Shown here: positions 1 to 62,148 of the stretch, one piece after another
Layout of the letters: every line of letters begins with the position of its first letter
Position numbering within the stretch: the first letter of the stretch is position 1
Virus record (IMG/VR): IMGVR_UViG_3300037010_004533
Location: 1-62,148 of that record
DNA: 62,148 nt
Reading direction: 5' to 3' (one strand)
Source of the DNA: a virus
Program-made: the position numbers and the translations under genes
The notes under the pieces: generated by a model
Told to the model about the DNA's origin: nothing
What the model saw: the letters and a program-made list of their open reading frames with translations, nothing else
Databases searched by the model: none

Positions 1-951
1 TCATGCTCTCCTCCTCGTGAACCGATCCAGGTCATCAGCCAGCCCCTCGGCGAGGTGACCAGCTTGGTCCTGCCGGTGGTCGTCGTAAATCTGCGTCGTG
101 GCGATGCTCTTGTGGCCGGCGAACTTCTGCCCGGCCCTCATGTCGTTCGTCATGTCCAGGACGTGTGTGATGGCCGTGTGGCGCAGCCCGTGGGGCCACG
201 TCCGAACCCCGCAGGCGAGGCCAAGGCGGCGGACGACCATGTGGACGGCTCGCCCGGTGAGAGAGGCTTTGGCCTCGGCGCCGTCCAGGCGCACGAAGAG
301 GGGGCCGGCCGCTTCGCCCCGCCACTCGATCCAGTCCTCCAGGGCGGCGGCCGTAGCCCTGGGCAGGCTCAGGAGGGTCCGCTCGCTGTCGCCCTTTCGT
401 CGGATCCAGGCAGCCGGGCGGGCACCGCGTTCGATGTGCTTCAGCTCCAGGCCAGCCACCTCGCCCCGCCGGAGGCCCAGGTCGAAGAGGAGGCGAACGA
501 TGGCCCGGTCACGGGAGCCGAGCGGGCCCTTCTCCTTCGCGGCCTGCTCCAGGATGGCGGCGACGGCCTCCATGCCGGGGCCACGGGTGTCGCGGAGGGA
601 CTGGACGCGGGGCGCCTTGATCTCGATGCGCCAGGAGCACAGGCCCAGGATCCGGGCCTTGCCCACGAGCTGCTTGAGGCAAGCCAGCCGCCGGGCGCGG
701 GTCGCAGGGGACAGGCCCAGGGCCTCCTGGGCGTCCTGGAAGTGGAGCACCATGGCATTCCCGCGCAGGGGTCCGGCGGAGATGAGGGCTCGGGCGGCCA
801 CCTCGCTATCGGGGGCACCCAGCCAGAGGGCGAAGGCCTTCAGGTCGCGGCCGTAGTCCTCCCGGGTCTTCTCGGAGTGCTCAAGAAACAGGGCATCCAG
901 AAGCCGGGTGAAGTCGCCGCCTTGCGTCTCAAGGCCAAAGTGGGGTTCCAT
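1..951 (-). CDS. Tyrosine recombinase (integrase or dimer resolvase)
   Basis: This 316-residue protein has the two-part architecture of tyrosine recombinases. Residues 14-105 form a SAM-like core-binding domain and residues 125-310 a catalytic domain. The catalytic set is visible: R161 in GLRRGE, K186 in the beta-hairpin, H254 and R257 in HGLRH, H280 in AGH, and the nucleophile Y289. No residue is missing, so the enzyme should be active. It lies beyond a terminator that closes the tail operon and so probably has its own promoter. Because the element also encodes ParA and a toxin-antitoxin pair, the enzyme may resolve plasmid dimers as Cre does in P1, or it may integrate the phage. The sequence alone does not decide between these. 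Confidence 0.93.
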   Translation of the reverse strand: MEPHFGLETQGGDFTRLLDALFLEHSEKTREDYGRDLKAFALWLGAPDSEVAARALISAGPLRGNAMVLHFQDAQEALGLSPATRARRLACLKQLVGKARILGLCSWRIEIKAPRVQSLRDTRGPGMEAVAAILEQAAKEKGPLGSRDRAIVRLLFDLGLRRGEVAGLELKHIERGARPAAWIRRKGDSERTLLSLPRATAAALEDWIEWRGEAAGPLFVRLDGAEAKASLTGRAVHMVVRRLGLACGVRTWPHGLRHTAITHVLDMTNDMRAGQKFAGHKSIATTQIYDDHRQDQAGHLAEGLADDLDRFTRRRA

Positions 952-952
952 A

Positions 953-999
953 CGCGAAAGTTTCGCCCTAAATGTACACGGTTTTCAACATCTTTCGCG
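953..999. other. Inverted repeat upstream of the recombinase
   Basis: CGCGAAAG (953-960) and its exact complement CTTTCGCG (992-999) flank 31 bp directly upstream of the recombinase start. A second nested dyad, GCGAAA-G-TTTCGC, spans 954-966. The site could be an operator for the recombinase gene or part of a recombination site. No strong core promoter was seen here. Confidence 0.35.
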
Positions 1000-1000
1000 G

Positions 1001-1040
1001 AAAAAGCGAAGGCCCCGGGTGGTGTCCCAGGGCCTTCGCT
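1001..1040 (-). terminator. Intrinsic terminator of the late tail operon
   Basis: An 11-bp perfect stem (1005-1015 with 1030-1040) is followed, reading the minus strand, by a run of five T. It lies after the last tail gene and before the recombinase, so it separates late transcription from recombinase expression. Confidence 0.85.
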
Positions 1041-1076
1041 GTTCACGAATCATGAACAAGGGGGCAGGGTGAGCGC

Positions 1077-1979
1077 CTACCGGGTGGCGAGGATCATGTA
1101 GTTCGCGGAGCCCCAGCCGGTTCGATTGGCCCCGCCGCCGCCGGCCGTGATGACCACGCCGCAGGTGACGATCCGGTTCCCGTCATACCAGCAATACGGG
1201 GAGCGGTCGGTGGCCTCGGAGCCGGATCCATAGGTCGCGTCGTGCATCGAGACGATGATGCCGCGCACCTGATCGGCCGTCGCCACGGTGCCATCGGGGA
1301 ACTGCGGGAGGGGGATCTGGCCGCCGTGGGCGATGACACCGCACCGGATGGCGATCCGGTTGGGCAGGTTCAGGGCCGAGTCCAGGCCGGCCACGTCAGC
1401 GGTCGCGTGGCTGTGGCCCACGTTGCTCTTGCCCTGCAAGGTGACGACGAGCCCGGCGATCTGGTCCTGGCTGTGGCCGTGGGAGGAGGGAGCCTTGGAG
1501 TCGAGCGCGGCCTGGAGCCCGGTCACGTCGGCGATACCGTGGCCGTGGCCGTTCAGGCTGCGGGCGGCCAGGGCGTCGGAGAGCCCCGTCACCTGCCCGA
1601 TCCCGTGGATGTGGGAGATGGCCGCCTTGCTGTCCAGGGCGGACTGGAGGCCGGTGGTGTCGGCGATCTGGTGCTGGTGGCTGTAGGGGGCCTTCGCGTC
1701 GAGGGCAGCCTGGAGGCCAGTCGTGTCTCCGATCCCGTGGGCGTGCCCGAGCATGGAACGGTTGGCGAGGGCGTCCGCGAGCCCGGTCACGTCCGAGATG
1801 CCGTGGCTGTGGCCGAGCAAGGACCGCTTCTCCACCTCGGCCTTCAGGTAGCCCGTCCGGTTGGCGAGCTGGGTGAGCGCCCGGTTATCCGGGCCAGCGT
1901 CGCCGCCCAGCACGAAGTCCGAGGTTTCGAGCTGGGTGATGCTGGCGGCCCAGGTGGCGGTTTCGGTGATCGCGGTCAT
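1077..1979 (-). CDS. Tail fibre protein with HxH repeats
   Basis: This 300-residue protein has an N-terminal segment typical of phage tail fibres (about residues 1-55). Six to seven repeats of roughly 22 residues follow (about 56-195), each built on H-x-H-x(3-5)-D-[VT]-[AT]-GL. A distinct C-terminal domain (about 205-300) probably binds the receptor or forms the tip. HxH pairs in trimeric phage fibres bind iron along the fibre axis, so a metal-studded triple-stranded shaft is likely. It follows the gpI gene by 10 bp and is the last gene of the tail operon, the place of H in P2. No separate fibre chaperone was found. Confidence 0.85.
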   Translation of the reverse strand: MTAITETATWAASITQLETSDFVLGGDAGPDNRALTQLANRTGYLKAEVEKRSLLGHSHGISDVTGLADALANRSMLGHAHGIGDTTGLQAALDAKAPYSHQHQIADTTGLQSALDSKAAISHIHGIGQVTGLSDALAARSLNGHGHGIADVTGLQAALDSKAPSSHGHSQDQIAGLVVTLQGKSNVGHSHATADVAGLDSALNLPNRIAIRCGVIAHGGQIPLPQFPDGTVATADQVRGIIVSMHDATYGSGSEATDRSPYCWYDGNRIVTCGVVITAGGGGANRTGWGSANYMILATR

Positions 1980-1989
1980 GAGGTGCTCC

Positions 1990-2802
1990 TTACACGATGT
2001 TCAGGGTCCAAACCACGTCCAGGCTCACGGCCGAGGTCTTGGTCACGGTGGGGGCGGAGGCCGCAGCAATCAGCGTGTCGGCGGCCGTGTGGATCGAGTA
2101 GGCGTCGATGTCCAGGCCGTTCGCCTGTCCCGTCGTCACCTTGAAGTGGATGATCTTCTGTGTCTGGAGGTGCTGTATGTCCGCGATGGGGATGAGCACC
2201 GAGGGCGTCGTGTGGCCGACCTTCAAGTGGTCGATGGTGTCCAGGACCAAGCCCTCGTATTTGATCGCGCCGTCGTGGTGATAGGTCCCATCGTGGCGCG
2301 GACCCTTGCCGGAGACGCTCGACTCGAAGGTGACGCCCAGCTCGATGCTGTCCAGGATGCAGCGGGCCGGCTTCCACGCCTCAATGGTGGGCAGGAGCAG
2401 GGCGAGGTCTGCGTCCGTCATCGGCTTGCCGCAGAGGGGCTGCGTCACCTTGAAGGACGCCCAGGTGCTCGTGCGCTCCTGGATGACGAGGCCGGGCCAG
2501 CCGACCACCTCCAGGGCTCGCTTCAGGGCCCAGGGGGTGCCCCGGAGCTTCTGGAGGGCGATGGCGTTCTGGACCAGCCGGCGCCGGGCGGCCGGCGTCG
2601 CAGCGAGCACCCATTCCATGTCGTAGACGCCGAGCTGCCGAGCCAGGAAGGGGAGCGCCCCCTCCTGGCACACGGTCGGGTCGTAGAGCTGATCCAGGGC
2701 CGACATCGGCACGTCGTCGAGCCGGTCGATGACCGAGGCGAGGCCCACGTTCCGTTCGTCGAGGATTCCCCGAGGGATCAGCGAGGCGGTGACGCTATCC
2801 AT
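1990..2802 (-). CDS. I: Baseplate/tail protein I (P2 gpI-like)
   Basis: This 270-residue protein resembles P2 gpI. Its N-terminal 120 residues include the family pattern of a predicted helical region with LARQLGV and a following segment rich in RRLV and LRGTPWALK. The C-terminal half is longer than in P2, whose gpI is about 176 residues, and may carry fibre-docking sequence. The start overlaps the end of the J-like gene by 8 bp, which suggests translational coupling. gpI joins J at the baseplate periphery and connects the fibres. Confidence 0.85.
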   Translation of the reverse strand: MDSVTASLIPRGILDERNVGLASVIDRLDDVPMSALDQLYDPTVCQEGALPFLARQLGVYDMEWVLAATPAARRRLVQNAIALQKLRGTPWALKRALEVVGWPGLVIQERTSTWASFKVTQPLCGKPMTDADLALLLPTIEAWKPARCILDSIELGVTFESSVSGKGPRHDGTYHHDGAIKYEGLVLDTIDHLKVGHTTPSVLIPIADIQHLQTQKIIHFKVTTGQANGLDIDAYSIHTAADTLIAAASAPTVTKTSAVSLDVVWTLNIV

Positions 2803-3895
2803 TCTGGCTCCCGGAGAAGTGGATGGACACGGTGCCGTCCGCCCAGGCGTTCGAGGCCAGCACCCGGTCGGTCCAGTTCAAGAGCTGGACGCTGTAGACG
2901 CCCTCGACCGACAGCGCCTTGATGGCCTGGGAGCCAACGAGGTCCCGGCCCAGACCGGCAGCGCGGTCCTTGCAGTAGGCCAGGGCGGCGGCGTTCACGG
3001 CGTCCAGCACCTTGTCGGTCAGGGCGCTCGCATAGGTCGTGACGTTCGCCTCCAGGGTGTAGGCCACGCGGGTCGGGTCGCTCACGTCCACGATGTCGCA
3101 GAGGGGGCGCACCGTCTCGGCGGACAGGGCGTCCGTCACAGCGTTCTTGACCGCCGTGGAGGGCAGACCATCATCGCAGAGCGGGTAGACGCCGACCATG
3201 CCCGACCCCAGGTTGAGCACGGCCACGTCGATGATCGAGCTGTGGGCGCTCATCGCGTGGAACTTGTAGGCGCCCTCGGAGCCGGCCACGGAGAACCCGA
3301 AGGGGGCCAGGAGGATCCGACCCCGGAGCTGGTCATCCGTCTCGGCGTCGGACCCGCCGCTGGAAATGCTGGCGGACGTGATCGTGGCCGTGCCGGACAG
3401 GGGGGAGAAGGAAGACCCGCTCGGGATCCCGTTGCCCACGTCGCCAGGGACGAGAGCCTGGGCCATAACGGCGGCCGAGAGCTGGCCGGCGGGGATCACC
3501 ACGTCAGCGGTGGTCTGCCAGATCGAGCCGTTCTGCGCGGCAGCCCGGAAGCCCTTGGCGAAGGTCGTGGCGACGGTATCGACCGTCTGGAGGGTGATCG
3601 TCCAGGTGGTCGAGGCGGCCACGGCGGGAAGCCGGCCGTTCACGCCCACGAGGCGGCCCAGGGCCTCGAGGCGGTCGCCGTTAGCGAAGTCCACGAGGTT
3701 CTGCTCGGCGCTCCGCTGGATAGCCTGCCGGACGAGGCTCTCTCGGTAGGCGAGGAAGTCCACCAGCAGGCGCTCGATCTGCGCCGGGTAGAGGGTCTTC
3801 CCGGTCACGGTCTGGTAGAGCTGGACGAGCTGCTCGACCAGGAGGCCGGGGCTCGTCTCAACGAAGGCGGGAGGGGTCAGGGTATTCACGCTCAT
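2795..3895 (-). CDS. J: Baseplate wedge protein J (P2 gpJ-like)
   Basis: This 366-residue protein belongs to the baseplate J family, which builds the wedge edge of contractile-tail baseplates. Visible family features are an N-terminal helical region with a QLVQLYQTVTGK-like stretch near residue 25, a central beta-rich part, and the conserved segment around DDQLRGRIL. It is followed immediately by the gpI-like gene. In P2 the J gene directly follows W; here four extra genes, including the radical-SAM and Cys-repeat pair, lie between W and J. Confidence 0.9.
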   Translation of the reverse strand: MSVNTLTPPAFVETSPGLLVEQLVQLYQTVTGKTLYPAQIERLLVDFLAYRESLVRQAIQRSAEQNLVDFANGDRLEALGRLVGVNGRLPAVAASTTWTITLQTVDTVATTFAKGFRAAAQNGSIWQTTADVVIPAGQLSAAVMAQALVPGDVGNGIPSGSSFSPLSGTATITSASISSGGSDAETDDQLRGRILLAPFGFSVAGSEGAYKFHAMSAHSSIIDVAVLNLGSGMVGVYPLCDDGLPSTAVKNAVTDALSAETVRPLCDIVDVSDPTRVAYTLEANVTTYASALTDKVLDAVNAAALAYCKDRAAGLGRDLVGSQAIKALSVEGVYSVQLLNWTDRVLASNAWADGTVSIHFSGSQNG

Positions 3896-3907
3896 GTGAG
3901 GTCCTCA

Positions 3908-5332
3908 CTACTCAGGGGATCCAGCGTTGGAAGAGGTTGCGAGGTCGTTCATGTTGGCCGACAGCCCGGCCCAGGCGAGCCCCACGATGGTCACGAGTGG
4001 GAAGGGGATGGTTTGGGCCTCGCGGTAGGGGGAGCCCATGACCTTCTCCCAGCGGGGGCCGGCCAGCTTGCCGGCAAGGCAGTCTTCGAGGAGCTGGACC
4101 TTGAACAAGGCGAACATGAGGGCACAGGTGTCCTCCCCGCTGTCCCGCTTGATCGGGCATCCCCCGGCGCAATGCCAGCGGGCGGGGCAGGCAGCGCAAC
4201 GCTCCTGCGAGAAGACCGTGGCCGATTCGCGCAGCGCGAGGACCTTCTCCTGGTCAATGCGGAACTCCTTCCGCACCGGGTCGAAGAATCCGAAGATATA
4301 CCCGGCCGTGTAGTCGGTTTGGTCCAGCCTGGACGCCCTGGTGCAGGCCGTGATGAGGCCGGTGGGCGTGAAGCTCACGCTGGGCAGGAAGGTGGCGCAG
4401 AAGGCATTCCGGAACTGGATGCCCCCGAACCATCCGGAGGACCGCAGGGCGATCCCGTGCTCCTTCGCCACGGCCACGGCCTCAAGGAACGGCGCGACGA
4501 AGGCCTCATCGCTCGCGGATTCGTCCGTCCGTCCGCACCGGCCCACGGCCTCGAGCATCAGGTATCTGGTGGAGGGGGAATAGAGGGCCACGTCCCGCAC
4601 CATTTCGGGCATTCGGTGGGCCGCCTCCCCGGTGATGGTGGACCGGATGGTCGGGATGATGCCGGCCTCCTCCAGCATCCGCAGGCCGGCGCGGACGGCC
4701 GGGAGGGAGCTGGAGCCGTCCGCGTGGGGTCGGGTGTCCTCTCCAGGGTCATAGCTCACCTGGACGCTCATCCCGAGGCCGGCGAGGCGCCGGGCGCTCT
4801 CCGGAGTCAGGAGTGTCCCGTTGGTGACGAGACTCAGCCTGATCTCGGGGCACGACGCCCGCAGCCGATCACAGGCCGCGAAGAGCATGCCGGCGGCCAC
4901 CATGCTTTCCCCGTCCCCCATGAAGGTGACGGCGCATTTCCCGTGGCGCTGATAGGCCGCCTCGATGTGGCGCAAGATCCGGTCCAGGACCTCGGGCCTC
5001 ATGACAGCGGAGTGGTCCCCGCCGTCCGCGTAGCAGTAGGAGCATCGAAGATTGCAGGCGCTTGTGAGGCCGATACTGAAGCCAGAGCGGTCCTCGATGT
5101 CGAAGGGGGCTTGGCTGGGCTCCTCGGGGAAGGGGATGGTGGCGGGGCGGAAGAAGCCCTCGGCCGAGAGCGCAGCGCGGCATGCCTCGGGGTCCGCCGC
5201 CTCCTCCGGAGTCAGGAGCCGGGCCATGCTCAAGAGGGGCGCGAAGGCGATAACGCGCTCGGGGTCGTCCACCTGAACCAGGAAAACATTGTCACCGATT
5301 TGGGAAAAACCGCTTGGAATGTGCGTCATCAT
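3908..5332 (-). CDS. Radical SAM/SPASM peptide maturase
   Basis: This 474-residue enzyme has three visible parts. An N-terminal region (1-80) may bind the substrate. The radical-SAM core has the cluster motif C93-x3-C97-x2-C100 (CNLRCSYC) and a GGEP-like MGDGES at 138-143. The C-terminal SPASM domain is complete: C312-x12-G325-x4-C330, then C379-x2-C382-x5-C388-x3-C392, with further cysteines C403 and C418. Proteins with this layout carry one SAM-cleaving 4Fe-4S cluster plus two auxiliary clusters, and they modify peptides, commonly by forming thioether bonds from cysteine. The start codon is 2 bp after the stop of a Cys-repeat protein, its likely substrate. No key residue is missing. Its setting inside a tail operon is highly unusual. 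The exact chemistry cannot be read from the sequence. Confidence 0.95.
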   Translation of the reverse strand: MMTHIPSGFSQIGDNVFLVQVDDPERVIAFAPLLSMARLLTPEEAADPEACRAALSAEGFFRPATIPFPEEPSQAPFDIEDRSGFSIGLTSACNLRCSYCYADGGDHSAVMRPEVLDRILRHIEAAYQRHGKCAVTFMGDGESMVAAGMLFAACDRLRASCPEIRLSLVTNGTLLTPESARRLAGLGMSVQVSYDPGEDTRPHADGSSSLPAVRAGLRMLEEAGIIPTIRSTITGEAAHRMPEMVRDVALYSPSTRYLMLEAVGRCGRTDESASDEAFVAPFLEAVAVAKEHGIALRSSGWFGGIQFRNAFCATFLPSVSFTPTGLITACTRASRLDQTDYTAGYIFGFFDPVRKEFRIDQEKVLALRESATVFSQERCAACPARWHCAGGCPIKRDSGEDTCALMFALFKVQLLEDCLAGKLAGPRWEKVMGSPYREAQTIPFPLVTIVGLAWAGLSANMNDLATSSNAGSPE

Positions 5333-5334
5333 GC

Positions 5335-5835
5335 CTACCTGTCAGATGATCCACAGTGGACTTCACACGACCAAGACGTGTATACGTAGCAAGTGCAGAC
5401 CTGGTTGCAGGTGCAGACCTGATTGCAGGTGCATTGCTGGTTGCAGGTGCAGACCTGATTACAGGTGCATTGCTGGTCGCAAGTGCAGACCTGATTACAG
5501 GTGCATTGGTTATCGCAGGCGCATACGGACTGGCATCCACAGACGGAAGCGCCACGGAACCAACAACCATTGGCGCCGTCCTGGGCGTAGGCGGCGGCGG
5601 CGGTCACGGTGGGGACACCGTAGGCGCCCGAAGTGCTGTTGAAGAAGGTGGAGCTGTTGACCGTCTTGGGCGCCTCGGCGGCTGGCGGCACATGGTCCTT
5701 GACCTCGACCATGTAGGGGGATGCCATGGTCGTCACCGGGCTCGGCCGCGTGATGGTCCAGGTGGGATTGCCCCAGGACTGGGCCCACGCGGGATTCCCC
5801 CAAGACTGCCCCATGGTGGTGGAGTAGGTGCTCAT
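5335..5835 (-). CDS. Cys-repeat virion protein or RiPP precursor
   Basis: This 166-residue protein matches no family I recognise. Residues 9-26 hold two copies of QSWGNP[AT]W, followed by a Pro/Thr-rich linker. Residues 91-161 contain 21 cysteines. Nine C-x-C pairs begin at 99, 105, 111, 117, 123, 129, 135, 141 and 147, an exact six-residue period with consensus C-T-C-[ND]-Q-[VQ]. C157 and C161 follow near the C-terminus. There is no obvious secretion signal. It sits between a fibre gene (3 bp away) and the radical-SAM gene (2 bp away), so all three should be co-translated in stoichiometric order. I infer that it is the maturase substrate and a tail component. A metal-binding or disulphide-rich protein unrelated to the enzyme is the alternative. 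Confidence 0.85.
   Translation of the reverse strand: MSTYSTTMGQSWGNPAWAQSWGNPTWTITRPSPVTTMASPYMVEVKDHVPPAAEAPKTVNSSTFFNSTSGAYGVPTVTAAAAYAQDGANGCWFRGASVCGCQSVCACDNQCTCNQVCTCDQQCTCNQVCTCNQQCTCNQVCTCNQVCTCYVYTSWSCEVHCGSSDR
5389..5541 (-). repeat. 18-bp tandem coding repeats (CxC hexapeptides)
   Basis: The DNA encoding residues 99-149 repeats with an 18-bp period. Successive units differ mainly at the codons for N/D and V/Q, as expected for recent tandem duplication under selection to keep both cysteines. Confidence 0.9.
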
Positions 5836-5837
5836 GC

Positions 5838-6914
5838 CTACACCTGGACCATCTTGAGGTTGCCGCCGTCCACGTAGAGCTTGTAGCAGTTCCCATTGGT
5901 CAGGTCCTTCAGCACGATCCCGGTCCCGGCGCCCGTAGACTCGAAGCTGTCGGCGGTCATCTTCCCGGTGGTGGTGAAGGCGCCGGTCATGCCGGTGTCA
6001 CCGGCCCGGTTGACGGGGGTGTAGCCGAGCGCGGCCTGCTTGCCGTTGAAGGTGGCCCAGTCGGCGGCCGAGAGGAGGCCGGTCTGCATGTTGCTGGCGA
6101 TGAGCTTGCCGGTGATCTTGGTCCAGGCGATGCCGGTCAGGTCTGTATCGTCGTGGGAGTGGGCGCTGGGGGAGAAGGTGGAGGGCTTGCCAGTGACCTC
6201 GCTCCAGGCCACGAAGCCCCAGGCCGAAGAATTGGCCGTGGCCCCGGCCTTCAGGACGGCGCCGTCGTTCGTGGTCCCGGTGGCAGGGACATGACTGAGG
6301 CCGTCGCCGGAGGGGTGGACGTAGGGCGCGGCCACGGAGATCGTGCCGTCAGCCTGGATGGTGATGTTCGCCCCGATCTTGACGCCGCCCAGCGTAGAGC
6401 CGGTGGCGGCCGGCAGAACGTAGGCGTAGGAGACGAAGAGGGAGCCCTGCGCGTCGATGCTGAGGCCGGAGCCCACCTTCACGCCGCCGAGGGTGCTGGC
6501 CGAGGCCACGGGCGGGGGGAAGGTGCTCGGAACGCTGTCGAGCTGGCTCCAGGGGTGCCGGTGGCTGATCGGGGCGAAGGCGGCCGTGAAGTCGTGGGTG
6601 TGCCCGACGTTGCTCTTGGAATCCAGGGCCGACTGGAGGCCCGTCACGTCGCTGATGGGGTGGCCGTGGGCCGTGGCCGGATAGCTCGCGGGCTTGCCGG
6701 TGATCTTGTCCCAGCCGATAGCCTGGAGGTCGGAGTCGGGGTGGGTATGGGCCTTGCCGACCACGAGGCGGGGGATGCCGTCACGGTCGCCGATGGCGAG
6801 CTGGGGGTTCAGGGGGTCGTCCCACACGGCGGCAGGCTCTCCAGGGCGGAGGGCAACGGCCAGGAGACGGGCCCACAGGCCGCGCTTCAGGCGGAGGTCA
6901 CGAAGGACGCTCAT
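5838..6914 (-). CDS. Tail fibre-like protein
   Basis: This 358-residue protein is built from fibre modules. An N-terminal attachment segment is followed by HxH-containing repeats of the type DVTGLQSALDSKSNVGH near residues 80-105, two TLGGVK[VI]G-type repeats near residues 140 and 175, and a second H-S-H-D motif near residue 250. The C-terminal GNCYKLYVDGG is a frequent ending of prophage fibre proteins. It overlaps the 60-residue gene upstream at ATGA and ends 3 bp before the Cys-repeat gene. Together with the distal fibre at 1077-1979 it gives the phage two fibre-type proteins. Confidence 0.8.
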   Translation of the reverse strand: MSVLRDLRLKRGLWARLLAVALRPGEPAAVWDDPLNPQLAIGDRDGIPRLVVGKAHTHPDSDLQAIGWDKITGKPASYPATAHGHPISDVTGLQSALDSKSNVGHTHDFTAAFAPISHRHPWSQLDSVPSTFPPPVASASTLGGVKVGSGLSIDAQGSLFVSYAYVLPAATGSTLGGVKIGANITIQADGTISVAAPYVHPSGDGLSHVPATGTTNDGAVLKAGATANSSAWGFVAWSEVTGKPSTFSPSAHSHDDTDLTGIAWTKITGKLIASNMQTGLLSAADWATFNGKQAALGYTPVNRAGDTGMTGAFTTTGKMTADSFESTGAGTGIVLKDLTNGNCYKLYVDGGNLKMVQV

Positions 6915-7093
6915 ACGATCTCACCTCCGTCGATGAGGGTGGGGATGTCCACCTGGGCCTGCCTCGTAACGACCTGGGGCAGATTCTTGATCTGGACCAG
7001 GGAGGCCGCATCAAGGGGGGCCACGCCGCCGGGGACGCCGAGCTGGCTGGTGGGGATGTAGTCGGTGCTGGTGCTGGTGCCGGTTTCGCTCAC
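6911..7093 (-). CDS. Small protein paralogous to the W C-terminal tail
   Basis: This 60-residue protein closely matches the last 42 residues of the neighbouring W-like protein. Both contain G-[AV]-PGG-[AV]-APLD, a central LPxVV and a terminal DGGEI. Such PGG-x-A-x-LD segments are common at the N-termini of tail fibres, where they dock to the baseplate. The gene overlaps both neighbours at ATGA. It probably arose by partial duplication of the W extension and may bridge the baseplate to the fibre encoded next. Confidence 0.7.
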   Translation of the reverse strand: MSETGTSTSTDYIPTSQLGVPGGVAPLDAASLVQIKNLPQVVTRQAQVDIPTLIDGGEIV

Positions 7094-7599
7094 TTGATCT
7101 CGCCTCCATCTGCCGACGCAGGAACGTCGATGGTCTTGCCCGCCAGAACCACGCCCGGAAGGTTCGTCGTGGGGATGATTCCGCTCTCGTCGAGCGGCGC
7201 AGCTCCACCAGGGGCGCCTTCCATGTCGGTCGTCAGGTAGACCAGCTCGGTGGACTGCTTCGTGCCGTCCGTGGTGCCCTTCGGATACCAGTAGACGCGG
7301 AGCGTTGATGCGCCATAGGTTGAAGAATCCACTTCGACGCTGGACACCTTGACCCGGGGCTCCCAGGTTTCGATGGCGTCGGTGACGAGCCGGACGATCT
7401 TGGCGGTCATGCCCACCTGCGGGTTATCCACAAGCCCAAGCAAGTCGCAGCCGAACTCCGGGCGATGGGGGATGGTTCCCTTGGGGGTGCTCAGGATGAT
7501 CTTGATGGCCTGCGAAAGCTCGTCGATGCCGGTGACAACGGCACCAGACACGCCGAGCGCAGGCTGCCAGTAGGGGACTGCCGGGAGGTCGTAGGCCAT
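7090..7599 (-). CDS. W: Baseplate assembly protein W (gp25-like)
   Basis: This 169-residue protein carries the gp25/W fold over about residues 15-125. Visible family elements are ELSQAIKIIL, the PHRPEFGCDLLGL stretch and WEPRVKV followed by beta strands. gp25-like proteins form the inner wedge of contractile baseplates and nucleate sheath assembly. The last 42 residues are an extension not present in P2 W and are paralogous to the next small protein. A terminator and one of the five late motifs lie just upstream, so W probably starts a new transcript. Confidence 0.87.
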   Translation of the reverse strand: MAYDLPAVPYWQPALGVSGAVVTGIDELSQAIKIILSTPKGTIPHRPEFGCDLLGLVDNPQVGMTAKIVRLVTDAIETWEPRVKVSSVEVDSSTYGASTLRVYWYPKGTTDGTKQSTELVYLTTDMEGAPGGAAPLDESGIIPTTNLPGVVLAGKTIDVPASADGGEIK

Positions 7600-7621
7600 G
7601 TTTCCAGCGTGGAAGAGGGGC

Positions 7622-7651
7622 CCAGGGTTCTCTATTTGCCCTGGTGAAAAC
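7622..7651 (-). promoter_or_regulatory. Late motif copy A
   Basis: The core TATTTGCCCWGGT lies at 7633-7645 and sits in a hairpin whose stem is 7622-7627 with 7639-7644. It is about 35 bp upstream of the W start and downstream of the V terminator. The same core occurs at 19339, 25557, 29975 and 32936. Confidence 0.65.
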
Positions 7652-7678
7652 GAAAGGCCCGGGAGCGGATCCGGGCCT
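7651..7678 (-). terminator. Terminator after the V gene
   Basis: An 8-bp stem (7655-7662 with 7671-7678) is followed on the minus strand by TTTCGTTTTC. It should end or reduce transcription from the upstream tail block before the promoter motif that precedes W. Confidence 0.65.
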
Positions 7679-7701
7679 CGTGACGTGCGGAGTGGTGCGC
7701 C

Positions 7702-8421
7702 CTAATTCGGGACGGTGGTGACGGCGTTGCTCCCCTGGGCCGTGTGGGTGTGGGCGTTGAAGCTCCGGCCAACGGAGAGCAGGTCGGTGTCGCTCTTGAT
7801 GGTCCCCTGGACGCGGAGCTTGCCGGGAACCGAGCCGTTCGAGTCGAGGGCTTCGTTCCCTACACCGATCCCCCCATTGGCGAGCAGGGGCCCGTCTACC
7901 TGGAGCAGGCCCGAGACGCGGGTGATCGGGGCCTTGAGGTCCACACGACCGGAGGCCTGGACCTGGGCTGTGGCACAGGTGGCGTTGATGTGGCCCGTGG
8001 CGGTGGCGTCGATGTTCTGCCCGGCGGTGGCCGTGATGGAGCGCCCGGCGTGAACCGTCACATCCCCGGGGGTGTCGATGAGCACGGTGGAGGCCGTGGG
8101 GTCCACCTTGATCTTCGTGCCGTCCTCAGTCTCCACGTAGAACAGCTTCGGGTCGGAGACGGGGGCGGGATCTGGGGTCGAATATAGGGCGCCGAGAACG
8201 ATTCCGTCCTCGCCGTTCTCGTCCAGGAGGACGACCACCTGGCTACTCACCCTGGGGAGCCAGTAGACCTTGGCGCCGAGGGCGAAGGGGACGGCCATCG
8301 GGAGCCAGTCTGTGATGATGTTGTCCTCGTCGGGGAGCCGGACGCGGAGCTTGGCCTTGGCCCCGTCTACCGCGATGACGATGCCGCGCCTCCAGGCGGG
8401 CTTGGGTTCAGCTTGCGACAT
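7702..8421 (-). CDS. V: Baseplate spike protein V (P2 gpV-like)
   Basis: This 239-residue protein starts with an OB-fold-like domain (about 10-90, with RGIVIAVDGAKAKLRVRLPDED). A repetitive beta region typical of the spike helix follows (105-190). Near the C-terminus is NAHTHT, the HxH that binds iron at the tip of P2-family membrane-piercing spikes. The length is close to that of P2 gpV (211). It overlaps the D gene by 14 bp. Confidence 0.9.
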   Translation of the reverse strand: MSQAEPKPAWRRGIVIAVDGAKAKLRVRLPDEDNIITDWLPMAVPFALGAKVYWLPRVSSQVVVLLDENGEDGIVLGALYSTPDPAPVSDPKLFYVETEDGTKIKVDPTASTVLIDTPGDVTVHAGRSITATAGQNIDATATGHINATCATAQVQASGRVDLKAPITRVSGLLQVDGPLLANGGIGVGNEALDSNGSVPGKLRVQGTIKSDTDLLSVGRSFNAHTHTAQGSNAVTTVPN

Positions 8422-9388
8422 GCCTGACCTCCAGTTCGGTCCTGTAGCCTTCCCCCCGGGTGATGCTGTGCCGGGCTGCGCGGATCAGCCATAGGCCATC
8501 CAGGACGCCGAACTTCGTCAGCTCCAGGTTGCAGCCGGCGACGAGCTGGGGATTCCCGGGCAGGGTCAGGGTTGCGTCCCTCTCCCAGGACTTCTTGACG
8601 TGCATGGCGGCCTGGGCGAGCCGCTGGGTGTGGGCCTTACTCTCGGTGCGGCGCCGAACCTTGTGGCGGTCGGGGTGCGGATTTTCGGGCATCGTGGCCG
8701 TCGTGGAGCGAAGCTCCTTTGTGGTGCCGTCGAAGTAGCTGGCCTCGGTGGCGCTCACGACGACCTTCTCGCGGAAGCGGTAGCTCGTCATGTCGGCCGG
8801 GGTGAGGGAGAGGACCTTGGGGAGCTTCTCCAGGGCAAAGAGGTCATGGAACACGAGCTTATCGCCCTTCACGCTGAAGACGATGCCGTGCTCGGCTCCG
8901 ATCCGGTTCAGGAAGCCGAGGTCCGTCTCCCGGTGCTGGGTGGCCCGGGACCATCGGACATCGGGCACCTCCCCGACGAGGGTGAGGCTGTGGTAGGAGG
9001 CCACCTCGTAGGCGATGGACCGGAGGCTCTTGCCCTCGAAGGCCCGGGACTTGGAGGTGCGGAGCGCCGTCATGTTGCCCGCGCCTAGGGCTCGGATGGT
9101 CACGACATCGGGCGGGCCATCCAGCTCGATCTCATCGACTTGGCAGACGCCGGTAGAGAGGAGGGGGCGGCCTTCGTAGCCGAGCGCAGCTTCGATGGAG
9201 GTCCCCTTCACGGGATACCACTGGTTCATCCAGCGGCCCTCGGAATTGTCGAGCTTGACCTCCAGACCGTCGCTCTCGCCCTCCAGGTGGTCCTGGTAGG
9301 CGATCTCGATCAGCCAGGGGTCGAAATACCCGGTCGCGTCCCGGTGGTTCACGAGGAGCTGGGCGATGGGCTTGTCGATCAGCTCCAT
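8408..9388 (-). CDS. D: Tail hub protein D (P2 gpD/late control D-like)
   Basis: This 326-residue protein has the phage late control D/gp27-like hub fold. It begins with an antiparallel strand region containing a FDPWLIEI-type motif. The central VVTIRALGAG and the segment with HRETDLGFLNRIGAEHG are characteristic of hub proteins of contractile systems. The hub connects the tail tube to the V spike. It overlaps V downstream and the small zinc-ribbon gene upstream. Confidence 0.88.
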   Translation of the reverse strand: MELIDKPIAQLLVNHRDATGYFDPWLIEIAYQDHLEGESDGLEVKLDNSEGRWMNQWYPVKGTSIEAALGYEGRPLLSTGVCQVDEIELDGPPDVVTIRALGAGNMTALRTSKSRAFEGKSLRSIAYEVASYHSLTLVGEVPDVRWSRATQHRETDLGFLNRIGAEHGIVFSVKGDKLVFHDLFALEKLPKVLSLTPADMTSYRFREKVVVSATEASYFDGTTKELRSTTATMPENPHPDRHKVRRRTESKAHTQRLAQAAMHVKKSWERDATLTLPGNPQLVAGCNLELTKFGVLDGLWLIRAARHSITRGEGYRTELEVRHVAS

Positions 9389-9630
9389 TCCAGGCTCCCC
9401 GCCTTAATCGTGGTCTTCGTGCCGCAGAGGGGGCACTTGATCGCAGGCGTGACCGTGGGGGCGTTCGCGTGGCCGTCCACCTTGAGGCCGGGCAGGCCGA
9501 TGAGCTTGCGGCAGCCGACGCAGCGGTGCAGCCACTTCTCGCCCATGCCGTATTTGATCTCACCGGGCGCCAGCATCTCCTTGGGGCCAGCGATGCGGCA
9601 GCGGAAGGTGGCCGGGTTGGTCTTCGCCAT
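9379..9630 (-). CDS. Small zinc-ribbon protein in the tail operon
   Basis: This 83-residue protein has CVGC near residue 37 and CPLC near residue 66, a likely four-Cys zinc site. Its ending, with APTVTPAIKC and IKAGSLEW, resembles DUF6527-type small zinc proteins found in phages. It overlaps the D gene by 10 bp and meets the X gene at one base, so it is translated with the hub. No such gene lies between X and D in P2. A role in tail assembly is possible but unproven. Confidence 0.7.
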   Translation of the reverse strand: MAKTNPATFRCRIAGPKEMLAPGEIKYGMGEKWLHRCVGCRKLIGLPGLKVDGHANAPTVTPAIKCPLCGTKTTIKAGSLEWS

Positions 9631-9857
9631 CAGGAAATCCTCCAGGGGGGCAGGGGCGAGGCGTCGGTGGTCGTCTCCTCCTCCAGGATGGGGATGCGGA
9701 CCTTGACGTTCGCGGGCAGGATCGCGGGGAAGCCCAGGTTCAGATTCTCCCGGGCGATAGGCTCGTAGCGTGTCGGGTCGCCGTAGTAGAGATCCGCCAG
9801 GGAGTCCCAGCGGTCAGCCGGGCCGGTCGTGTGGATCAAGTATTCCTTCGCGCTCAC
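9630..9857 (-). CDS. X: Tail protein X (LysM-like)
   Basis: This 75-residue protein uses a GTG start that overlaps the stop of the U gene. It has the LysM-like pattern of P2 gpX: WDSLADLYYGDPTRYEPIA, then N-x-L and a Pro-rich end. gpX-like proteins act at the tail hub or tube interface. The C-terminal 15 residues are a short extension. Confidence 0.8.
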   Translation of the reverse strand: MSAKEYLIHTTGPADRWDSLADLYYGDPTRYEPIARENLNLGFPAILPANVKVRIPILEEETTTDASPLPPWRIS

Positions 9858-10387
9858 TTCCCGACCTCCGTGACGCTCACGCCGTCCTTGTTCGTGACGA
9901 TCTTCGACTGGACCGCAGGCGACAGGCCCTTCCCTGCCCCGGTCTTCGACTTGATGCCCGTGGGCGGGGTCTTCCGACTGGAGACGACGAGATCAGGGGG
10001 CTTCACCCATTCCCTGAGCCGGATCGTGGCCGTGGCGTGGCGGATCTTGCCATTCGGCCACTGTTCGGCCCTCTGGTGGTCGATCCCCGCCAGGACATAC
10101 TTCCCGGCGTAGACGCCGGAATCATGGCGGCCGAGCACCAGGTCTAGGACCTCGCCAGACTCCATGCAGGCCTTCAGGTAGAGCAAATCCGCCTCGGGAG
10201 ACTCCGTGGTGGAGGTATGGAGCGTGATCTGGAGGGTGATCTCCTCGGGCTTCAGGCCCGTGAGCTGGAGCCGGGTCTTGCCCCCGACGACGGGGTGCTC
10301 CGCCAGCTCCACCTCCTGCTTGTCCTGGAAGTCCGTGGGACCGGCCATGAGGCCGAAGGTCAGGTTTCCGATGCTGCCCCAGCTCAC
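9854..10387 (-). CDS. U: Tail protein U (P2 gpU-like)
   Basis: This 177-residue protein resembles P2 gpU in size and order (tape measure, U, X, D). It contains the segment GLKPEEITLQITLH and a conserved LGRHDSGVYAGKYVLAGID stretch seen in tail-completion proteins. The GTG start overlaps the tape-measure stop. gpU-like proteins cap or complete the tail. Confidence 0.82.
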   Translation of the reverse strand: MSWGSIGNLTFGLMAGPTDFQDKQEVELAEHPVVGGKTRLQLTGLKPEEITLQITLHTSTTESPEADLLYLKACMESGEVLDLVLGRHDSGVYAGKYVLAGIDHQRAEQWPNGKIRHATATIRLREWVKPPDLVVSSRKTPPTGIKSKTGAGKGLSPAVQSKIVTNKDGVSVTEVGK

Positions 10388-12732
10388 TAGAACCTCCTGC
10401 GGGAGTCGCTGCCGCTCGCCCGCTCCAGCTCTCGCTTAATGAGGGGAACGGCCTTGAGGATGGCCTTCTCGACGTTCAGCTCGACGCCGGGGGCCGAGCC
10501 ACGGGCATCGACATGGATGACGACTTGCATCCCGCCCCGGGCGCCGGTGGCCGCCATGGCGAGGCCGCCGCCCGCAGCGAGGCCGCCGCCGATGATCCTG
10601 GGGGCGAGGCCGCGCACCATGGAGGCCGCGCTCGCCATTCGTTCGACGAGGGCTCGTGGATTCATCGACTCGGCGATGGTTTCAAAGAGGCGCAGCTTGT
10701 GGATGTCCGACAGCGGGCCCTCCTTGGCCGGGCTGAAGGGAAGGAAGCGCCGGAGCTTCGTCACGACCGACTTGACCGCCTCGACGGGCTTCATGGCGAC
10801 GGAGACGATGCCCTTGGTGAAGGCCTCCAGGAGCCCCACGCCGGCCTTGAAGGACGGGCCAAAGAAGGCCGTGAAGAAACTGAGGATCTTGCCGACCGCT
10901 CCGATGGCGATGTTCGCCCACTGGACGATCTGGGTGAGCACCTTCACGAAGACGAACAGGCCGGCCACGGCGGCGATCACGGGGAGCAGGAGCGCCCCGA
11001 TCACGATCTTGAGCTGGACCAGGACGAAGGGCTTGGCGATCTCCCACAGCTTCGCAAAGAGGGGCACGAGGGGCTGGATGGCCTTCCACAGGGCGGCGAA
11101 GGCCGCCTTTCCCTGCTCCCAGAGGGTAGAGAGGAGCGGCTTGAGGGTGTTCCAGAACTGGGCACAGGCCGCCTTCATCTGTGCCCAGGCCTCGCCGAAG
11201 GCAGCCGAGACGCCCGGGAAGGTCTTCTTGAACCACGCGGCGATCCGGTCCCAGTTCTTCCAGAGCACGATGCCGACGACGATGAGGGCCACGATGGCAG
11301 CCGTGATCCAGCCGATAGGGGTGGACATGAAGGCCGCACCCAGTGCCCAAACCGCCTTCCCGCAGGACACGAGGGCGGGCCAGAGGCCGGTGGACAGGAA
11401 GGTGCCCAGCCAGGAGAGGGCCGGGGCGAGGCTCGTGATGAGGCTGAAAACCTTCCCGAAGAAGAGGATGAAGCCCCCGCCCACGGCCAGGAGCATCCCG
11501 AAGCCCGTAATGATGGAGACGAGGCCGGCCGCGATCTTGGGGTTCGCCTTCTGCCAGTCGTCAAAGCGTTCCAGCAGTTCGTTCGCCCGGTTCAGGACCT
11601 TCTTCAGGCCCTCGGCCACCGGGGCGAAGAACCGGCCGGCGACGTTCGAGAAGGTGCCCCAGGTGTTCTCCAGGCGCCCGGCGAGGGTCTGAGTCTCGCG
11701 CTTGACCTGCTCGTTTAGGTGCTCGCGCTGGAGCTGGAGCTTGGCCTGCTGATTGAACTCGGAAGTGCCAACCAGGGCCAGCCGGGAGCCTTCGGCGCCG
11801 AAGAGGGTGGTGCCGACGAGGAGCCGCTGCTCCTTGGTCAGGCCCTTGAGCTTCTCGAGCTGGGCGACCATGCGGGGGATGCTCATCTCCCCCTTCTCGT
11901 CGAAGAAGTCCAGGGAGATGCCCTTCGAGCGCAGGAGGTCCCCGGCCTCGCCCCACAGAGCCCCTCGGCTCGCGGAGAGGCGAGTCTTGATCCGGGCGAT
12001 GTGCTCGACGCCCTGACTGATGGCCGTGCCGACCTGAGAGGGGTCGATGCCGGTCTTCGAGAGGGCACCCATGACCGTAGACATCTGCGTAGCGGTGTCC
12101 AGGCCCTCCCAGCCCAGCATCCGGGCGGAGCTGCCGGCATACTTCATCGCCTCGAAGAGGCCTGGCACACTGAGCCGGGAGCTGTTCGCCGTCCGGTTCA
12201 GGATGTCGGCAAACTTGATGGCCTCCTGGCCCGTCAGGTGGAAGGCGTTGGCCGTGGTCGCCATGCCCTCGCCCGCGATCTCGGAGGTGAGGCGCTGGAC
12301 GACCTTCAGGTTCGCGGTGGCCTCCAGGAGCCCGCCGTCGATGACCCCCGCCTCCTGGCCGCCCTTACGGAGGGCCACGATCAGGTCGTAGAAGTCCTTC
12401 GTGCTGCCGGGCAGCGTGTTCCCGAGCTTGAGGGCCTTCTGGCTCAAGCTGTCGAAGTGCTTGTCCATGCCGTCCACGGTGCCCAGGACATTCTTCAGGG
12501 ACACCTCGGACTGCTCGAGATCGCTGAAGGCCTTCACACCCAGGCCCACGCCAGCCAGGAGGCCGGCGCCGGCGGTGAAGAGGCTTCGACCAGCCGCGTT
12601 GAGCTTCTCGGAAGCGTTACGCAGCCGGTCGAACTTCTTCTCGAGCTGGCCCATGGCCTCGCCCGCCCGCCCGGCTGCCTTCGACAGCTCCTCCCGGGCG
12701 GCAATCAACATCTGGAACTTGAAGTCGGTCAT
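10387..12732 (-). CDS. T: Tape measure protein
   Basis: This 781-residue protein starts with a coiled coil (about 5-50: repeated LEKKFDRLRN-type heptads). A TP901-like central region follows (about 60-360), then a strongly hydrophobic segment (about 400-485) and further membrane-seeking helices to about residue 640. This is the usual pattern of tape measure proteins, which set tail length and are ejected into the host envelope. A length of 781 residues suggests a tail of roughly 110 nm by the usual proportionality. The start overlaps the stop of the frameshifted chaperone at ATGA. Confidence 0.93.
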   Translation of the reverse strand: MTDFKFQMLIAAREELSKAAGRAGEAMGQLEKKFDRLRNASEKLNAAGRSLFTAGAGLLAGVGLGVKAFSDLEQSEVSLKNVLGTVDGMDKHFDSLSQKALKLGNTLPGSTKDFYDLIVALRKGGQEAGVIDGGLLEATANLKVVQRLTSEIAGEGMATTANAFHLTGQEAIKFADILNRTANSSRLSVPGLFEAMKYAGSSARMLGWEGLDTATQMSTVMGALSKTGIDPSQVGTAISQGVEHIARIKTRLSASRGALWGEAGDLLRSKGISLDFFDEKGEMSIPRMVAQLEKLKGLTKEQRLLVGTTLFGAEGSRLALVGTSEFNQQAKLQLQREHLNEQVKRETQTLAGRLENTWGTFSNVAGRFFAPVAEGLKKVLNRANELLERFDDWQKANPKIAAGLVSIITGFGMLLAVGGGFILFFGKVFSLITSLAPALSWLGTFLSTGLWPALVSCGKAVWALGAAFMSTPIGWITAAIVALIVVGIVLWKNWDRIAAWFKKTFPGVSAAFGEAWAQMKAACAQFWNTLKPLLSTLWEQGKAAFAALWKAIQPLVPLFAKLWEIAKPFVLVQLKIVIGALLLPVIAAVAGLFVFVKVLTQIVQWANIAIGAVGKILSFFTAFFGPSFKAGVGLLEAFTKGIVSVAMKPVEAVKSVVTKLRRFLPFSPAKEGPLSDIHKLRLFETIAESMNPRALVERMASAASMVRGLAPRIIGGGLAAGGGLAMAATGARGGMQVVIHVDARGSAPGVELNVEKAILKAVPLIKRELERASGSDSRRRF

Positions 12733-13192
12733 TCGGTCGCTGCCTCTTGGGATTCTCGTTCTGCGATGTCGGCGGCGATCTCAAGCCAGTAGGCCGCCTC
12801 GTCAAGGTCGAGGTCCATGACCTCGCGGTAAGTCCAGCCCGCCCACCTCGAGAGCTGAATCAGCCCTTCAGGGTGGACGTAGGGGAGTTTCCCTGGCCTT
12901 TCTCCATCACGAGGAGCAGGTCCTCCAGCTCCAGGTCCAGCAGGTCCTCGTAGACGGCGGGCTTGCCGTCGATCTGGACCACGGGGGCGATCAGGGCGAT
13001 GCCACGCTCCGATTCGGGTGCCCCCTTCCCCGCCACCCGGTCGGCGCTCACGATGTCCCGGCCCTTCAGGGACCGGGTGATGCGGGCGCTCTTGCCGCTC
13101 ACGGGCAGGGTGAACTCGATGGGATAGGTCCTGGCGGCGGCGACAGCGGCGGCCGTGGTGGTGGGGTCGATGGTGATGGGTTCGGTGCTCAT
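12729..13192 (-). CDS. E': Tail assembly chaperone E' (frameshift fusion)
   Basis: A -1 ribosomal shift at GGGAAAC (12887-12893) joins the E frame to an overlapping frame that begins GKLPYVHPEG and ends at TGA 12729-12731. This second frame adds about 50 residues beyond the shift, including a WAGWTYREVMDLDLDEAAYW stretch. Contractile and siphoviral phages make such a long form in small amounts to load the tape measure protein. The stop overlaps the tape-measure start, as expected. Confidence 0.85.
12860..13192 (-). CDS. E: Tail assembly chaperone E (short form)
   Basis: The unshifted product has 110 residues and lies between the tube gene and the tape measure gene, the conserved place of the chaperone. 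I chose the ATG at 13192 because AGGAA lies 4-8 bp upstream; an earlier in-frame ATG at 13207 has no good ribosome site. The protein has a beta-rich middle (IEFTLPVSGKSARITRSLKG) and an acidic LLDLELEDLLLVME segment before the slippery site. Confidence 0.85.
   Translation of the reverse strand: MSTEPITIDPTTTAAAVAAARTYPIEFTLPVSGKSARITRSLKGRDIVSADRVAGKGAPESERGIALIAPVVQIDGKPAVYEDLLDLELEDLLLVMEKGQGNSPTSTLKG
12887..12893 (-). other. -1 frameshift slippery heptamer GGGAAAC
   Basis: In the E frame the codons read CAG GGA AAC, giving a perfect X-XXY-YYZ heptamer. The -1 frame stays open to the tape-measure start, while the 0 frame stops nine codons after the heptamer. Confidence 0.85.
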
Positions 13193-13225
13193 CGGTTCCT
13201 TCCTCATGGGGATCGTGTGGAAGAG

Positions 13226-13252
13226 GCCCGCCCAGGACGACCCCGGGCGGGC
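13226..13252 (-). terminator. Hairpin after the tube gene (attenuator)
   Basis: A perfect 8-bp G+C stem (13226-13233 with 13245-13252) is followed on the minus strand by CTCTTCC, not a T run. It lies between the abundant tube protein and the chaperone and could reduce downstream transcription or protect the upstream message. Confidence 0.5.
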
Positions 13253-13267
13253 GTTTCAGGGCTCGGC

Positions 13268-13789
13268 CTAGCTGATGCCGAGGTTGGCGCGGAAGGCCGC
13301 GAGGATGTCCTCGCCGCCGACGCGGTGGATGCTGTTCTCGATGTCCACTTCCTCGACATCGGCGGAGTTGACCACGAGGCGGTAGTAAGTCACCTCCATC
13401 GTGTATTCGGGGTTGGAGCCCTCACTGGACTTCAGCTCGCCGACCTTGCGGCCAGAGAACCAGCCGCGCAGGTAGACCGCCACGGGCTCGTCGGTCGTGT
13501 TGCCGTAGCCGTCCCTGGACTTCTGGTTCGCCCGGACCATCAGGCTCACCGTCTTGTTCGGGTTGGCCGTCAGGGCGTGGAAGTCCTCATACATGCCGTT
13601 CATCTTGATGACGGCGGTGAGAGGCTCCATCGCGCCGGGGAGCTTGGGGGTGCCGATCAGGTCGCCCGCCTTGTGCTCGATGGCCTTGTGCTTCACGTCG
13701 GGCAGCGTGATAGAGGCCATGGCCCCCAGGTAGCTCCCGCCGGCGGCGTAGAGGTTGCAGTTCGTGAGCTGCTTAACGCGGATCGCCAT
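13268..13789 (-). CDS. FII: Major tail tube protein (P2 FII-like)
   Basis: This 173-residue protein matches the FII tube family in size (P2: 172) and position. Family features include the N-terminal LTNCNLYAAG, the segment KLPGAMEPLTAVIKMNGMYED, and a beta-rich end with YTMEVTYYRLVVNSADVEE. The tube polymerises inside the sheath and is the conduit for DNA. The gene follows the sheath gene by 9 bp. Confidence 0.92.
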   Translation of the reverse strand: MAIRVKQLTNCNLYAAGGSYLGAMASITLPDVKHKAIEHKAGDLIGTPKLPGAMEPLTAVIKMNGMYEDFHALTANPNKTVSLMVRANQKSRDGYGNTTDEPVAVYLRGWFSGRKVGELKSSEGSNPEYTMEVTYYRLVVNSADVEEVDIENSIHRVGGEDILAAFRANLGIS

Positions 13790-13798
13790 GGCTTCTCC

Positions 13799-15028
13799 TT
13801 ACTTAATCGCGTTGCTGTAGAGGTTCACGTCGAGGTAGGCCTCGAACGTCAGGCGCTCCAGCGGGGCCGGAGGCATGAACCGATAGCCGAGGGTCAGGTG
13901 GCCACCGGCGAGCTGGCTCGAGGGGTTCTTCGCGGCGTCGAAGAAGGCCTTGCCATCGACCACGGCTCCGCGACCGATCAGGACGCGCAGGAAGGCGTTC
14001 GCGTCGTCGAGGATCTGGTCCACGAGCGCCTGGGTGATCGGGGCATCGACATACTGGAAGCAGGCCAGCTCCAGGCTCTCCTCGATCACGTCGGCGGTGC
14101 GCCGGACGGCCATGAAGGTGTCGGGGTCGGAGCTGCCGGGGTAGGCGGCGGAGCGGTTGCCCCACACGCGGTAGCCGGTGCCGTAGCCGGAGTAGGTGGT
14201 CATGATGCCTGCCGCGTTCAGCAGATTCAGGTCCGCATTGATGTCCTGGAAGCTGCCGTCGATGGGGCGCTCCAGGCCGACGACGCCCTTCATCTCGGTG
14301 TTCGAGGGGGACCACCAGTAGCCCTTCTCGATGTCCTTGGCGGCGCAGGCACCGGCCACGAACTGAGACATCGGGCGGAGCACGGTGTTCCCGCTGCCGT
14401 CCACAGCCTTCACAGCCGGGTAGCAGATCATGATGCGCTTGCTGGAGGTGTTCAGGGTGGTGGAGCGGGCGGCGATGGCCTGGGCCGGGGAGAGGCCGGT
14501 CGCGGCATCGACGTAGGCGATGGCCCTGAGCTTGGTGGCGATGGAGTCGAGCTGGCCCATCACGCCGGTCAGGCCGGTGTAACCCGGGGCGATGAGCTGC
14601 TTCGGGGCGAAGCCATAGGTCGGCTTCACGTCCAGCATCGCCATGAGGCCGGTGCGGGTGCCGTCGCCCTTGGTGGTGCCGATGATGTCGGCCGCGCCCA
14701 CCTTGGACGGATCGGGGTTGCCCGTGGTCTGGTGGGCGGGGCTGGAGGGATCGAAGACGTTCACGACCACGATGGGGCCGGCGCCCTGGGCCAGGATGGC
14801 GGCGATGGCGGCAGGGATCGTGTATCCGGTGGTGTCGGGCCCGAAGAACGCGGCGGCGTCCTTGTCATTGGTGATGAGCACCGGCGCGTTCACGGTCTTC
14901 TTGCTCGCGTCGGCGAGGAGATGGATGGGGGCCGAACCGATCAGGCCGATGACGGCGGTGGCGATGGTTTCCACCTTCCGGGGGCCGGTCTGGTATTCGA
15001 TGGTTTCAACGCCGTGCAAAAAGCTCAT
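13799..15028 (-). CDS. FI: Contractile tail sheath protein (P2 FI-like)
   Basis: This 409-residue protein is a sheath subunit of the FI type (P2: 396). Visible features are the N-terminal HGVETIEYQTGPRKVETI, which forms the strand-exchange arm; the domain boundary near APGYTG; and the C-terminal PPAPLERLTFEAYLDVNLY used in inter-subunit linking. It proves that the virion has a contractile tail. Confidence 0.95.
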   Translation of the reverse strand: MSFLHGVETIEYQTGPRKVETIATAVIGLIGSAPIHLLADASKKTVNAPVLITNDKDAAAFFGPDTTGYTIPAAIAAILAQGAGPIVVVNVFDPSSPAHQTTGNPDPSKVGAADIIGTTKGDGTRTGLMAMLDVKPTYGFAPKQLIAPGYTGLTGVMGQLDSIATKLRAIAYVDAATGLSPAQAIAARSTTLNTSSKRIMICYPAVKAVDGSGNTVLRPMSQFVAGACAAKDIEKGYWWSPSNTEMKGVVGLERPIDGSFQDINADLNLLNAAGIMTTYSGYGTGYRVWGNRSAAYPGSSDPDTFMAVRRTADVIEESLELACFQYVDAPITQALVDQILDDANAFLRVLIGRGAVVDGKAFFDAAKNPSSQLAGGHLTLGYRFMPPAPLERLTFEAYLDVNLYSNAIK

Positions 15029-15031
15029 GGC

Positions 15032-15235
15032 TTACTCCTGAGTGGTGGCCGCTTTGCGGTTGGTCTTGGGGGCGGGGGCGGGGGCGGCCTCGGGCACGAG
15101 CTGGCCCACGTAGACGAGCCGCTGGGCAAGCTCGCCGTCAGGGATCTCGACGACGCCCGGGACGAGCACGTAGTCCGTGCCGTCAATAGAGGCCGACTGG
15201 ATCGGGCCGGTGTAGGTGCCCTTGAGGGTGCTCAT
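15032..15235 (-). CDS. Small conserved head-tail region protein
   Basis: This 67-residue protein starts at an ATG that overlaps the stop of the gp37-like gene (ATGA). It contains a short beta-rich region (TYTGPIQSASIDGTDYVLVPG), LVYVGQLVPE, and a Pro/Ala-Lys tail. In Mu-like phages a similar-sized DUF2635 protein sits just before the sheath gene. I suggest the same role on position and size, without firm homology. Confidence 0.6.
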   Translation of the reverse strand: MSTLKGTYTGPIQSASIDGTDYVLVPGVVEIPDGELAQRLVYVGQLVPEAAPAPAPKTNRKAATTQE

Positions 15236-15756
15236 TTCGGGAACTCCGGGTAGAAGGTGGTGTCCTTGAGGCGACCGCCGATCACAGGCATGGCGCCCTC
15301 TATCTCGCCGCCGCCGAGGATCGGGGCGTCGGTGGTGGGGGGCTCGGCCTGCACGGAGACGGTCGGGATGCAGATGTGCGAGGCGAACTCCCAAACGCCG
15401 TTCTCTTCCGTCGAGAATCCTTCCCTGATGATGTAAGCGCCGCTGGAGGCGCCCGGGGCGACCCAGCCAGTGAGAGCCTTGCGGATCTCGTCCAGCACTT
15501 CGTAGCCGCCGGAGTGGTCCCGAAGGTTGCGGACCAGGAGGTGCAGCTCGAACTCGAGATCCCGCTCCTGAGCCACCACGTCGGCCGAGAACGGCTTTCC
15601 GTAGCGGGAACCCTTGTAGGCGACCAGGACGGCGCCGGTGGGGCTGGTGAAGCGGTATTCAGAGATGCGCTCCGGCCATGCCTCCACGGCGAAGTCGGCG
15701 AGGGCAGGCCACGACAGGAGGCGCGTCACGATGGCGGCTTCGAGGGCACGGATCAC
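15232..15756 (-). CDS. Mu gp37-like tail terminator candidate (DUF1834)
   Basis: This 174-residue protein has a GTG start and overlaps the preceding gene by 4 bp. It begins IRALEAAIVTRLLS and has the conserved ELHLLVRNLRDHSGGYEVLDEIR region typical of DUF1834 (Mu gp37). Its position directly after the gp36-like gene and before the sheath matches Mu. Proteins here usually act in tail completion or head-tail joining. Confidence 0.75.
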   Translation of the reverse strand: MIRALEAAIVTRLLSWPALADFAVEAWPERISEYRFTSPTGAVLVAYKGSRYGKPFSADVVAQERDLEFELHLLVRNLRDHSGGYEVLDEIRKALTGWVAPGASSGAYIIREGFSTEENGVWEFASHICIPTVSVQAEPPTTDAPILGGGEIEGAMPVIGGRLKDTTFYPEFPK

Positions 15757-16214
15757 AGCGTCGTCCCCTCGAAGGTGGTTTCACGGAGCATCCGGCCGCT
15801 GTAGCGGTCGAGCAGCTCGTCGGTGAACAGCGGATCCGGGCCAGAGCGTCGGACGCTGGGGGCCGCAGGAGCGCCCGCGAGCGTCTCCTTCCGGGCGGCG
15901 AGCCGCTCCAGCCGCTTCAGGGCGTCCTTGTAGCGGTCCCGCGAGGGGTCCGTGTCGCCCTGGGGCCGGAGCGCGTGGAGCTTGTAGATGGCGATGTCGC
16001 AGACGATGCCCTTGAGGCTGGGCGGCACGTCGGTCAGGGGAAGGGGATAGCGGGCTGCCAGGAAGTCATCCACCTCGTTGCAGGCGTCGTCCAGGGCGAC
16101 CTGGAGCTTCACCGCGTCGATGGCATCGCCGCGACCAGAGCCGGTGAGCTGGGCCACCAGCCGCTCGTCGTAGCGGGCCGTCACGTCGTCGATGGTTGCG
16201 TAGCTGGCAGCCAC
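15753..16214 (-). CDS. Mu gp36-like head completion protein (DUF1320)
   Basis: This 153-residue protein has a GTG start. It shows the DUF1320 pattern: YATIDDVTARYDE at the N-terminus, VALDDACNEVDDFLAARYPLP in the middle and an all-helical body. The family corresponds to head-to-tail connector proteins of the gp6/HCP1 fold. It is placed between capsid-region and tail genes, as in Mu. Confidence 0.82.
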   Translation of the reverse strand: MAASYATIDDVTARYDERLVAQLTGSGRGDAIDAVKLQVALDDACNEVDDFLAARYPLPLTDVPPSLKGIVCDIAIYKLHALRPQGDTDPSRDRYKDALKRLERLAARKETLAGAPAAPSVRRSGPDPLFTDELLDRYSGRMLRETTFEGTTL

Positions 16215-16217
16215 TTC

Positions 16218-16685
16218 TTACTCCTGAGCCTTGGGCGCCTCGGCGGCGACGGGATTGGAGGCAGCAGCAGCGGAATCAGCGGCGGTAGCGGCCTCTTCCT
16301 GGGCCTTCTGCACGTAGAGCTGCTTCTTGGCCTCGAAGATCAGGCCGATCACCTCGGCGCGAAGGTTCTTCACCTTGGCCTTGGGGCTGGGGTCCAGCTC
16401 GGCGCCGAAGGTCACGGAAGCGTAGGAGCGCAACTCCCGGGCATCCATCGCCTTCAGCGCGTCGGCGGAGGCGAACTTCGCCTCGATCTCGGGGTCCGGG
16501 GTGGAGCAGGCGGCCGGAATCTCTTCCGTGCCGCCCTTCTCTTCCTCGGAGTCCGCCTCGCGGTCTTCGACCACGAGGTTCAGGGCGATCAGCTCCTCCA
16601 CCTCGGACGGCTCCCCGAAGAGGAAGCCGTCCAGGGGGTTGAGGACGCCCTTGAAGTAGTGGGGCTCGGTCACTCGGTAGCGCAT
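16218..16685 (-). CDS. Hypothetical head-region protein
   Basis: This 155-residue acidic protein starts RYRVTEPHYFKG and contains an E-rich linker (near residue 50) and a C-terminal helical region with an SAP/HeH-like stretch around ALKAMDARELRSYA. Similar short HeH-bearing proteins occur next to capsid genes in Mu-like phages. It lies 2 bp after the capsid gene and is presumably co-expressed with it. Confidence 0.6.
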   Translation of the reverse strand: MRYRVTEPHYFKGVLNPLDGFLFGEPSEVEELIALNLVVEDREADSEEEKGGTEEIPAACSTPDPEIEAKFASADALKAMDARELRSYASVTFGAELDPSPKAKVKNLRAEVIGLIFEAKKQLYVQKAQEEAATAADSAAAASNPVAAEAPKAQE

Positions 16686-16687
16686 GA

Positions 16688-17626
16688 CTAGCTGACCACC
16701 GTGCTGTAGAGGAAGCCGGCGTCGGCGCCCGCGATGTAGAGGCCGTGCTCGTAGATGTATTCGCCCTCGAAGCTGCGGTTGCTCCGGTTGAACTCGGGCG
16801 CCGTCACGACGGGCATGTTCTCCAGCTCGTAGTTGTAGCCGTAGCTGGGGGTCCGGCGGCTCTTGGAGCCGGTGCTCACGTAGGCGAGCACGGCGAAGGT
16901 GCCCCAGATGTCGCTGAAGGTGTCGGTGTCGTCGGCGACGACGGCCTCACCGGACACGACCTTCTCGAGCTGGAAGAGGCGGGCGAGGTCCTCCAGGCTG
17001 GGGATCTGGCTGGAGGTATACTTCAGCCGGTCCAGGATCTTCGCGTTCTTCTGGAGCGCGGTGAGCACCTTGGGGCCGATGACCAAGGTGTTCGGCCGGA
17101 CGCCGACCTTCTGGCGGATCGCGTCCTTGCCGGTGGCGAGCTGGCCGAACACGTCGCCGGTGTCGGTGTCCCAGCGGTCGGTGGAAGTCACCGTCGCCTT
17201 GTTGCTCGCGCTGTAGTTCGCGGCGTTGGTGGCGAGCACGGCGGCCTCGTTCTCGATCTCCAGCCGGACGTTCTGGCTGATGGTCTGGAGGCTCTCGTCG
17301 AACAGCTCGACATCGGCCACGACGCGAGCCTCTTCGGTCGTCTCCACGGGGACGGAGACGCCGAGAGCGTGCTGCTCGAGGGCGTAGGCCGCAGTCCCGT
17401 AGGAGATGTTGACGCGGGGGATCTGCTCGCCAGGGCCGCGCTTGGTGTTGCGGATCCTGAAGGCATCCTTCCCGAACTGGAGGAGCTGGCCCTTGCGGGA
17501 GCGCACGGGCACCCGGGGGAACAGCCAGTCGGCGATCAGGGGGGCCTGCATGTAGCCCCGCGCCACGTCGGTCAGCAGGGGATTCAGGACTCGGGCCTGA
17601 TCCAGGTTCATGAGGTTGGTGGGCAT
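16688..17626 (-). CDS. Major capsid protein
   Basis: This 312-residue protein is assigned as major capsid by order (protease/scaffold, decoration-like protein, capsid, connector) and by its sequence type. It has an N-terminal arm with ADWLFPRVPV and a glycine-punctuated beta region with PGEQIPRVNISYGTAAYA. A long helix-rich middle (ARVVADVELFDES to AAVLATNAANY) is followed by a KDAIRQKVGVRPNTLVIGP spine segment. I cannot confirm HK97 details by eye, but the length and layout fit. Confidence 0.85.
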   Translation of the reverse strand: MPTNLMNLDQARVLNPLLTDVARGYMQAPLIADWLFPRVPVRSRKGQLLQFGKDAFRIRNTKRGPGEQIPRVNISYGTAAYALEQHALGVSVPVETTEEARVVADVELFDESLQTISQNVRLEIENEAAVLATNAANYSASNKATVTSTDRWDTDTGDVFGQLATGKDAIRQKVGVRPNTLVIGPKVLTALQKNAKILDRLKYTSSQIPSLEDLARLFQLEKVVSGEAVVADDTDTFSDIWGTFAVLAYVSTGSKSRRTPSYGYNYELENMPVVTAPEFNRSNRSFEGEYIYEHGLYIAGADAGFLYSTVVS

Positions 17627-17665
17627 GTGAAGCTCCTAAAAGATGGCGGTTGCGATGGGTTCGGC

Positions 17666-18007
17666 TCAGTAGGCGTAGAGGAGGACCTCGATCACCTTCC
17701 CGGCGCCGGACGCGGCTTCCAGGGCCTTGCCACGGGCCTTGCCGGAGGCCTTGGGCGTGATCCGGCCATCGGCCAGGACCTCGACCTCCGCGCCGGCCGT
17801 GATGGCAGCGCCAGCCTCGACGGCGGCGGTGCCCATCACGTCCACGAGGACGCGATCACCGGAGGCCAGGGCCGGGGTGCGGGTGACGCCCAGGGTGTCG
17901 GCGCCGGCCGCAGGATAGGCGCCGGCAGGGGTGATGAAGCGGCAGGCCGCCAGGGCGCCGCCGGCGATCACGCCGAGGGAGAGGATGGGGCGGAACTGGT
18001 TGGACAT
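17666..18007 (-). CDS. DUF2190-like capsid decoration candidate
   Basis: This 113-residue protein is rich in Ala, Gly and Val and reads as repeated beta strands separated by G-D turns (GVIAGGALAACRFI, ASGDRVLVDVMGTAAVEAGAAI). This pattern matches DUF2190 proteins encoded between the protease/scaffold and capsid genes, which are often virion decoration or stabilising proteins. Many automatic annotations call this family RecA-like, which I regard as wrong. Confidence 0.7.
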   Translation of the reverse strand: MSNQFRPILSLGVIAGGALAACRFITPAGAYPAAGADTLGVTRTPALASGDRVLVDVMGTAAVEAGAAITAGAEVEVLADGRITPKASGKARGKALEAASGAGKVIEVLLYAY

Positions 18008-18009
18008 GG

Positions 18010-19272
18010 TTACTTACCTCCGTTTTCCTTGAGGCGGGCGACGGCCTGGATCAGGGAGCAGCCGTGCTTTTCCGCGTAGTCCTTGGCGAGGGCCAGCTCC
18101 TCCAGGCCTTCGGGGTCAACCTCGAAGCCGGGGGCGGCAGCGAACTCGACGGGGGCGGGCCCGTCCGCCGGGGGCTTCGTGCCACCGGACACGTCGCCGA
18201 AGCTGACCACCTTGGGCAGCCCGGTGACGAAGCTCTTGAAGTAGTCGAGCGAGGTGGGCGTCTGCTTCTCGTCGCCCTCGCCGAACTCCAGGGTCGAGGG
18301 GGCCTGATGCAGGCACTCCATGAACTCGACCATGCCGGGGACCAGCGCGGGGATGAGGCGGCCTTCGTTGACCTGGGCCTCGCAGAAGGAGGCGAAGTCA
18401 GCCTTGCGCTGCTTCGTCTCGGCGGCGGTGATGCGAGCTTCGCGGTCGCGCAGCTCCGCATCCTTAGCCTCAAGGGCGGCCTGCTTCTCGGCGAAGTCGG
18501 CCTGCGCCTTGGGGTCGATGGCGGTGGTCGTCATCGCATTCTCCTTCGGTGGAACGACCTCGCCGAACGCGGGGTCGGGGTTGACAGGGGGCGCCTCCAC
18601 GGGCTTCTCCGTGGAGGCGGGGGGATCGTTCTTGGCGGGCTCGCCGAAGCCGGGGGTGGCGACGACGGCCTCGGAATCCAGGTCAGGGCGGGCAGCGGCT
18701 CGCTCCACGTCCTCGACGAGGTAGCTGGGCAGAGCCTTGTCGGCCTCTTCCTTGTTCCATTTGCCGAGCACCCACTCGCGCAGGCCGCGCAGGGCGCGGG
18801 CCAGGGAGCCGACCTCCCAGGTGTTCAGCTCGCCGAACTCGACGGTCACGGAGCCATCCTCGGCAGCGGCGAAGCTGGCGGTCTTCAGGCCCTTCACGGC
18901 GGGGGCGGCAGCGCCCAGGAAACCGACGTGACGCAGGTAGTGCGTCCCGGGCTTGGGATTCGCCGGGGCATCGGGAAGATAGATGCTCGCGCTGATCTTC
19001 TTGAAGGCGCCCTGCTTCACCAGCTCGGCGAAGTCGGGGTTAACCTGCTCGGGCTCGGCCTCCAGGATGCCCTTCTCGTTGAAGGCGAGGCTCTTGACCC
19101 AGCCGTAAGCAGGATCATCGAGCTTGGGGTGGCCGACCACGAGGGGGGCCTGGAAGATCGACGGATCGTAGGAGTCCGCGATCTCCTTGACCGCGCTCTC
19201 GCCGAACTCGATGGTCACGCCACTGACTGCGGTGTGCTTGCCGGTCTTGAATATCTCCAGTCGCTTACTCAC
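18010..19272 (-). CDS. Capsid maturation protease/scaffold (Mu gpI-like)
   Basis: This 420-residue protein uses a GTG start with AGGAGG 7 bp upstream, chosen over longer frames without a ribosome site. The N-terminal part (about 1-165) resembles the Mu I protease: FKTGKHTAVSGVTIEFGE, APLVVGHPKLDDPAYGWVK and FKKISASIYLP are family segments. After a linker, residues 255-320 form a charged coiled coil (KQAALEAKDAELRDREARI), as expected for a scaffold. Such fusions self-cleave during capsid maturation. The motif GTKPPADGPAPVEF near the end may be a capsid-binding tail. Confidence 0.85.
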   Translation of the reverse strand: MSKRLEIFKTGKHTAVSGVTIEFGESAVKEIADSYDPSIFQAPLVVGHPKLDDPAYGWVKSLAFNEKGILEAEPEQVNPDFAELVKQGAFKKISASIYLPDAPANPKPGTHYLRHVGFLGAAAPAVKGLKTASFAAAEDGSVTVEFGELNTWEVGSLARALRGLREWVLGKWNKEEADKALPSYLVEDVERAAARPDLDSEAVVATPGFGEPAKNDPPASTEKPVEAPPVNPDPAFGEVVPPKENAMTTTAIDPKAQADFAEKQAALEAKDAELRDREARITAAETKQRKADFASFCEAQVNEGRLIPALVPGMVEFMECLHQAPSTLEFGEGDEKQTPTSLDYFKSFVTGLPKVVSFGDVSGGTKPPADGPAPVEFAAAPGFEVDPEGLEELALAKDYAEKHGCSLIQAVARLKENGGK

Positions 19273-19326
19273 GCAAGGCCTCCTGGCTACGGGAACTGCG
19301 TCGTAGCCTTCAGCCTGCGGGGGGGG

Positions 19327-19357
19327 CACCTGGTTGTCTGTTTGCCCAGGTGAAAAC
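19327..19357 (-). promoter_or_regulatory. Late motif copy B
   Basis: The core TGTTTGCCCAGGT lies at 19339-19351 and sits in a 7-bp hairpin (19327-19333 with 19346-19352). It is 67-80 bp upstream of the protease/scaffold start and just past the end of the gpG-like gene. Confidence 0.65.
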
Positions 19358-19365
19358 GTGAAGAC

Positions 19366-19818
19366 TCAGGCCTGCTCTAGCACTTTCCGCAGCTCGCCCT
19401 TGATGACCGTGCCGATGCTCTGCCGGTCGCTCTGGCTGATGCCGAGGAAGGGCCGCAGCCGGAGCGGATTCTCGGGGTCCTGGTGATGCTTCGCGTATTC
19501 GGCAGCAGTCCCGATTGCCACGGTGTCCTCGCCGATGAGCTGCCAGTTCAAGGTCTGCCGCATGTAGCCGGTGCGCTGGAGGATCTTCGTGATGAAGCCC
19601 TTCTTCCTCTTCCACTCCTTGTAATCCTCGTTGAGCGGCCTCCAGGCGTTGCCTTCAGGGTCGATCTCCCGCGCCCATCGCTCGTCGGTGTGCCGCTTCA
19701 CCTTCTCGCCGATCCGGCTCAGGATCGGAGGGAGCCACACGCCAGCCTTGGCGAGGAGCTGGAGGCCGTGCTCTACCTTTCGCTTGTCATCGCCTTCCCA
19801 GGTGACGGTGACTTCCAT
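19366..19818 (-). CDS. Virion morphogenesis protein (Mu gpG/P2 gpS-like)
   Basis: This 150-residue protein begins EVTVTWEGDDKRKVEHGLQLLAK and includes the family segment IGEKVKRHTDERWAREIDPEG-x-W-x-PL near the middle, followed by a YAKHHQ and RPFLG region. These are hallmarks of the phage virion morphogenesis family (Mu G, P2 S), which acts in tail or head completion. It lies 1 bp after the gpF-like gene. Confidence 0.85.
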   Translation of the reverse strand: MEVTVTWEGDDKRKVEHGLQLLAKAGVWLPPILSRIGEKVKRHTDERWAREIDPEGNAWRPLNEDYKEWKRKKGFITKILQRTGYMRQTLNWQLIGEDTVAIGTAAEYAKHHQDPENPLRLRPFLGISQSDRQSIGTVIKGELRKVLEQA

Positions 19819-19819
19819 C

Positions 19820-20578
19820 TCAGTCCTCCGCGAGGTATGCCTGGATTTCCTTCCGCAGGCTGTCCGAGATCGGCTTAGAGTAGCCGCGCATCTTCTCCTT
19901 GATGACGGGGCGCATTCGCTCCACGGACGTCTTGCCGGGGGTGTAGTCGAAGCCTATGTCCACGCCAGGCATGGCCTCCCCGGGGCGAGTGGGCATGAGG
20001 GGGTTTGGGGCCTTGTCCAGCACCTTGAGCCCCTTCTCGGCCAAGTCGTTCGCATCCATGGCGAAGACCGTGCATTTGCAGCCCCAGCCGCAGGGCGGGT
20101 AGTGGTCGCTCCAGAAGGTGTCGCTCGCGGCGAGCACCATGCCGTCCCAGGCGAGATGCTGGGGGCGGGGATGCACCGAGTCGCCGTGGCGCCACATCCA
20201 GTAGGGCATCGCCTTCAGGAAGCTCGGCTCGGTCATCTGCGCGTAGCGGCCGGCGCTGTAGGAGGTCAGATAGTTCGTCTCCCAAATCACCCGGGCCCGC
20301 CAGGAGGGCGTTCCATAGTGGACCCAGCCGTGCTTCGAGACAATCTCCTCGAAATTCTTCTGGAACCACTCCAGGCCCTTGCCCTCGGCGATGGCCTGCT
20401 CCACGGCGTTGCGAAGGTCCTGGAGGAGATCCGCCTTCATCGCGCCCGCGACCATGAAGGCGTGGTCGTGCTCGTCCCTCATCACGTCGCGCCAGGACTT
20501 CGTGGGCTTGTTGATCTTGCCCCGAAGGAAGCGGAGCTGCTCGCGGAACGGGAGCCGCAGGGGGAGGTCGATGCTCAT
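19820..20578 (-). CDS. Head morphogenesis protein (Mu gpF/SPP1 gp7-like)
   Basis: This 252-residue protein starts at the ATG overlapping the previous stop (ATGA); longer frames upstream are non-coding in character. It has the Mu F-like minor head pattern: WETNYLTSYSAGRYAQM, then MWRHGDSVHPRPQHLAWDGMVL, and the DHYPPCGWGCKC cysteine motif (near residue 170) seen in this family. The protein is usually a few copies per capsid and is injected or guides portal assembly. Confidence 0.87.
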   Translation of the reverse strand: MSIDLPLRLPFREQLRFLRGKINKPTKSWRDVMRDEHDHAFMVAGAMKADLLQDLRNAVEQAIAEGKGLEWFQKNFEEIVSKHGWVHYGTPSWRARVIWETNYLTSYSAGRYAQMTEPSFLKAMPYWMWRHGDSVHPRPQHLAWDGMVLAASDTFWSDHYPPCGWGCKCTVFAMDANDLAEKGLKVLDKAPNPLMPTRPGEAMPGVDIGFDYTPGKTSVERMRPVIKEKMRGYSKPISDSLRKEIQAYLAED

Positions 20579-20895
20579 GCGCCCTTCCTCACACTCTGCC
20601 GGACGCCCTGGACCAGGATCCGGCCGGCGCTCGTCGTGATCCTGGCGAGGTGGAGGTAGAGGCCGCCGTGGACCCCGCCCTTCACCCACTGGCTCACGTC
20701 GGTCCCTTCGACGGCGGCGTTCCCTTGAAGCATCGTTGCCGTGTCCTCGGTGGTGCCCTGGCGCTCGATGGTCCAAGTCGCGCTCTGGATCGTCTCATTG
20801 GGGGCCAGGAGCGACGCGAAGCCGACCGTCAGCTTGATCGTCTCGCCCGGGTCCTTGGCGCTGAAGTTTAGGGCAGCGTTTTCAATCAGACTCAT
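20575..20895 (-). CDS. Fibre-tail adaptor-like Ig-fold protein
   Basis: This 106-residue protein is predicted to be all beta. It has NETIQSATWTIERQG in the middle and GLYLHLARITTSAGRILVQ near the end, a pattern shared with small Ig-like phage adaptor proteins that link repeat-rich structural proteins to the virion. It overlaps both neighbours by 4 bp and is followed directly by a long repeat protein that could be its partner. Confidence 0.55.
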   Translation of the reverse strand: MSLIENAALNFSAKDPGETIKLTVGFASLLAPNETIQSATWTIERQGTTEDTATMLQGNAAVEGTDVSQWVKGGVHGGLYLHLARITTSAGRILVQGVRQSVRKGA

Positions 20896-22571
20896 GCCGA
20901 CACCTCATAGATTCGGGGTTCAACCTCAACCCGGTGGCCCCGCTCCGGCACCTCCAGGCGGTATTGGCGGGCCCTGGCGATGGCTCCGTGCTGTCTCTCG
21001 GGCAGCTCCACCCGATAGAGCCGGGCGGAAGCCTCGACGCGCTGGGACTCGGCAAGGCCGAAGCCGGAAGCCTCGATCTCGGCGAGGGCGAACAGGATGG
21101 AGACAGGAGAGGCCACCGCTCTAGCCCCGCCCCGGGCTCCGACCCGGGACACGGAATGGGACACGAGCAAGGGCGCAGCACCGACCCGAGCCGCGCCACG
21201 AGCGGATCCAGCAGGGACATGGAACGGGACAACGACCGGAACAGCACCGACCCGTGCGCCGCCCCGCGCTGTGACCGCGCCCCTGGTGTGCGCGAGCGTC
21301 ACGGGGGTCAGGCCCACCTTGGCGCCGGCCTTCAGCCCCAGGGGGGCGACGGAGGCCGTGATCTGCACGGAGGCAGCCGAGACGCGGGCCCCGCCCTTGG
21401 CCGTCACGGCTCCCCGGGCGTGGGTCAGGGTGACGGGAGAGGCGCCCACGGTGGCGGGGACCTTTGCGGCGCCGGCGTAGGCCAGGACGGGCCCCTGGAC
21501 GTGGGCCAGGATGACGGCCGCCGCGCCCACCTTGGCCCCGCCCTTGGCAGAGGCGGACGCGCTCACGGAGGCCTGGACAGGCGAGGCGCCGGCCTTGGCC
21601 CCGCCCTTGGCCGCTACGGAGCCCTGGACATGGGGTGCCTGGACAGGGGCGGCCGAGGTCCGGGCCCCACCCTTGGCTCCGGCGGAGGCGGTGACGGCCA
21701 CCTGAACGGCACTCGCCGAGGACCTGGCCCCGCCCTTGGCGCTGGCGGCGCAGGAGAAGGAGGCGAGGCACCCGTCAGCCCCTACGCTCACGCTCCCGGA
21801 GAGGCCCGGATCAGCCTTGAAGGAGATCAGGACGCTCCCGACCTTCATGTTATAGGTGGAGGCCACCGTCTCGGAGTAGGAGCCGGCCGTTGGCGCCGTC
21901 TTGGAGAACAGGGCCAGCGAGGGGTAGGCGCCGGCCATCTCGTATTGCTTGGCGAAGCCGGTCCCCGATTCCATGAGCATCGGGGCAGAGCTGTAGTTCT
22001 GGCCCCACACACCGATGAGGATAGACCCAGGGGCGCTCGTAGCGACGGCCGCGCTCGCGTGAGAGGAGGAGCTGGAAGCCTCGTCTGCGTCCCACACGAA
22101 GGCATCGAGCACCGCGTCCAGGGTCTTCGCGCAACCGGCGATGACGGTGACGATCAAGCCCTTGTTCGCCCCGGTGCTGCCGAAGGAAACGGCGATGTTT
22201 CCGCTCTCCTTCGCCACGGCATAGAACAGGTGCATGTCGGCGTCGCACCCGCCGGCATAGGAGTAGCCCGATCCGGCCTCGCGGTAGGTGTTCCCGCCCC
22301 CACTGGCCGAGTCTGAACAGGTGGTCGCCAGGAGGGTCGCGGAGGACGTGATGGTGGCAACCACGATCAGGTCCCCGGCCTGCACGTCGAGGCTCGGGAC
22401 AGAGGAGCCCCGAGCGCCGGCGGTGCAGCGGACGAACGGCGGAGTAGGGGCGGGCCCCTGGCTGGACGCAGGCCAGAACCCGGCCCCCGCCACCAGCTCG
22501 GCAGGCGTGGTGCCGTCGAAGGTGGCGAGGAGTGGGCGGGTCGCCCGGATGTTCCAGACGGGCTCGGCCAT
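20892..22571 (-). CDS. Repeat-rich virion surface protein
   Basis: This 559-residue protein has three parts. Residues 1-265 form a beta-rich domain with several Cys and a Ser-rich segment. Residues about 270-480 consist of ten degenerate repeats of 20-27 residues built on [KR]GGA[KR]-x(2-3)-A-x-PV. The last 70 residues carry YRVELPERQ, YRLEVPERG and a terminal R-x-YEV, a motif series seen in virion proteins of other phages. The Ala/Gly-rich repeats suggest an extended or solenoid stalk. No enzyme motif is visible. It lies among head genes together with the small Ig-like adaptor. Confidence 0.6.
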   Translation of the reverse strand: MAEPVWNIRATRPLLATFDGTTPAELVAGAGFWPASSQGPAPTPPFVRCTAGARGSSVPSLDVQAGDLIVVATITSSATLLATTCSDSASGGGNTYREAGSGYSYAGGCDADMHLFYAVAKESGNIAVSFGSTGANKGLIVTVIAGCAKTLDAVLDAFVWDADEASSSSSHASAAVATSAPGSILIGVWGQNYSSAPMLMESGTGFAKQYEMAGAYPSLALFSKTAPTAGSYSETVASTYNMKVGSVLISFKADPGLSGSVSVGADGCLASFSCAASAKGGARSSASAVQVAVTASAGAKGGARTSAAPVQAPHVQGSVAAKGGAKAGASPVQASVSASASAKGGAKVGAAAVILAHVQGPVLAYAGAAKVPATVGASPVTLTHARGAVTAKGGARVSAASVQITASVAPLGLKAGAKVGLTPVTLAHTRGAVTARGGARVGAVPVVVPFHVPAGSARGAARVGAAPLLVSHSVSRVGARGGARAVASPVSILFALAEIEASGFGLAESQRVEASARLYRVELPERQHGAIARARQYRLEVPERGHRVEVEPRIYEVSA

Positions 22572-22575
22572 GATG

Positions 22576-23400
22576 CTACGCGGCGCCGATCACGAAGGTT
22601 CCCAGGACCGTCCCGATGGAGCCGGTCACACACAGATGGAACGGGCAGATGCAGGCGTTCGTCGGAACCTTCGGCATTCCGAGGTAGGCCCAGTCCGACT
22701 TGTCCGTGAAGTTCGCGGACGGAACGGAATTGGAGGCAAGCCGCTTGAACGCGGTCACACCAAAGGATCCGGCGCTCCCCGTGCTGGCCGAGAGGGTGAC
22801 GCTGGAGATGGCCTTGATCCACTTCCCGTTAGTCGGAAGGATCGACATGAGGCGGCTGCCCACGACGCTCGCGGGGATGCTCACGGAGATGTTGCCGGTG
22901 GAATCGTCATGGTAGGTCACGGCCACGGTGGCGGTAACGGCGGTGCTGCCCAGGCCGGAGTAAACCTCCAGGAACCATTGCACGTCGGATCCGTCCGCAG
23001 CACAGCGGCCATCCGACACGGCGCCGGTCAGGGTGGCGCCCACAGTCTGCGCGGTGGTCAAGGTCCCGTTCAGGCCGCCCATGTGGCCGATTCGATCCGC
23101 CCAGATAAAATTCTGGCCGGCATTCGAGAGGGTCACTTCCGTCAAGAGGAGGCGGTTCGTCTTGGTTCCGCCCGCCACGAGGAAGGGAGCCCAGCTCCCA
23201 GGCGTGGAGGCCGTGGGATGGCTCCAGGCTCCAGGGGCGGAGCCGGCGCCGGGGAAGCCGGATTGGATCCAGCCGGAATGGTAGACGCCAGCCGAGGCGC
23301 TCAGGGAGTTCTTGTTGAAGTCCTGCCGGCAACCAGGGCCGCCGGCGCCAGCCGCCGCCATGGCGGCAACAATATCCGCAGGCGTAGCAAAGTCGCTCAC
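22576..23400 (-). CDS. Hypothetical virion protein
   Basis: This 274-residue protein has a GTG start overlapping the stop of the 54-residue gene. It begins with a short helix and an AAAGAGGPGCRQDF turn, then is beta-rich throughout with many Gly, Ser and Thr (for example TATVAVTYHDDSTGNISVSIPASVVG). A CICPFHLC cluster lies near the C-terminus. It resembles virion surface proteins encoded next to fibre-tail adaptors. No specific function is assigned. Confidence 0.55.
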   Translation of the reverse strand: MSDFATPADIVAAMAAAGAGGPGCRQDFNKNSLSASAGVYHSGWIQSGFPGAGSAPGAWSHPTASTPGSWAPFLVAGGTKTNRLLLTEVTLSNAGQNFIWADRIGHMGGLNGTLTTAQTVGATLTGAVSDGRCAADGSDVQWFLEVYSGLGSTAVTATVAVTYHDDSTGNISVSIPASVVGSRLMSILPTNGKWIKAISSVTLSASTGSAGSFGVTAFKRLASNSVPSANFTDKSDWAYLGMPKVPTNACICPFHLCVTGSIGTVLGTFVIGAA

Positions 23401-23561
23401 TGGGTCACCTCAAGGAAACAGGGGGAGAAGGCAGACTCCACCCCCACCAAGAACACGACGGTCTGCCCATCCGAGGCTGTGCCCACCTCGCGCACCGTGA
23501 AGGTGCCGGGGAAGGCGTCCGCGAAGGGCGGGAGGATGTGGACAGAGGCGCCGGGCTGCAT
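23397..23561 (-). CDS. Small hypothetical protein
   Basis: This 54-residue protein starts QPGASVHILPPFADAFPG and ends with FLEVTQ. It is beta-rich (TFTVREVG, TVVFLVGVE), like the small linker proteins seen in this position in other phages. The stop overlaps the GTG start of the next gene, and the start lies 3 bp after the upstream gene, so it is part of a tightly coupled head operon. Confidence 0.65.
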   Translation of the reverse strand: MQPGASVHILPPFADAFPGTFTVREVGTASDGQTVVFLVGVESAFSPCFLEVTQ

Positions 23562-23564
23562 AGG

Positions 23565-23981
23565 TTAGCCCAGCCGCACGAGGCCCACGCCGGAGCTGGG
23601 GATGTTCACCGTGAAGTCGCCGCCGTTCGAGGTGATGGTCGCGCCGAAGTCGATAACCTCCAGGACCTTCCCGGTGGTGGAGTCGTAGAGCACAGCCCCG
23701 TCCGCCGAGATGTTGGAGGTGGGCCAGACGGCATCGGCGAAGTCCACGCTCGCCACGCCGTCAGTCGAAGCGGCCGTGTAGCCAGAGAGGGCGATGCCTC
23801 CGGCGGTGTAGCCGTTGCCGGCGGCGACCTCATTGGCGCCGAGGGCCGAATAGGTGTCGATCTTCCCCACGGTGGCGCCGACCTTGATGAGCGCCAGCTT
23901 GTAGGTATCGCCCGGAGGCATGATGGCAGCCAGGGCCTCGCTCTTGCGGTTGTCCGGCATCCCGGCGGTGATGTTGGTCAT
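23565..23981 (-). CDS. Head-region structural protein
   Basis: This 138-residue protein contains YKLALIKVGATVGKIDTYSALG, YTAGGIALSGYT, VDFADAVWPTSNISADGAVLYD and VIDFGATITSNGGDFTVNIP. This sequence type recurs beside fibre-tail adaptor genes in many phages and is predicted to form a small beta sandwich in the virion. It follows the portal gene after 26 bp. Confidence 0.65.
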   Translation of the reverse strand: MTNITAGMPDNRKSEALAAIMPPGDTYKLALIKVGATVGKIDTYSALGANEVAAGNGYTAGGIALSGYTAASTDGVASVDFADAVWPTSNISADGAVLYDSTTGKVLEVIDFGATITSNGGDFTVNIPSSGVGLVRLG

Positions 23982-24007
23982 GGTGGGACTCCTTCAGGTG
24001 GGGGGGG

Positions 24008-25483
24008 TTACTTGCGGGCGGACTCCTGGAGCACGTCATAGCGCCCCATGAAGGCCGCCACCTGGAAGGCCTCGGCCATCTTTTCCATGAAGGCCGTGGC
24101 ATCCAGCTCGGAGTAGGCGTGATCCAGCTTGTCGCGGAGGTCCTCCAGACTCCGGGCGTCCTTGACGATCTTCCGCAGCGGGTCAATCACGCCGGAGAGG
24201 TCCGTCTCGGCCATGGCGCGGTCTACCTGCCGGTCCACATTGCTCGACGGCGAGGAGTGCTCTGCGAAGGCCGGGGCCTTCTCGCCGGGCTTGCCTGGGG
24301 GAACGGGAGGCGGCTCCTGGACCTTCTCGTAATCGGTCCCGTAGACGCGCTCGATGCGCTCGGGGGTGGGCTGATAGCCGACCGCCTTGAGGGCCTGGTC
24401 TTTCTCGGCCTCGGCCTTCAGATCGGCGGGCACCTCGACCTTGCGGACCATCTTGGGCGGCTCGGCCCCCGGGCAATTCAGCTCGACGATCCAGCGCACG
24501 ATAGTCCTGTTCAGCGTCTCACAGATCAGCTCGGCATCGCTCTGAGCAAGCTCCAGGCGCACCTCGTTGTGAGTCTGTGAGGCCGCATAGCTGCCCACCT
24601 GCCCCATGGTCGTCGTGAGCGTTTCGCCGAGGACCGTCTTGCTCATCTCCTCGTCGAAGTAGCGCACGGCCCGCTCGTAGGGGTCGCCCGTGGTGCCCTG
24701 GGTGAGGGCCGTGATCTTCTGGCCCGCCGGGACGGCGATGGCTCCGATCCGGCCCGCCTTCTGGAGGTTCTCCAGGTAGACATTGATCTCGTCGTTGGAG
24801 AACCCGGCGGGATACTCCCCGGCGATCATGGGCGAGGCGAACCGCTCCGTATGCTGGAGCCAATAGCGCATGAGGGCCCGCTTGAAGTAGGCGGCCCAGT
24901 AGAGCTTCTGGCCGAGCCCGATGCCGTAGGGGTTGCCGTCTCGGCTGCCGAAGGTGAAGACGATGAACTTTCGCTCGGGGACCTCGATCCCCGTGAGGGG
25001 CTCCTCGTAGGTCAGAAGGCGCAGCTCCCAGCCACCGGGACGCTTCAGGTTCTCCAGGAAGCGGAAGCGGCGCTGGTCCACGGCCCGGAACTCCTTGGGC
25101 AGGATCTTCTTGTCGCTGGTGCGCTCCCACATCACCTCGACCACGGCAAAGCCCTTCAGGAGGCCGTCCGCGAGCGAGAGCCAGAGCCCGTCGAGGTCCT
25201 TGTCGAGGGACTCCTTGACGAACTCGGCGGCGGCCGTGTCCGTGCTGGACTCGCTCCCCGGCGCATATTCGACGGGGTGGGACAGCGGCGCCATCTTCCG
25301 CTTGTTCAGGACCGAGTAGGCATGGGAGTCGCGCTCGATCTCGTTGTAAATATCGAGCCCGCGCACTCCGGCCTTGCTACGCAGAATCTCATCCTTCGTG
25401 ACGAGCAGGCCCATGTAAACCCGCGTCAGGATGTCGTTCTGGTTGGTTGCAATCGTCTCAAGCAAACTGCTCAGGTTCGGCAT
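24008..25483 (-). CDS. Portal protein (Mu gp29-like, DUF935)
   Basis: This 491-residue protein matches the DUF935 portal family in length and order (terminase, portal, gpF). Recognisable segments include YNEIERDSHAYSVLNKRKMA near the N-terminus, FAVVEVMWE, DQRRFRF, then RFASPMIAGEYPAG and a helical C-terminal third. The dodecameric portal forms the DNA entry channel and seeds capsid assembly. The C-terminal 90 residues are charged and likely line the crown. Confidence 0.92.
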   Translation of the reverse strand: MPNLSSLLETIATNQNDILTRVYMGLLVTKDEILRSKAGVRGLDIYNEIERDSHAYSVLNKRKMAPLSHPVEYAPGSESSTDTAAAEFVKESLDKDLDGLWLSLADGLLKGFAVVEVMWERTSDKKILPKEFRAVDQRRFRFLENLKRPGGWELRLLTYEEPLTGIEVPERKFIVFTFGSRDGNPYGIGLGQKLYWAAYFKRALMRYWLQHTERFASPMIAGEYPAGFSNDEINVYLENLQKAGRIGAIAVPAGQKITALTQGTTGDPYERAVRYFDEEMSKTVLGETLTTTMGQVGSYAASQTHNEVRLELAQSDAELICETLNRTIVRWIVELNCPGAEPPKMVRKVEVPADLKAEAEKDQALKAVGYQPTPERIERVYGTDYEKVQEPPPVPPGKPGEKAPAFAEHSSPSSNVDRQVDRAMAETDLSGVIDPLRKIVKDARSLEDLRDKLDHAYSELDATAFMEKMAEAFQVAAFMGRYDVLQESARK

Positions 25484-25491
25484 AGGGGTCC

Positions 25492-27042
25492 TCAGAAGTC
25501 GAGGGAAGCGGATTCAAGCTCTCTTCCCAATCTCAGCCCTGAAGACCCGGAATTTATATTTGCCCAGGTAAGGAACTGAGTCGTGGAATCCACGTCGTCG
25601 TCGTGGGCAGCCGCCGGGAAGAGGCAGATGGAATCCAGGTAGTCGGCCACCCAGGGTTCGCCCTCGGGCAGCATGACGAGGCCGGCCTCGACCAGAGGGG
25701 ATACGCTGTTCGCTCGGGCCACCTTGTCCGTGAGCGGCTTCACCGGGACGAAGGGGATCCGGGTGTCGCGCCGGAGGGTCTGGAGGGCCTCGGTCCCGGC
25801 GCTCGTATCTTCCACTAGGACGACCGAAGGGGACCATTTTGAGGCAAGGAATTTGATCTGGTTCCGCAGTTCCGGGGACTCGACCTTCTCCTTCCAGACG
25901 TGGAGCAGGTAGTAGGCATTCTTCGTGATGCCCCAGGTCGTGCAAACCGTGTAGTCGTTCTCCTGGCCGGTCTTCTGCGCCGTGTCCCAGCTCTGCACGA
26001 TCCGGTCAACGTGCTGCCGCTGGATGTCCGGGTGGAGCCGATAGGTCTTGAACCACGCCCGGCGGAAGATGTTGCCCTCGGCGGCGGCCGGGCGCTGCTG
26101 GTGTTGGCCGGCGTAGCCCGCCGAGCCCTTGAGCCGCTTCTCGGCCAGGACCACATCCATCGGGAACCGGGCCGGGAAGAACAGCTCGCCGGGCTCCCGG
26201 CGGGGGTCCTTCCAGCCCTGGAGGGTGTAGCCCGTCTTCGCCTCGCGCTCGGTGAGCCTCTTCGGGTCCACCGGCTTCAGGCTCGTCGGCTTGGTGTCCG
26301 GGTCCTTCTCCTGGGGGATCTCGTATTCCTGGCGGATCACGAGCACGTCCCAATCCTCGCGGTCCTTCTTCAGGATGTGCCCGGTCAGGTCCTCCTCATG
26401 GAGACGCTGCTGGATCAGGCACCGGACGCCCTTGCTCATATCCGTCAGGCGGTTGTAGGCCGCGTTGTCCCACCAGGAATTGACGGCCATCCGGTCGGCC
26501 TTGCCGCCCTCGGCGTCGTTCGGGTCGTCAACGAAGATCGCATCGGCCCGCTTGCCGGTGATCCGGGCGCCAACGCTGATCGCCTGCCGGAAGCCGGTCT
26601 TGGTGTTCCGGTAGTGGCCCTTCGCGTTCTGATCCTTCGAGAGGCTCCAGTCGGGCCTGAAGGTCTGCTGGTACCACTGGCTCTCGATGATGTCCCGGCA
26701 CTTCATCGAGTCGCGGAGCGCCACCCCGTCGTCGCCGGAGATGAAGAGGGCTCGCCAGGACGGCTTCCTGAGCCACATCCAGGCTGGGGCGCAGACGCTC
26801 AGGATCGTCGATTTGCAGCTCCCGGGCGGGACGTTGATGATGAGGTTCCGCTTATCGAGGCGCCCCTCAAGAAGGGCCTGGATGTGATCGCAGATGGCAT
26901 CCAGCGGCCAGTCCCATAGGATCGTCGTCGTGGGCTCGATCACGCTCCAGGCATGACGAACGAACTGCGCCAGGGATCGCCGGCACAGGTTGGCCTCGGC
27001 CTCACGGGACAGCCCCGTGAGTTTGAGGCTATTCTCCACCAT
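25492..27042 (-). CDS. Terminase large subunit (Mu gp28-like)
   Basis: This 516-residue packaging ATPase/nuclease has the Walker A-like loop PPGSCKST (72-79), a Walker B-type DAIFVDDP segment near residue 170 and coupling residues downstream. The RNase H-like nuclease domain shows three acidic sites: QSWDTAQ, VLVEDTSAG, and HDDDVDST near the end. It overlaps the small-subunit candidate by 14 bp. Late motif C lies inside the last 25 codons, so the end of this gene doubles as regulatory DNA for the portal gene. Confidence 0.94.
   Translation of the reverse strand: MVENSLKLTGLSREAEANLCRRSLAQFVRHAWSVIEPTTTILWDWPLDAICDHIQALLEGRLDKRNLIINVPPGSCKSTILSVCAPAWMWLRKPSWRALFISGDDGVALRDSMKCRDIIESQWYQQTFRPDWSLSKDQNAKGHYRNTKTGFRQAISVGARITGKRADAIFVDDPNDAEGGKADRMAVNSWWDNAAYNRLTDMSKGVRCLIQQRLHEEDLTGHILKKDREDWDVLVIRQEYEIPQEKDPDTKPTSLKPVDPKRLTEREAKTGYTLQGWKDPRREPGELFFPARFPMDVVLAEKRLKGSAGYAGQHQQRPAAAEGNIFRRAWFKTYRLHPDIQRQHVDRIVQSWDTAQKTGQENDYTVCTTWGITKNAYYLLHVWKEKVESPELRNQIKFLASKWSPSVVLVEDTSAGTEALQTLRRDTRIPFVPVKPLTDKVARANSVSPLVEAGLVMLPEGEPWVADYLDSICLFPAAAHDDDVDSTTQFLTWANINSGSSGLRLGRELESASLDF
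25545..25575 (-). promoter_or_regulatory. Late motif copy C
   Basis: The core TATTTGCCCAGGT at 25557-25569 pairs with 25545-25550 in a 6-bp stem (one G-T). It is embedded in the 3' end of the terminase gene and lies about 75 bp upstream of the portal start. Confidence 0.6.
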
Positions 27043-27526
27043 CGTCAGCCTTGCGCTTCCTGGCCTTCGTCAGGAGAGCTTGGAGCTGCACCACCTCCTC
27101 AACGGTGAGCAGGTCGAGGTCGTATTCCTCCTCCGAAACCTGGATCGGGCCGCCGCCGGGGCCGGTCAGCTCATTCTTCAGCATGGTCGGCATGTCCAGA
27201 CCTGCCAGCTTGGCTCGGCGCTCGGAAATCTTCAGGAGTTTGTCGATGGCCCCCAGGTCGCCCTCGGTGCCCTTCTTCCAGATGGCGAAGAGGAGGTCGT
27301 CCAGGCGGGCCAGCTCGAGCTTCCGCAGCTCCTCCGCCGGCTCGGTCACGAGCCCCTTCATCGCCCTCTCCCAGGCCCGATAGGCGCCCGACTTGTCCTT
27401 GTAGCCCACGCGATCCGCGATCACCTCGAACGGGACGCCGGCCTTCCGCATCGTGAGGACGCGGTTCATTCGCTCGGCTGCCGCCGTGCGCCGGGGGCTC
27501 GTCTTAGATTCTCCTTGTCCTGGCAT
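27029..27526 (-). CDS. Terminase small subunit candidate
   Basis: This 165-residue protein begins with a helix-turn-helix (RMNRVLTMRKAGVPFEVIADRVGYKDKSGAYRAW) typical of small terminases. A helical region (ERRAKLAGLDMPT) suited to oligomerisation follows, then an acidic C-terminal tail. Its position directly before the large subunit supports the call. It overlaps the ParB-like gene at one base. Confidence 0.8.
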   Translation of the reverse strand: MPGQGESKTSPRRTAAAERMNRVLTMRKAGVPFEVIADRVGYKDKSGAYRAWERAMKGLVTEPAEELRKLELARLDDLLFAIWKKGTEGDLGAIDKLLKISERRAKLAGLDMPTMLKNELTGPGGGPIQVSEEEYDLDLLTVEEVVQLQALLTKARKRKADDGGE

Positions 27527-28446
27527 CAGGCCTCCGCGAGGTAATTGGCCGCCGCGATCTCAAGGAATCGCCAGCGGGTTTCCTTGGTCACGTCGGAGCT
27601 ACTCACGGCCTTCTCCAGGGCCTTGATGACGACATGGGCGACCTCAACCGGGATCTCGGTGGACCCGAAGACCGAGGCGATGGGCACCCATCGCTTCTGT
27701 TTGACGGCCGCCGCGCTCGGGGCGTCCCCGCCCGGCTCAAGGTAGCCCTCTTGCAGCTCGTCCAGGTGCCGGTAGAACACCGACAGGATGAGGTTCAGGG
27801 CCGTCGCCTTGTTCCCGATGCCGTGAGAGTCGCCGATCATCGAGAGGGCGTCCTGGAACCGCTCATATTCCCGCATCGGGACAACCCAATGCTCGCCCTT
27901 GGCGACCGCTTCTGCCTTGGCGAAGGCCTCCTTGATGGCCTCCAGCTCCTCCGGCAGGAAGCTCATGGTGAGGTGGGACCACTCGAGCACCTGGAAGGGG
28001 GTCGAGTCGGCCTGGACCTCCTCCAGGAGCTTCAGCGTCTTGTCGTCCAGGCCCGCGTATTCCTTGTAATCCAGGCCCTCGATCTCCTCGTAGAGCATCT
28101 TAAGCGTGGCCGGGTCGTCCTCGCCGTTGATCGCGTTGTGACTGATCTGGATGCCGAGGATCTGGTCACGGCTCAGGTTGTCGTCCGTCACCATCACGTC
28201 GATCTCTTCGAGCCCCGCCTGCTTGGCGGCCATCGTCCGATGGTTGCCCGAGATGATCTTGTAGCGGCCCGTCTCCCGGCTGAGCACCCCGAAGGGGATG
28301 GAGGTGAGCCCGCCGTCGCGCTTGACGTTCTTCACGAGCTGCTGGAACTGCTCGTGACGCATGAAGCGGGCGTTCACCTCGAGAAGCTCCAGGTCCTTCA
28401 CCGGGATCCGCTTGATGGTCGTCTTGATCTTCTCCATGGCCTGCAT
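27526..28446 (-). CDS. ParB/sulfiredoxin-fold protein
   Basis: This 306-residue protein has an N-terminal ParB-type domain (about 15-115) with LEVNARFMRHEQFQQLVKNVK, GGLTSIP and the signature ISGNHRTMAAKQAG. The rest is helical and lacks the DNA-binding HTH of true partition ParB proteins. In Mu-like phages such proteins sit beside the terminase and the modification gene and may be nucleases or DNA-modification partners. The start ATG overlaps the previous stop (TAATG) with GGAGG upstream. It is unlikely to be the partition protein because ParA has its own ParG-like partner. Confidence 0.8.
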   Translation of the reverse strand: MQAMEKIKTTIKRIPVKDLELLEVNARFMRHEQFQQLVKNVKRDGGLTSIPFGVLSRETGRYKIISGNHRTMAAKQAGLEEIDVMVTDDNLSRDQILGIQISHNAINGEDDPATLKMLYEEIEGLDYKEYAGLDDKTLKLLEEVQADSTPFQVLEWSHLTMSFLPEELEAIKEAFAKAEAVAKGEHWVVPMREYERFQDALSMIGDSHGIGNKATALNLILSVFYRHLDELQEGYLEPGGDAPSAAAVKQKRWVPIASVFGSTEIPVEVAHVVIKALEKAVSSSDVTKETRWRFLEIAAANYLAEA

Positions 28447-29840
28447 TAGTCCGCCTCCGGGCGAGTGCCCTTGACCGAGTGCTTTTCGCACCAAATCCGC
28501 AAGGCCTCTTTGAGGGTCCACTTACCCATCTCAAGGCCGTAGTTCAGCTTGTAGGGGCGGCCGTTCACGTCGCTCTTGTCGCCCTCTTCCTTCCTGGAGA
28601 TCAGTTCCAGGACGCCGCGATACTTCATGCTCACGGGCTTCTTGCAGAAGGCCGTCGTAACCACGCCGCTGATCTTCTTCTGGAACTGCTGGCGGGCCAG
28701 GGTTCGGCTCTCCAGCGAGGCCGCAGCGAGCACGATGAGCTTGGCGAGCCGCTTGTATTGCGTCGGCTCCACCGGGAAGTCCGAGAGCTGATAGACGGCC
28801 GGGAGCGGAATCTTGCCCCGGAAGGCGCCCTGCACCTGGGAGTCTCCCTCGGCAAAGGCGAAGGACCCGGCCACCTTCCCATCCACCAGGACGACGTATC
28901 CGCTGGAGGCGGCGGCCGGCTTGATGTTCCGGTTCAGGTATTGGCTGCGGAGGGCCTGGAACTCCCCGCCCGTGATCGGCCGGATGGCGATAGTGCTCTC
29001 CGGCGTGATCTCGTCCGTGGGCGCAAGCCTTGGCACGAGGTAGGGTATGATCTCCTGGTGGGGCGTCACGAGGCGCGGGGCGTTCTCGTGGCGACCGGCG
29101 TAGACCCAGCTCACGGCGCCCCGGTTCGTCGTCTGCGCCCGTCCAACCAGGCACTCCTCCAGGCCAGCGATCTCCTCCCCGAAGGTGATGAGCGCCCAGC
29201 GGTCGGTCTTGGCCCGCATGGCGTCCACGGCTTCGATAAGCTGGGGTTTCTTCCAAGGCTGGGGATCCACGTCCCACCCGAAGAGGTCCTGCACGTTCCG
29301 GTCGAGGCCGAGCGGCTGGGGCGGGATCAGGATGAGCCCGTGCTCGGTAGGCGCCGCATGGATCGCGTCCATGACCGAGGCCCGGGAGAAACCCGCCAGC
29401 TTGAACTCCGTGCCCTCCAGGCGGATCACCTGCTTCCCGTGGAGTGCGGGGAACTGCTTCCGGTAGGCGTCCGCGATCCTGGCGTAGAACGGGTTGGCCC
29501 CCCGCTTGAGCCAGCTCAGGGCGAGGTCCTTGAACAGCATGACCGTCGCCAGCCGAGCCACCGGCGTCTCCATGAAGGGGGCGAGCCAGTCCAGTTCCTC
29601 GGCGTAGGCCGGGGACACGCCGACCTCGACCTTGCCTCCCGAGTAGTAGTCGCCGATGCAGCACGGGATCAGGTCCAGGTCCGACCCGTAGACCTTCAGG
29701 GGTGTCGCCGCTGCCAGGGCCCGCTCAACGGGAAAGAGCCCGGAAGCCGTCACCGTGACGGCCCCCGGGCCCCACTTCTTCACTTCTTGCACCAGGACAG
29801 ACTTCGTAGCGCCCGGGATCTTGAAACCCCCCAGCGGCAT
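28446..29840 (-). CDS. Predicted DNA-modification protein (PAAMT/Mom-like)
   Basis: This 464-residue protein appears to have two domains. Residues 1-280 resemble the putative antirestriction adenine methyltransferase family: VTVTASGLFPVERALAAATP, YGSDLDLIPCCIGDYYSG, and long helical stretches. Residues 300-450 resemble GNAT-fold Mom-like modifiers: SGYVVLVDGKVAGSFAFAEG, YQLSDFPVEPTQYKRLAKL, TTAFCKKPVSMKYRGVLEL. Mu Mom modifies adenine to block restriction. The calls rest on remembered family patterns and need a profile search. It is flanked by a ParB-like gene and a tRNA-like gene. Confidence 0.6.
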   Translation of the reverse strand: MPLGGFKIPGATKSVLVQEVKKWGPGAVTVTASGLFPVERALAAATPLKVYGSDLDLIPCCIGDYYSGGKVEVGVSPAYAEELDWLAPFMETPVARLATVMLFKDLALSWLKRGANPFYARIADAYRKQFPALHGKQVIRLEGTEFKLAGFSRASVMDAIHAAPTEHGLILIPPQPLGLDRNVQDLFGWDVDPQPWKKPQLIEAVDAMRAKTDRWALITFGEEIAGLEECLVGRAQTTNRGAVSWVYAGRHENAPRLVTPHQEIIPYLVPRLAPTDEITPESTIAIRPITGGEFQALRSQYLNRNIKPAAASSGYVVLVDGKVAGSFAFAEGDSQVQGAFRGKIPLPAVYQLSDFPVEPTQYKRLAKLIVLAAASLESRTLARQQFQKKISGVVTTAFCKKPVSMKYRGVLELISRKEEGDKSDVNGRPYKLNYGLEMGKWTLKEALRIWCEKHSVKGTRPEAD

Positions 29841-29859
29841 TAGGTTCCCCCTCCGTGAT

Positions 29860-29929
29860 TGGAGCGGGCCCCAGGACTTGAACCTGGATCATGCGCGGGG
29901 AGCGCCGGTCTTACTTAAACGAGGCCCGC
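29860..29929 (-). tRNA. tRNA-like gene, possibly Gly(CCC), short D arm
   Basis: On the minus strand a 7-bp acceptor stem (GCGGGCC with GGCCCGC), discriminator T and encoded CCA are perfect. The T arm has a 5-bp stem CCAGG/CCTGG and the canonical loop TTCAAGT. The D arm is only GTTT-AAGTA-AGAC and lacks GG. The anticodon arm is poorly paired, with CTCCCCG as the likely loop. At 67 nt plus CCA it is six nt shorter than normal. It could be a degenerate phage tRNA or a tRNA mimic. Confidence 0.6.
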
Positions 29930-29962
29930 TTGGCTCTCGATTCCCCAGCATGGAGCGGGCCA

Positions 29963-29993
29963 CCCTGGGCTGTATATTTGCCCAGGTAAAGAA
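29963..29993 (-). promoter_or_regulatory. Late motif copy D
   Basis: The core TATTTGCCCAGGT at 29975-29987 sits in a 7-bp hairpin (29964-29970 with 29980-29986). It follows the stop of the DUF488-like gene and lies about 45 bp upstream of the tRNA-like gene, then the modification gene. Confidence 0.65.
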
Positions 29994-29995
29994 AT

Positions 29996-30520
29996 TCAGC
30001 ATCCGAAGAGGTCCGCCTCGGCGAAGAGGGACGGCTGGAGATTCGCAGCCGCCTTGACTTCCTTCTTGGTCGCAGGCTTCACGGCCGTAGCCGGCGTGGG
30101 CGCGGGCTTCGCGGACACCTTCGGGGCCTGGATGATCTCCAGCTCCTCGACGAGCTGGCCGGTCTTCTTCATCCACCACTCGCCGAACATGGTCCGGTGG
30201 CACCACTCGCCTTTTCGCAGGTCCTCGAAGCAGAGGAGGATGAGGCCCTTCGCGCCGTAGGACTTGGCGAGCTTGTCGAGCACCGACTGGATCTTCTCGA
30301 CTCCGTAGCTGTCGAGGCGGGCCAGATACTCCGGCTCATACTGCGGCCGGGCCTTGTGGAGCATCTCCCGGCTCGGCATCAGCAGGTAGGCCTCGCCCTT
30401 GATCTGGTAGCGAGTGGCGAAGCGAGGAGCGCCGAGGCTGATCCGCACGGGGATGAAGCCCTTGCTCATCGCCTGGAGGATGCCCTCCTGGTTCGAGTAG
30501 AAGCTGGTGAAAATTTCCAT
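29996..30520 (-). CDS. DUF488-like protein
   Basis: This 174-residue protein starts with FTSFYSNQEGILQAMSKGFIPVRISLG. Its centre is SYGAKGLILLCFEDLRKGEWCHR, which matches the C-x-E-x(4-6)-CHR-type signature of DUF488. DUF488 proteins occur near DNA- or nucleotide-modification genes in phages; their reaction is not established. The C-terminal 50 residues are a Pro/Ala/Lys linker ending in a PSLFAEADLFGC tail. The gene has its own operator-bearing promoter and precedes the modification gene. Confidence 0.7.
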   Translation of the reverse strand: MEIFTSFYSNQEGILQAMSKGFIPVRISLGAPRFATRYQIKGEAYLLMPSREMLHKARPQYEPEYLARLDSYGVEKIQSVLDKLAKSYGAKGLILLCFEDLRKGEWCHRTMFGEWWMKKTGQLVEELEIIQAPKVSAKPAPTPATAVKPATKKEVKAAANLQPSLFAEADLFGC

Positions 30521-30542
30521 GCTGTCTCCTATGGTTTATTAT

Positions 30543-30558
30543 AGGGCATTATGCCCCT
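30543..30558 (-). promoter_or_regulatory. Operator palindrome 1 (promoter of the DUF488-like gene)
   Basis: The half-sites AGGGCA and TGCCCCT are spaced by TTA. On the minus strand a TATAAT follows immediately, and the gene start is 23 bp further on. This is the only member of the nine-site family located in the late half of the genome. Confidence 0.65.
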
Positions 30559-30585
30559 AGCCGCCACAGGAAATAGCCTTATTTT

Positions 30586-30867
30586 TCAATCCTTTTCGAG
30601 GTGCCTGTCCAGTCGTGCCACGAACTCGGCTATCTGCGTCCCAAGGGTCGAGATCGCAGCCTTCAAACCCTTCAGCTCGCCGCGCAGCGCCTCGAAGGCG
30701 GCCCTACTCTCGCCGTGGCCGTCCTTCAGCTCGGCGATGTCCTTGCCGTGCTCCTTGAGCTGCTCGTCGTGGACCTTCTGGCGCTCCAGGACGCGGCCCA
30801 TGGTCACGAGGATCCCGGCCAGGGTGACGAGGCCGATGGCTGCTTCAATGGCGTTCTCGAGGGTCAT
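30586..30867 (-). CDS. Membrane protein with coiled coil (holin or XhlA-like)
   Basis: This 93-residue protein has one N-terminal transmembrane segment (AIGLVTLAGILVTMGRV, about 8-26) and then a long charged coiled coil. Small proteins of this plan in lysis cassettes are holin partners or holin-like. It overlaps the outer spanin gene by 4 bp and is the last gene of the cassette on this strand. Confidence 0.65.
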   Translation of the reverse strand: MTLENAIEAAIGLVTLAGILVTMGRVLERQKVHDEQLKEHGKDIAELKDGHGESRAAFEALRGELKGLKAAISTLGTQIAEFVARLDRHLEKD

Positions 30868-31163
30868 TTCAGGGCCTCCGTAGGCTTCGCGGGGGTCGGA
30901 CGGTAGCCGTCGAGGATCTTCTCCAGCTCGAGCGCGTAGGCGATCCAATCGGAGAGGTCCTTGACGAGGGCCTGGGCTTTCGCCTGGGGCGTGGCCTCGG
31001 CCGGAAGGGTGGGGCAGATGGGGGCAGGGCGAGGGACAACCGGGGGAGCCGGGCACGGCACCGGCACCGGCACCTCGACGCGCTCGACGCGGACCTGCGG
31101 CTCCTTGATGCAGGCAGTCGAGAGGAGCATTGCGGCGATGGGGGGGAGCAAGAGCCTTCTCAC
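30864..31163 (-). CDS. Outer-membrane spanin lipoprotein (Rz1-like)
   Basis: This 99-residue protein has a GTG start overlapping the inner-spanin stop. Its signal peptide ends in a lipobox, LLSTAC (Cys about residue 18). The mature protein opens with a Val/Pro-rich linker (VEVPVPVPCPAPPVVPRP), typical of o-spanins, then a short helical end. It would fuse with the inner spanin to disrupt the outer membrane. This identifies the host as Gram-negative. Confidence 0.82.
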   Translation of the reverse strand: MRRLLLPPIAAMLLSTACIKEPQVRVERVEVPVPVPCPAPPVVPRPAPICPTLPAEATPQAKAQALVKDLSDWIAYALELEKILDGYRPTPAKPTEALK

Positions 31164-31588
31164 TTCACGGCCCCCTGGATGGCGCCCGCCTCGCTGAACG
31201 CCCATTCCAGGGCCCCGGCGGGGTCGCTGGGCGGGGGGTTGAGCGTGAGCCTTGCGACGATGGCCTGGAACTCCTCCCGGGCCTTCCTGGCGTTCTCGAC
31301 AGCCTCTTTGGCCCTGGCCTTCTCCATCTCCCCGGCCGACCTGTATGCGTTGACGGCCTGCTCCAGCGTGAAGGCCCGGGCCTGCGTCGCCTTCAGGGTG
31401 AGCAGGTCTTGCGCCTTCTCAGCCTTCAGGTCGGCGATCTCCTGCCTGGCACCCTCGAGCTGGTGTCGGGAATACCAGAGCGCACCAGACAGCACCAGAA
31501 GAACGACGGCGACGGCGGCGATCACATACATCTCGATCTCCTTGAACATGGCCTCAATGGCGCCGCTGGCGATGCTAGGGATGAACAT
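31160..31588 (-). CDS. Inner-membrane spanin (Rz-like)
   Basis: This 142-residue protein has one N-terminal transmembrane helix (MYVIAAVAVVLLVLSGALWY, about 20-39) followed by about 75 residues of periplasmic coiled coil (HQLEGARQEIADLKAEKAQD and on). That is the i-spanin plan, and the gene for the lipoprotein partner overlaps it. A later ATG at 31549 is also possible. The gene overlaps the end of the lysozyme-like gene by 14 bp. Confidence 0.8.
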   Translation of the reverse strand: MFIPSIASGAIEAMFKEIEMYVIAAVAVVLLVLSGALWYSRHQLEGARQEIADLKAEKAQDLLTLKATQARAFTLEQAVNAYRSAGEMEKARAKEAVENARKAREEFQAIVARLTLNPPPSDPAGALEWAFSEAGAIQGAVK

Positions 31589-32135
31589 TGGAGACCTTCC
31601 TGATCTCGTCGCGGTAGCGGTAACAGTTCTTCACGTAGCCCTGGGTTTCCTTCGCGTGGGCTCCGGTCACAAGCGGGAGGGCCCGCAGCCATGCGTCTTC
31701 GCCCTGGAGACTCAGGCGTTCGGCTTGGCCTTGGGCCCTCTGTATGCTGAGGAGGCCCGCGTTATACGCGCCCAGGGCGCGGTCCCACCTCCCCGCCGTG
31801 CGGGCCTCCAGCCAGCCCATGTAGGCATGGTTGGCTCGGATTGCGGCGTCAGGATTGTCGGGGACATCGTTGGGCCCGACCCAGCCCATCTTCTTCGCGG
31901 TGGCCCAGGTCGGAGCCGTGAACTGTGCGAGGCCCCGGGCACACGGCACCCGGACCCCGTTCTTGACGATGTAGCTCTGCGCGTGGGGATTGAACCCGCT
32001 CTCGGCCTTGATCTGCGCGGCCCGGTCAGGCCAGCGACTACCCGCCACGGACTCGAAGAGGGGCTGGAAGGGGATGGCGGCGACGGCCGCGCTGGTCATG
32101 ACGGCGAACAGGGGGGCGATCAGGTGGCGGAGCAT
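31575..32135 (-). CDS. Endolysin: SLT-type lytic transglycosylase
   Basis: This 186-residue enzyme has an N-terminal signal or signal-anchor (about 1-20, LIAPLFAVMTSAAVAA). The catalytic part shows the transglycosylase pattern: IKAESGFNPHA with likely catalytic E45, GLAQFTAPTW (68-77), then MGW and AYNAG. It cleaves peptidoglycan glycan strands. A signal peptide means export by the host Sec system, so holin timing could be of the pinholin/SAR type. Confidence 0.9.
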   Translation of the reverse strand: MLRHLIAPLFAVMTSAAVAAIPFQPLFESVAGSRWPDRAAQIKAESGFNPHAQSYIVKNGVRVPCARGLAQFTAPTWATAKKMGWVGPNDVPDNPDAAIRANHAYMGWLEARTAGRWDRALGAYNAGLLSIQRAQGQAERLSLQGEDAWLRALPLVTGAHAKETQGYVKNCYRYRDEIRKVSNVHP

Positions 32136-32329
32136 CAGAGCTTGGCCCTCACGAAGGCGTCCTTGGCCTCCAGCAGCTTCCGTAGGCCGGCCGACTTCTC
32201 GGGGCCGTCAGGCAGCTCCTCGTCCAGCTTCCGGGCCAGCTCGCCGATGGGCTCAGAGACGAGGCGCAGCGTGGCCGGCAGGTGGTCGTAGGCGAAGAAC
32301 TTCAGGATCGGGGAGGCGGACTTGCTCAC
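32135..32329 (-). CDS. Acb2/Tad1-type hairpin protein (anti-CBASS candidate)
   Basis: This 64-residue protein has a GTG start overlapping the upstream stop. It contains FFAYDHLPATLRLVSEPI, LARKLDEELPDGPEKSAGL and RKLLEAKDAFVRA. This HLP - VS - LP-x-PE - LLEAKD-x-VRA spacing matches the helical hairpin of the Acb2/Tad1 group as I recall it. Acb2 is a sponge that sequesters cyclic oligonucleotides and thereby disables CBASS defence. The assignment needs a profile search. It lies between a membrane protein and the endolysin. Confidence 0.5.
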   Translation of the reverse strand: MSKSASPILKFFAYDHLPATLRLVSEPIGELARKLDEELPDGPEKSAGLRKLLEAKDAFVRAKL

Positions 32330-32793
32330 CGGATCACCTGGGCGAGCATGATGAAGATGCCGAGCAGGAGCGCGGCGAAGATCAGCCCGGCGTTCGCCGT
32401 CTTGGCGGCCTCGCTGCCCTCGGTATCCTTCGGGCGCCACTCCATGAGGTGCTCGCCGGTCTTGGTGCGGTCGATGACCTTGAACAGGAAGAGGGCCAGG
32501 AACACAGCCAGGGGGATCAGGACCATCGCCACCGTGCCTCGACCCAGGGCCGCGATGGCGAACAGGAGGCGCTCGCCGTCCTGCACCGAGTCGGTCGCAG
32601 GGCTCACGCTCGTCCAGGCCTGGATGACGTGGTAGACGCTCCAGGCGAGCAGGCCCACCGCGAGGGTCACGATGGCGAGCACCACGCGCCGGGAGGCCGG
32701 GGTCTGCTTGAAGCCGGGCTCCGTCACCGTGTTAGCGGCGTGAGAGAACCATCCCTTGATGGTCTGGATCGCGGTTCTGAGTGTCTCGAACAT
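32326..32793 (-). CDS. Three-helix membrane protein, holin candidate
   Basis: This 155-residue protein has three predicted transmembrane segments at about 36-58, 87-108 and 134-153, with charged loops between. Holins of two or three helices are normally encoded at the head of lysis cassettes, as here. It is longer than most holins. It follows a 160-bp leader with a stable hairpin and a late motif, suggesting late and translationally controlled expression. Confidence 0.6.
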   Translation of the reverse strand: MFETLRTAIQTIKGWFSHAANTVTEPGFKQTPASRRVVLAIVTLAVGLLAWSVYHVIQAWTSVSPATDSVQDGERLLFAIAALGRGTVAMVLIPLAVFLALFLFKVIDRTKTGEHLMEWRPKDTEGSEAAKTANAGLIFAALLLGIFIMLAQVIR

Positions 32794-32796
32794 CTG

Positions 32797-32849
32797 TCCT
32801 CCTAGTGGGAGGCCCGGAAGCTCAGAGGAGGAAGGGTGAGCCCCGGGCC
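32797..32849 (-). promoter_or_regulatory. Leader hairpin with anti-SD loop before the lysis cassette
   Basis: The stem 32811-32817 with 32843-32849, continued by 32820-32824 with 32837-32841, places TCCTCCT in its loop (32826-32832). This loop is exactly complementary to the ribosome-binding site AGGAGGA (32797-32803) of the membrane-protein gene. A loop-to-SD pairing could delay lysis. Confidence 0.5.
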
Positions 32850-32927
32850 AAGAGCACCGTCCCTCTCCTGGGGAACCGGCCGGGAGGAGACTTGCTGTGC
32901 TCCCGTTCAGCTTCGTCCTGGGGTCCG

Positions 32928-32955
32928 AGGGCGTCTATTTGCCCTGGTAAAGAAA
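32928..32955 (-). promoter_or_regulatory. Late motif copy E
   Basis: The core TATTTGCCCTGGT at 32936-32948 sits in a 5-bp hairpin (32928-32932 with 32941-32945). It directly follows the stop of the Mor/C-like activator gene and precedes the lysis leader by about 80 bp. Confidence 0.65.
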
Positions 32956-32956
32956 A

Positions 32957-33448
32957 TCAGCCGGCCCGGTATTTCGACCTGTTCCCCTTCGCGTTCCGCT
33001 CCTCGTAGACGTATTTGTAAAGCTCCTTCTGCGTGATGCGGAAGCGCCGGCAGCAGTCCACGACGTTGTGCCCGTTGAACATCTTGGACAGCTCGGCCCG
33101 GAAACTCCAGCGGTCCACGGGCAGGTAGAGGACGCAGCCGCCGTAGTGGGAGCGGAACATGGCGGCGACCTCTTCGGCGGCCGTGGCCGCCTCCTCGTCC
33201 TCCATGCCGAGGGCGCCCAGCAGCTCGGTCGTCCAGATGGCGATCTCCGTGCAGATGCGCGGCGTGACGCTCGACTCCACGGGGGTCACGTAGGCCTGGA
33301 GGCCGCCCCAGTGGCGGAGGATCTGCCCCGTGAGCTGGCGAGCTGCAAGCATCGGATCCGTGGCCCCGACCTTCTCGAAGGCATCCCGCAGGAGCATCAA
33401 GGTCGTGGTGACGATCTCGGGCAGTTCGTGGCGCTCAGGGTCGATCAT
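32957..33448 (-). CDS. Mor/C-like late transcription activator
   Basis: This 163-residue protein has the two features of the Mu Mor/C family. A helical dimerisation domain with acidic stretches occupies about 5-100. The C-terminal part has the beta-strand motif YGGCVLYLPVDR (about 110-121) followed by FNGHNVVDCCRRFRITQKELYKYV, a helix-turn-helix. In Mu these proteins switch on middle and late genes. Its gene ends the replication operon and is immediately followed by late motif E, so it is well placed to activate the late blocks that carry the motif. Confidence 0.87.
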   Translation of the reverse strand: MIDPERHELPEIVTTTLMLLRDAFEKVGATDPMLAARQLTGQILRHWGGLQAYVTPVESSVTPRICTEIAIWTTELLGALGMEDEEAATAAEEVAAMFRSHYGGCVLYLPVDRWSFRAELSKMFNGHNVVDCCRRFRITQKELYKYVYEERNAKGNRSKYRAG

Positions 33449-33457
33449 TCAGGGCTC

Positions 33458-34798
33458 CTAGTGTTCGTGGTAGGGCTTCTCGTCGGCGGTGACGGTGGCC
33501 TCGCCCTCCTGGACCTGGAACCGCTGGCACCAGCCCTCGAAGGACAGGGCCCTCTTCCAGTCGAGCGAGCCGTCGCGGTTCTTGCGAAGCGCGGCGTGGA
33601 TCTGGTTCTTGGCGTCGCGCCAGAGCATGAGGCTTACGGCGGCGTCCCGGGCGGGGCGGTCAGAGTCGGCCACGTCGCCATCGAACGGCTCCCTGCCGGC
33701 CGAATCCTGCTTGAGCTGGCCGAGGAGCACCACCCCCATCTCCGGCGCGACATCCTTGGCGAAGCTCGTGATGGCCTCCGACACCTTGGCGTAGCTGTAG
33801 GCTTCGCTCGAGCCCTTGGCGACGGCCGGGCGGCCGACGTGAGAGAACTGGTCGATCACCACGAGGTCCGTGCCGTGGCGCTCCCTGGCCTCCAGGATGG
33901 TCGCCTCGATCTCGGCCCAGGGGGTGCCCTGCCGAGGACTGATGATGCCGCCGTTGGCAAGGGTGGCAGCCCTGGACCGGAGGGCCTCAACCACGTTCGC
34001 GTCGTAGCGGCCTTCCTTCAGGAGCCTGGTGCTCACCTTGGCGTAATAGCTGGCGATGCGGGCCTGCGCGACCTTCTTGGGAAGCTCCAGGCTCACGAAG
34101 AGGGGCTTCTTGCCGCGCATGGCGGACTCGCACACAATCTGCGTCCCGAGGGCGGTCTTACCGACGCCGGGCCGGGCAAACACGCCCGTCACCTGCCCGG
34201 CTGGGATGGGAGCCACCAAATCGAGCGATTCGATGCCCCAAAATCCCCCGATGGATGCAGAGCCCTCGCGGAAGGCCTCGCCCTGCCCTGCCATCTCGAG
34301 GATCTCCAGCCACGAGCTGTAGGCTTCGCCCCGGCCCTCGCGCTGGATGTTGCCGAGCTGGGTCATCATGTTCCCGATGAGGGTGGCGATGTCCTCCTCG
34401 TCCTCGGCCGCGAGGCGCACCAGGGAGGCGCCCAGGCGGATCGCCTGCCGGCGCTTCAGGAGCAGGGTGAGCCGGTCGGTGAGCACCTGGGGGCGGCCCA
34501 CCTCCTCCGCGCCCAGCAGCTCGATCAGGCCAGGGAAGCCACCGACCCGGCCCAGGTTCTTCTGGCGCTCCAGCTCCACCTTCAGGTTCAGGGCGCCGAA
34601 CTCCTCGAACCGCTGGTCGATCAGGCCCACCAGGGCCTCGAAGACCGCCCGGTGGGCGGGGTGAACGAAGTGCTCAGGGGTGAGGCGCCCCGCCTCGCGC
34701 CGGGCGATCTTCTCGGCGCCCGGGGAGCAGAGGGTCGCCAGCAGGACCCGCTCGGCGTCGATGTCCTCGGGGAGCTTCTCGGGGAGCCACTCAGCCAT
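33458..34798 (-). CDS. dnaB: Replicative DNA helicase, DnaB family
   Basis: This 446-residue helicase has a DnaB N-terminal helical domain (about 12-115) and a RecA-like motor with Walker A ARPGVGKT (208-215), Walker B-type LVVIDQ, and GVVLLGQLKQ. A length of 446 is close to the E. coli protein (471). The phage thus brings its own helicase to the fork. The gene overlaps the small membrane peptide gene by 8 bp, behind the replisome organiser. Confidence 0.93.
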   Translation of the reverse strand: MAEWLPEKLPEDIDAERVLLATLCSPGAEKIARREAGRLTPEHFVHPAHRAVFEALVGLIDQRFEEFGALNLKVELERQKNLGRVGGFPGLIELLGAEEVGRPQVLTDRLTLLLKRRQAIRLGASLVRLAAEDEEDIATLIGNMMTQLGNIQREGRGEAYSSWLEILEMAGQGEAFREGSASIGGFWGIESLDLVAPIPAGQVTGVFARPGVGKTALGTQIVCESAMRGKKPLFVSLELPKKVAQARIASYYAKVSTRLLKEGRYDANVVEALRSRAATLANGGIISPRQGTPWAEIEATILEARERHGTDLVVIDQFSHVGRPAVAKGSSEAYSYAKVSEAITSFAKDVAPEMGVVLLGQLKQDSAGREPFDGDVADSDRPARDAAVSLMLWRDAKNQIHAALRKNRDGSLDWKRALSFEGWCQRFQVQEGEATVTADEKPYHEH

Positions 34799-34910
34799 GG
34801 AGCACCTCCCGACAATCGCTCAGGAGCACCAGGGCGGCGCCCAGGCCGGCGGGGATCCCGAGGATCAGCCAGAGGTTGTCCAGGAACCAGTTCACGAAAC
34901 GCTCGATCAT
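34791..34910 (-). CDS. Small single-helix membrane peptide
   Basis: This 39-residue peptide has one transmembrane helix (LWLILGIPAGLGAALVLL). Its ATG overlaps the stop of the replisome organiser gene and its end overlaps the helicase start, so it is translated within the operon. Its function is unknown; it could tether replication to the membrane or act in superinfection exclusion. Confidence 0.6.
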   Translation of the reverse strand: MIERFVNWFLDNLWLILGIPAGLGAALVLLSDCREVLHG

Positions 34911-35671
34911 GCCCGCTTCTCCGCCTGACGCCGGAGGAACCGGACGGCCTCGAGCCAGAGGCCCTTCTTGGGGCCGAAGAAGGTGGCGACCTGGGACGGG
35001 TAGCCGTTCTTCACGTTCTCGTGCTGCGCGAGGTAGAGCGTGGCGGCCTGCTCCAGCTCCGCCACCGTCGCCATCCGAGCGTCGAGGAGCTTCTGGAAGG
35101 CCTTCTCCGCCTCGACCCGGTGCCCCTTGGCCTTCTGGCCGTCCGCCCGTGCGATGGGCCAGGAGGACCATACCCGCTCGAAGGCGTCCCGACCCTCCTG
35201 GGCCTTGATGACCTCCAGGCTTGCCAGCTTCATCGGCTTCGGCGGCTCCGCAGGAGCCAAGGATTCTTCCTTCCCTTCCCTTCCTTTCCCTTCCTTTCCG
35301 GCGGCGACGGATTCCCGAAGGTTCGTCGATCCTTCGTCGAGGAAGTAACCCCTCAGTTTGGAGGGGTTGGGCCTGTCCACCTTCTGATGCTCGGTGAAGT
35401 GGACCACGCGGCCGATGGGCCCGTGGGTGGGGTGCTCGACCACCTCGATCCAGCCCGACTCGACCAGGGCGGCCAGCGCCCACCGCGTCCTCGACGAATC
35501 ATCGTCGAATGGCCGACAGTTACTCCGCACAAGGTTCGGGTCGGCGAGGAAAAACCCCTCGTCATCGGCGAAGTTGAGCAGAGCGAGCGCGAGGAGCTGG
35601 GCCTCGGGCGCCAGCCTGCCCATGATGGGGTGGCTCCAGAACTCAGGCTTCACGGTCCTGATCCTTGGCAT
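34907..35671 (-). CDS. Replisome organiser (phage O/DnaD-type)
   Basis: This 254-residue protein begins PRIRTVKPEFWSHP, the typical start of phage replisome organisers. A winged-helix domain follows (about 20-95: LALALLNFADDEGFF, RWALAALVESGWIEVV). After a linker rich in Lys, Glu and Gly (115-135), a DnaD/DnaT-like helical C-terminus follows (150-250). Such proteins bind the phage origin and load DnaB, whose gene is next. The linker DNA (about 35262-35345, containing TTCCC repeats) may contain the origin, as in lambda O, but I saw no clear iterons. Confidence 0.85.
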   Translation of the reverse strand: MPRIRTVKPEFWSHPIMGRLAPEAQLLALALLNFADDEGFFLADPNLVRSNCRPFDDDSSRTRWALAALVESGWIEVVEHPTHGPIGRVVHFTEHQKVDRPNPSKLRGYFLDEGSTNLRESVAAGKEGKGREGKEESLAPAEPPKPMKLASLEVIKAQEGRDAFERVWSSWPIARADGQKAKGHRVEAEKAFQKLLDARMATVAELEQAATLYLAQHENVKNGYPSQVATFFGPKKGLWLEAVRFLRRQAEKRA

Positions 35672-36206
35672 TGGTTCCTCCTCCAGCCGCCCGGTTCATG
35701 GCGGCCTCTACGAGCTGGACGGCCTCGCGGGACGACCAGACCACGCCCACAACGCAGCCGGCCGCGCTCGCACGGTCCAGGAAGGCGAGCTGCTCGGGCT
35801 CCGGCTTTCCAGCGCGGCGCTCCTGGAGCTTCGTCTTCGGGTTCAATTTCTCCGGGGCCTTGACCTCCAGGAAGAGGGCGCGGCCGTCCGGCAAGTATCC
35901 GGTGAGGTCCGGGTGGCCCTCGGGTAGGAAGCCCTTGACGGCCGCCAGGATGGTCTTGATGAAGCCCCTGGGGATGGGGAGCGCGTGGAGCACCTTCTGG
36001 AGCGCAGCGCGGACCTTCTTGCCGCCCGCGTCGGTTTCCCACACCTGAATCCGCATTGCCCGGAGCGCCTGGATGATGGCCTCCTGGACCTGGGCCTCGG
36101 TGAGCCCGCTGAAGAGATACAGGTCCGAGTGGTTCGCTCGGTCCCAAGCATGAGGGAAGGGGCGCGAAGCCCCCTCCCTTGCGTTCTCCCTGGCCTTCCC
36201 AACCAT
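35643..36206 (-). CDS. VRR-NUC domain nuclease
   Basis: This 187-residue protein ends in a VRR-NUC fold (about 100-170): GHPDLTGYLPDGRALFLEVKAP gives the D and E-x-K catalytic residues, and PEQLAFLDRASAAGCVVGVVWS gives the Q-x(3) and terminal strand. VRR-NUC enzymes act on branched DNA. The N-terminal 90 residues form a helical module not usual in minimal phage versions. It overlaps the organiser gene by 29 bp and follows a regulatory palindrome upstream. Confidence 0.85.
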   Translation of the reverse strand: MVGKARENAREGASRPFPHAWDRANHSDLYLFSGLTEAQVQEAIIQALRAMRIQVWETDAGGKKVRAALQKVLHALPIPRGFIKTILAAVKGFLPEGHPDLTGYLPDGRALFLEVKAPEKLNPKTKLQERRAGKPEPEQLAFLDRASAAGCVVGVVWSSREAVQLVEAAMNRAAGGGTNAKDQDREA

Positions 36207-36241
36207 GGGCTTCCCTCAACCATTCGAGGGTATCCTCGGAT

Positions 36242-36276
36242 TTGCACAATCGCAAGTTTTGACCTGCGAATTTGCA
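36242..36276. promoter_or_regulatory. Dyad sites upstream of the replication genes
   Basis: TTGC-N6-GCAA (36242-36255) and the related near-palindrome TGCGAATTTGCA (36265-36276) lie 36-70 bp upstream of the VRR-NUC start. The same dyad occurs next to the repressor gene (44083-44096) and in five accessory promoters, so one regulator may act on all of them. Confidence 0.55.
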
Positions 36277-36277
36277 A

Positions 36278-36718
36278 CTAGAAGGGAATGTCGTCGTCCG
36301 GGTAGGAGCTGCCGCTGCCGTGGCCGGGGGCACCTGCGGGCTCCTCGGGGCCCTGGTCGTAGCCGCCGCCGGAGCCGGAGCCGTCCATCTTCCCGAGCAT
36401 CACGAAGTTGTCACACCTGATGTCGCAGGCGGTCTTCTTCACGCCGGCCTGATCGATGTATTCCCGATACTGGATCCGGCCCTCGACCATGATCTGCTTG
36501 CCCTTCCGCAGGAACTTCTCGGCGATCTCGGCCTGCTTGCCCCAGACGACGACGTTGTGCCATTCGGTCTTGGTCTGCTTCTCGCCCTGGGGGTTCTTCC
36601 AGGTTTCGGTGGTGGCGAGGGAGAAGCGGGCCAGGGCGGTCCCGGCCGGCGTCATCTTCAGCTCGGGGTCGCGCCCCAAATTGCCGATCAGGATGACCTT
36701 GTTCAGACTGCCGCTCAT
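36278..36718 (-). CDS. ssb: Single-stranded DNA-binding protein
   Basis: This 146-residue SSB has the OB fold (about 5-110): NKVILIGNLGRDPELKMTPAG, FSLATTETWKN, TEWHNVVVWGKQAEI, and KGKQIMVEGRIQYREY. A Gly/Ser-rich linker ends in the acidic tip DDDIPF, which recruits replication partners. It overlaps the next gene by 4 bp in the replication and recombination operon. Confidence 0.96.
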   Translation of the reverse strand: MSGSLNKVILIGNLGRDPELKMTPAGTALARFSLATTETWKNPQGEKQTKTEWHNVVVWGKQAEIAEKFLRKGKQIMVEGRIQYREYIDQAGVKKTACDIRCDNFVMLGKMDGSGSGGGYDQGPEEPAGAPGHGSGSSYPDDDIPF

Positions 36719-37020
36719 GCGGTAGCTCCTTCAGAATGCCCTCCCGCCTGGGAGGGAGTGGGGGTGGTGGCCGCGTCCTGGACTTCCAGGCGGGCCTTGA
36801 GGTCGTCCACCGCGAGGCGGGCGATGTTGTGCGCCTTGCGCCGGATGAAGCCGGCCAGGGCGTCGTCGTAGGCGGCCTTCGCCGCCTGCTCGATGGCGTC
36901 CTGGACCTTCACCCAACGGGCGGCCATTTTCCTATCGCTCAGAATCTCGTTGTAAGCGATGGTCAGGGCTGAAGAATGGGCAGCCGCCGCCATCATCCAT
37001 GCGATTTCAGCGCTGTCCAT
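36715..37020 (-). CDS. Hypothetical helical protein
   Basis: This 101-residue protein is mostly helical (SALTIAYNEILSDRKMAARWVKVQDAIEQAAKAAYDDALAG in segments) with a Thr/Pro/Ser-rich end. I chose ATG 37020 because GGAG lies just upstream; ATG 37029 is possible. It sits between the Ref-like nuclease and SSB genes. No family recognised. Confidence 0.6.
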   Translation of the reverse strand: MDSAEIAWMMAAAAHSSALTIAYNEILSDRKMAARWVKVQDAIEQAAKAAYDDALAGFIRRKAHNIARLAVDDLKARLEVQDAATTPTPSQAGGHSEGATA

Positions 37021-37036
37021 GTGCTCCATTGGCAGA

Positions 37037-37447
37037 TCAGACGGCTTTATTGAGAGGTAGGACAAAGATGCTCTCCTGTTCTCGCTTCCGGCGCAGGCGC
37101 TCGCGCACCTTCGCCACCAGGTCTTTTTCTGTCCCGTAGCGGGCGATGAACCGCGTGGGCTCCTTGTGAATGGCGATCTTCGTGGTGTCCACCTCGCCCT
37201 GGTGGTGCCCCTCGCAGAGGGGGATACCCTCTTCGTGCGGGGCCCGGACACTGGCGCCGATGCCGTTGCCGTTCTCGTCGCGTCGCGGGTGGTGGATGGC
37301 GGCCGGGGTGCCGGGGTGCCCATCCATCTCGCAGGCGATGCACCCCAGCTCGGCCACCTCGTTCAGGTGGGCGTCCTCGGCGGCCGTGTGCCGTGGCTTG
37401 CCCTTGCGCTTCATCGGCGAGCGCCGGAGGGGGGTGTGGAGCTTCAC
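37037..37447 (-). CDS. Ref-like/HNH nuclease
   Basis: This 136-residue protein has a GTG start overlapping the HicA-like stop. It contains a CIAC pair (near 37), HH (near 56), an R-x-PHEEGIPLCEGHHQGEVDT region and a terminal RFIARYGTEKDLV. This Cys/His pattern matches the zinc-stabilised HNH domain of the P1 Ref family, which nicks DNA at RecA-bound D-loops. Its setting with SSB, RdgC-like and RecT-like genes supports a recombination role. Confidence 0.78.
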   Translation of the reverse strand: MKLHTPLRRSPMKRKGKPRHTAAEDAHLNEVAELGCIACEMDGHPGTPAAIHHPRRDENGNGIGASVRAPHEEGIPLCEGHHQGEVDTTKIAIHKEPTRFIARYGTEKDLVAKVRERLRRKREQESIFVLPLNKAV

Positions 37448-37641
37448 TTCCCTGCCCTCCTCACGCCCTTGAGCACCTCGCACATCTGGCTCACGGGGAG
37501 GTCCCGGCTGTGGTTGTGCCATGAGATCGTGAAGATTCCCGGGACACCGGCCTTCCGGTAGATCCGGTGTCCGCCCTTACCGAAGCGCTCGGCGACGTAG
37601 CCCGCCCCCACAAGGAGTCGGTCGGCTTCTCGGGGGCTCAT
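37444..37641 (-). CDS. HicA-like double-stranded RNA-binding protein
   Basis: This 65-residue protein has the HicA/YcfA fold signature: SPREADRLLVGAGYVAERFGKGGHRIYRKAG, then a strand TISWHNHSRDLPVSQMCEVLKGV. The histidine (GGHRIYR) of HicA ribonucleases is present. No HicB antitoxin gene lies beside it, so it is either an orphan toxin fold repurposed in recombination control or controlled elsewhere. It overlaps both neighbours by 4 bp. Confidence 0.7.
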   Translation of the reverse strand: MSPREADRLLVGAGYVAERFGKGGHRIYRKAGVPGIFTISWHNHSRDLPVSQMCEVLKGVRRAGK

Positions 37642-37886
37642 GCGGCGCCCTCCTCGGGAGGCTGGATGGCCTGGAGAGCCGCGTCGAGGCGCTGTCCAGC
37701 CTTGCCTCCGTGGTGCTTGCGCAGGTTGAAGGCCGCGTCCAGCACCTCGACGAAGGCCAGCGGATCGTGGCGGATCCAGGTCGTGAGCCACTGGATGAGC
37801 TTCTGATTCGCCTTCCACTTGCCGGCCGTCTTCCCCATCGACTCCTCGATGAGGGCTCGCAGATCCTTCACGTCGTCGTGGGTCAT
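37638..37886 (-). CDS. Hypothetical protein
   Basis: This 82-residue protein begins THDDVKDLRALIEESMGK and includes KLIQWLTTWIRHDPLAFVEVLDAAFNLR. It is helical throughout with a charged end. It overlaps both neighbours (ATGA at each end), so it is translated as part of the operon. No family recognised. Confidence 0.6.
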   Translation of the reverse strand: MTHDDVKDLRALIEESMGKTAGKWKANQKLIQWLTTWIRHDPLAFVEVLDAAFNLRKHHGGKAGQRLDAALQAIQPPEEGAA

Positions 37887-38107
37887 CCGGCCAGCTCCAC
37901 GGCCAGGAGGATCTCTTCCAGCCTCTTCAGGTCGGCTTCCTTGACGGCTCGCTGGATCCGGCCGCGCAGCCGGCGCATCTTGGCTTCGTGTTCGCGGCGC
38001 TCCTTGTTGCGAGCGGCATGGACGGCGAGCTTGAGACGAATACTGTTCGGCCATTTCATGAGCAGGCGCTCAAGGCGCGGAAGAGGGGTGTCTTGATCGA
38101 ATGCCAT
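37883..38107 (-). CDS. Hypothetical basic helical protein
   Basis: This 74-residue protein is strongly basic in the middle (KERREHEAKMRRLRGRIQRAVKEA as short segments) and likely a coiled coil with nucleic-acid affinity. It follows the gene at 38115 by 7 bp. No family recognised. Confidence 0.58.
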   Translation of the reverse strand: MAFDQDTPLPRLERLLMKWPNSIRLKLAVHAARNKERREHEAKMRRLRGRIQRAVKEADLKRLEEILLAVELAG

Positions 38108-38114
38108 TCCCGCC

Positions 38115-38486
38115 TCACTTGTCAGAGAGCCACTTCTTCGGGCTCGAAAGGTGCTGAATGGAGGAGAGCTTCACCAGCGCGTCGGCGTTCTCGCGGCGCT
38201 GGTCTTCGGTGAGGGCCTCATGTCGGATCCGGGTTCCGTTCTTCTGGAGCTTGCCGCCCTCGATCACACAGGCGTCGAGCCAGATGCCGGGCAAGTAGGG
38301 CCCCAGGTCGGGATCGTGATAGATGCCGCCCTCGAACTCGATGTCGGCGATCTCCGCATAGTTTTCGTCCGTCTTCTTTCGGACGCTCGTGAGCGCCTTC
38401 ATGCGCTTGGCGATCTCGTCCATCGGGTTCCGGACGTTGTGCATCAGCAGCGCGTCGCCCTTGATGCGAATGGTGATGGTTTCCAT
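38115..38486 (-). CDS. Hypothetical protein
   Basis: This 123-residue protein starts ETITIRIKGDALLMHNVRNP and includes DEIAKRMKALTSVRKKTDENYAEI and GIYHDPDLGPYLPGIWLDACVIEGG. Homologues that I recall from phages are longer at the C-terminus, so this copy may be shortened, but I cannot verify that. It belongs to the replication and recombination operon. Confidence 0.55.
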   Translation of the reverse strand: METITIRIKGDALLMHNVRNPMDEIAKRMKALTSVRKKTDENYAEIADIEFEGGIYHDPDLGPYLPGIWLDACVIEGGKLQKNGTRIRHEALTEDQRRENADALVKLSSIQHLSSPKKWLSDK

Positions 38487-38507
38487 GGGTTCCTCCTTCA
38501 GGTTTGG

Positions 38508-39458
38508 CTATGAAGCCTGTTCAACAATTTCGGCCTGCATCTCGATCACGTAGGCGGCGGGCAGGTGCCAGCCGTCGCGGACGCGCCGCCGCTGGGTGCC
38601 GACGATCAGGTAGCGGTCGCGGATCGAGGTGTCCACGGTCCCGTCCGAGGGGCACTTCTTGAAGACGCCCGGGAAGAGGGCCTCCACCGAGGAGCCCGCC
38701 GGAATGTAGCCGTTGACGATGCCCTCCTGGTCCCGGTGGTTGCCGGCGCCCTTGGCCGTCCAGCGCACATGCGTCCCGGCCGGAAGCGGCGTCCAGAGGC
38801 GCTCGATCTTGGGCAGCCCATCGTGGATGGTGATGAGGTTGCCCTCCACCTCGGAGGCGAAGGGAAGCACGATGACGGGGTGCGCGAGGTCGTCCAGACC
38901 TGGGGTGGCAACGGTGTAGCGCGGGAAGCGGCAGGGGGCGACGGTGGCCCGGGTCTTCTTGGTGTGGCAGCCCTCGGGGATCACGGGGACGACGCCGACC
39001 GGGACGTGGGCGAGCACCTGCCCCACCATCTCCTTCCCGCCTCGGGACTTCCAGGTGATCCAGGAGCCGACCGGGAGAGAGAACTGCGCCTTGGAGGCGC
39101 TGCACGTCCGGCCGCGCTTCTTCCGCACTGGGGCTTCGCGCAGGCCCAGCTCAACCTCCCGGACGACCCTGGCCTTCCAGGCGGCCTTCTGCTCACGGGC
39201 GCGGCGCTTGCGCTCCTCCTCGCTCAGGACGGGGCCACGGGGGCGGCCCACCTTCTTCGGCTTCGGCTCGCTGGCCGGGCGGGGTTCACGGGGAGGTTTC
39301 GGGGGCTTGTGGAACTTCCGGCCCTTGGGGCGCTTGATCTCCCAGCCGGACGCATTCAGCGCCTCCAGGCGCTCCAGGAAGACCACGCGGCGAACGGCCA
39401 GGGCCTCCTCGGACATGCCATTTCCGATCTCGACTCCACCCAGGACCAGGGGGCTCAT
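38508..39458 (-). CDS. Hypothetical basic DNA-binding candidate
   Basis: This 316-residue protein has a strongly basic N-terminal half (residues 35-135, Lys/Arg/Pro-rich, with the AT-hook-like GRPRGP near residue 75). The C-terminal half (about 140-310) is beta-rich with several Gly turns (SLPVGSWITWKSRGGKEMVG, LPAGTHVRWTAKGAG). The plan suggests a nucleic-acid-binding protein. It overlaps the small membrane peptide gene at ATGA. No family recognised. Confidence 0.6.
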   Translation of the reverse strand: MSPLVLGGVEIGNGMSEEALAVRRVVFLERLEALNASGWEIKRPKGRKFHKPPKPPREPRPASEPKPKKVGRPRGPVLSEEERKRRAREQKAAWKARVVREVELGLREAPVRKKRGRTCSASKAQFSLPVGSWITWKSRGGKEMVGQVLAHVPVGVVPVIPEGCHTKKTRATVAPCRFPRYTVATPGLDDLAHPVIVLPFASEVEGNLITIHDGLPKIERLWTPLPAGTHVRWTAKGAGNHRDQEGIVNGYIPAGSSVEALFPGVFKKCPSDGTVDTSIRDRYLIVGTQRRRVRDGWHLPAAYVIEMQAEIVEQAS

Positions 39459-39565
39459 GCCAGGCCTCCGCAGAAGACGTAGACGCCGATGGCGATGACG
39501 ACGACGAGCACGATGGCGGCGATTCCGCAGCCTGGGGTGGGTTCTTCCTTGGGCCAGAAGCTCAT
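39455..39565 (-). CDS. Small single-helix membrane peptide
   Basis: This 36-residue peptide starts SFWPKEEPTPGCG and has one transmembrane helix (IAAIVLVVVIAIGVYVF). It overlaps the genes on both sides by 4 bp, a strong sign that it is a real gene. Its role is unknown. Confidence 0.6.
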   Translation of the reverse strand: MSFWPKEEPTPGCGIAAIVLVVVIAIGVYVFCGGLA

Positions 39566-39753
39566 CGGACACCTCCCCGAGGGGCGCAGAACTGGCACCG
39601 GCTCTGCACGTCCAGGATCACCTTGCGCGGCGTCTCGTATTCCTGGGGCTGCTGGTGGTAGAGGTTCAGGCTGGTGGTCCAGTCCTTCGAGCCGGACCCG
39701 CGCTTGCGGGTGATGAACTTGCCGGCCGGGGCTTCACATTCGCAACACTTCAT
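39562..39753 (-). CDS. Small zinc-finger protein
   Basis: This 63-residue protein has C-C-x-C near the start (KCCECEAPAG) and CQFC near the end, a probable four-Cys zinc site around a basic core (ITRKRGSGSKDW). It overlaps the membrane peptide gene. It may bind RNA or DNA. Confidence 0.6.
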   Translation of the reverse strand: MKCCECEAPAGKFITRKRGSGSKDWTTSLNLYHQQPQEYETPRKVILDVQSRCQFCAPRGGVR

Positions 39754-39956
39754 TGCATTCCTCAAGAAAAGAGTCCCGCCCAGGAACCGCCGACTACTGC
39801 CGGCGGGTCGTCGCCACGATCCGATCCGACACAACCCCAACGGATGAGGAGTGATTCGTCGCGGCTGTTTCCCATGGGGCCGTGGCTTCCGGGCCGAGGC
39901 TTCCACGGGCTTCCTGCCCCCCGGATCGCCGGGGGCCTGACAGGCGGGAGGATGGG
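39754..39956. other. 203-bp leader region without a gene
   Basis: No convincing reading frame was found. On the minus strand there are two stable hairpins: CCGCCG/CGGCGG near 39788-39807, and CCCCCGG/CCGGGGG near 39918-39938. Neither has a T run, so they look like mRNA structures between the RlpA-like gene and the zinc-finger gene. Confidence 0.5.
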
Positions 39957-40328
39957 TTAAGCAAGGCAAACCCTCACACGGGCCACGCCCGCCGAGAGGA
40001 TCCCGAGCGCCTCGGCGGCTGCGCGGGAGAGGTCCAGGTCGCGGCCCTTCACGTAGGGGCCACGGTCGTTGACGCGGACGATGATCCAGCGGCCGTTGAA
40101 CTCGACCCGGAGCAGCGTCCCGAGGGGGAGCGTCCGGTGCGCGGCTGTGAGCTGGGAGGGGTCGAACCGCTCGCCGGAGGCCGTGGGACGGCCCGCGAAG
40201 CCGGGGCCATACCAGGAGGCCACGAGGGACTCACTGGCACGCTCCACGACCACCGGGAGGACCGGAAGGGGGGCCTTCCCCACCTGGACCAGGAAGCCGA
40301 TCAGGACGGCGCAGACCCGGCGAATCAC
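39957..40328 (-). CDS. RlpA-like double-psi beta-barrel protein
   Basis: This 123-residue protein has a GTG start overlapping the RdgC-like stop. A signal peptide ([20 protein letters not shown]) is followed by an RlpA-type barrel: [66 protein letters not shown]. RlpA proteins cleave glycan strands lacking stem peptides. It may be a second, early-made wall enzyme, but the catalytic residues cannot be confirmed by eye. Confidence 0.8.
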
Positions 40329-41320
40329 TGGGCCCCCGAACGGGGCTGATCGTAGACATCCATGCCCTCGCTGGAGAACAGTGCCTCGAAGTCGCACTCC
40401 AGCGCGTTGCCGGACTCGCGGCGCAGGAACTCGGTCAGCTCGTGGGCCAGGGAAGCCTCGAAGCCGGAGATGAAGGCCAGCCGGTTCGCCAGCTTCCAGT
40501 CCACGGCGGGGACCTGGGAATCCTCGGGCTGCTCGGCCTTCAGGACCTCCTCGGGGAAGGTGATGGTCGTCTTGAAGGTGGCCGCGTCGAGCATGATGTT
40601 CGCCACCTCGCCGTCCAGGTTCCACATGAACTCGCAGCGGGCGACCTCCCAGCCGCGCTTGAGGTAGCTCTCGAGCTTGCCGCCGATGTTCTCCCCGGCG
40701 AAGCTCGCCGAGCTGGTGCCACCCGGCTCGCGGAAGGTCACGGAGCCCATCGGGAAAACCAGCTCGGTGGACCGCTTCGGACTCAGGGCGCCGCGCCAGA
40801 TCATCCAGGCCAGGAACTTCCGATTCTCGGGCATGTCCTGGTAGAGCGGGCGGAAGCCGATCAGGTCCAGGAGGATCGCCTGGGCGCCGCTCGGGCCGTC
40901 CATGTAGAAGAGGCCCCGGCTCGTGTCTCCCACCAGGACGCCGTGGGACGGCTTGGGCTTGGCCTCGCGGTCCAGGCGGAGCTTCACGGCCTCCTTGATC
41001 TCCTTCTGCCGCTTCTTCGACAGGGGGCCAAGCACGGCCGCGTCATATAGCTCGCGGGCGAGGGTCGCCTGGACGAGCTGGGCCGGGGCCTTCTTCTTGT
41101 CCAGCCGCAGGCCGAGCAGGTGGAACTCGGAGCCGTTCACGAGGCCCGAGTCAATCGGGCCGTCCAGAAGGTTTCTGTAAGAGCAGCCGCCGAAGGACTC
41201 GGTGTAGTCATCGCCGGCCGTGATCTCGCTGAAGTGGCCGATCTTCCCGAGCACTTCCGTCGCAGGCACATCGGCCACGTATCGGCCATAGGTCACGCTC
41301 TTGCCGCGCAGGATGCTCAT
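40325..41320 (-). CDS. RdgC-like recombination protein
   Basis: This 331-residue protein resembles RdgC in size (E. coli 303) and in three segments: [46 protein letters not shown], and a central [15 protein letters not shown]. RdgC forms rings on duplex DNA and restrains RecA. The gene overlaps the small gene upstream at ATGA and the RlpA-like gene downstream. The match is by pattern and deserves a profile search. Confidence 0.65.
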
Positions 41321-41478
41321 GCCGGCACCTCGATGTTCCACGCCCGGCAGAGCGCGACGACCATCCTCTCGAGGCGGGCGATCCGGTCGGGTTCCTGGGG
41401 GATCTCGAGCGGGAGGGCCTCCATCGCCTTGCTCTTGCAGAGGTTGGCGTAGGCCAGCGTTCCTTTTGCTTCGGTCAT
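41317..41478 (-). CDS. Small hypothetical protein
   Basis: This 53-residue protein begins TEAKGTLAYANLCKSKAMEAL and ends [16 protein letters not shown]. It overlaps both neighbours by 4 bp. No motif or family recognised. Confidence 0.55.
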   Translation of the reverse strand: MTEAKGTLAYANLCKSKAMEALPLEIPQEPDRIARLERMVVALCRAWNIEVPA

Positions 41479-41870
41479 TCTATTTCTCCAAGGCTGAAGA
41501 GGGGCTGCGCTCCCTGGCTCAGGGCGAGGCGCTCCTCGAGATGGCTGATGAGTTTGCGGGTGGCCGTCAGGCCGGCGAGGTCCTTGAAGGGCTGACTGGT
41601 TTCCATCGCGGCCTCCAGGTTGTCCAGGAAGGTCATGACGGCGGCGCGGGGCGGGCACTCAGTCACGAGAGCCCACCTCACGGCGTTGCCACGGGCGCCC
41701 AGGTGAAGGACTCGGCGGGTCAGGCCCTCGGCCTCCAGGACCCGGAGGTGCTCGCGGATCACGGAGGCGTTCATGCCCGCCTGCTGTGCGATCTCGTGGG
41801 TCGAGAGGGGACCGGAGGCCCCGCGCAGGGAGCGCAGGACCTCCTTCCGGGTCTTGGCGGCTCGGTTCAT
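41475..41870 (-). CDS. Winged-helix regulator (ArsR/MarR-type)
   Basis: This 131-residue protein has a winged helix over about 5-75: KTRKEVLRSLRGASGPLSTHEIAQQAGMNASVIREHLRVLEAEGLTRRV in successive short elements. A helical C-terminus that may dimerise follows. It lies between the RecT-like gene and the RdgC-like gene, overlapping both neighbours, and may regulate this operon. Confidence 0.7.
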   Translation of the reverse strand: MNRAAKTRKEVLRSLRGASGPLSTHEIAQQAGMNASVIREHLRVLEAEGLTRRVLHLGARGNAVRWALVTECPPRAAVMTFLDNLEAAMETSQPFKDLAGLTATRKLISHLEERLALSQGAQPLFSLGEIE

Positions 41871-42871
41871 TCCGCAGCCTTGGGGACTTCGGGGGCGTCG
41901 GCAGGGAGCGCGGCGCGGACAGCCTGCACGTCGCCCTTCTTCAGGGCCTCGATGACAGTGGCGTGGAGGTCCTCGGCGGACACGTCCAGCTTGGCGATCC
42001 AGGCGTTGCACTCTTCCTCACCGATGCCCAGCTCGGCGCACTTCGCCCGGAACCAGTCCTTGCGCCGGTCGGTCCAGGAGGCCGGGGCCTTCTTCTCGGG
42101 CTCCTGGTGAGCGGCCTTGCGGCCCCTGACGGTGCTGCCGGCGGGGGCGCCACCCTTCTCGCTTGGGATCGCCGGGGGCTTGGTGCCGGTGCCCTCGCCG
42201 TTGTCCTGGATCTCGGCGGCCTCGTCGGGCGTAATCATGCCGCCGATGGTGGCCGGGCAGAAACTCCGGGCGCCCTGGCTCACGGCCCGGTAGAACAGCA
42301 TGGTCTTCGGATCCTTCTGGTAGCGGTCGTTGCCGGTCAGGCCCGCCCGCTTGGCGTCCTCGAAGGTGAAGGTTTCGGTGTGGGTCTGCCCGTTCGGCTT
42401 CGTGAACTTCACGACGGCCTTGGCGTCGGTCTTCTCGACGGCCTCGACGCGGATCCCGGCCTCCTCCATCAGGGCGATCATCTTCTTCGCCGCCATGGAG
42501 GTCTTCCCCTTCACGACGTAGATGTGATCCATCGCGTCGCAGGGGGCGAGGCCCAGCTCGTGCCCCTTCATCAGGACCACGAAAATCTGCTCGGGCTTCA
42601 GGTCGCCGAAGAGGCGGGAGGCCGCGAACTTGCTGGCGATCTCCGCGAAGGGCTCGAAGTGCTCCATCGTGTAGAGCTGCCGGTTGGACGCCTTCCGCTG
42701 CTCGATGGGGTGCATCGGGGCCTGGGGCTGCACGGTGGCCGGAAGCATCGACGGGTGCTGCTCGTGCTGGCCGGGCATCACCGGCCACATGCCCTTCGGC
42801 GGGTAGGGGTAGCCGGGATGCACGAGCCCGAACGGCTGGGGCGGGAGGGCTGGCTGGTCATTGGGGTTCAT
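41867..42871 (-). CDS. RecT-like single-strand annealing protein
   Basis: This 334-residue protein has a Pro/His-rich N-terminal tail (1-60). A RecT-type core follows with FAEIASKFAASRLFGDLKPEQIF, VLMKGHELGLAPCDAMDHIYVVKGKTSMAAKKMIAL, and YQKDPKTMLFYRAVSQGARSFCP. This pattern (ELGL - P-x-x-A - GK-x-x-x-A) marks phage RecT/ERF-type annealers. Its 5' neighbour is a PD-(D/E)XK exonuclease, the usual partner of an annealing protein. Confidence 0.75.
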   Translation of the reverse strand: MNPNDQPALPPQPFGLVHPGYPYPPKGMWPVMPGQHEQHPSMLPATVQPQAPMHPIEQRKASNRQLYTMEHFEPFAEIASKFAASRLFGDLKPEQIFVVLMKGHELGLAPCDAMDHIYVVKGKTSMAAKKMIALMEEAGIRVEAVEKTDAKAVVKFTKPNGQTHTETFTFEDAKRAGLTGNDRYQKDPKTMLFYRAVSQGARSFCPATIGGMITPDEAAEIQDNGEGTGTKPPAIPSEKGGAPAGSTVRGRKAAHQEPEKKAPASWTDRRKDWFRAKCAELGIGEEECNAWIAKLDVSAEDLHATVIEALKKGDVQAVRAALPADAPEVPKAAE

Positions 42872-42896
42872 GGGTTTCTCCTTGCGTGGCCGCTGC

Positions 42897-43949
42897 TCAG
42901 ACGGCCTTAGACTTGGGGGTGAAGTAGAACGACGGCTTCGTGATCTTCTTGGCGAGATACTTCTTGAACAGCTCAGGCTCGGCCGCCTCGAAAGCCTTGG
43001 CGTCGAACTCCTGGCTCTCGCCGCCGCCGCGCAGCTCGGCCTTGACGGTCTCCAGGTCGGCCAGGGTCAGGCCGGCGTCTTCGATCAGCTTCCGAGCGGC
43101 CTCCTTGATGGCCCTCTCGCGCCTGCCGAGCACCTTGAGGTCGGCCTCGAACTCGGCGTATTCCTCGCCCAGCATCTCCAGCTCGATCCGCACGGAGGCC
43201 GGGATCGCAGCGTCGGCGGCGTCCTTCGAGGCCTGCCGGTAGTTCTTGAACTCGGCGCAGGCCTTCTTGTGCTTGCAGTAGGAGCACCAGCCACGATCCG
43301 GCTCACCAGCCGGGACGCAACCCTTGGCCTCCTGCTCCTTCAGCCAGATCGCCCGGGGAGGGAGCGCGGCGAAGCGGTCGGGGTTGAAGGGAATCACCCA
43401 CCAGACGATCTCGGAGAGCTTCTCGGCGTTCGCCACGACGAAGAGGCCCCATCCGAGCCCCTGGAGGCCCTGCTGGGTGAGGTTCTGGTCCACATACCAG
43501 AGCGGCAGGCCCTTCTCGGAATACTTGCGGAAGGCGTAGGCGCTGGCCGTCTTGACCTCCAGGGCGCCGTCGCCCTCGTAGACCACGCCCTCGTGCTCGA
43601 AGGGCCCGATCACACGGCCGTCTGGGTGGCAGATCAGCGGGGCCTCCGGGTGCTTCAACTCGGTCTGTTTGGTGCCCGTCTCGCGGATCCGGTTGCCCAG
43701 AGCGAGGCGCATCACCTGGATGACCTCGTTCTCGAGTGCGCGGCCAACGAGAAACTTTCCTGCGGTTCCAGGCTCAACCGGGGTAGGATTTAGGGCATCC
43801 AAGACGGTTGCACGGGCGCAATACCCGATCCTGGAAGCCCCTATATTTGCCTCGCGGTCGCCTAGACGATCCATGTTTCGGCCCAGGCGATCCATGATGG
43901 CCGTCTGGACATCCTCGGGCGATAGGCCAAAGGAACCCGATTTTTTCAT
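42897..43949 (-). CDS. PD-(D/E)XK exonuclease with Fe-S cluster motif
   Basis: This 350-residue protein has HPDGRVIG and EGDGALEVKTA in the order of the PD-(D/E)XK catalytic D and E-x-K, then a YVDQNLTQQGLQ helix typical of RecB/Cas4-like nucleases. GYCARAT near residue 43 and GWCSYCKHKKAC near 210 supply four cysteines that fit a Cas4/AddB-type 4Fe-4S cluster. The start at 43949 follows AAGGAG; longer frames reach into the operator region. It would make the 3' single strands used by RecT. Confidence 0.82.
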   Translation of the reverse strand: MKKSGSFGLSPEDVQTAIMDRLGRNMDRLGDREANIGASRIGYCARATVLDALNPTPVEPGTAGKFLVGRALENEVIQVMRLALGNRIRETGTKQTELKHPEAPLICHPDGRVIGPFEHEGVVYEGDGALEVKTASAYAFRKYSEKGLPLWYVDQNLTQQGLQGLGWGLFVVANAEKLSEIVWWVIPFNPDRFAALPPRAIWLKEQEAKGCVPAGEPDRGWCSYCKHKKACAEFKNYRQASKDAADAAIPASVRIELEMLGEEYAEFEADLKVLGRRERAIKEAARKLIEDAGLTLADLETVKAELRGGGESQEFDAKAFEAAEPELFKKYLAKKITKPSFYFTPKSKAV

Positions 43950-44126
43950 TTTTTCTCCTTGCGTAGAGGTGGGATCAGTCGCATATTTGCAACAGGAACC
44001 CCAAATTCGGCATCGAACCAGTCGCACGACCGCCTTCTCACGGTTGGCGACTTGTGAATCTACAAATAAGTTTAAAGCTTGTTTGCTAATGTGCAAGTGG
44101 GTGAACGAGATTTTTTTGGAGGGTCA
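43950..44126. promoter_or_regulatory. Divergent promoter/operator region
   Basis: This 177-bp A+T-richer gap separates the leftward recombination operon and the rightward repressor. It contains TTGC-N6-GCAA at 44083-44096 and a related TTTGCAAC at about 43985-43992, plus GGAGGG just before the repressor start. It is the likely genetic switch of the phage. Confidence 0.65.
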
Positions 44127-44708
44127 ATGCCCCGGCGTAAAGTCAGCCTCGAGGATGGTTACGGTGATCGGCTCAAGCGGGCCAGGATGGCGCTCGGCAT
44201 GAAGCAAGCAGAGCTGGGGGCCATCGTGGACGTTCGGGAGTTCACCCTGAGTCGTTACGAGAATGAAGTCGCCGAGCCCGACCGCATTTTCCTCGCCGGG
44301 CTGGAATACCTCACGGGCATTCAACGGGCTTGGGTGGAGAAGGGCGCCGAGCCCATGATTAAGCCCCCGGCGCATAGCGCCGCCACCTCCCAGGCTCTCC
44401 TTGACCGCCTGGAGCAGGAGCTAGGCGGCCCGGATCTCAAGGTCGTCCCCTACCCTCCCGCCGCCGGAATGCTCGGTATGGGGCTCGACGACAAACTAAT
44501 ACTCCAGGGCGGGAAAGTGCCCCTGCGCGAGGGGAAGATTTTCCTGGTCGAGGAAGGCCTCACTGTCACCGCCGGGACCGCCCGGAAGACTGTCCGGGGT
44601 TGGCACCTCTACCATGAGCAGGACGCCGAGGATCCAGGGACTTTCCCCTCTACGCCCGTCGAGGGCACCGGAATCCTCGTCGCCGGCCGCATAAAATGGC
44701 ATGATTGA
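44127..44708 (+). CDS. Cro/CI-type repressor
   Basis: This 193-residue protein starts at an ATG preceded by GGAGGG. Residues 8-70 form a XRE helix-turn-helix (DRLKRARMALGMKQAELGAI, FTLSRYENEVAEPD). The C-terminal half (120-193) is beta-rich with KIFLVEEGLTVTAGTARKTV. It could be a dimerisation domain; I do not see a clear Ser-Lys autocleavage pair, so SOS control is uncertain. It is the first of only two convincing plus-strand genes and faces away from the lytic operons, as expected for an immunity repressor. Confidence 0.85.
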   Translation: MPRRKVSLEDGYGDRLKRARMALGMKQAELGAIVDVREFTLSRYENEVAEPDRIFLAGLEYLTGIQRAWVEKGAEPMIKPPAHSAATSQALLDRLEQELGGPDLKVVPYPPAAGMLGMGLDDKLILQGGKVPLREGKIFLVEEGLTVTAGTARKTVRGWHLYHEQDAEDPGTFPSTPVEGTGILVAGRIKWHD

Positions 44709-44856
44709 CATATTGTTAAAGTGAAGATTTTGTAAATCCTGTGACCCTCGACACTCTCCGGTTACTCCAGAATGGCTCCAATTCCAGCCCTGGGGCGGCA
44801 AAGCGGTATGGGTTGCTTTCCCTGGCTACCTAATGAACCAGTTATCTGATTGAGCC

Positions 44857-45444
44857 ATGAGCATCGAACTTATGCCGGCCGAGTGGAATGTCGTACGCAA
44901 TCTTGCGCTCGGCCCCCTTCTGGCAAACAGCGGGAGGATGAGGGACTCTCTCACAAGCCCTCGCCATCGCACACTTCTCGCCGAGGTGACGTGGCTCATC
45001 GGCCGAGGCCTCGAGTCCTGCGGGTCCATGGAGGACCTGCGAAAGTCCTGGCTCCGGCTCCAGGAGGCTGCTTGGTCGGTAGCCCTGGAGAACCGGCCGC
45101 ACCCCCTGCACCTCCAGGTGCTTGAGGATGCGAATATCAGGCCCGAGGAGCTTGCCTTTGTGCTGCCCGAGCTGGAGAGGATGGTGGCCGAGCGCCGGAA
45201 AATCATCGCGCCGGCCACGCCATCCCTGCTCCTCCGGCTCCTCAAGGATGGCTACCACCTGATCGTCAAGCCCATGCGGGAACCGGAGATGGAGCTGCTG
45301 GAAGATACGAGGCCGCTTCTGAACGGCTCCATGGGCACGGGGGTCATCGCCTCATGGGTGCGCGGGCCCTGGACGGTCGAGGACCTTAGCCGGGCCACCA
45401 TCCAGCTCGAGATGGAGCGGTCGGGCATCATCCTCTCGGCCTAG
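44857..45444 (+). CDS. Hypothetical gene beside the repressor
   Basis: This 195-residue protein is acidic and helical, with SIELMPAEWNVVRNLALGPLL at the start and repeated Leu-rich helices (HPLHLQVLEDANIRPEELAFVLPELERM). No family is recognised. It lies 148 bp after the repressor on the same strand and converges on the Rep gene with a 4-bp overlap of the ends. Genes transcribed with the repressor in prophages often provide immunity or defence, which is a possibility here. Confidence 0.6.
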   Translation: MSIELMPAEWNVVRNLALGPLLANSGRMRDSLTSPRHRTLLAEVTWLIGRGLESCGSMEDLRKSWLRLQEAAWSVALENRPHPLHLQVLEDANIRPEELAFVLPELERMVAERRKIIAPATPSLLLRLLKDGYHLIVKPMREPEMELLEDTRPLLNGSMGTGVIASWVRGPWTVEDLSRATIQLEMERSGIILSA

Positions 45445-46451
45445 AGCCACAGTCCCGCCGCCTCCATCACCGCCCTGCCCCAGGCCCGATCAAGAGCCAG
45501 ATCCCACACCCTGTCCCCGGGCTTCAAGCCGGAGGCCTGGAGACTGGCTTCGACCTTGCGCCGTGCGGGAAGGCTTTCCCCAAGGGCGCCTTCAGCCAGG
45601 GATACCGCTCGCCGTTCCAGACGCCGCAGCTCGTCCAGGTGCTCAAGGAAGCCTGGGGCGTCGGGGTCCACCTTCCTCGCCCGGAGGTTCTGGAGCTGGG
45701 CCAGGATCTCCCTGACGGCCACCATCGGGTCGGCCACCTGGTTCTCCACCTGGTTCTCCTTTGCCAGCTTCCGGCGCGGCTTCTTGAGGTAGACGACGAC
45801 CCTCTTCCACTCCTCGGTGAGGATCCAGGAGGCCAGCCCCTTCGGGTCCTTACCCTTCCCTTGTTTGGCAAGCTCGTGGGCAGCTTCCACCGCTCCCTGG
45901 AGGAAGTCCTGCTGGATCTTCCTGGCCGTGCTCCAAGCCCCGCTCTTGGACCATCCGGCGGCCACCATCGCCTTCGCCCACAGGGCAGCATTGGAGGGCT
46001 TTCGAGCCGCCCGCTCACCGCAAGGGGCCTTCGAGGGGTTTACAGGGGAAGGAACTTCCCCTTTATCTGGTGCCGAAATTCGGCAGGGGGCCTTCTTCGC
46101 TTCGGGGGCCTGCACCTTCAGGCTCCAGCCCTTCGAGGAGCGGACCACGAGGCCGCACTCCTCCAGGGCGCGGAGGCCATCCTGAACGGTCGCCCGGGGG
46201 ATCTCACCATGGGACAGCCGGACGATGCCGAGCTGGGAGGCCGGGCCCAGGTTCAGGGCGGCGGCGCCGCGCAGGATCTCCAGGACGCGCCGGGCGGACC
46301 CTGGGAGACGGCGGCCGTCAGGCCTGCGGGTGCGCTCCAAGGCAGAGGCCCAAGGGATCTCCATCCCGTAGGCCCGGTGGACGTGCTTCGGTGTGAAAGA
46401 AGGAACAGCCGCGCCCTTGCGGGGCGCCCGCCTGCGATCTACACTGGTCAT
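45441..46451 (-). CDS. Plasmid-type replication initiator candidate
   Basis: This 336-residue protein has a winged-helix domain (about 50-110: GSARRVLEILRGAAAL, VQDGLRALEECGLVVRS). A basic linker and helical segments follow, including WSKSGAWSTARKIQQDFLQG and a region around 240-290 rich in Arg and Leu. Winged-helix proteins of this size next to ParA and centromere repeats are usually plasmid Rep proteins. The phage thus has two replication modules, this and the O/DnaB set. A transcriptional regulator is the alternative. Confidence 0.55.
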   Translation of the reverse strand: MTSVDRRRAPRKGAAVPSFTPKHVHRAYGMEIPWASALERTRRPDGRRLPGSARRVLEILRGAAALNLGPASQLGIVRLSHGEIPRATVQDGLRALEECGLVVRSSKGWSLKVQAPEAKKAPCRISAPDKGEVPSPVNPSKAPCGERAARKPSNAALWAKAMVAAGWSKSGAWSTARKIQQDFLQGAVEAAHELAKQGKGKDPKGLASWILTEEWKRVVVYLKKPRRKLAKENQVENQVADPMVAVREILAQLQNLRARKVDPDAPGFLEHLDELRRLERRAVSLAEGALGESLPARRKVEASLQASGLKPGDRVWDLALDRAWGRAVMEAAGLWL

Positions 46452-46485
46452 GTTCGGGTTTCTTTCAAAAAAAGGGCGACTTAGC

Positions 46486-46499
46486 GGGGTGCCAGCCCC
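46486..46499 (-). ncRNA. CTGGCA-loop hairpin 1
   Basis: GGGG (46486-46489) pairs with CCCC (46496-46499) around the loop that reads CTGGCA on the minus strand. It lies about 35 bp upstream of the Rep start. It is the weakest of four copies (others at 52667, 58830 and 59889). Confidence 0.4.
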
Positions 46500-46535
46500 A
46501 GCCGCATGTTATGGATGGATCGGGTTATGAGCTTG

Positions 46536-46611
46536 ATCTTCCATCGGTGGCGACTTGGTTGCAGTCCTTGGAAGATTCCTCCTTGCGTAGGCCCCCGGAA
46601 GGGGGCCTTTT
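46536..46611 (+). ncRNA. Possible plus-strand antisense RNA with terminator
   Basis: ATCTTCCA (46536-46543) and TGGAAGAT (46569-46576) form a perfect 8-bp stem. A classic intrinsic terminator follows (stem 46590-46596 with 46601-46607, loop GGAA, then TTTT). The terminator points along the plus strand although no plus-strand gene precedes it. The RNA would be complementary to the leader of the Rep message, as in countertranscribed copy-number control. Confidence 0.5.
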
Positions 46612-46711
46612 CAATGCTACCTCAGAAGGGTAGAGCCGTGCTTGCTGTCGCGCAAGATGCAAGTGCGGAAAATACCCAGCTTGTAGCAGTATGGCCGGAC
46701 ATGCAGACGGT

Positions 46712-46796
46712 CATACGGCCAGCCGTCCAGCCGGGCATACAGCCAGCCGGACATACGGCCCGCCATACGGCCAGCCAGCCATACAGACGGCCATAC
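46712..46796. repeat. CATAC direct repeats, candidate centromere
   Basis: Six copies of CATAC[AG]G, several extended to CATACGGCCAGCC, start at 46712, 46736, 46752, 46764, 46780 and 46792. Spacings are 24, 16, 12, 16 and 12 bp. They lie just downstream of the ParG-like gene. The layout fits a centromere or iterons bound by a small ribbon-helix-helix partition protein. Confidence 0.7.
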
Positions 46797-46829
46797 AGTC
46801 AAAAAAATGGGGCGGTGGGTCCGCCCCTG

Positions 46830-47273
46830 CTACTGAAAATTCGCCCGAACGCGCTTCAGGAGCGCCTCCGTCTCGGAGGTCCGGGCCTTCGGGTCAACGA
46901 TCAGGCCGAGCGCCATGTTCTGAAGCTCGGCGAAGTGGATGCCAAGGTCGTCGGCGAGGTCCTGGGCGGCCTTCAGCATCCGGGGGTCATACTTGTGCGT
47001 CCCGTTGATCCAGCCGCGTTTGGTCAAGCTCTTGCGCTGGGGCCGGGGCTCCTCGAAGGAGTAGTTCTCGGCCTCCGCCGGGGGAGTGTAGGGCTCCTCC
47101 ATGGGCTCCTCGTCCTGCCGCTGGGGAGGGGGAGGGGGAGGAGGGGCGACGACGACAGGGGCGGGGGCGGGAGCCGGCCGCCGGGTCTGCTCCTGAAAAT
47201 CGACGGCGCCAGCAGTCACCTGGGCCAGGAGCCGCCGGCGCTTCTCCTCGGGGGTTTCCTTCCGGCTAGGCAT
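46830..47273 (-). CDS. ParG-like centromere-binding protein
   Basis: This 147-residue protein has a flexible N-terminal half (PEEKRRRLLAQ, then a long Pro-rich stretch at 30-70). The folded C-terminus is RGWINGTHKYDPRMLKAAQDLADDLGIHF, followed by ELQNMALGLIV. Ribbon-helix-helix partition proteins often have this plan: a mobile tail that stimulates ParA and a DNA-binding C-terminal domain. It overlaps parA by 8 bp and lies 34 bp from the repeats it should bind. Confidence 0.72.
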   Translation of the reverse strand: MPSRKETPEEKRRRLLAQVTAGAVDFQEQTRRPAPAPAPVVVAPPPPPPPQRQDEEPMEEPYTPPAEAENYSFEEPRPQRKSLTKRGWINGTHKYDPRMLKAAQDLADDLGIHFAELQNMALGLIVDPKARTSETEALLKRVRANFQ

Positions 47274-47943
47274 TGGCGGCCCTCTTCGTCTCGGCCTGCT
47301 TGGCGTCGAGCGCCCGGCTAAGGAAGGCCACGAGGTTCCTCATCTCGGTCGCGCCCGTGCTCTCCGGGGCGAACTCCCACACCGGCAGGCCGTTGTCGAT
47401 GGCCTCGGCGTATTCCTTCCGCTCCCACAGCTTCCCGATGAAAGTGCCGTCCGCAGAGCCCTGGAGCATCATGCAGTAGGTCTTGGCGATCTCCGTGTTC
47501 CGGTAGAAATTGCAGAGGTAGAAGAGGGGGATCGGCCCCCGGACGGCCGCAGCCTCGCGCACGACGGTCGTGATCCGGCCGAGGGCGAAGACATCATGGG
47601 GGCCGGGCCGGGTGGGGCAGAGCACTACGTCGGCGGTCAGGATCGCCAGCTTGGTCAGGTCGGAGATGCCGGGCGGGCAGTCCAGCACGACGTTCTTCCC
47701 TTCGTTCTTCAGGCGCTCCACGAGGTCGTAAAGCTCGGCTGCCGTCGCGTTGTGCATCCGGTAGGTTTCCAGGCCGTAGCGGGTCGAGAAACGCGAGCTG
47801 TCGCCGTTCATGTCCAAGTCGATCAGGACCGCCTTCTCGCTACAGGCCAGATGAAGGGCGGCCGTGCTCTTTCCCACGCCACCCTTGTAGTTCGCCACGG
47901 CCGTCACGCGGCCGATGGTCTTCTTCAGAGTCTTGGTTCCCAT
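47266..47943 (-). CDS. parA: ParA partition ATPase
   Basis: This 225-residue protein has the deviant Walker A motif KGGVGKST (20-27) of ParA/MinD ATPases, VLIDLDMNGDSSRF as A', and VVLDCPPGISDL as Walker B. It lacks the N-terminal DNA-binding extension of P1 ParA, placing it in the small type Ib class. It positions plasmid copies before cell division, which argues that the prophage state is extrachromosomal. Confidence 0.92.
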   Translation of the reverse strand: MGTKTLKKTIGRVTAVANYKGGVGKSTAALHLACSEKAVLIDLDMNGDSSRFSTRYGLETYRMHNATAAELYDLVERLKNEGKNVVLDCPPGISDLTKLAILTADVVLCPTRPGPHDVFALGRITTVVREAAAVRGPIPLFYLCNFYRNTEIAKTYCMMLQGSADGTFIGKLWERKEYAEAIDNGLPVWEFAPESTGATEMRNLVAFLSRALDAKQAETKRAANA

Positions 47944-47979
47944 GATTCCTCCAGATGTATTTCCAGCTTCATGTGTTTC

Positions 47980-48015
47980 CGTATGGCCAGCAATACGTAT
48001 TTTTGTAAAGCTGGC
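47980..48015. promoter_or_regulatory. Dyads upstream of parA
   Basis: CGTAT (47980-47984) is mirrored by ATACG (47993-47997), and GCCAGC (47986-47991) by GCTGGC (48010-48015). GGCCAGC is also part of the centromere repeats, so the ParG-like protein may bind here and autoregulate the operon. Confidence 0.5.
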
Positions 48016-48026
48016 AATTTAGGGCA

Positions 48027-48266
48027 TCAATTCTGTCGCTTCCAGACAGCCATCGCCCAGGCGCCCGCGATCATCCCGTAGACCACGGAGGCCAGGACCA
48101 CAGCCTCGAGCTGGGGCAAGGTGAGGGTCAGCACTTCAGCCCCGCCTCGAAATGCGTCTCGAATTAGAGAGCCGAACAGCCAGCCGGCTCCGATCAGGGT
48201 CTTCGCCCCAATCACGACCGCGATGATCTTGACGTAGAGCGGCATGGGATGAGGGTGGGCGATCAT
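48027..48266 (-). CDS. Small membrane protein
   Basis: This protein of about 79 residues has two predicted transmembrane helices (IIAVVIGAKTLIGAGWLFGSLI and LEAVVLASVVYGMIAGAWAMAV in segments) joined by a short loop. The start could be at 48266 or 48245; neither has a strong ribosome site. It lies upstream of parA and may be part of that transcript. No family recognised. Confidence 0.5.
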   Translation of the reverse strand: MIAHPHPMPLYVKIIAVVIGAKTLIGAGWLFGSLIRDAFRGGAEVLTLTLPQLEAVVLASVVYGMIAGAWAMAVWKRQN

Positions 48267-48274
48267 GGACAAGA

Positions 48275-48421
48275 TCAAAGCCGGTTGGGGTTCGAGCACC
48301 AGTGGCAGGTATCGCAGTCCCAGGAGCCAGGAAATTCTTCGGGTTCCGTCACGCGCCCGCCTCCGCACTTCTCACACGGGTAGGACGGCTTGTAGTCTTC
48401 AGGGATGTCATCGAATGGCAT
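48275..48421 (-). CDS. Small zinc-finger protein
   Basis: This 48-residue protein has AGGAGG upstream of its ATG. CEKCGGG (16-22) and CDTCHWC (36-42) provide a probable zinc-binding site. It begins PFDDIPEDYKPSYP. No further assignment is possible. Confidence 0.7.
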   Translation of the reverse strand: MPFDDIPEDYKPSYPCEKCGGGRVTEPEEFPGSWDCDTCHWCSNPNRL

Positions 48422-48495
48422 GGGTGTCCCTCCTGGACAGCCTCAGCGCCTCGGCTGGGCCGGATGGTTCGTGATAGTGGAAAACCCTGGAAGCA

Positions 48496-48822
48496 TCAGA
48501 AGGCCTTCCCGTGCTTGTGGGGCCGCGTGAAGTTGAACTCGTGCTTGGCGATGATCGCCTCACCCAGGCGCAGGCCCCGGCCGGCGCAGAAGTCCATGAC
48601 ACGGATCACTACGTCGGCCATCTCTTCCTCGACTGCACTGAAGGCCGGGATGTGCTCGCTGGGAGGGTTCCCGTGGCGGAGCGCCTCCAGAGCCTCGGAC
48701 AGCTCGGAGTGCATAAGGGCGATGGCCTCCGCATCGTTGCGCTCGCCGTCCCAAAAGCCCTTGGCGCGGGCGTTTGCGTGGACGGTGGCCGCGGCGTCGT
48801 TGATGGCTTCGATCAAGATCAT
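48496..48822 (-). CDS. MazG-like nucleotide pyrophosphohydrolase
   Basis: This 108-residue protein has the all-alpha NTP-PPase pattern: EAIALMHSELSEALEALRHG supplies E-x(2-3)-E, and VEEEMADVVIRVMDFC supplies E-x(2)-D. MazG-like phage enzymes hydrolyse nucleotides and can blunt alarmone signalling or purge unusual dNTPs. It overlaps the HTH gene upstream by 4 bp. Confidence 0.82.
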   Translation of the reverse strand: MILIEAINDAAATVHANARAKGFWDGERNDAEAIALMHSELSEALEALRHGNPPSEHIPAFSAVEEEMADVVIRVMDFCAGRGLRLGEAIIAKHEFNFTRPHKHGKAF

Positions 48823-49145
48823 GCTTTGTCCTTTCGATTGGTCCCCAGCTTCAGGCGGGGGTGAACTCCGCCGCGCGGGATCGGGCCAGAGGCGTTCAGG
48901 AAGGCTTCCACGCCATCCGTGACACCGTGCTTCTTGAAGAGGTCGGCCAGCAGGATCTTCAGCGGGTTCGAGCCCACGCGGCCGTCGTGGGCCCAGCGAT
49001 AGATGGTCTTCTCGTCAACGCCGGTCGCGGCGGCCATCTTGTCGCGCCCGCCCATCTCACGGGCCAGGGATCCGATGGGGCCGGGCAGGCTCAGGGGCCG
49101 ACCACGGAAGACAGGTTCTGCGTCGTCCTTTTTCTTGCGGGGCAT
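48819..49145 (-). CDS. Helix-turn-helix regulator
   Basis: This 108-residue protein has a HTH centred on GGRDKMAAATGVDEKTIYRWAHDGRV (about 32-57). A helical region and a basic tail follow (RLKLGTNRKDKA). It has its own promoter with operator copy 2. It is one candidate for the protein that binds the AGGGCA palindromes. Confidence 0.7.
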   Translation of the reverse strand: MPRKKKDDAEPVFRGRPLSLPGPIGSLAREMGGRDKMAAATGVDEKTIYRWAHDGRVGSNPLKILLADLFKKHGVTDGVEAFLNASGPIPRGGVHPRLKLGTNRKDKA

Positions 49146-49170
49146 GGGATCTCCTCCATGCCTCATTATG

Positions 49171-49183
49171 GGGCGAAATGCCC
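49171..49183 (-). promoter_or_regulatory. Operator palindrome 2
   Basis: GGGC and GCCC flank GAAAT in a degenerate copy of the nine-site palindrome. It lies between TTGTGA (-35) and CATAAT (-10) of the promoter for the HTH gene at 49145. Confidence 0.6.
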
Positions 49184-49200
49184 GATTCACAACCTGCATC

Positions 49201-49611
49201 TCACTTCCTCCCGCACTCTGACAGGGCCACAGGGTTCCAGTAGAGGTCGCGTTCCAGCGGCATCTTGAAGGTCCGGCTGGAGGCGCTGCCACGCAGGGTC
49301 ACGGGGTAGAAGGTCGTGCAGAGCTGCTCGGCGCTCACGTAGCCCAGCTCGGGCTCGTTGTTCCCCAGCTTGAAGAGGCCGAAGAACTCGCCCGCCTCCG
49401 GGTTGAACTCGGAGGCCCAAAAGTCCACCGGGCCGCCGAAGAAGTGGACGATGGCCTTGGCCTCGAGGCCCTGGCCCTCGGTCGCCTTGATCGCGGGGAG
49501 CTTCTTCAGCTCGGCCTTCGTGAGGAGGGCCTGGGTCCAGTTCAGCTTGATCTTCGTCCAGCGCAGCGTGGGATCCGCCAGGGCCTTCAGGGTTGCGATG
49601 CTGTGGGTCAT
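49201..49611 (-). CDS. DUF2958 protein
   Basis: This 136-residue protein matches DUF2958: AKAIVHFFGGPVDFWASEFN, FFGLFKLGNNEPELGYVS, and MPLERDLYWNPVAL. The family is widespread on plasmids and integrative elements and has no established function. It is transcribed from the operator 3 promoter. Confidence 0.82.
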   Translation of the reverse strand: MTHSIATLKALADPTLRWTKIKLNWTQALLTKAELKKLPAIKATEGQGLEAKAIVHFFGGPVDFWASEFNPEAGEFFGLFKLGNNEPELGYVSAEQLCTTFYPVTLRGSASSRTFKMPLERDLYWNPVALSECGRK

Positions 49612-49627
49612 GGTTTGTTCTCCTTGA

Positions 49628-49904
49628 TTATATTATAGGGCATTTTGCCCTAATAACAAGAGGGCAGACCTCGCTGCCGAGGTAGTCCTTTCCGAGGTCG
49701 CCCAGCGCGGCCACGAGGCACCCTTCCGCGACGCGCAGGGCCTCCAGCAGCTCGGGGGCAGCGGCGATCAGCCGGATGTCCGCCGGGTTCACCCTCGTCT
49801 CGGGGGCGCCCTCAACCTTGAGGATCCGCTTCCCCCTCGGCGTTCTTGATGCTGCCGGGTCCAAGGTGCCAGGGGCCGGGGGCGTGGACGCGAACGGCGC
49901 TCAC
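49628..49904 (-). pseudogene. Frameshifted HTPGPW-family gene
   Basis: The GTG start at 49904 overlaps the previous stop and gives SAVRVHAPGPWHLGPGSIKNAEG, after which the frame ends early. The +1 frame continues with KRILKVEGAPETRVNPADIRLIAAAPELLEALR. The join is at a run of five G (49832-49836), where four would restore one frame. The restored protein belongs with the genes at 53299 and 60734. It could be a real mutation, a sequencing error in a homopolymer, or a programmed shift. Confidence 0.6.
49637..49651 (-). promoter_or_regulatory. Operator palindrome 3
   Basis: AGGGCA-TTT-TGCCCT lies between TTGTTA (-35) and TATAAT (-10), 16 bp apart, upstream of the DUF2958 gene. It overlaps the 3' end of the frameshifted gene upstream. 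Confidence 0.75.
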
Positions 49905-50146
49905 GGCACCACCACCACGAGGTTCACCGTCTCGGGGGCCACCGTGCGGTCGTCCCAATCCTGCTTATCCTCGTCCCAGACGCACTCGACCACCTCGATC
50001 CGGCGGCCCTCCCGGTGAAGAATGACGTTGAACTCCTCGTCGAGGCCCAGCCGAGTCCACTCCACTCGCTCCTCGCTGATGGAGGCCGGAAGTTCGTTGG
50101 CCTTGTAGGTGACTCCCTGCTTCGCTCGCTTGATCGTGACGGCCAT
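49901..50146 (-). CDS. Hypothetical protein
   Basis: This 81-residue protein is beta-rich: AVTIKRAKQGVTYKANELPAS, RIEVVECVWDEDKQDWDD and NLVVVVP. It is the first gene after operator promoter 4 and is followed, with overlap, by the frameshifted HTPGPW gene. No family recognised. Confidence 0.65.
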   Translation of the reverse strand: MAVTIKRAKQGVTYKANELPASISEERVEWTRLGLDEEFNVILHREGRRIEVVECVWDEDKQDWDDRTVAPETVNLVVVVP

Positions 50147-50174
50147 GGTGGCTCCTTGTTCTATACTATATTAT

Positions 50175-50189
50175 AGGGCATAATGCCCT
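50175..50189 (-). promoter_or_regulatory. Operator palindrome 4
   Basis: AGGGCA-TAA-TGCCCT directly precedes a consensus -10 TATAAT on the minus strand, 29 bp upstream of the start of the gene at 50146. Confidence 0.75.
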
Positions 50190-50207
50190 ATAAGCCATGG
50201 TGTAGAC

Positions 50208-50232
50208 AAAAAAAAAGGGGGCCGAGGCCCCC
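50208..50232 (-). terminator. Strong intrinsic terminator
   Basis: The stem GGGGGCC-GA-GGCCCCC (50217-50232) is followed on the minus strand by nine T. It closes the operon whose last gene ends at 50256. Confidence 0.9.
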
Positions 50233-50255
50233 TTTGTGCCAGTGGTCACAGCCGC

Positions 50256-50546
50256 CTACCCAAACATCTCCGCCAGTTCCACCTCCGCCTCGCACGAGTC
50301 AATGGGGGCCTCGGTGGACCCGCCCAGGGGGAAGAGATCCACGCGGACGCCGCGCTCGGTCGGCTGCACGTAGACGCTCACGCCGTTCACCGTGATCCAG
50401 AAGCTCTCCTGGTCCTGGAGCACGAGGTCGCGGTTCTCTGGCTCGCCCTCGACGTGAAGGAATGTAGGCCAGGGATACTTCACCCTGGGGGCCCGGAGCG
50501 AGGCCTCGACGAGGCCCCGGGCGACTTGATCGGTGCTCTGGTTCAT
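50256..50546 (-). CDS. Hypothetical protein
   Basis: This 96-residue protein contains QDQESFWITVNGVSVYVQPTERGVRVDLFPLG, a beta-rich core common in small phage proteins of unknown function, and an acidic C-terminus (EAEVELAEMFG). It overlaps the gene upstream by 4 bp and is the last gene before a strong terminator. Confidence 0.65.
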   Translation of the reverse strand: MNQSTDQVARGLVEASLRAPRVKYPWPTFLHVEGEPENRDLVLQDQESFWITVNGVSVYVQPTERGVRVDLFPLGGSTEAPIDSCEAEVELAEMFG

Positions 50547-50848
50547 GCGTTCTCCATCTTCGGGCCCCAGCCCGAGATTCGCTTGACGACCTTCAGGCGG
50601 TAGCCGATGCGCTCCAGCTCCGCCTTGAGAGATGCCGCCTCGGCGTCCGTGGCCCGGCGGGTGCGGCGCATCCAGTTCCGACAGCAGGAGCCGTGCTGCC
50701 CGATGTGCGCGTAGCAGGTCATGAGGTCCGGGTCGATACAGGACGCCGGGAGCCTCGGGAATACGGCCGTGATAATAGTGCCGAAGCGCAGCCGCTCGGC
50801 CCGGAAGGTGACTTCGACGACGGGGTTCTCGCTCATGGCTGAACTCAT
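50543..50848 (-). CDS. Hypothetical Cys-containing protein
   Basis: This 101-residue protein has a strand-rich start (VVEVTFRAERLRFGTIITAVFP) and a Cys-rich middle (SCIDPDLMTCYAHIGQHGSCCRNWMRRTRRA). The ending is helical. A metal site is possible. It overlaps both neighbours by 4 bp. Confidence 0.62.
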   Translation of the reverse strand: MSSAMSENPVVEVTFRAERLRFGTIITAVFPRLPASCIDPDLMTCYAHIGQHGSCCRNWMRRTRRATDAEAASLKAELERIGYRLKVVKRISGWGPKMENA

Positions 50849-51162
50849 GGATAGGTGTAGCCCAGGCCCTTCCTGGCCCGGCGCAGCAGGGTCGCGTAAC
50901 GACGGGAGCCGCGCTCGAGCCCGAGCGTGGCCTCCGGGTATCCGTATTCATAGCAGGCCTGGGCGGCGCTGCACGGGTCGCCGATATTCACCGTGGCGAT
51001 CAGGTCGGTGGTTCCGCCCTCGTAGACCTTGAGCACCATCTGGACGCCCTTGCCGGGCACGTCCTCGGTGCGGAACTCGACGCGCTGCCCGGGGCTGCCC
51101 AGGTGGACGACCTTGCGCGGGATGCGCTGGGGAGGGGGGAGGACATCGGACATCTTGCTCAT
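50845..51162 (-). CDS. Hypothetical protein
   Basis: This 105-residue protein has RVEFRTEDVPGKGVQMVLKVYEGG in a predicted beta hairpin and a basic helical end (RRYATLLRRARKGLG). It belongs to the same overlapping accessory operon. No family recognised. Confidence 0.6.
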   Translation of the reverse strand: MSKMSDVLPPPQRIPRKVVHLGSPGQRVEFRTEDVPGKGVQMVLKVYEGGTTDLIATVNIGDPCSAAQACYEYGYPEATLGLERGSRRYATLLRRARKGLGYTYP

Positions 51163-51164
51163 GG

Positions 51165-51470
51165 TCAGCTCCTTTCCAGCCAGGACAGGGAATCGCCCCA
51201 GCAGCCGATGAACCAGCTCCCCCTGTCGATCCGCATGACGGTCGCGGTGTAGGGGTCGCCGGGGTTGAAGTATTCAATCTCGTGCCGGGGCGTCTCGCAG
51301 CGGTCGAAGCAGCCCTCGGGGACGCAGATGGATTCCACGCCCCAGGTTTCCAGCAGGCGGTTCACCGCCTTGTGCTCCCCGTTCCAGAGGGCGTCGCGGA
51401 TCTCCTCGGCCTTCTTCCGTGTGTCGGCGAGGCCGTGTGCGATCAGGGCCTTGACGCTCGGGAGCCTCAC
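51165..51470 (-). CDS. Hypothetical protein
   Basis: This 101-residue protein has a GTG start that overlaps the DUF2786 stop. It begins RLPSVKALIAHGLADTRKKAEEIRDALWNGE (helical) and ends with IEYFNPGDPYTATVMRIDRG and SWFIGCWGDSLSW (strands). No family recognised. Confidence 0.6.
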   Translation of the reverse strand: MRLPSVKALIAHGLADTRKKAEEIRDALWNGEHKAVNRLLETWGVESICVPEGCFDRCETPRHEIEYFNPGDPYTATVMRIDRGSWFIGCWGDSLSWLERS

Positions 51471-52198
51471 AGGACACCTCCCGCGCTCAGGGCCCCGGCC
51501 GCCTCACGAGGGGCGATGGACTGGCCCGGGGCCTTCATGCCGAGCCCGGCCCTGACGCCCGCCTTGAAGGCCTCGCGGTCCAGGATCGGGGCGCCGATCT
51601 CCCGGGGCTTCTTCGTGGTGAGCTGTTCGTCACGGAAGGCCTCCAGCTCGGCTTGGCGTCGTGCCACGGTCATGAGGCCGAAGGTCTGCCCGGCGGAGCG
51701 GGCCTCCTCCACAACCTTCGCCCGGGTGGTCGCCAGGGCTCGCTCGAAGCCCAGGACGCAGCCATGGAGCCAGCTCGTCCGGTAGACGCCCTCCTGGCCG
51801 ACGCAGGCCCGCAGGGCGAGGCGCGTGATCTTCAGCTCGGCCCAGGCGTAGAGGGACCGGCACAGCTCGATGTCCTGCTCGGTGCCCACCGGGGAGACGG
51901 CGCTCCAGCCGTTCTTCCTGGAATGCCGGATGACCGTGCAGCCGCAGGCGTCCGCTACCGTCACGGCCAGGAGCGCCTTCCACTTCCGAAGGTTCATCCC
52001 CTGGCAAAGCGCCTCCGAGCTGCACATGAACGGGGCGTCGGGGCTCTCGGGATCGGCGGCCTCGGCCTCGGTGATCTTGTGGCGGGCCATCAACTCTTGG
52101 GCGCGGCCCAGGGCGATCTCCGCCTCGTGCTTGGTGCCGCCCTTCGCCATGGCGAGGAGCTTGCGGACGCGGGCCAGGACGCTCTCGCGCTCGGTCAC
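51467..52198 (-). CDS. DUF2786 protein
   Basis: This 243-residue protein has a GTG start. The N-terminal 45 residues match DUF2786 (SVLARVRKLLAMAKGGTKHEAEIALGRAQELMARHKI). The middle contains WLHGCVLGFERALATTRA, and the C-terminus ends AAGALSAGGVL. DUF2786 proteins occur in many phages and their function is unknown. It overlaps the gene upstream by 4 bp; that protein ends in a very similar LQAGGVL. Confidence 0.8.
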   Translation of the reverse strand: MTERESVLARVRKLLAMAKGGTKHEAEIALGRAQELMARHKITEAEAADPESPDAPFMCSSEALCQGMNLRKWKALLAVTVADACGCTVIRHSRKNGWSAVSPVGTEQDIELCRSLYAWAELKITRLALRACVGQEGVYRTSWLHGCVLGFERALATTRAKVVEEARSAGQTFGLMTVARRQAELEAFRDEQLTTKKPREIGAPILDREAFKAGVRAGLGMKAPGQSIAPREAAGALSAGGVL

Positions 52199-52647
52199 AG
52201 GACACCTCCCGCCTGGAGGCCGAGGAGGGGGGCCCAGCGCCGGGCGCCAGCCATCGGGTTGCCGCCGGTCTGGATGATGAGCCAGTCGCTCCAGACCTCG
52301 AGCATGTCCTGGACGAAGCGGGCCTCCTCGCGGCTCACGGTCATCTTGGTGCCGAGGATGACGCCCACGCCGTCGCGCTCGAGCTGCCCGTCGAGGTCGA
52401 ACTCGATGGTGCAGGGCATACAGGGGTCCGCGCCGTTGTGGAACCGGGCCCAGCGCCAGATATAGGCGAACACACCGTCCTTGGGCTTGCTCGCCCGGAT
52501 CTTGCCCTGGTTCGTGCAGGCTCGCAGGACCGTCTCCCGCGTCACCTTGGCGCTCAGGTACGCCGCGATCTTTTGGAAGCCCTCACTGTGGGCCTGGGGG
52601 GCGTCGAAGGCCTGCATGGCGGCCTGCTGCCTCGTGGTGATTGCCAT
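52195..52647 (-). CDS. Hypothetical protein
   Basis: This 150-residue protein is helical at its start (RQQAAMQAFDAPQAHSEGFQKIAAYLSAK), has DPCMPCTIEFDLDG in the middle, and ends EARFVQDMLEVWSDWLIIQ, then LLGLQAGGVL. The start has AAGGAG upstream. A CTGGCA-loop hairpin stands in its leader. No family recognised. Confidence 0.62.
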   Translation of the reverse strand: MAITTRQQAAMQAFDAPQAHSEGFQKIAAYLSAKVTRETVLRACTNQGKIRASKPKDGVFAYIWRWARFHNGADPCMPCTIEFDLDGQLERDGVGVILGTKMTVSREEARFVQDMLEVWSDWLIIQTGGNPMAGARRWAPLLGLQAGGVL

Positions 52648-52666
52648 TGGGTTCTCCTTGCGGAAG

Positions 52667-52697
52667 GCCCGGGGCGGGTGCCAGCCCTACCCCGGGC
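52667..52697 (-). ncRNA. CTGGCA-loop hairpin 2
   Basis: The stem 52667-52674 with 52690-52697, plus an inner 3-bp stem (52676-52678 with 52685-52687), presents CTGGCA in the loop on the minus strand. It lies between the stop at 52710 and the start at 52647. Confidence 0.6.
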
Positions 52698-52709
52698 GGG
52701 GTTCGTGGT

Positions 52710-52964
52710 CTAGTTCTCGGCGTCCGGGGGGAGCTGCCAGCGGTCGCCGGAGAGCTTCAGGGTGATCCCGTCGTCGTAGGAGTCCTGATAGATCGAGGTC
52801 ACGACGACCTCGGGGATCTCCAGGAAGGACGCGACCTCGGCGGAAGTGGCGACGCCCAGCTCGCCGAGGGTTTCCATGACGAGGTGCCGCAGGTTCTCGA
52901 AGGCCTCCTGGGCGGCGACGGCCATCCGGGGGTCGATGTCGAAGGTCTTGGGGGTCTGGGCCAT
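52710..52964 (-). CDS. Small winged-helix-like protein
   Basis: This 84-residue protein contains FENLRHLVMETLGELGVATSAEVASFLEIPEVVVTSIYQDSYDDG in consecutive short helices and a wing-like ending (ITLKLSGDRWQLP). That suits a small DNA-binding regulator. A longer frame upstream merely translates the operator and promoter. Transcribed from operator promoter 5. Confidence 0.65.
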   Translation of the reverse strand: MAQTPKTFDIDPRMAVAAQEAFENLRHLVMETLGELGVATSAEVASFLEIPEVVVTSIYQDSYDDGITLKLSGDRWQLPPDAEN

Positions 52965-52987
52965 TTCGTTCTCCTCAATATAATAAT

Positions 52988-53002
52988 AGGGCATAGTGCC
53001 CT
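52988..53002 (-). promoter_or_regulatory. Operator palindrome 5
   Basis: AGGGCA-TAG-TGCCCT lies between TTGTTA (-35) and TATTAT (-10), 16 bp apart, upstream of the gene at 52964. Confidence 0.75.
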
Positions 53003-53029
53003 ATTAACAAGGGGAAAACGCCTGAAAAA

Positions 53030-53053
53030 TTGCGTTAGTGCAATTCATCACAC
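53030..53053 (-). promoter_or_regulatory. Upstream activator-type block (operator 5)
   Basis: Reading the minus strand: GTGTGA, 3 bp, then ATTGCAC-N3-NGCAA with the TTGC-N6-GCAA dyad. It lies about 25 bp upstream of the -35 element. Confidence 0.65.
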
Positions 53054-53068
53054 GGGACCTGGTGCCCC

Positions 53069-53299
53069 TCATCCCTCCAGGACCTCGACGATGGCCGCGA
53101 ACGGAGGCCGGGTCGCGGGGTTCTTGTAGTGCCGGCAGCAGCCCCAGGCGCCGAACTTGCTGTCGAACGGCCGGAATCCGAAGTAGATGAAGCCGCCCCG
53201 GTCCTCCGCCCAGCTCACGCGGGCCTCGAAGACCTCCGTGGGTCGGCTCTTGAGCGGCTGGGTGATGCGAACGCGGGCGCCCCTCTCGATCTCGGCCAT
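53069..53299 (-). CDS. Hypothetical protein
   Basis: This 76-residue protein is beta-rich: RVRITQPLKSRPTEVFEARVSWAEDRG and GFIYFGFRPFDSK, ending with WGCCRHYKNPATRPPF. I chose ATG 53299 because the ribosome site GGGAGGG is 5 bp away; a GTG at 53302 overlaps the previous stop. No family recognised. Confidence 0.6.
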   Translation of the reverse strand: MAEIERGARVRITQPLKSRPTEVFEARVSWAEDRGGFIYFGFRPFDSKFGAWGCCRHYKNPATRPPFAAIVEVLEG

Positions 53300-53589
53300 C
53301 ACACCCTCCCCTCAGCCTTGGCGATGGCGGCCAGGGCCATCCGGCAGACCTCAGCCTCGGTTTCGGTGAGGTCCACCTTCACGAAAAGCTGGTTCATCTG
53401 GATCAGCGCGGCCAGCAGGTCCGGCGCGGCCGCGATGATGGAGGCGTTTGCCATCTCTTCGCCGTGCGCGAATGGGGCGTGTTTGCTCACCACGGGGACC
53501 TCGGCCACCTTCTTGGAGTAGAAGGGGTCAGCGAAGATTTCGCCGAAGTCGTTGCAGCGCCAGGGCCCGGGGGTGTGGGTCATGTTCAT
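53299..53589 (-). CDS. HTPGPW-family small phage protein
   Basis: This 96-residue protein opens with THTPGPWRCND and includes ANASIIAAAPDLLAAL, the two signatures of a common phage family of unknown function. Its C-terminus (RMALAAIAKAEGRV) resembles that of the paralogue at 60734. A third, frameshifted copy is at 49628. Confidence 0.72.
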   Translation of the reverse strand: MNMTHTPGPWRCNDFGEIFADPFYSKKVAEVPVVSKHAPFAHGEEMANASIIAAAPDLLAALIQMNQLFVKVDLTETEAEVCRMALAAIAKAEGRV

Positions 53590-53654
53590 CGGGATCTCCG
53601 TGGAAGGGGCTGGGAGGCCCGTAGGCCTCCCGAAGGTTTCAGGGGTGAGGAAGG

Positions 53655-53939
53655 TTAGGCGGCCTCGGTGGTGTCGATCTCGCCCATCGCGTTGCAGAGG
53701 ATCCAGCACTTCCCGAAGGTGGAGGGCTCGCCGTCGCCCACCCACTCGATCCGGCCGCGCAGCCACCAACCGCCGTTGTAGAGGGAGGGCACCTTGCCGG
53801 TCACGGTCACGTTGCAGGCGATGGCGCGATCCTTCCGCCAGGACGGGATCGGGTTCGGGTAGCGGAACCCAGCGGCGTCCCAATCGGTGCAGGGGAAGAG
53901 GGCCTCGGCTACCGACTTGCCTTCGAGCTTGACGATCAT
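53655..53939 (-). CDS. Hypothetical protein
   Basis: This 94-residue protein contains FPCTDWDAAGFRYPNPIPSW, ACNVTVTGKVPSLYNGGWWLRGRIEWVGDG and CWILCNAMGEID. Strands dominate, with four Cys. It is transcribed from operator promoter 6. A hairpin with the stable loop TACG separates it from the HTPGPW gene. No family recognised. Confidence 0.62.
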   Translation of the reverse strand: MIVKLEGKSVAEALFPCTDWDAAGFRYPNPIPSWRKDRAIACNVTVTGKVPSLYNGGWWLRGRIEWVGDGEPSTFGKCWILCNAMGEIDTTEAA

Positions 53940-53970
53940 GGTGGGCTCCTTGTTCTCGATACTATATTAT

Positions 53971-53985
53971 AAGGCATAATGCCCT
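53971..53985 (-). promoter_or_regulatory. Operator palindrome 6
   Basis: AAGGCA-TAA-TGCCCT lies between TTGCAT (-35) and TATAAT (-10), 17 bp apart, upstream of the gene at 53939. Confidence 0.75.
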
Positions 53986-54012
53986 ATAATGCAAGAGGGG
54001 CCACAAATTTTC

Positions 54013-54036
54013 TTGCTGAAGTGCAATTCGTCACAC
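54013..54036 (-). promoter_or_regulatory. Upstream activator-type block (operator 6)
   Basis: The block has the same GTGTGA-N3-ATTGCAC with TTGC-N6-GCAA as at 53030, 59167, 60107 and 61625. Confidence 0.65.
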
Positions 54037-54047
54037 CGTCAAAGCTC

Positions 54048-54082
54048 GAGCCCCGCCGTGCCGGATGGGGCAGGCGGGGCTC
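54048..54082 (-). terminator. Hairpin after the toxin-antitoxin genes
   Basis: A perfect 10-bp stem (54048-54057 with 54073-54082) is followed on the minus strand by GAGCTTTGAC. The T run is short, so termination would be partial or Rho-assisted. Confidence 0.5.
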
Positions 54083-54136
54083 TCGGGGACGGTTCCTATA
54101 ACAGTGGTTAAGGGAAACGGGATGCCCTAAGAATGG

Positions 54137-54643
54137 TCAGACCGCAGCGGTCGCGTGTAGGCGGAGACCAAGGGCCTTCAGGACCTTGATGACGGTGCTC
54201 ATCTCGGGGTTGCCGTCCTGGGACAGCGCCCGGTAGAGCGATTCCCGGTTCAGGCCAGTCTCGCGGGCAAGGTCCGTCATGCCCTTCGCTCGGGCGATGT
54301 TTCCGAGGGCCATGGCGATGCCCCGGGGGTCGCCCTCTTGAAGCGCGGCCTCAAGGTAGGCGGCCATGCCCTTCTCGGTCTTCAGGTAGCGGGCGGGGTC
54401 GTGCGGGGTGGTCTTCGCCCGGATCCGCGCAACCAGGTCGGGAGAGACGAGGGCGGACGCATCGGTGACGACAGCAACGCCACCGTGGGCTCGGAGCGCG
54501 GCCATGGCGGCGCCGGCGCGGCGCCGAAGGTGGACGACGACCTGGGCAGCGGCAGCGCCGTTCAGGGCAGTTCGACGAGCGGGCTTCTTCTCGACGAGCT
54601 TGGCGACCGTGGCAGCCTTGGGATTCTTGGTGATGGTGGTCAT
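54137..54643 (-). CDS. HigA-like antitoxin with N-terminal extension
   Basis: This 168-residue protein ends with a HTH antitoxin domain (about 85-165): YLEAALQEGDPRGIAMALGNIARAKGMTDLARETGLNRESLYRAL and MSTVIKVLKALGLRL. This is the HI1420-type antidote that accompanies HigB/RelE-like phage killers. It has an unusual 80-residue basic, Ala-rich extension before that domain. It lies 11 bp after the toxin gene. Confidence 0.85.
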   Translation of the reverse strand: MTTITKNPKAATVAKLVEKKPARRTALNGAAAAQVVVHLRRRAGAAMAALRAHGGVAVVTDASALVSPDLVARIRAKTTPHDPARYLKTEKGMAAYLEAALQEGDPRGIAMALGNIARAKGMTDLARETGLNRESLYRALSQDGNPEMSTVIKVLKALGLRLHATAAV

Positions 54644-54654
54644 GGTTCCCTCTA

Positions 54655-54951
54655 TCAGAGAGCTTTCGAGAGCTTCTTGGCGAGCCGGATGTCGGCCTGC
54701 TGGGTATCTTTGATTCCGCCGGCCAGGAGCACGATGATGATGTTCCCCTCCTGCCGGTAATAGACCCGGAAGCCGGGCCCGTGGTGGATCCTCAACTCGG
54801 AGACGCCTTCACCAACGGGGCCAGCGTCCCCAGCGAATCCGTCGCTCAGGCGGTTGAGCCGATATTCGATCACGGCCTGCGCCTCTGGATCCCTCCTCCC
54901 CAGGTTTTCAAACCATCGCGTGAACTCGTGGGTTTCAACCGTTTCGATCAT
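54655..54951 (-). CDS. HigB/RelE-like toxin
   Basis: This 98-residue protein matches the phage-derived Gp49/HigB-like addiction killer: FTRWFENLGRRDPEAQAVIEYRLNRLSDG, GVSELRIHHGPGFRVYYRQEG, and IIVLLAGGIKDTQQADIRLAKKL. The family cleaves mRNA on the ribosome. Toxin first, antitoxin second is the usual order for this group. It should stabilise an extrachromosomal prophage by post-segregational killing. An A+T-rich dyad near 54951-54967 overlaps its promoter. Confidence 0.9.
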   Translation of the reverse strand: MIETVETHEFTRWFENLGRRDPEAQAVIEYRLNRLSDGFAGDAGPVGEGVSELRIHHGPGFRVYYRQEGNIIIVLLAGGIKDTQQADIRLAKKLSKAL

Positions 54952-54993
54952 ACTATAATTGTAGTTTATGGGCTACGAAATGCAAGGGGTGAA

Positions 54994-55023
54994 ACGAAAA
55001 AAAGCCCTGAAAAATCAGGGCTT
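54994..55023 (-). terminator. Intrinsic terminator
   Basis: A 9-bp stem (55002-55010 with 55015-55023) is followed on the minus strand by a run of T and CG. It ends the operon whose last gene is at 55046 and isolates the toxin-antitoxin pair. Confidence 0.88.
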
Positions 55024-55045
55024 TCTCTTGATTCGTGGCGGCGGG

Positions 55046-55417
55046 CTAGTAGGAGTGGAAGGGCGCCAGCGTCTCGTCCTGGAAAACCCTGTTGGGCTCA
55101 AAGGCGGGATCCTGCGCCCCCTTCAGGGCGGCCCTGGCGACGATCAGGCTCATCTTCAGGTGCTCGATCTGGCGTTCCTTGCGCCGGATGAGCGACTCCC
55201 GGGCCAGCTCCACCGTGGGGTAGGCGAACCGCTTCCCGTCGCCGTCCAGCACGAAGCGGAGCTTCTCGGCCTTCGGCTGCCACTGGCCCATGGGGCGGCG
55301 CTCGACCCAGGCGCCCTTCGAGGTGCGCCGGACGACCCGGTATTCCTCGAGCCGGATCACCATGGAGCTGTCGTCATAGAGCGGCTCCTCTACGAGGCGA
55401 ATGAGGACTTCAGGCAT
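55046..55417 (-). CDS. Hypothetical protein
   Basis: This 123-residue protein starts PEVLIRLVEEPLYDDSSMVI behind GGGAGGAG. It contains KLRFVLDGDGKRFAYPTVELARESLIRRKERQIEHL and ends in a helical region. A 16-codon frame (55415-55460, PDPSLFDLFGEEPYA) overlaps its start and may be a leader peptide. No family recognised. Confidence 0.6.
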   Translation of the reverse strand: MPEVLIRLVEEPLYDDSSMVIRLEEYRVVRRTSKGAWVERRPMGQWQPKAEKLRFVLDGDGKRFAYPTVELARESLIRRKERQIEHLKMSLIVARAALKGAQDPAFEPNRVFQDETLAPFHSY

Positions 55418-55452
55418 AGGGCTCCTCCCCAAAGAGGTCGAACAGGGACGGG

Positions 55453-56211
55453 TCAGGCATGGGCGCCCTCCAGCCCGTGAATCTTCTCCTGGGCGTTTCG
55501 GAGCAAGGACCGGGACTCGTGGGCCTCCGCCTCCATGCGCCGCATCTTCTGGATCATCTCCTCCATGAGGGCGTCCTTGACGGCCACGGAACGCTCCAGC
55601 TCCTCGCAGGCGGCCCGGAGCTTCTCCAGGTCCCCGCGCAGGGCGTTCTCCCGGATCTCGGAGTCCTCCGCCCGGCGCATGTGGAACTGCGCGTCGGCGG
55701 TGAAGCGGTTCCGCTCGGCGATGAGCTGCTCCACGGCGCCCTCGAAGGTGACGGCCGGATCCGCGCCCATCTTCTCGCGCAGGTCCTGCCGAGTCTCATA
55801 CTCCAGCTCCAGGTCGGTCTTCGCCCTGCGCCCGTTCTGGAGCTGGATCCTGATCGCCTCCACACAGTCGCCCATGTTCCAGTCCTTCGCATGGTCGCCC
55901 AGCATGTCGCGGAGGTCGGCCAGCACCGCCTCCATCGGGGCGGCGTGAGCATAGGTCGAGGGGTCGCCCTTCAGCGGCGGCAGCTCCCCGACGCCCAGCG
56001 CCCACGTCTCGTAGACGCGAGGCTCGAAGGCCTCTTCCAGCTTCACGACCAGCACGGAGAACGGGGTCCAGCGGACCATGAAGAACTCCCCGGCCTTCGG
56101 ATCCTCGCTCTGCGATTCAGTGTAGGCGCGGTCGCGCCCCTTGAAGGTTTCCCCAGCCTTCCGTGCCATCGCCAGCGCGGCGGCATCCTCGGTGATGTTC
56201 ACGAGCCTCAC
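55453..56211 (-). CDS. Coiled-coil protein
   Basis: This 252-residue protein has a mixed N-terminal domain (1-120: GEFFMVRWTPFSVLVVKLEEAFEPRVY) and a long C-terminal coiled coil (about 125-250). The GTG start overlaps the upstream stop. The N-terminal YETWALGVGELPP resembles nothing I know. It heads toward the terminator at 54994. Confidence 0.62.
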   Translation of the reverse strand: MRLVNITEDAAALAMARKAGETFKGRDRAYTESQSEDPKAGEFFMVRWTPFSVLVVKLEEAFEPRVYETWALGVGELPPLKGDPSTYAHAAPMEAVLADLRDMLGDHAKDWNMGDCVEAIRIQLQNGRRAKTDLELEYETRQDLREKMGADPAVTFEGAVEQLIAERNRFTADAQFHMRRAEDSEIRENALRGDLEKLRAACEELERSVAVKDALMEEMIQKMRRMEAEAHESRSLLRNAQEKIHGLEGAHA

Positions 56212-56636
56212 AGTTCCTCTCCCTTGATGGCCGCGATGAAGCGGCAGGCCGGGCAGTCCCGGCGGTTGGACTCTTTCAGGTGGCCGAGCTTGTGCTCGCC
56301 TCCCGGCTTGAAGACCTGCGGCAGCATGTCCTCGACGGCCTTCAGGCGCAGCTCGATGTCGAGCGCCCGGTTTCGCTCATCGCGGCGGGCTTCTTCGGCT
56401 TCCTGCACCCGGCGCATGGCCTCGGCGTGGTAGGTGTCACCCATGGCCTCGTGGAGCTTCTGGCGCAGCTCGTCGAGCCTCCACGGGGTCGAGTCCTCCG
56501 GGCTCCAGCCCGTAGCGATCAGCTCCACAAAGCTCGCCAGGAACTCGTGGTCGCCCATCGCCCAGGCCAGGAACTCCTTCTTCGCCTCGGGGTGTTCGGC
56601 GAAGACCTTCTCGGGGTCCAGCTTCAAGAGGATCAT
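56208..56636 (-). CDS. Hypothetical protein with C-terminal CxxC
   Basis: This 142-residue protein is helical and charged (KVFAEHPEAKKEFLAWAMGDHEFL, RRVQEAEEARRDERNRALDIELRLKAVEDML in parts) and ends in RRDCPACRFIAAIKGEEL. The CPAC pair with upstream His may bind zinc. It overlaps both neighbours by 4 bp. Confidence 0.6.
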   Translation of the reverse strand: MILLKLDPEKVFAEHPEAKKEFLAWAMGDHEFLASFVELIATGWSPEDSTPWRLDELRQKLHEAMGDTYHAEAMRRVQEAEEARRDERNRALDIELRLKAVEDMLPQVFKPGGEHKLGHLKESNRRDCPACRFIAAIKGEEL

Positions 56637-56893
56637 GCCGCCCCCTCGGTCTTCTCGGGCTCGGGCGCGGCGGGCGTGAGCGCGTCTGCGATGGTCCGCA
56701 TCGCCACGGCCTCCTCCTCGAAGGGGTCCAGCACCACGTTCTCGCGGTTCTTCTTCAGCAGGACCGCGTGGGTCCGCTTGTCCTGCCCCTTCCAGATGTG
56801 GGCGAGCTTGCGCCCCCCCTTGCCCTTGAACCACCAGCCCAGCGGGGCCTTGATCCAGGAGAACGGCGGCGCCGTGGGTTGCTTCCTTGCCAT
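56633..56893 (-). CDS. Hypothetical basic protein
   Basis: This 86-residue protein has a Trp- and Lys-rich start (APPFSWIKAPLGWWFKGKGGRKLAHIWKG) that suggests nucleic-acid or membrane contact, and an acidic C-terminus. ATG 56893 is preferred to GTG 56896. It is coupled to both neighbours. Confidence 0.58.
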   Translation of the reverse strand: MARKQPTAPPFSWIKAPLGWWFKGKGGRKLAHIWKGQDKRTHAVLLKKNRENVVLDPFEEEAVAMRTIADALTPAAPEPEKTEGAA

Positions 56894-57528
56894 CACTTCC
56901 CTCCCCGGGCCTTGCGATTGCCCGTGATGTGCTGCTCTCGTAGCTCGTCCATCGCCACAATCCCGATCAGCTCCTCCATGTCCTCGGCGCGGAGGTGCTT
57001 CCAGTTCGGGGTGCCGTCGTTGATCGTCACGAGGTCGAAGTCGATGGCATCGCGCCCCGTGTCGTAGCTGTTTCCGTCGTAGTGCTCGACGAAGATGGCC
57101 TCCTTCAGGCCGAGGCGCCCGGACACCTGCTTCACGATGAACTCGGCCGCGTTCGTGACGCTCGGGCCCGGGTTACCCTGGACCTCGGACATCAGGACCA
57201 GCGGGCCCTTCGGGGTGTCGTAGACGCGGATCCGGCAGGCACCCTCCTTCGGGTATGCCGGCCGTGGGTTGAACGCACAGATGAAGTCCAGGCTCGCCTT
57301 CATGGTGATCTCCTCGATCTTCGGGCCCTCGCTCTCGGGGCCCTTGGTGGAATGGGAATAGGAGTGGCCGCGCCCGCCGCACACCGGCCCGATGCCGGCG
57401 GCGACGGATTCGGGATCAGACAGTGCCCGCCCGCAGATTGAACAGGTTCCCGTGCGCTTCTCGCGCTCGCCGCGCTGGACGACGGGCGGGACCTCTTCCT
57501 CGAATAGGGATGGCTGGATGGTGCTCAT
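56893..57528 (-). CDS. DUF6011-type zinc-ribbon protein
   Basis: This 211-residue protein starts STIQPSLFEEEVPP, then has TGTCSICGRALSDPESVAAGIGPVCGG (about 25-55), the four-Cys signature of DUF6011. The C-terminal domain (80-205) is mixed alpha/beta (RIRVYDTPKGPLVLMSEVQG, EAIFVEHYDGNSYDTGRDAIDF) and unknown. It is the longest gene of this accessory operon. Confidence 0.7.
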   Translation of the reverse strand: MSTIQPSLFEEEVPPVVQRGEREKRTGTCSICGRALSDPESVAAGIGPVCGGRGHSYSHSTKGPESEGPKIEEITMKASLDFICAFNPRPAYPKEGACRIRVYDTPKGPLVLMSEVQGNPGPSVTNAAEFIVKQVSGRLGLKEAIFVEHYDGNSYDTGRDAIDFDLVTINDGTPNWKHLRAEDMEELIGIVAMDELREQHITGNRKARGGK

Positions 57529-57535
57529 GGGCGCC

Positions 57536-57778
57536 TCAACAGAAGGAGACAACGGGCTGCACGGCCTCCTCGGAGAACGGATGAACGTCGTCCTCCTCGG
57601 AGTCGTCCGCGTCCATCCAAGGCCTTCGGCGGTTGGGGAATTTGCTGTTCAGCCTCTTCTCGCGGCGCTTCGCCGCGCAGGACTTCGAGCAGCACTTGGC
57701 CCAGCCCCGCCGAACGTCGGCCTCTCTCGCGTCGAACTTCTGGCCGCAGGTGGAGCAGGTGCGTTGAATCATCGCCAT
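57536..57778 (-). CDS. Small zinc-finger protein
   Basis: This 80-residue protein has CSTCGQKFDAREADVRRGWAKCCSKSCAAKRR, a treble-clef-like zinc site common in small phage proteins, then an acidic C-terminus (DADDSEEDDVHPF). It may bind nucleic acid or a host factor. Confidence 0.72.
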   Translation of the reverse strand: MAMIQRTCSTCGQKFDAREADVRRGWAKCCSKSCAAKRREKRLNSKFPNRRRPWMDADDSEEDDVHPFSEEAVQPVVSFC

Positions 57779-57787
57779 GGCGGGCTC

Positions 57788-57991
57788 CTATGCGATTTTC
57801 CTGTCTCGGATGTGGCCGAGCAGCGTGTCCAGGGTCATGGAGTCCGTGCCCTCGACCTTGCGGCCCTGCGGGTCCTTCAGCCAGTAGCGCCGGTTGCCGT
57901 TCACGCCGGTTTGCCCGACGTGGTGGCCGCTGCCTTCGAGGATCAGCTCCACCGATGCGGCCGTGTGCTTGCGGTTGCCGATGCGGCTCAT
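57788..57991 (-). CDS. Hypothetical protein
   Basis: This 67-residue protein begins SRIGNRKHTAASVELILEGSGHHV and ends TLDTLLGHIRDRKIA. It overlaps the next gene upstream by 4 bp. No family recognised. Confidence 0.58.
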   Translation of the reverse strand: MSRIGNRKHTAASVELILEGSGHHVGQTGVNGNRRYWLKDPQGRKVEGTDSMTLDTLLGHIRDRKIA

Positions 57992-58209
57992 GGCTTCACC
58001 TCGACCTCGTGGAGAATCACCGCATCGCAGCGGCACTTCAGGCCGCACGAGGCGCGGCGGATCCGGTAGCTCTTGCCGGTGATCTCGTCGGTGACGGTGG
58101 AGCGTTCGCCGGATGGGGACGCGGCCCGCTTGCCGGTGACGCGCATGGGCTGGCGTTCTTCGGTGTAGGCGCTCTTGCGCGGGAAGTAGTTCGGCTCCTT
58201 GCTCATCAT
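57988..58209 (-). CDS. Hypothetical protein with CxC
   Basis: This protein of about 73 residues begins SKEPNYFPRKSAYTEE and contains SYRIRRASCGLKCRCDAVILHEVEV. It is basic, with a Cys cluster. It overlaps both neighbours. Confidence 0.58.
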   Translation of the reverse strand: MMSKEPNYFPRKSAYTEERQPMRVTGKRAASPSGERSTVTDEITGKSYRIRRASCGLKCRCDAVILHEVEVKP

Positions 58210-58469
58210 TCGCCTCCGAGCTTGTGCCCGAGCGCCTGCTCGAGCGCGTGGATGGAACGGGCCTCGTCCTGCTGGGCCTGCTCCACGGCGGCCTTCACAG
58301 GGGCGTTGAGCCGGGCCTGCTCGACCTCGTAGTGGACGATCAGGGCCACCGGGAAGGCCAGGAGCGCAAGCCACGCCCCATAGGTCAGGAGCTTCGTCCA
58401 GGGGAGCCCGGCGACGTGGTGCCGCCGGGCATTCTTCAGGGACAGGGAGAGGGTGGCGGCGTGGTTCAC
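58206..58469 (-). CDS. Small membrane protein
   Basis: This 87-residue protein has a GTG start, one transmembrane helix (LLTYGAWLALLAFPVALIVHY, about 27-47) and a C-terminal coiled coil (VEQAQQDEARSIHALEQALG). Its single-helix plan recalls spanins or holin partners, but it lies in the early accessory region. Confidence 0.58.
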   Translation of the reverse strand: MNHAATLSLSLKNARRHHVAGLPWTKLLTYGAWLALLAFPVALIVHYEVEQARLNAPVKAAVEQAQQDEARSIHALEQALGHKLGGE

Positions 58470-58472
58470 GGC

Positions 58473-58805
58473 TCACCTCACGTAGAAGATCGCCACGTCG
58501 GTCGTGCCGGGCAGGTCCGCAGAGGTGAAGGTCGAGGACTCGTATCCCTTCCAGACCTTCTCCCAATCCACGTCGTCCCAGACGAGGGCGTTCCGCATGT
58601 CGTAGGCCAGCCGGGGATTCGCCTCTGCGAAGTGCTCCTCTGCGAAGTCGGCCGCGCTGCTGTAGATGCCCGCGAGGTCCTCCTCGAAGGCGCTCAGGAG
58701 CGAATCCCAATCCTGGCCCATGCACCAGACGGTGCCCACGTTGTCGATCCAGTCGCCGACCAGGGGGTTCGTCACGAAGCCGACGAAGATACGGGGGGTG
58801 TTCAT
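58473..58805 (-). CDS. Hypothetical protein
   Basis: This 110-residue protein contains PRIFVGFVTNPLVGDWIDNVGTVWCMG, acidic helices (FEEDLAGIYSSAADFAEEHF) and WDDVDWEKVWKGYE. It is strongly acidic, like DNA-mimic or inhibitor proteins, but nothing specific supports that. A CTGGCA-loop hairpin lies in its leader. Confidence 0.58.
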   Translation of the reverse strand: MNTPRIFVGFVTNPLVGDWIDNVGTVWCMGQDWDSLLSAFEEDLAGIYSSAADFAEEHFAEANPRLAYDMRNALVWDDVDWEKVWKGYESSTFTSADLPGTTDVAIFYVR

Positions 58806-58829
58806 GGGGCTCTCCTTGCGTAGAGGAAG

Positions 58830-58860
58830 GGGCCCGAGAGGTGCCAGCCTCTCGAGCCCC
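58830..58860 (-). ncRNA. CTGGCA-loop hairpin 3
   Basis: The stem 58835-58841 with 58848-58854, extended outside by GGGC/GCCC, presents CTGGCA in the loop on the minus strand. It lies between the stop at 58870 and the start at 58805. Confidence 0.65.
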
Positions 58861-58869
58861 GGTTTCGGT

Positions 58870-59091
58870 TTACCTTCCGCTCTTGATGATCGTGATCTGG
58901 AACTTCGAGCCGTCGCTCAGGGTGAGCACGAGGCCGGAGTCGGCGGTGAGGACGCCAGCATCCTCGAAGGAGCGGACGGAGTTGAAGGAGACTTCGCGGC
59001 CGGTCGCATCTTCCAGCTCCAGGTTCGCGTCGTCGTTGCAGGTGATGAGGGCCCGGAGGGTCTTCTCGATCTCGGCTGCCGTGGTGCTCAT
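58870..59091 (-). CDS. Hypothetical protein
   Basis: This 73-residue protein begins STTAAEIEKTLRALITCND and contains LELEDATGREVSFNSVRSFEDAG, then LVLTLSDGSKFQITI. Small alpha/beta fold. It is transcribed from operator promoter 7. No family recognised. Confidence 0.6.
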   Translation of the reverse strand: MSTTAAEIEKTLRALITCNDDANLELEDATGREVSFNSVRSFEDAGVLTADSGLVLTLSDGSKFQITIIKSGR

Positions 59092-59124
59092 GGGGTGGTT
59101 CCTCCTTGTTCTATGATATAGTTT

Positions 59125-59139
59125 AGGGCAATATGCCCT
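59125..59139 (-). promoter_or_regulatory. Operator palindrome 7
   Basis: AGGGCA-ATA-TGCCCT lies between TTGCAC (-35) and TAAACT (-10), 17 bp apart, upstream of the gene at 59091. Confidence 0.75.
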
Positions 59140-59166
59140 GTTGTGCAAGGGGGAAACGCAAAAAAC

Positions 59167-59190
59167 TTGCTTAAGTGCAATCTATCACAC
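59167..59190 (-). promoter_or_regulatory. Upstream activator-type block (operator 7)
   Basis: GTGTGATAGATTGCAC with the TTGC-N6-GCAA dyad, 30 bp upstream of operator 7. Same arrangement as four other accessory promoters. Confidence 0.65.
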
Positions 59191-59207
59191 CCCTCAGACC
59201 TGGCGCT

Positions 59208-59807
59208 TCAGCCCGCCTTCTCGAAGTGACGGAGCTGGTCCTCGACCTGCTCCGTCACGTAGCCCAGGCCCAGGAAGCCCCAGCAGGAGTCCACCTCCTC
59301 GCCGGCCTCGTCCTCGATCACGTAGCCATAGCACTCGCCGCGCAGGTATCGGTCATACTCCTCGACCTCGTTCCGCAGGTAGCCCTCGACGCGCTCGCGG
59401 AGCTTCTTCGAGATTCGCTTCGCGCCGTATTCCTCGCGGATCCGCTTGGCCGAGACGAAGATGAGCCCCACCTGCCCGGAGTCCCAGGGGCAGGAGAACG
59501 GCCCAGTGCTCATCGTGATGCCGCTGTGGTCGTAGAGGTAGAGCGGCAGGATGATAGCGCCCGGGTGGTCGCGGAGGATGGCCTTCTCCATGTCGTCCCA
59601 GCCGTTGAAGTCGCCGGATCGGTAGCCGTGGTCCTTGTCGCCCAGCTCGTAGCGCCGGTGGAAGCAGACCATCGTGCCGATGTTGTCCCACTCGCGTGGG
59701 TTGCAGCCGTCCTCGTCGGAGAGGATCCGGCCTGTGTGCCCGCCCAGCAGCAGGGTCTTCACGGCGCCGTCACGGCCGCCGTCGTGGCTTTCGATCTTCT
59801 TGGTCAT
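59208..59807 (-). CDS. Conserved phage protein of unknown function
   Basis: This 199-residue protein contains WDNIGTMVCFHRRYELGDKDHG, AIILPLYLYDHSGITMSTGPFSCPWDSGQVG, and YGYVIEDEAGEEVDSCWGFLG. These segments recur in a widespread phage protein family whose role is not known. AAGGAG precedes the ATG. A long leader carries a CTGGCA-loop hairpin. Confidence 0.75.
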   Translation of the reverse strand: MTKKIESHDGGRDGAVKTLLLGGHTGRILSDEDGCNPREWDNIGTMVCFHRRYELGDKDHGYRSGDFNGWDDMEKAILRDHPGAIILPLYLYDHSGITMSTGPFSCPWDSGQVGLIFVSAKRIREEYGAKRISKKLRERVEGYLRNEVEEYDRYLRGECYGYVIEDEAGEEVDSCWGFLGLGYVTEQVEDQLRHFEKAG

Positions 59808-59888
59808 GGTGTTCTCCTTGGTTCGGGTTTAGGGATGGGGTCAGGGCTCCGCAGAAAGGGGTCTGTGGACTGCCGAAGGGGAGAGAAG

Positions 59889-59916
59889 GGGGGAGAGGGT
59901 GCCAGCCCTCTCCCCC
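59889..59916 (-). ncRNA. CTGGCA-loop hairpin 4
   Basis: A perfect 11-bp stem (59889-59899 with 59906-59916) with the six-base loop CTGGCA on the minus strand starts 4 bp after the stop of the 32-residue gene. It has no T run. Confidence 0.7.
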
Positions 59917-59920
59917 GCTC

Positions 59921-60019
59921 TCAGATCAAGGCCGGTAATGAGTCACGCGCAAGGTGGGACGCATGGGCGCGGGGCTTCATGCGGTGGGCGGCGTGACGGT
60001 TGCGGACAGCGAAGCTCAT
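59921..60019 (-). CDS. Very small basic protein
   Basis: This 32-residue frame starts SFAVRNRHAAHRMKPRAHA behind a strong AAGGAGG site and is the first frame after operator promoter 8. It is rich in Arg and His. It may be a leader peptide for the gene at 59807 or a real small protein. Confidence 0.5.
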   Translation of the reverse strand: MSFAVRNRHAAHRMKPRAHASHLARDSLPALI

Positions 60020-60065
60020 GGCTTCCTCCTTGCGCTGTAGTCGGGATTGACTACAGTTATAGTAA

Positions 60066-60080
60066 AGGGCAGAATGCCCT
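60066..60080 (-). promoter_or_regulatory. Operator palindrome 8
   Basis: AGGGCA-GAA-TGCCCT lies between TTGCTT (-35) and TACTAT (-10), upstream of the frame at 60019. Confidence 0.72.
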
Positions 60081-60106
60081 AAAAGCAAGGAAGAAGTGCA
60101 AGAATC

Positions 60107-60130
60107 TTGCTATTGTGCAATCAGTCACAC
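60107..60130 (-). promoter_or_regulatory. Upstream activator-type block (operator 8)
   Basis: GTGTGACTGATTGCAC with TTGC-N6-GCAA. Here the TGA of GTGTGA is also the stop codon of the gene ending at 60125. Confidence 0.65.
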
Positions 60131-60361
60131 CGCCGGGAGTAGCGCGGCCACCTGCTCCGGGGCGCGGGCCAGCAGAAGGTTCACACCCTTCCGGTGCGGC
60201 TCCTGGCTCCAGGCGTCGAGCTGCTGGAAGACCAGGGCCAGCTTCTCGGCCGGGCCCTCGATGTAGGTCTTTCGGATCCGCACGGAGCCGGGCATCTCGT
60301 GAGTCGCGGCCCAGGCCTCGACGGCGGCGGACATGGCGGCATTCAGGGCAATTCGTTCCAT
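60125..60361 (-). CDS. Hypothetical protein
   Basis: This 78-residue protein contains ERIALNAAMSAAVEAWAATHEM and EKLALVFQQLDAWSQEPHRKGV. It is alpha/beta and compact. It lies 4 bp after the gene at 60366. No family recognised. Confidence 0.6.
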   Translation of the reverse strand: MERIALNAAMSAAVEAWAATHEMPGSVRIRKTYIEGPAEKLALVFQQLDAWSQEPHRKGVNLLLARAPEQVAALLPAV

Positions 60362-60365
60362 GAGT

Positions 60366-60737
60366 TCAGGTCCTCGAGTCGATGAAGTGCATGGCGGCAT
60401 CCTCAGCGGCCTCCGGCAGCGCCAAGGGCCCGAAGGCCTTCCCGAGCGTGTGGGCGACGTAGCCGCCCGGCACCTGTTCCAGGCGAATGAGAATGGACCG
60501 ATACACCAGGGGAGGCATCTGTCGCTCCGATTGGTCGATGGTCCGGGCCAAGCGCAGCAGGCCGGCCAGGGCCTCCATACTGTCCTCGTTGTGGAAGGCA
60601 ACGCCACGGCGCCGCAGCTCGCGCTTGATGACGCAGCGTTCGCGGGCGACCTCTGCGAGGATCAGCACCTCGCCCTGAGCGGCGACGAGGGAGATGCCCG
60701 GCAGGCTTGGGCCATGGGAGCGGTGGACGAAGCTCAT
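60366..60737 (-). CDS. Hypothetical protein
   Basis: This 123-residue protein begins SFVHRSHGPSLPGISLVAAQGEVLILAE, with further helical segments (DSMEALAGLLRLARTIDQSE) and an end with AHTLGKAFGPLALPEAAED. It overlaps the HTPGPW gene by 4 bp. No family recognised. Confidence 0.6.
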   Translation of the reverse strand: MSFVHRSHGPSLPGISLVAAQGEVLILAEVARERCVIKRELRRRGVAFHNEDSMEALAGLLRLARTIDQSERQMPPLVYRSILIRLEQVPGGYVAHTLGKAFGPLALPEAAEDAAMHFIDSRT

Positions 60738-61045
60738 GCGCCCCCCTTCGCCTTAGCGATGGCGGCGCTGGCGATGCCAGCAAGCCGACCGGCCATCGTG
60801 TCAGCCTTCGCCCATGGCGCTACGTTGCGGAGAATCTCCTCCAGGGCCTCCAGGAGAGCCGGCGCGGAAGCAATCAGCCGAGCATCGGCCATCACCAGCT
60901 CGTCGTCTTCGGGAATGCCGCCGAGGCCCCCGCAGTCGGCCACGAAGCGCTTCCGGTCCACCGTGTAGACGCAAACCGAATTGGACAGGATCCGCTCGTC
61001 CACGCGCCACGGGCCCGGCGTGTGCTTCAATTCGTTCATGGTCAT
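60734..61045 (-). CDS. HTPGPW-family small phage protein
   Basis: This 103-residue protein has LKHTPGPWRVDE at the start, ADARLIASAPALLEALEEIL in the middle and a terminal IASAAIAKAKGGA. It is the second intact member of a three-copy family in this window. GGAGGA precedes the ATG at 61045. Confidence 0.72.
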   Translation of the reverse strand: MTMNELKHTPGPWRVDERILSNSVCVYTVDRKRFVADCGGLGGIPEDDELVMADARLIASAPALLEALEEILRNVAPWAKADTMAGRLAGIASAAIAKAKGGA

Positions 61046-61046
61046 G

Positions 61047-61277
61047 TCAGTCCTCCTCAGGAAGAAGTACGCCGCCGTCCGTCTCCCAGGACGCGGGGCT
61101 CAGGGTCAGGTCGCCGCCCTGGCCGGACCAGTCGCAGCCGTTGCAGTAGGCCTCGCTCGTTTCGTCCCATGTGATCGGCTCGGCGTCCTCGACGCCTTGC
61201 TCCGTGGGATGGGCGGCGGCCTTGCCGATCACCTTCACATCCTCGCTACCGCATTTGGGGCACTTGTAGGTCTGCAT
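61047..61277 (-). CDS. Zinc-ribbon protein
   Basis: This 76-residue protein has CPKCGSEDVKVIG at the start and EAYCNGCDWSGQGG in the middle, a standard two-CxxC zinc ribbon. Similar small ribbons are frequent in phage accessory regions. Its target is unknown. Confidence 0.75.
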   Translation of the reverse strand: MQTYKCPKCGSEDVKVIGKAAAHPTEQGVEDAEPITWDETSEAYCNGCDWSGQGGDLTLSPASWETDGGVLLPEED

Positions 61278-61278
61278 C

Positions 61279-61560
61279 TCAGTTCTCCTCGGCCTGGGCG
61301 GCTTCTTCGTTCCAGAAGCGCTCGGCGCTCATGATCGGGGCCATCGAGTAATTGCCGTGGGGGCGGACCTGCTCGACCGTTCCATCCATCACCGTGAAGA
61401 TGCGGAGCGTCTTGCCCTCGTCGGTCGTGATGGTCTTCGCGGTGCGCTTCACGACCGTCATCTCGAAGATCGTGTCGTAGTCGCACAGGCTCCGGCACCA
61501 GTAGGTCTTGCCGACTTCGAAGCGGGTGAAGCGGTCGAAGCTGACGATCTCGTGGTTCAT
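61279..61560 (-). CDS. Hypothetical protein
   Basis: This 93-residue protein is beta-rich: RFEVGKTYWCRSLCDYDTIFEMTVVKRTAKTITTDEGKTLRIFTV in short strands, then SAERFWNEEAAQAEEN. It is the first gene after operator promoter 9; a longer upstream frame only translates the promoter. No family recognised. Confidence 0.62.
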   Translation of the reverse strand: MNHEIVSFDRFTRFEVGKTYWCRSLCDYDTIFEMTVVKRTAKTITTDEGKTLRIFTVMDGTVEQVRPHGNYSMAPIMSAERFWNEEAAQAEEN

Positions 61561-61583
61561 TTCGTTCTCCTCAATATAAATAT

Positions 61584-61598
61584 AGGGCATGGTGCCCT
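61584..61598 (-). promoter_or_regulatory. Operator palindrome 9
   Basis: AGGGCA-TGG-TGCCCT lies between TTGTTT (-35) and TATATT (-10), 16 bp apart, upstream of the gene at 61560. Confidence 0.75.
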
Positions 61599-61624
61599 AT
61601 AAACAAGGGGAAAACGCAAAAAAC

Positions 61625-61648
61625 TTGCGATAGTGCAATCTGTCACAC
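61625..61648 (-). promoter_or_regulatory. Upstream activator-type block (operator 9)
   Basis: GTGTGACAGATTGCAC with TTGC-N6-GCAA. The following 20 bp (with TTTTTTGCG) are nearly identical to those at operator 7. Confidence 0.65.
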
Positions 61649-61663
61649 GTTTACGGGGTGACA

Positions 61664-61691
61664 AGAAAAGCGCCGAGCAGATGCTCGGCGC
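61664..61691 (-). terminator. Intrinsic terminator
   Basis: A perfect 10-bp stem (61670-61679 with 61682-61691) is followed on the minus strand by TTTTCTTG. It terminates the gene that enters from the right end. The remaining bases to 61851 hold no gene that I can support. Confidence 0.85.
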
Positions 61692-61851
61692 CGTCAGGGA
61701 CACTACCAACAAACGTGTAACGAGCCGCCATTTCTCCCGGACACGCGGCGCCGTTCCCGTGACTTTGATTCTGTGACGGGTTGCAAGACTCGAAATCGCC
61801 CGAATCGGGCTCACTTTTGGGGTGTCACGCAATCCCTCGTTTGTGGAACGT

Positions 61852-62148
61852 CTAGCGCTTCGCCCACTCCAGAAGAGCGAGCTGTGCCGCTGCATTGGGC
61901 GTGAGTCCTGCGGCCTTGGCCTTCGAGGCGAAATCGCGCCAGATGGAGGGCTTCACCCGGAGCGCGTGAACTTCCGCCGCTTCCACGACCTCCCCCTTCC
62001 TTGGCCTTCCCTGGGGTGTAAGGATGGCTGGAACCTGCGGCCCAAGCTCTGTCTCCACAGTCCGGACCTCTCGGGCATAGCCCGCTTGAACCGCGTCATG
62101 GGTGTGGCCGTCCTGCTTGGCCTTCTTTAGGGCTTCGGCCAATGATGT
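61852..62148 (-). CDS. Ribbon-helix-helix-like DNA-binding protein (open at edge)
   Basis: The frame is open to the right edge, so the start may lie outside; a TTG at 62142 is the only start inside. The C-terminal part EVHALRVKPSIWRDFASKAKAAGLTPNAAAQLALLEW resembles a ribbon-helix-helix or related small DNA-binding domain, after a basic linker (LTPQGRPRKGEVV). If the molecule is circular, this gene lies directly downstream of the recombinase on the same strand. Confidence 0.6.
   Translation of the reverse strand, partial: TSLAEALKKAKQDGHTHDAVQAGYAREVRTVETELGPQVPAILTPQGRPRKGEVVEAAEVHALRVKPSIWRDFASKAKAAGLTPNAAAQLALLEWAKR

Follow-up and report, generated by a model that had tools for sequence, protein, structure and literature searches.

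Cys-repeat proteins encoded with radical-SAM/SPASM enzymes in phages: a probable cross-linking pair in the tail operon of a temperate myophage

The known targets of radical-SAM peptide stapling are small secreted peptides and one enzyme subunit, and radical-SAM/SPASM enzymes encoded beside Cys-rich substrates modify those substrates. Several described systems bear comparison with the locus presented here. The PapB/PapA ranthipeptide system (NF047865) also places a radical-SAM/SPASM enzyme beside a Cys-repeat substrate with acidic or amide acceptors; PapB links Cys to Asp or Glu and tolerates Cys-X(0-6)-Asp spacing (PMC9413430). The SCIFF maturase CteB (TIGR03974; PDB 5why) acts on a short chromosomal clostridial peptide, while QhpD (TIGR03906; quinohaemoprotein amine dehydrogenase) is a radical-SAM/SPASM enzyme whose thioether-linked product is a structural subunit and not a secreted peptide. 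Among phages, radical-SAM proteins are collected in PHROG 1802, which has no assigned function, and one report on the Campylobacter group II phages describes 11–12 radical-SAM proteins in these phages, called highly unusual there, and a single in-gene 21-bp repeat carried by CPT_0180 (PMC2853527).

The locus described here lies in a window of 62,148 nt, the whole stretch of DNA that was analysed (positions 1 to 62,148 of IMG/VR virus record IMGVR_UViG_3300037010_004533). Pfam and PHROG matches to terminase, portal, head protease, sheath, tape measure, V, W, J, I, two PTR-type fibres and integrase identify it as a temperate myophage. The late genes on the minus strand run in the order V – W – 60-aa ORF – fibre – Cys-repeat protein – radical-SAM enzyme – J – I – fibre – integrase (Table 1). 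Because the gaps from fibre to Cys gene, from Cys gene to enzyme and from enzyme to J are 2, 2 and 12 bp, these four genes read as a single operon, and the pair lies co-directionally inside the late tail operon. The original prediction of a complete radical-SAM/SPASM enzyme starting 2 bp after a 166-residue protein with 21 cysteines, both between a fibre gene and baseplate J and without a protease or exporter, agrees with the ORFs and domain matches in each respect. No leader peptidase, exporter or leader cleavage site was found near the pair among the window ORFs or by Pfam and PHROG searches, and only tail genes and the integrase flank it. The accompanying statement that P2-type phages have nothing at this position was too simple. 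The two closest relatives found via gpJ (60–61% identical) do keep the tail order without either gene of the pair, and L441 has no convincing gene between fibre and J, but L440 has other, Cys-free genes there. In a separate observation, the 60-aa ORF (6911–7093) and the C terminus of gp25/W share the motif xNLPxVV...DxPxxxDGGEI, which would fit duplication of a fibre-attachment module.

Table 1. Positions of the paired genes and their neighbours in the window and, in the last row, of a Campylobacter phage CP220 region in locus L458.
Feature	Position	Strand	Evidence or remark
Radical-SAM/SPASM enzyme, 474 aa	3908..5332	-	CX3CX2C, seven SPASM cysteines; PF04055 57 bits, E 2.6e-15; PHROG 1802 E 9e-29 over residues 85-413; fold closest to CteB 5why
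Cys-repeat protein, 166 aa, 21 Cys, proposed substrate	5335..5835	-	(CTC[ND]Q[VQ]) repeats; without database family
DNA tandem array coding for CxC hexapeptides	5389..5523	-	18/36-bp units, matching up to 95%
Tail fibre with phage tail repeat (PTR), 358 aa, 2 bp upstream of Cys gene	5838..6914	-	PF12789 4e-8; tail PHROGs
Baseplate J, 12 bp downstream of enzyme	2795..3895	-	PF04865 4e-47
Tail protein I (gpI)	1990..2802	-	PF09684 1e-21
Second PTR tail fibre	1077..1979	-	PF12789 2e-39
Baseplate wedge gp25/W	7090..7599	-	PF04965 3e-15
Baseplate spike V	7702..8421	-	PF04717 7e-8
CP220 gp140 and radical-SAM gp136	L458 5933-7537 and 9743-10912		

The window enzyme belongs to the radical-SAM superfamily with a SPASM domain by both of its cysteine motifs, its TIM-barrel domain (Pfam Radical_SAM) and its fold match. 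The cluster motif C93-x3-C97-x2-C100 reads CNLRCSYC, and the SPASM set is arranged as C312-x12-G-x4-C330 ... C379-x2-C382-x5-C388-x3-C392 ... C403. The best solved fold for the predicted model (pLDDT 63) is that of the thioether maturase CteB. The best NCBIfam match is also to a thioether maturase, PapB, with 71.3 bits against a cut-off of 340; StsB (sactipeptide) and YhhB (cyclophane) follow just behind at 54 and 50 bits, and the enzyme falls below the SCIFF maturase (38.8 bits, cut-off 425) and QhpD (44 bits, cut-off 453) thresholds. With the PapB score so far under its cut-off, the chemistry is not readable from family membership. A PqqD Pfam match, as a sign of a RiPP recognition element (RRE), was not found in the enzyme; residues 17–56 are modelled at moderate confidence as three strands and two helices, which is suggestive only of an N-terminal RRE domain. 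The closest relatives of the enzyme are chromosomal, the best at 35% identity over 312 aa, and in the large tree it falls within a supported clade of chromosomal enzymes (99/97) and not with PHROG 1802. On a smaller tree, placing it with phage family A or with family B was not rejected by AU tests (p 0.079 and 0.23, respectively). Its position suggests that the window enzyme was likely recruited independently, apart from the phage clades.

The Cys-repeat protein carries C-T-C-[ND]-Q-[VQ] hexapeptides (CTCNQV type) toward its end, followed by a short non-repeat tail. From CACDNQ onward there are eight hexapeptide units, and in all of them the Cys residues are unchanged while the remaining positions vary. 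It is a separate small protein rather than the end of the fibre itself, and is without an S74 or Hint domain. No match to it was found in Pfam, NCBIfam or PHROGs, and tblastn found no direct phage homologues; in IMG/VR only an identical copy and L443 were found, the latter being another phage with a fibre, a radical-SAM gene and a protein ending CTCENVCSCNQVCTCNCDSHY. Structure prediction was uninformative (pLDDT 38). The pair shows the RiPP arrangement of a modifying enzyme next to a precursor, while a leader peptidase or exporter and a released small product were not found in the window flanks. It departs from PapB/PapA in lying in a tail operon with no exporter and in its unit, CTC[ND]Q[VQ], whose CxC[ND] spacing is not the CX3D/E of PapB substrates. 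Since PapB accepts Cys-X(0-6)-Asp, this spacing is no bar. QhpD, despite its structural substrate, has no repeat and is not from a phage.

A search of viral DNA for co-occurrence of CxC-repeat proteins and the enzyme supports the pairing. Viral contigs were scanned with DNA patterns for CxC repeats alone, blind to the enzyme. Most matches of the first scan proved to be out-of-frame repeats and were reused as controls, giving 155 loci from the same scans in which the pattern lay outside a plausible ORF. Proteins of 100 aa or more whose repeat is C-terminal or lies just ahead of an S74 site formed 22 clusters (IMG/VR). A radical-SAM/SPASM gene was present in the same locus in 16 of the 22 clusters and in 1 of the 155 controls, as counted with an HMM seeded from some of these loci; five of the six clusters without the enzyme end at a contig or locus end within 2.5 kb. 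Because of that seeding, an HMM-free regex count was added, which found the enzyme in 38 of 62 loci and in 1 of 155 controls (p 9e-25). Where both genes occur they are on the same strand (41/41), with a median gap of 0.9 kb, and in L043, L059 and L208 the gene immediately ahead of the enzyme codes for a 133-aa protein with 21 Cys, like the arrangement in the window. Asn or Asp follows CxC in most units, a placement that the viral pattern itself fixes but that recurs in chromosomal loci found without the motif. Some phage radical-SAM genes have no nearby CxC protein, as seen in a radical-SAM-led viral scan and in Erwinia phage Caitlin, where none was found within 8 kb of the radical-SAM genes.

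The phage CxC partners are often tail fibres. L120 and L225 match tail-fibre PHROGs, the latter with collagen repeats, and in L074, L076 and L122 the CxC repeat stops right before Peptidase_S74 (PF13884). The S74 domain is a trimerising chaperone that cuts itself off. In the cultured Achromobacter phages JWF and 2-1, the fibre's CxC run stands directly before a Hint domain (JWF ...CNCDCNCNCSCFPAGTMVLMADGT; PF05203, 3e-12), and a PHROG 1802 enzyme (PJWF_00030 in JWF) is encoded two genes from this CxC-Hint fibre; the link between PHROG 1802 and CxC proteins is drawn here. The repeat is therefore at the free C terminus of the fibre, or would come to lie there after self-cleavage. The Campylobacter phages CP220, CPt10 and IBB_35 resemble the window in having a CxC-repeat protein near a radical-SAM gene, and differ in using a 7-residue repeat. 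The repeat of gp140/CPT_0180 encodes CTCDCNY units with 35 Cys; in CP220 it lies 2.2 kb from the radical-SAM gene gp136, with an RNA ligase/tail-fibre attachment gene between the two, and IBB_35 has the same protein. Mass-spectrometry data exist for 38 IBB_35 virion proteins (PMC3322345). The parts of the Campylobacter group II phage literature covered, including those of PMC2853527, do not link the in-gene repeat with the radical-SAM genes. The gp140 pairing may explain part of the high radical-SAM load of these phages.

The same association was seen from the opposite direction in bacterial chromosomes. Among loci found through the enzyme, 9 of 15 encode an adjacent protein with the CTC[ND]x[VI] repeat, and the seven loci closest to the window enzyme (BLAST E at or below 1e-19) are all among these nine. 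In 297 Acidobacteriota genomes the motif occurs in 9, the enzyme in 11 and both in 8 (Fisher p 1e-12); the match in the ninth motif genome is not in an ORF. Wide occurrence of the Cys protein without the enzyme, which would speak against the pair, was thus not encountered for CTC[ND]x[VI] in these 297 genomes, every in-ORF match being in a genome with the enzyme. On chromosomes the repeat is carried by WD40-propeller proteins whose N-termini are Tat-like, e.g. ...PCGSPIPPGAVCTCNCVPG...ICTCNKVCTCIPVP, and in L426 and L428 an S74 domain comes right after the CxC repeat (2e-9 and 1e-9). The chromosomal kin of the enzyme score best to the PapB, SCIFF, nif11-peptide and QhpD maturases, a set that includes several thioether-forming enzymes, with PapB the best NCBIfam match of several; none of the WD40-partner enzymes tested reaches an NCBIfam cut-off. 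WD40 proteins with C-terminal CTC[ND]x[VI] repeats beside one or several radical-SAM/SPASM genes were observed in L426, L428, L429, L430, L431, L432 and L439. The Tannerella MAG L386 provides a further example of a chromosomal WD40-CTCN pair. The CxC repeats returned by the bacterial genome scan itself were mostly low-complexity CDCDC or Firmicutes CGCNTG proteins without a radical-SAM gene, and were set aside as different proteins. The Firmicutes loci L291, L298, L307 and L337 encode CGCN[TN]G hexapeptide-repeat proteins with no nearby radical-SAM gene, a different use of CxC.

The conserved pairing in unrelated phages and in chromosomes supports the conclusion that the enzyme and the Cys-repeat protein belong together. 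The two genes are probably a substrate–enzyme pair within the tail operon, the enzyme cross-linking the repeat, most likely by thioethers, in a tail component. It is very likely that the enzyme acts on the window Cys protein. The location of its gene within the tail operon is as expected of a tail-fibre component, and the protein quite likely resides in the virion tail; a thioether, suggested by analogy to the maturases named above, is the favoured product. During phage assembly in the cell, the enzyme would convert the CTC[ND]x[VI] repeat of the 166-aa protein into a thioether ladder whose links run from Cys sulphurs to carbons of side chains or of the backbone; the conserved Asn/Asp that follows each CxC is the candidate acceptor. 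Plain disulphides are unlikely in the reducing cytoplasm where virions are made, so an enzyme could be needed. Once modified, the repeat would be a compact segment that withstands reduction and proteases, located distally on a tail fibre or on an accessory tail protein, although a mechanical role is proposed only tentatively. The original proposal that the phage staples one of its own tail proteins thus gains from the conserved pairing and from the repeat being a tail-fibre feature in phages, while the chemistry of the link is something we infer. A broader reading, which could fall either way, is that many kinds of phage carry fibres with an exposed end of CxC repeats, in some freed by self-cleaving S74 or Hint domains, cross-linked by a dedicated radical-SAM enzyme, and that the same module sits on bacterial WD40 proteins with Tat-like signals.

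Of the other readings, the one with most to recommend it is that the enzyme makes a different bond on the repeat: an alpha-carbon sactionine, a C–C cyclophane, an epimerisation or a beta-carbon oxidation. The superfamily makes all four, and StsB and YhhB score close behind PapB; within the repeat, however, only Cys never varies, and most units have Asn/Asp after CxC, a pattern that points rather to sulphur joined to a side chain and leaves these other bonds doubtful. A metal or iron-sulphur site formed by the CxC repeat in the tail tip, with the enzyme doing other work or helping to load metal, would suit the good ligand properties of CxC clusters, the known presence of metal ions and Fe-S clusters in the tail tips of phages, and the Firmicutes CxC repeats that lack a radical-SAM gene (L291, L298, L307). 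It is unlikely, as it leaves unexplained the co-occurrence of repeat and radical-SAM/SPASM gene in 16 of 22 phage clusters and in eight of nine chromosomal motif genomes, and this enzyme class is known for peptide modification, not metal loading.

The pair could instead be RiPP cargo that serves the lysogen or acts against the host, and that sits in the tail operon without having any part in the virion: the kin enzymes are chromosomal and close phages lack the pair, as with accessory cargo. Such a role appears improbable given the missing protease, exporter and leader cleavage site, the embedding of the pair co-directionally with gaps of 2–12 bp in a late tail operon, and the fact that in other phages the CxC end belongs to the fibre itself; for want of the same functions, the suggestion in the original prediction that a modified peptide is delivered to the host lacks support. 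Finally, the genes might be neighbours by chance and the enzyme act elsewhere, for example on a glycan or sulfatase. The JWF homologue is annotated as a sulfatase-maturating enzyme, and the unpartnered phage radical-SAM genes noted above fit this account, yet the association statistics in phages and chromosomes and the joint absence of the two genes from relatives make it very improbable. Against cross-linking of a tail protein, the favoured reading, stands the fact that the closest enzymes are encoded in chromosomes, where they serve WD40 proteins whose N-termini are Tat-like and have no part in tails.

In phages that are unrelated to one another, radical-SAM stapling appears here to go together with structural proteins of the virus. 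If this is correct, tail maturation gains a further covalent class, long-unexplained phage radical-SAM genes (PHROG 1802, and some of those in the Campylobacter group II phages) acquire a use, enzymes for cross-linking repeat proteins become available ready-made, and a chromosomal WD40-CTCN system that is apparently undescribed comes to light. A search of the open PMC library found no report that connects radical-SAM modification with the tail proteins of phages. The earlier remark that no phage tail system of this kind has been described therefore stands within that library, but the pair is not unique to this phage, and the CxC/radical-SAM pattern in phages is apparently wider and undescribed. 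The cultured Achromobacter and Campylobacter phages carry the pair, which makes it directly testable.

Further Cys-rich proteins were seen in the viral scans. One CxC family was among the matches of the radical-SAM-led scan, most others being without SPASM motifs and CxC: in L463–L466, a phage protein of 356–364 aa with 83–86 Cys in CTCNCNYS repeats, found via the enzyme search, lies downstream of a short radical-SAM gene. Human-faecal "phage" matches of the enzyme (MT83xxxx) were dropped, as those opened look like host DNA, e.g. SCIFF. In L165 (3818–5040), a pair of paralogous Cys-repeat proteins, one with 31 and the other with 35 Cys, is accompanied by five radical-SAM-type genes next to two tail-fibre-like genes. 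L050 (3860–13343) has a run of very Cys-rich CNSRT-repeat proteins, with tens of Cys each, beside glycosyltransferase-like genes, possibly another modified-repeat system.
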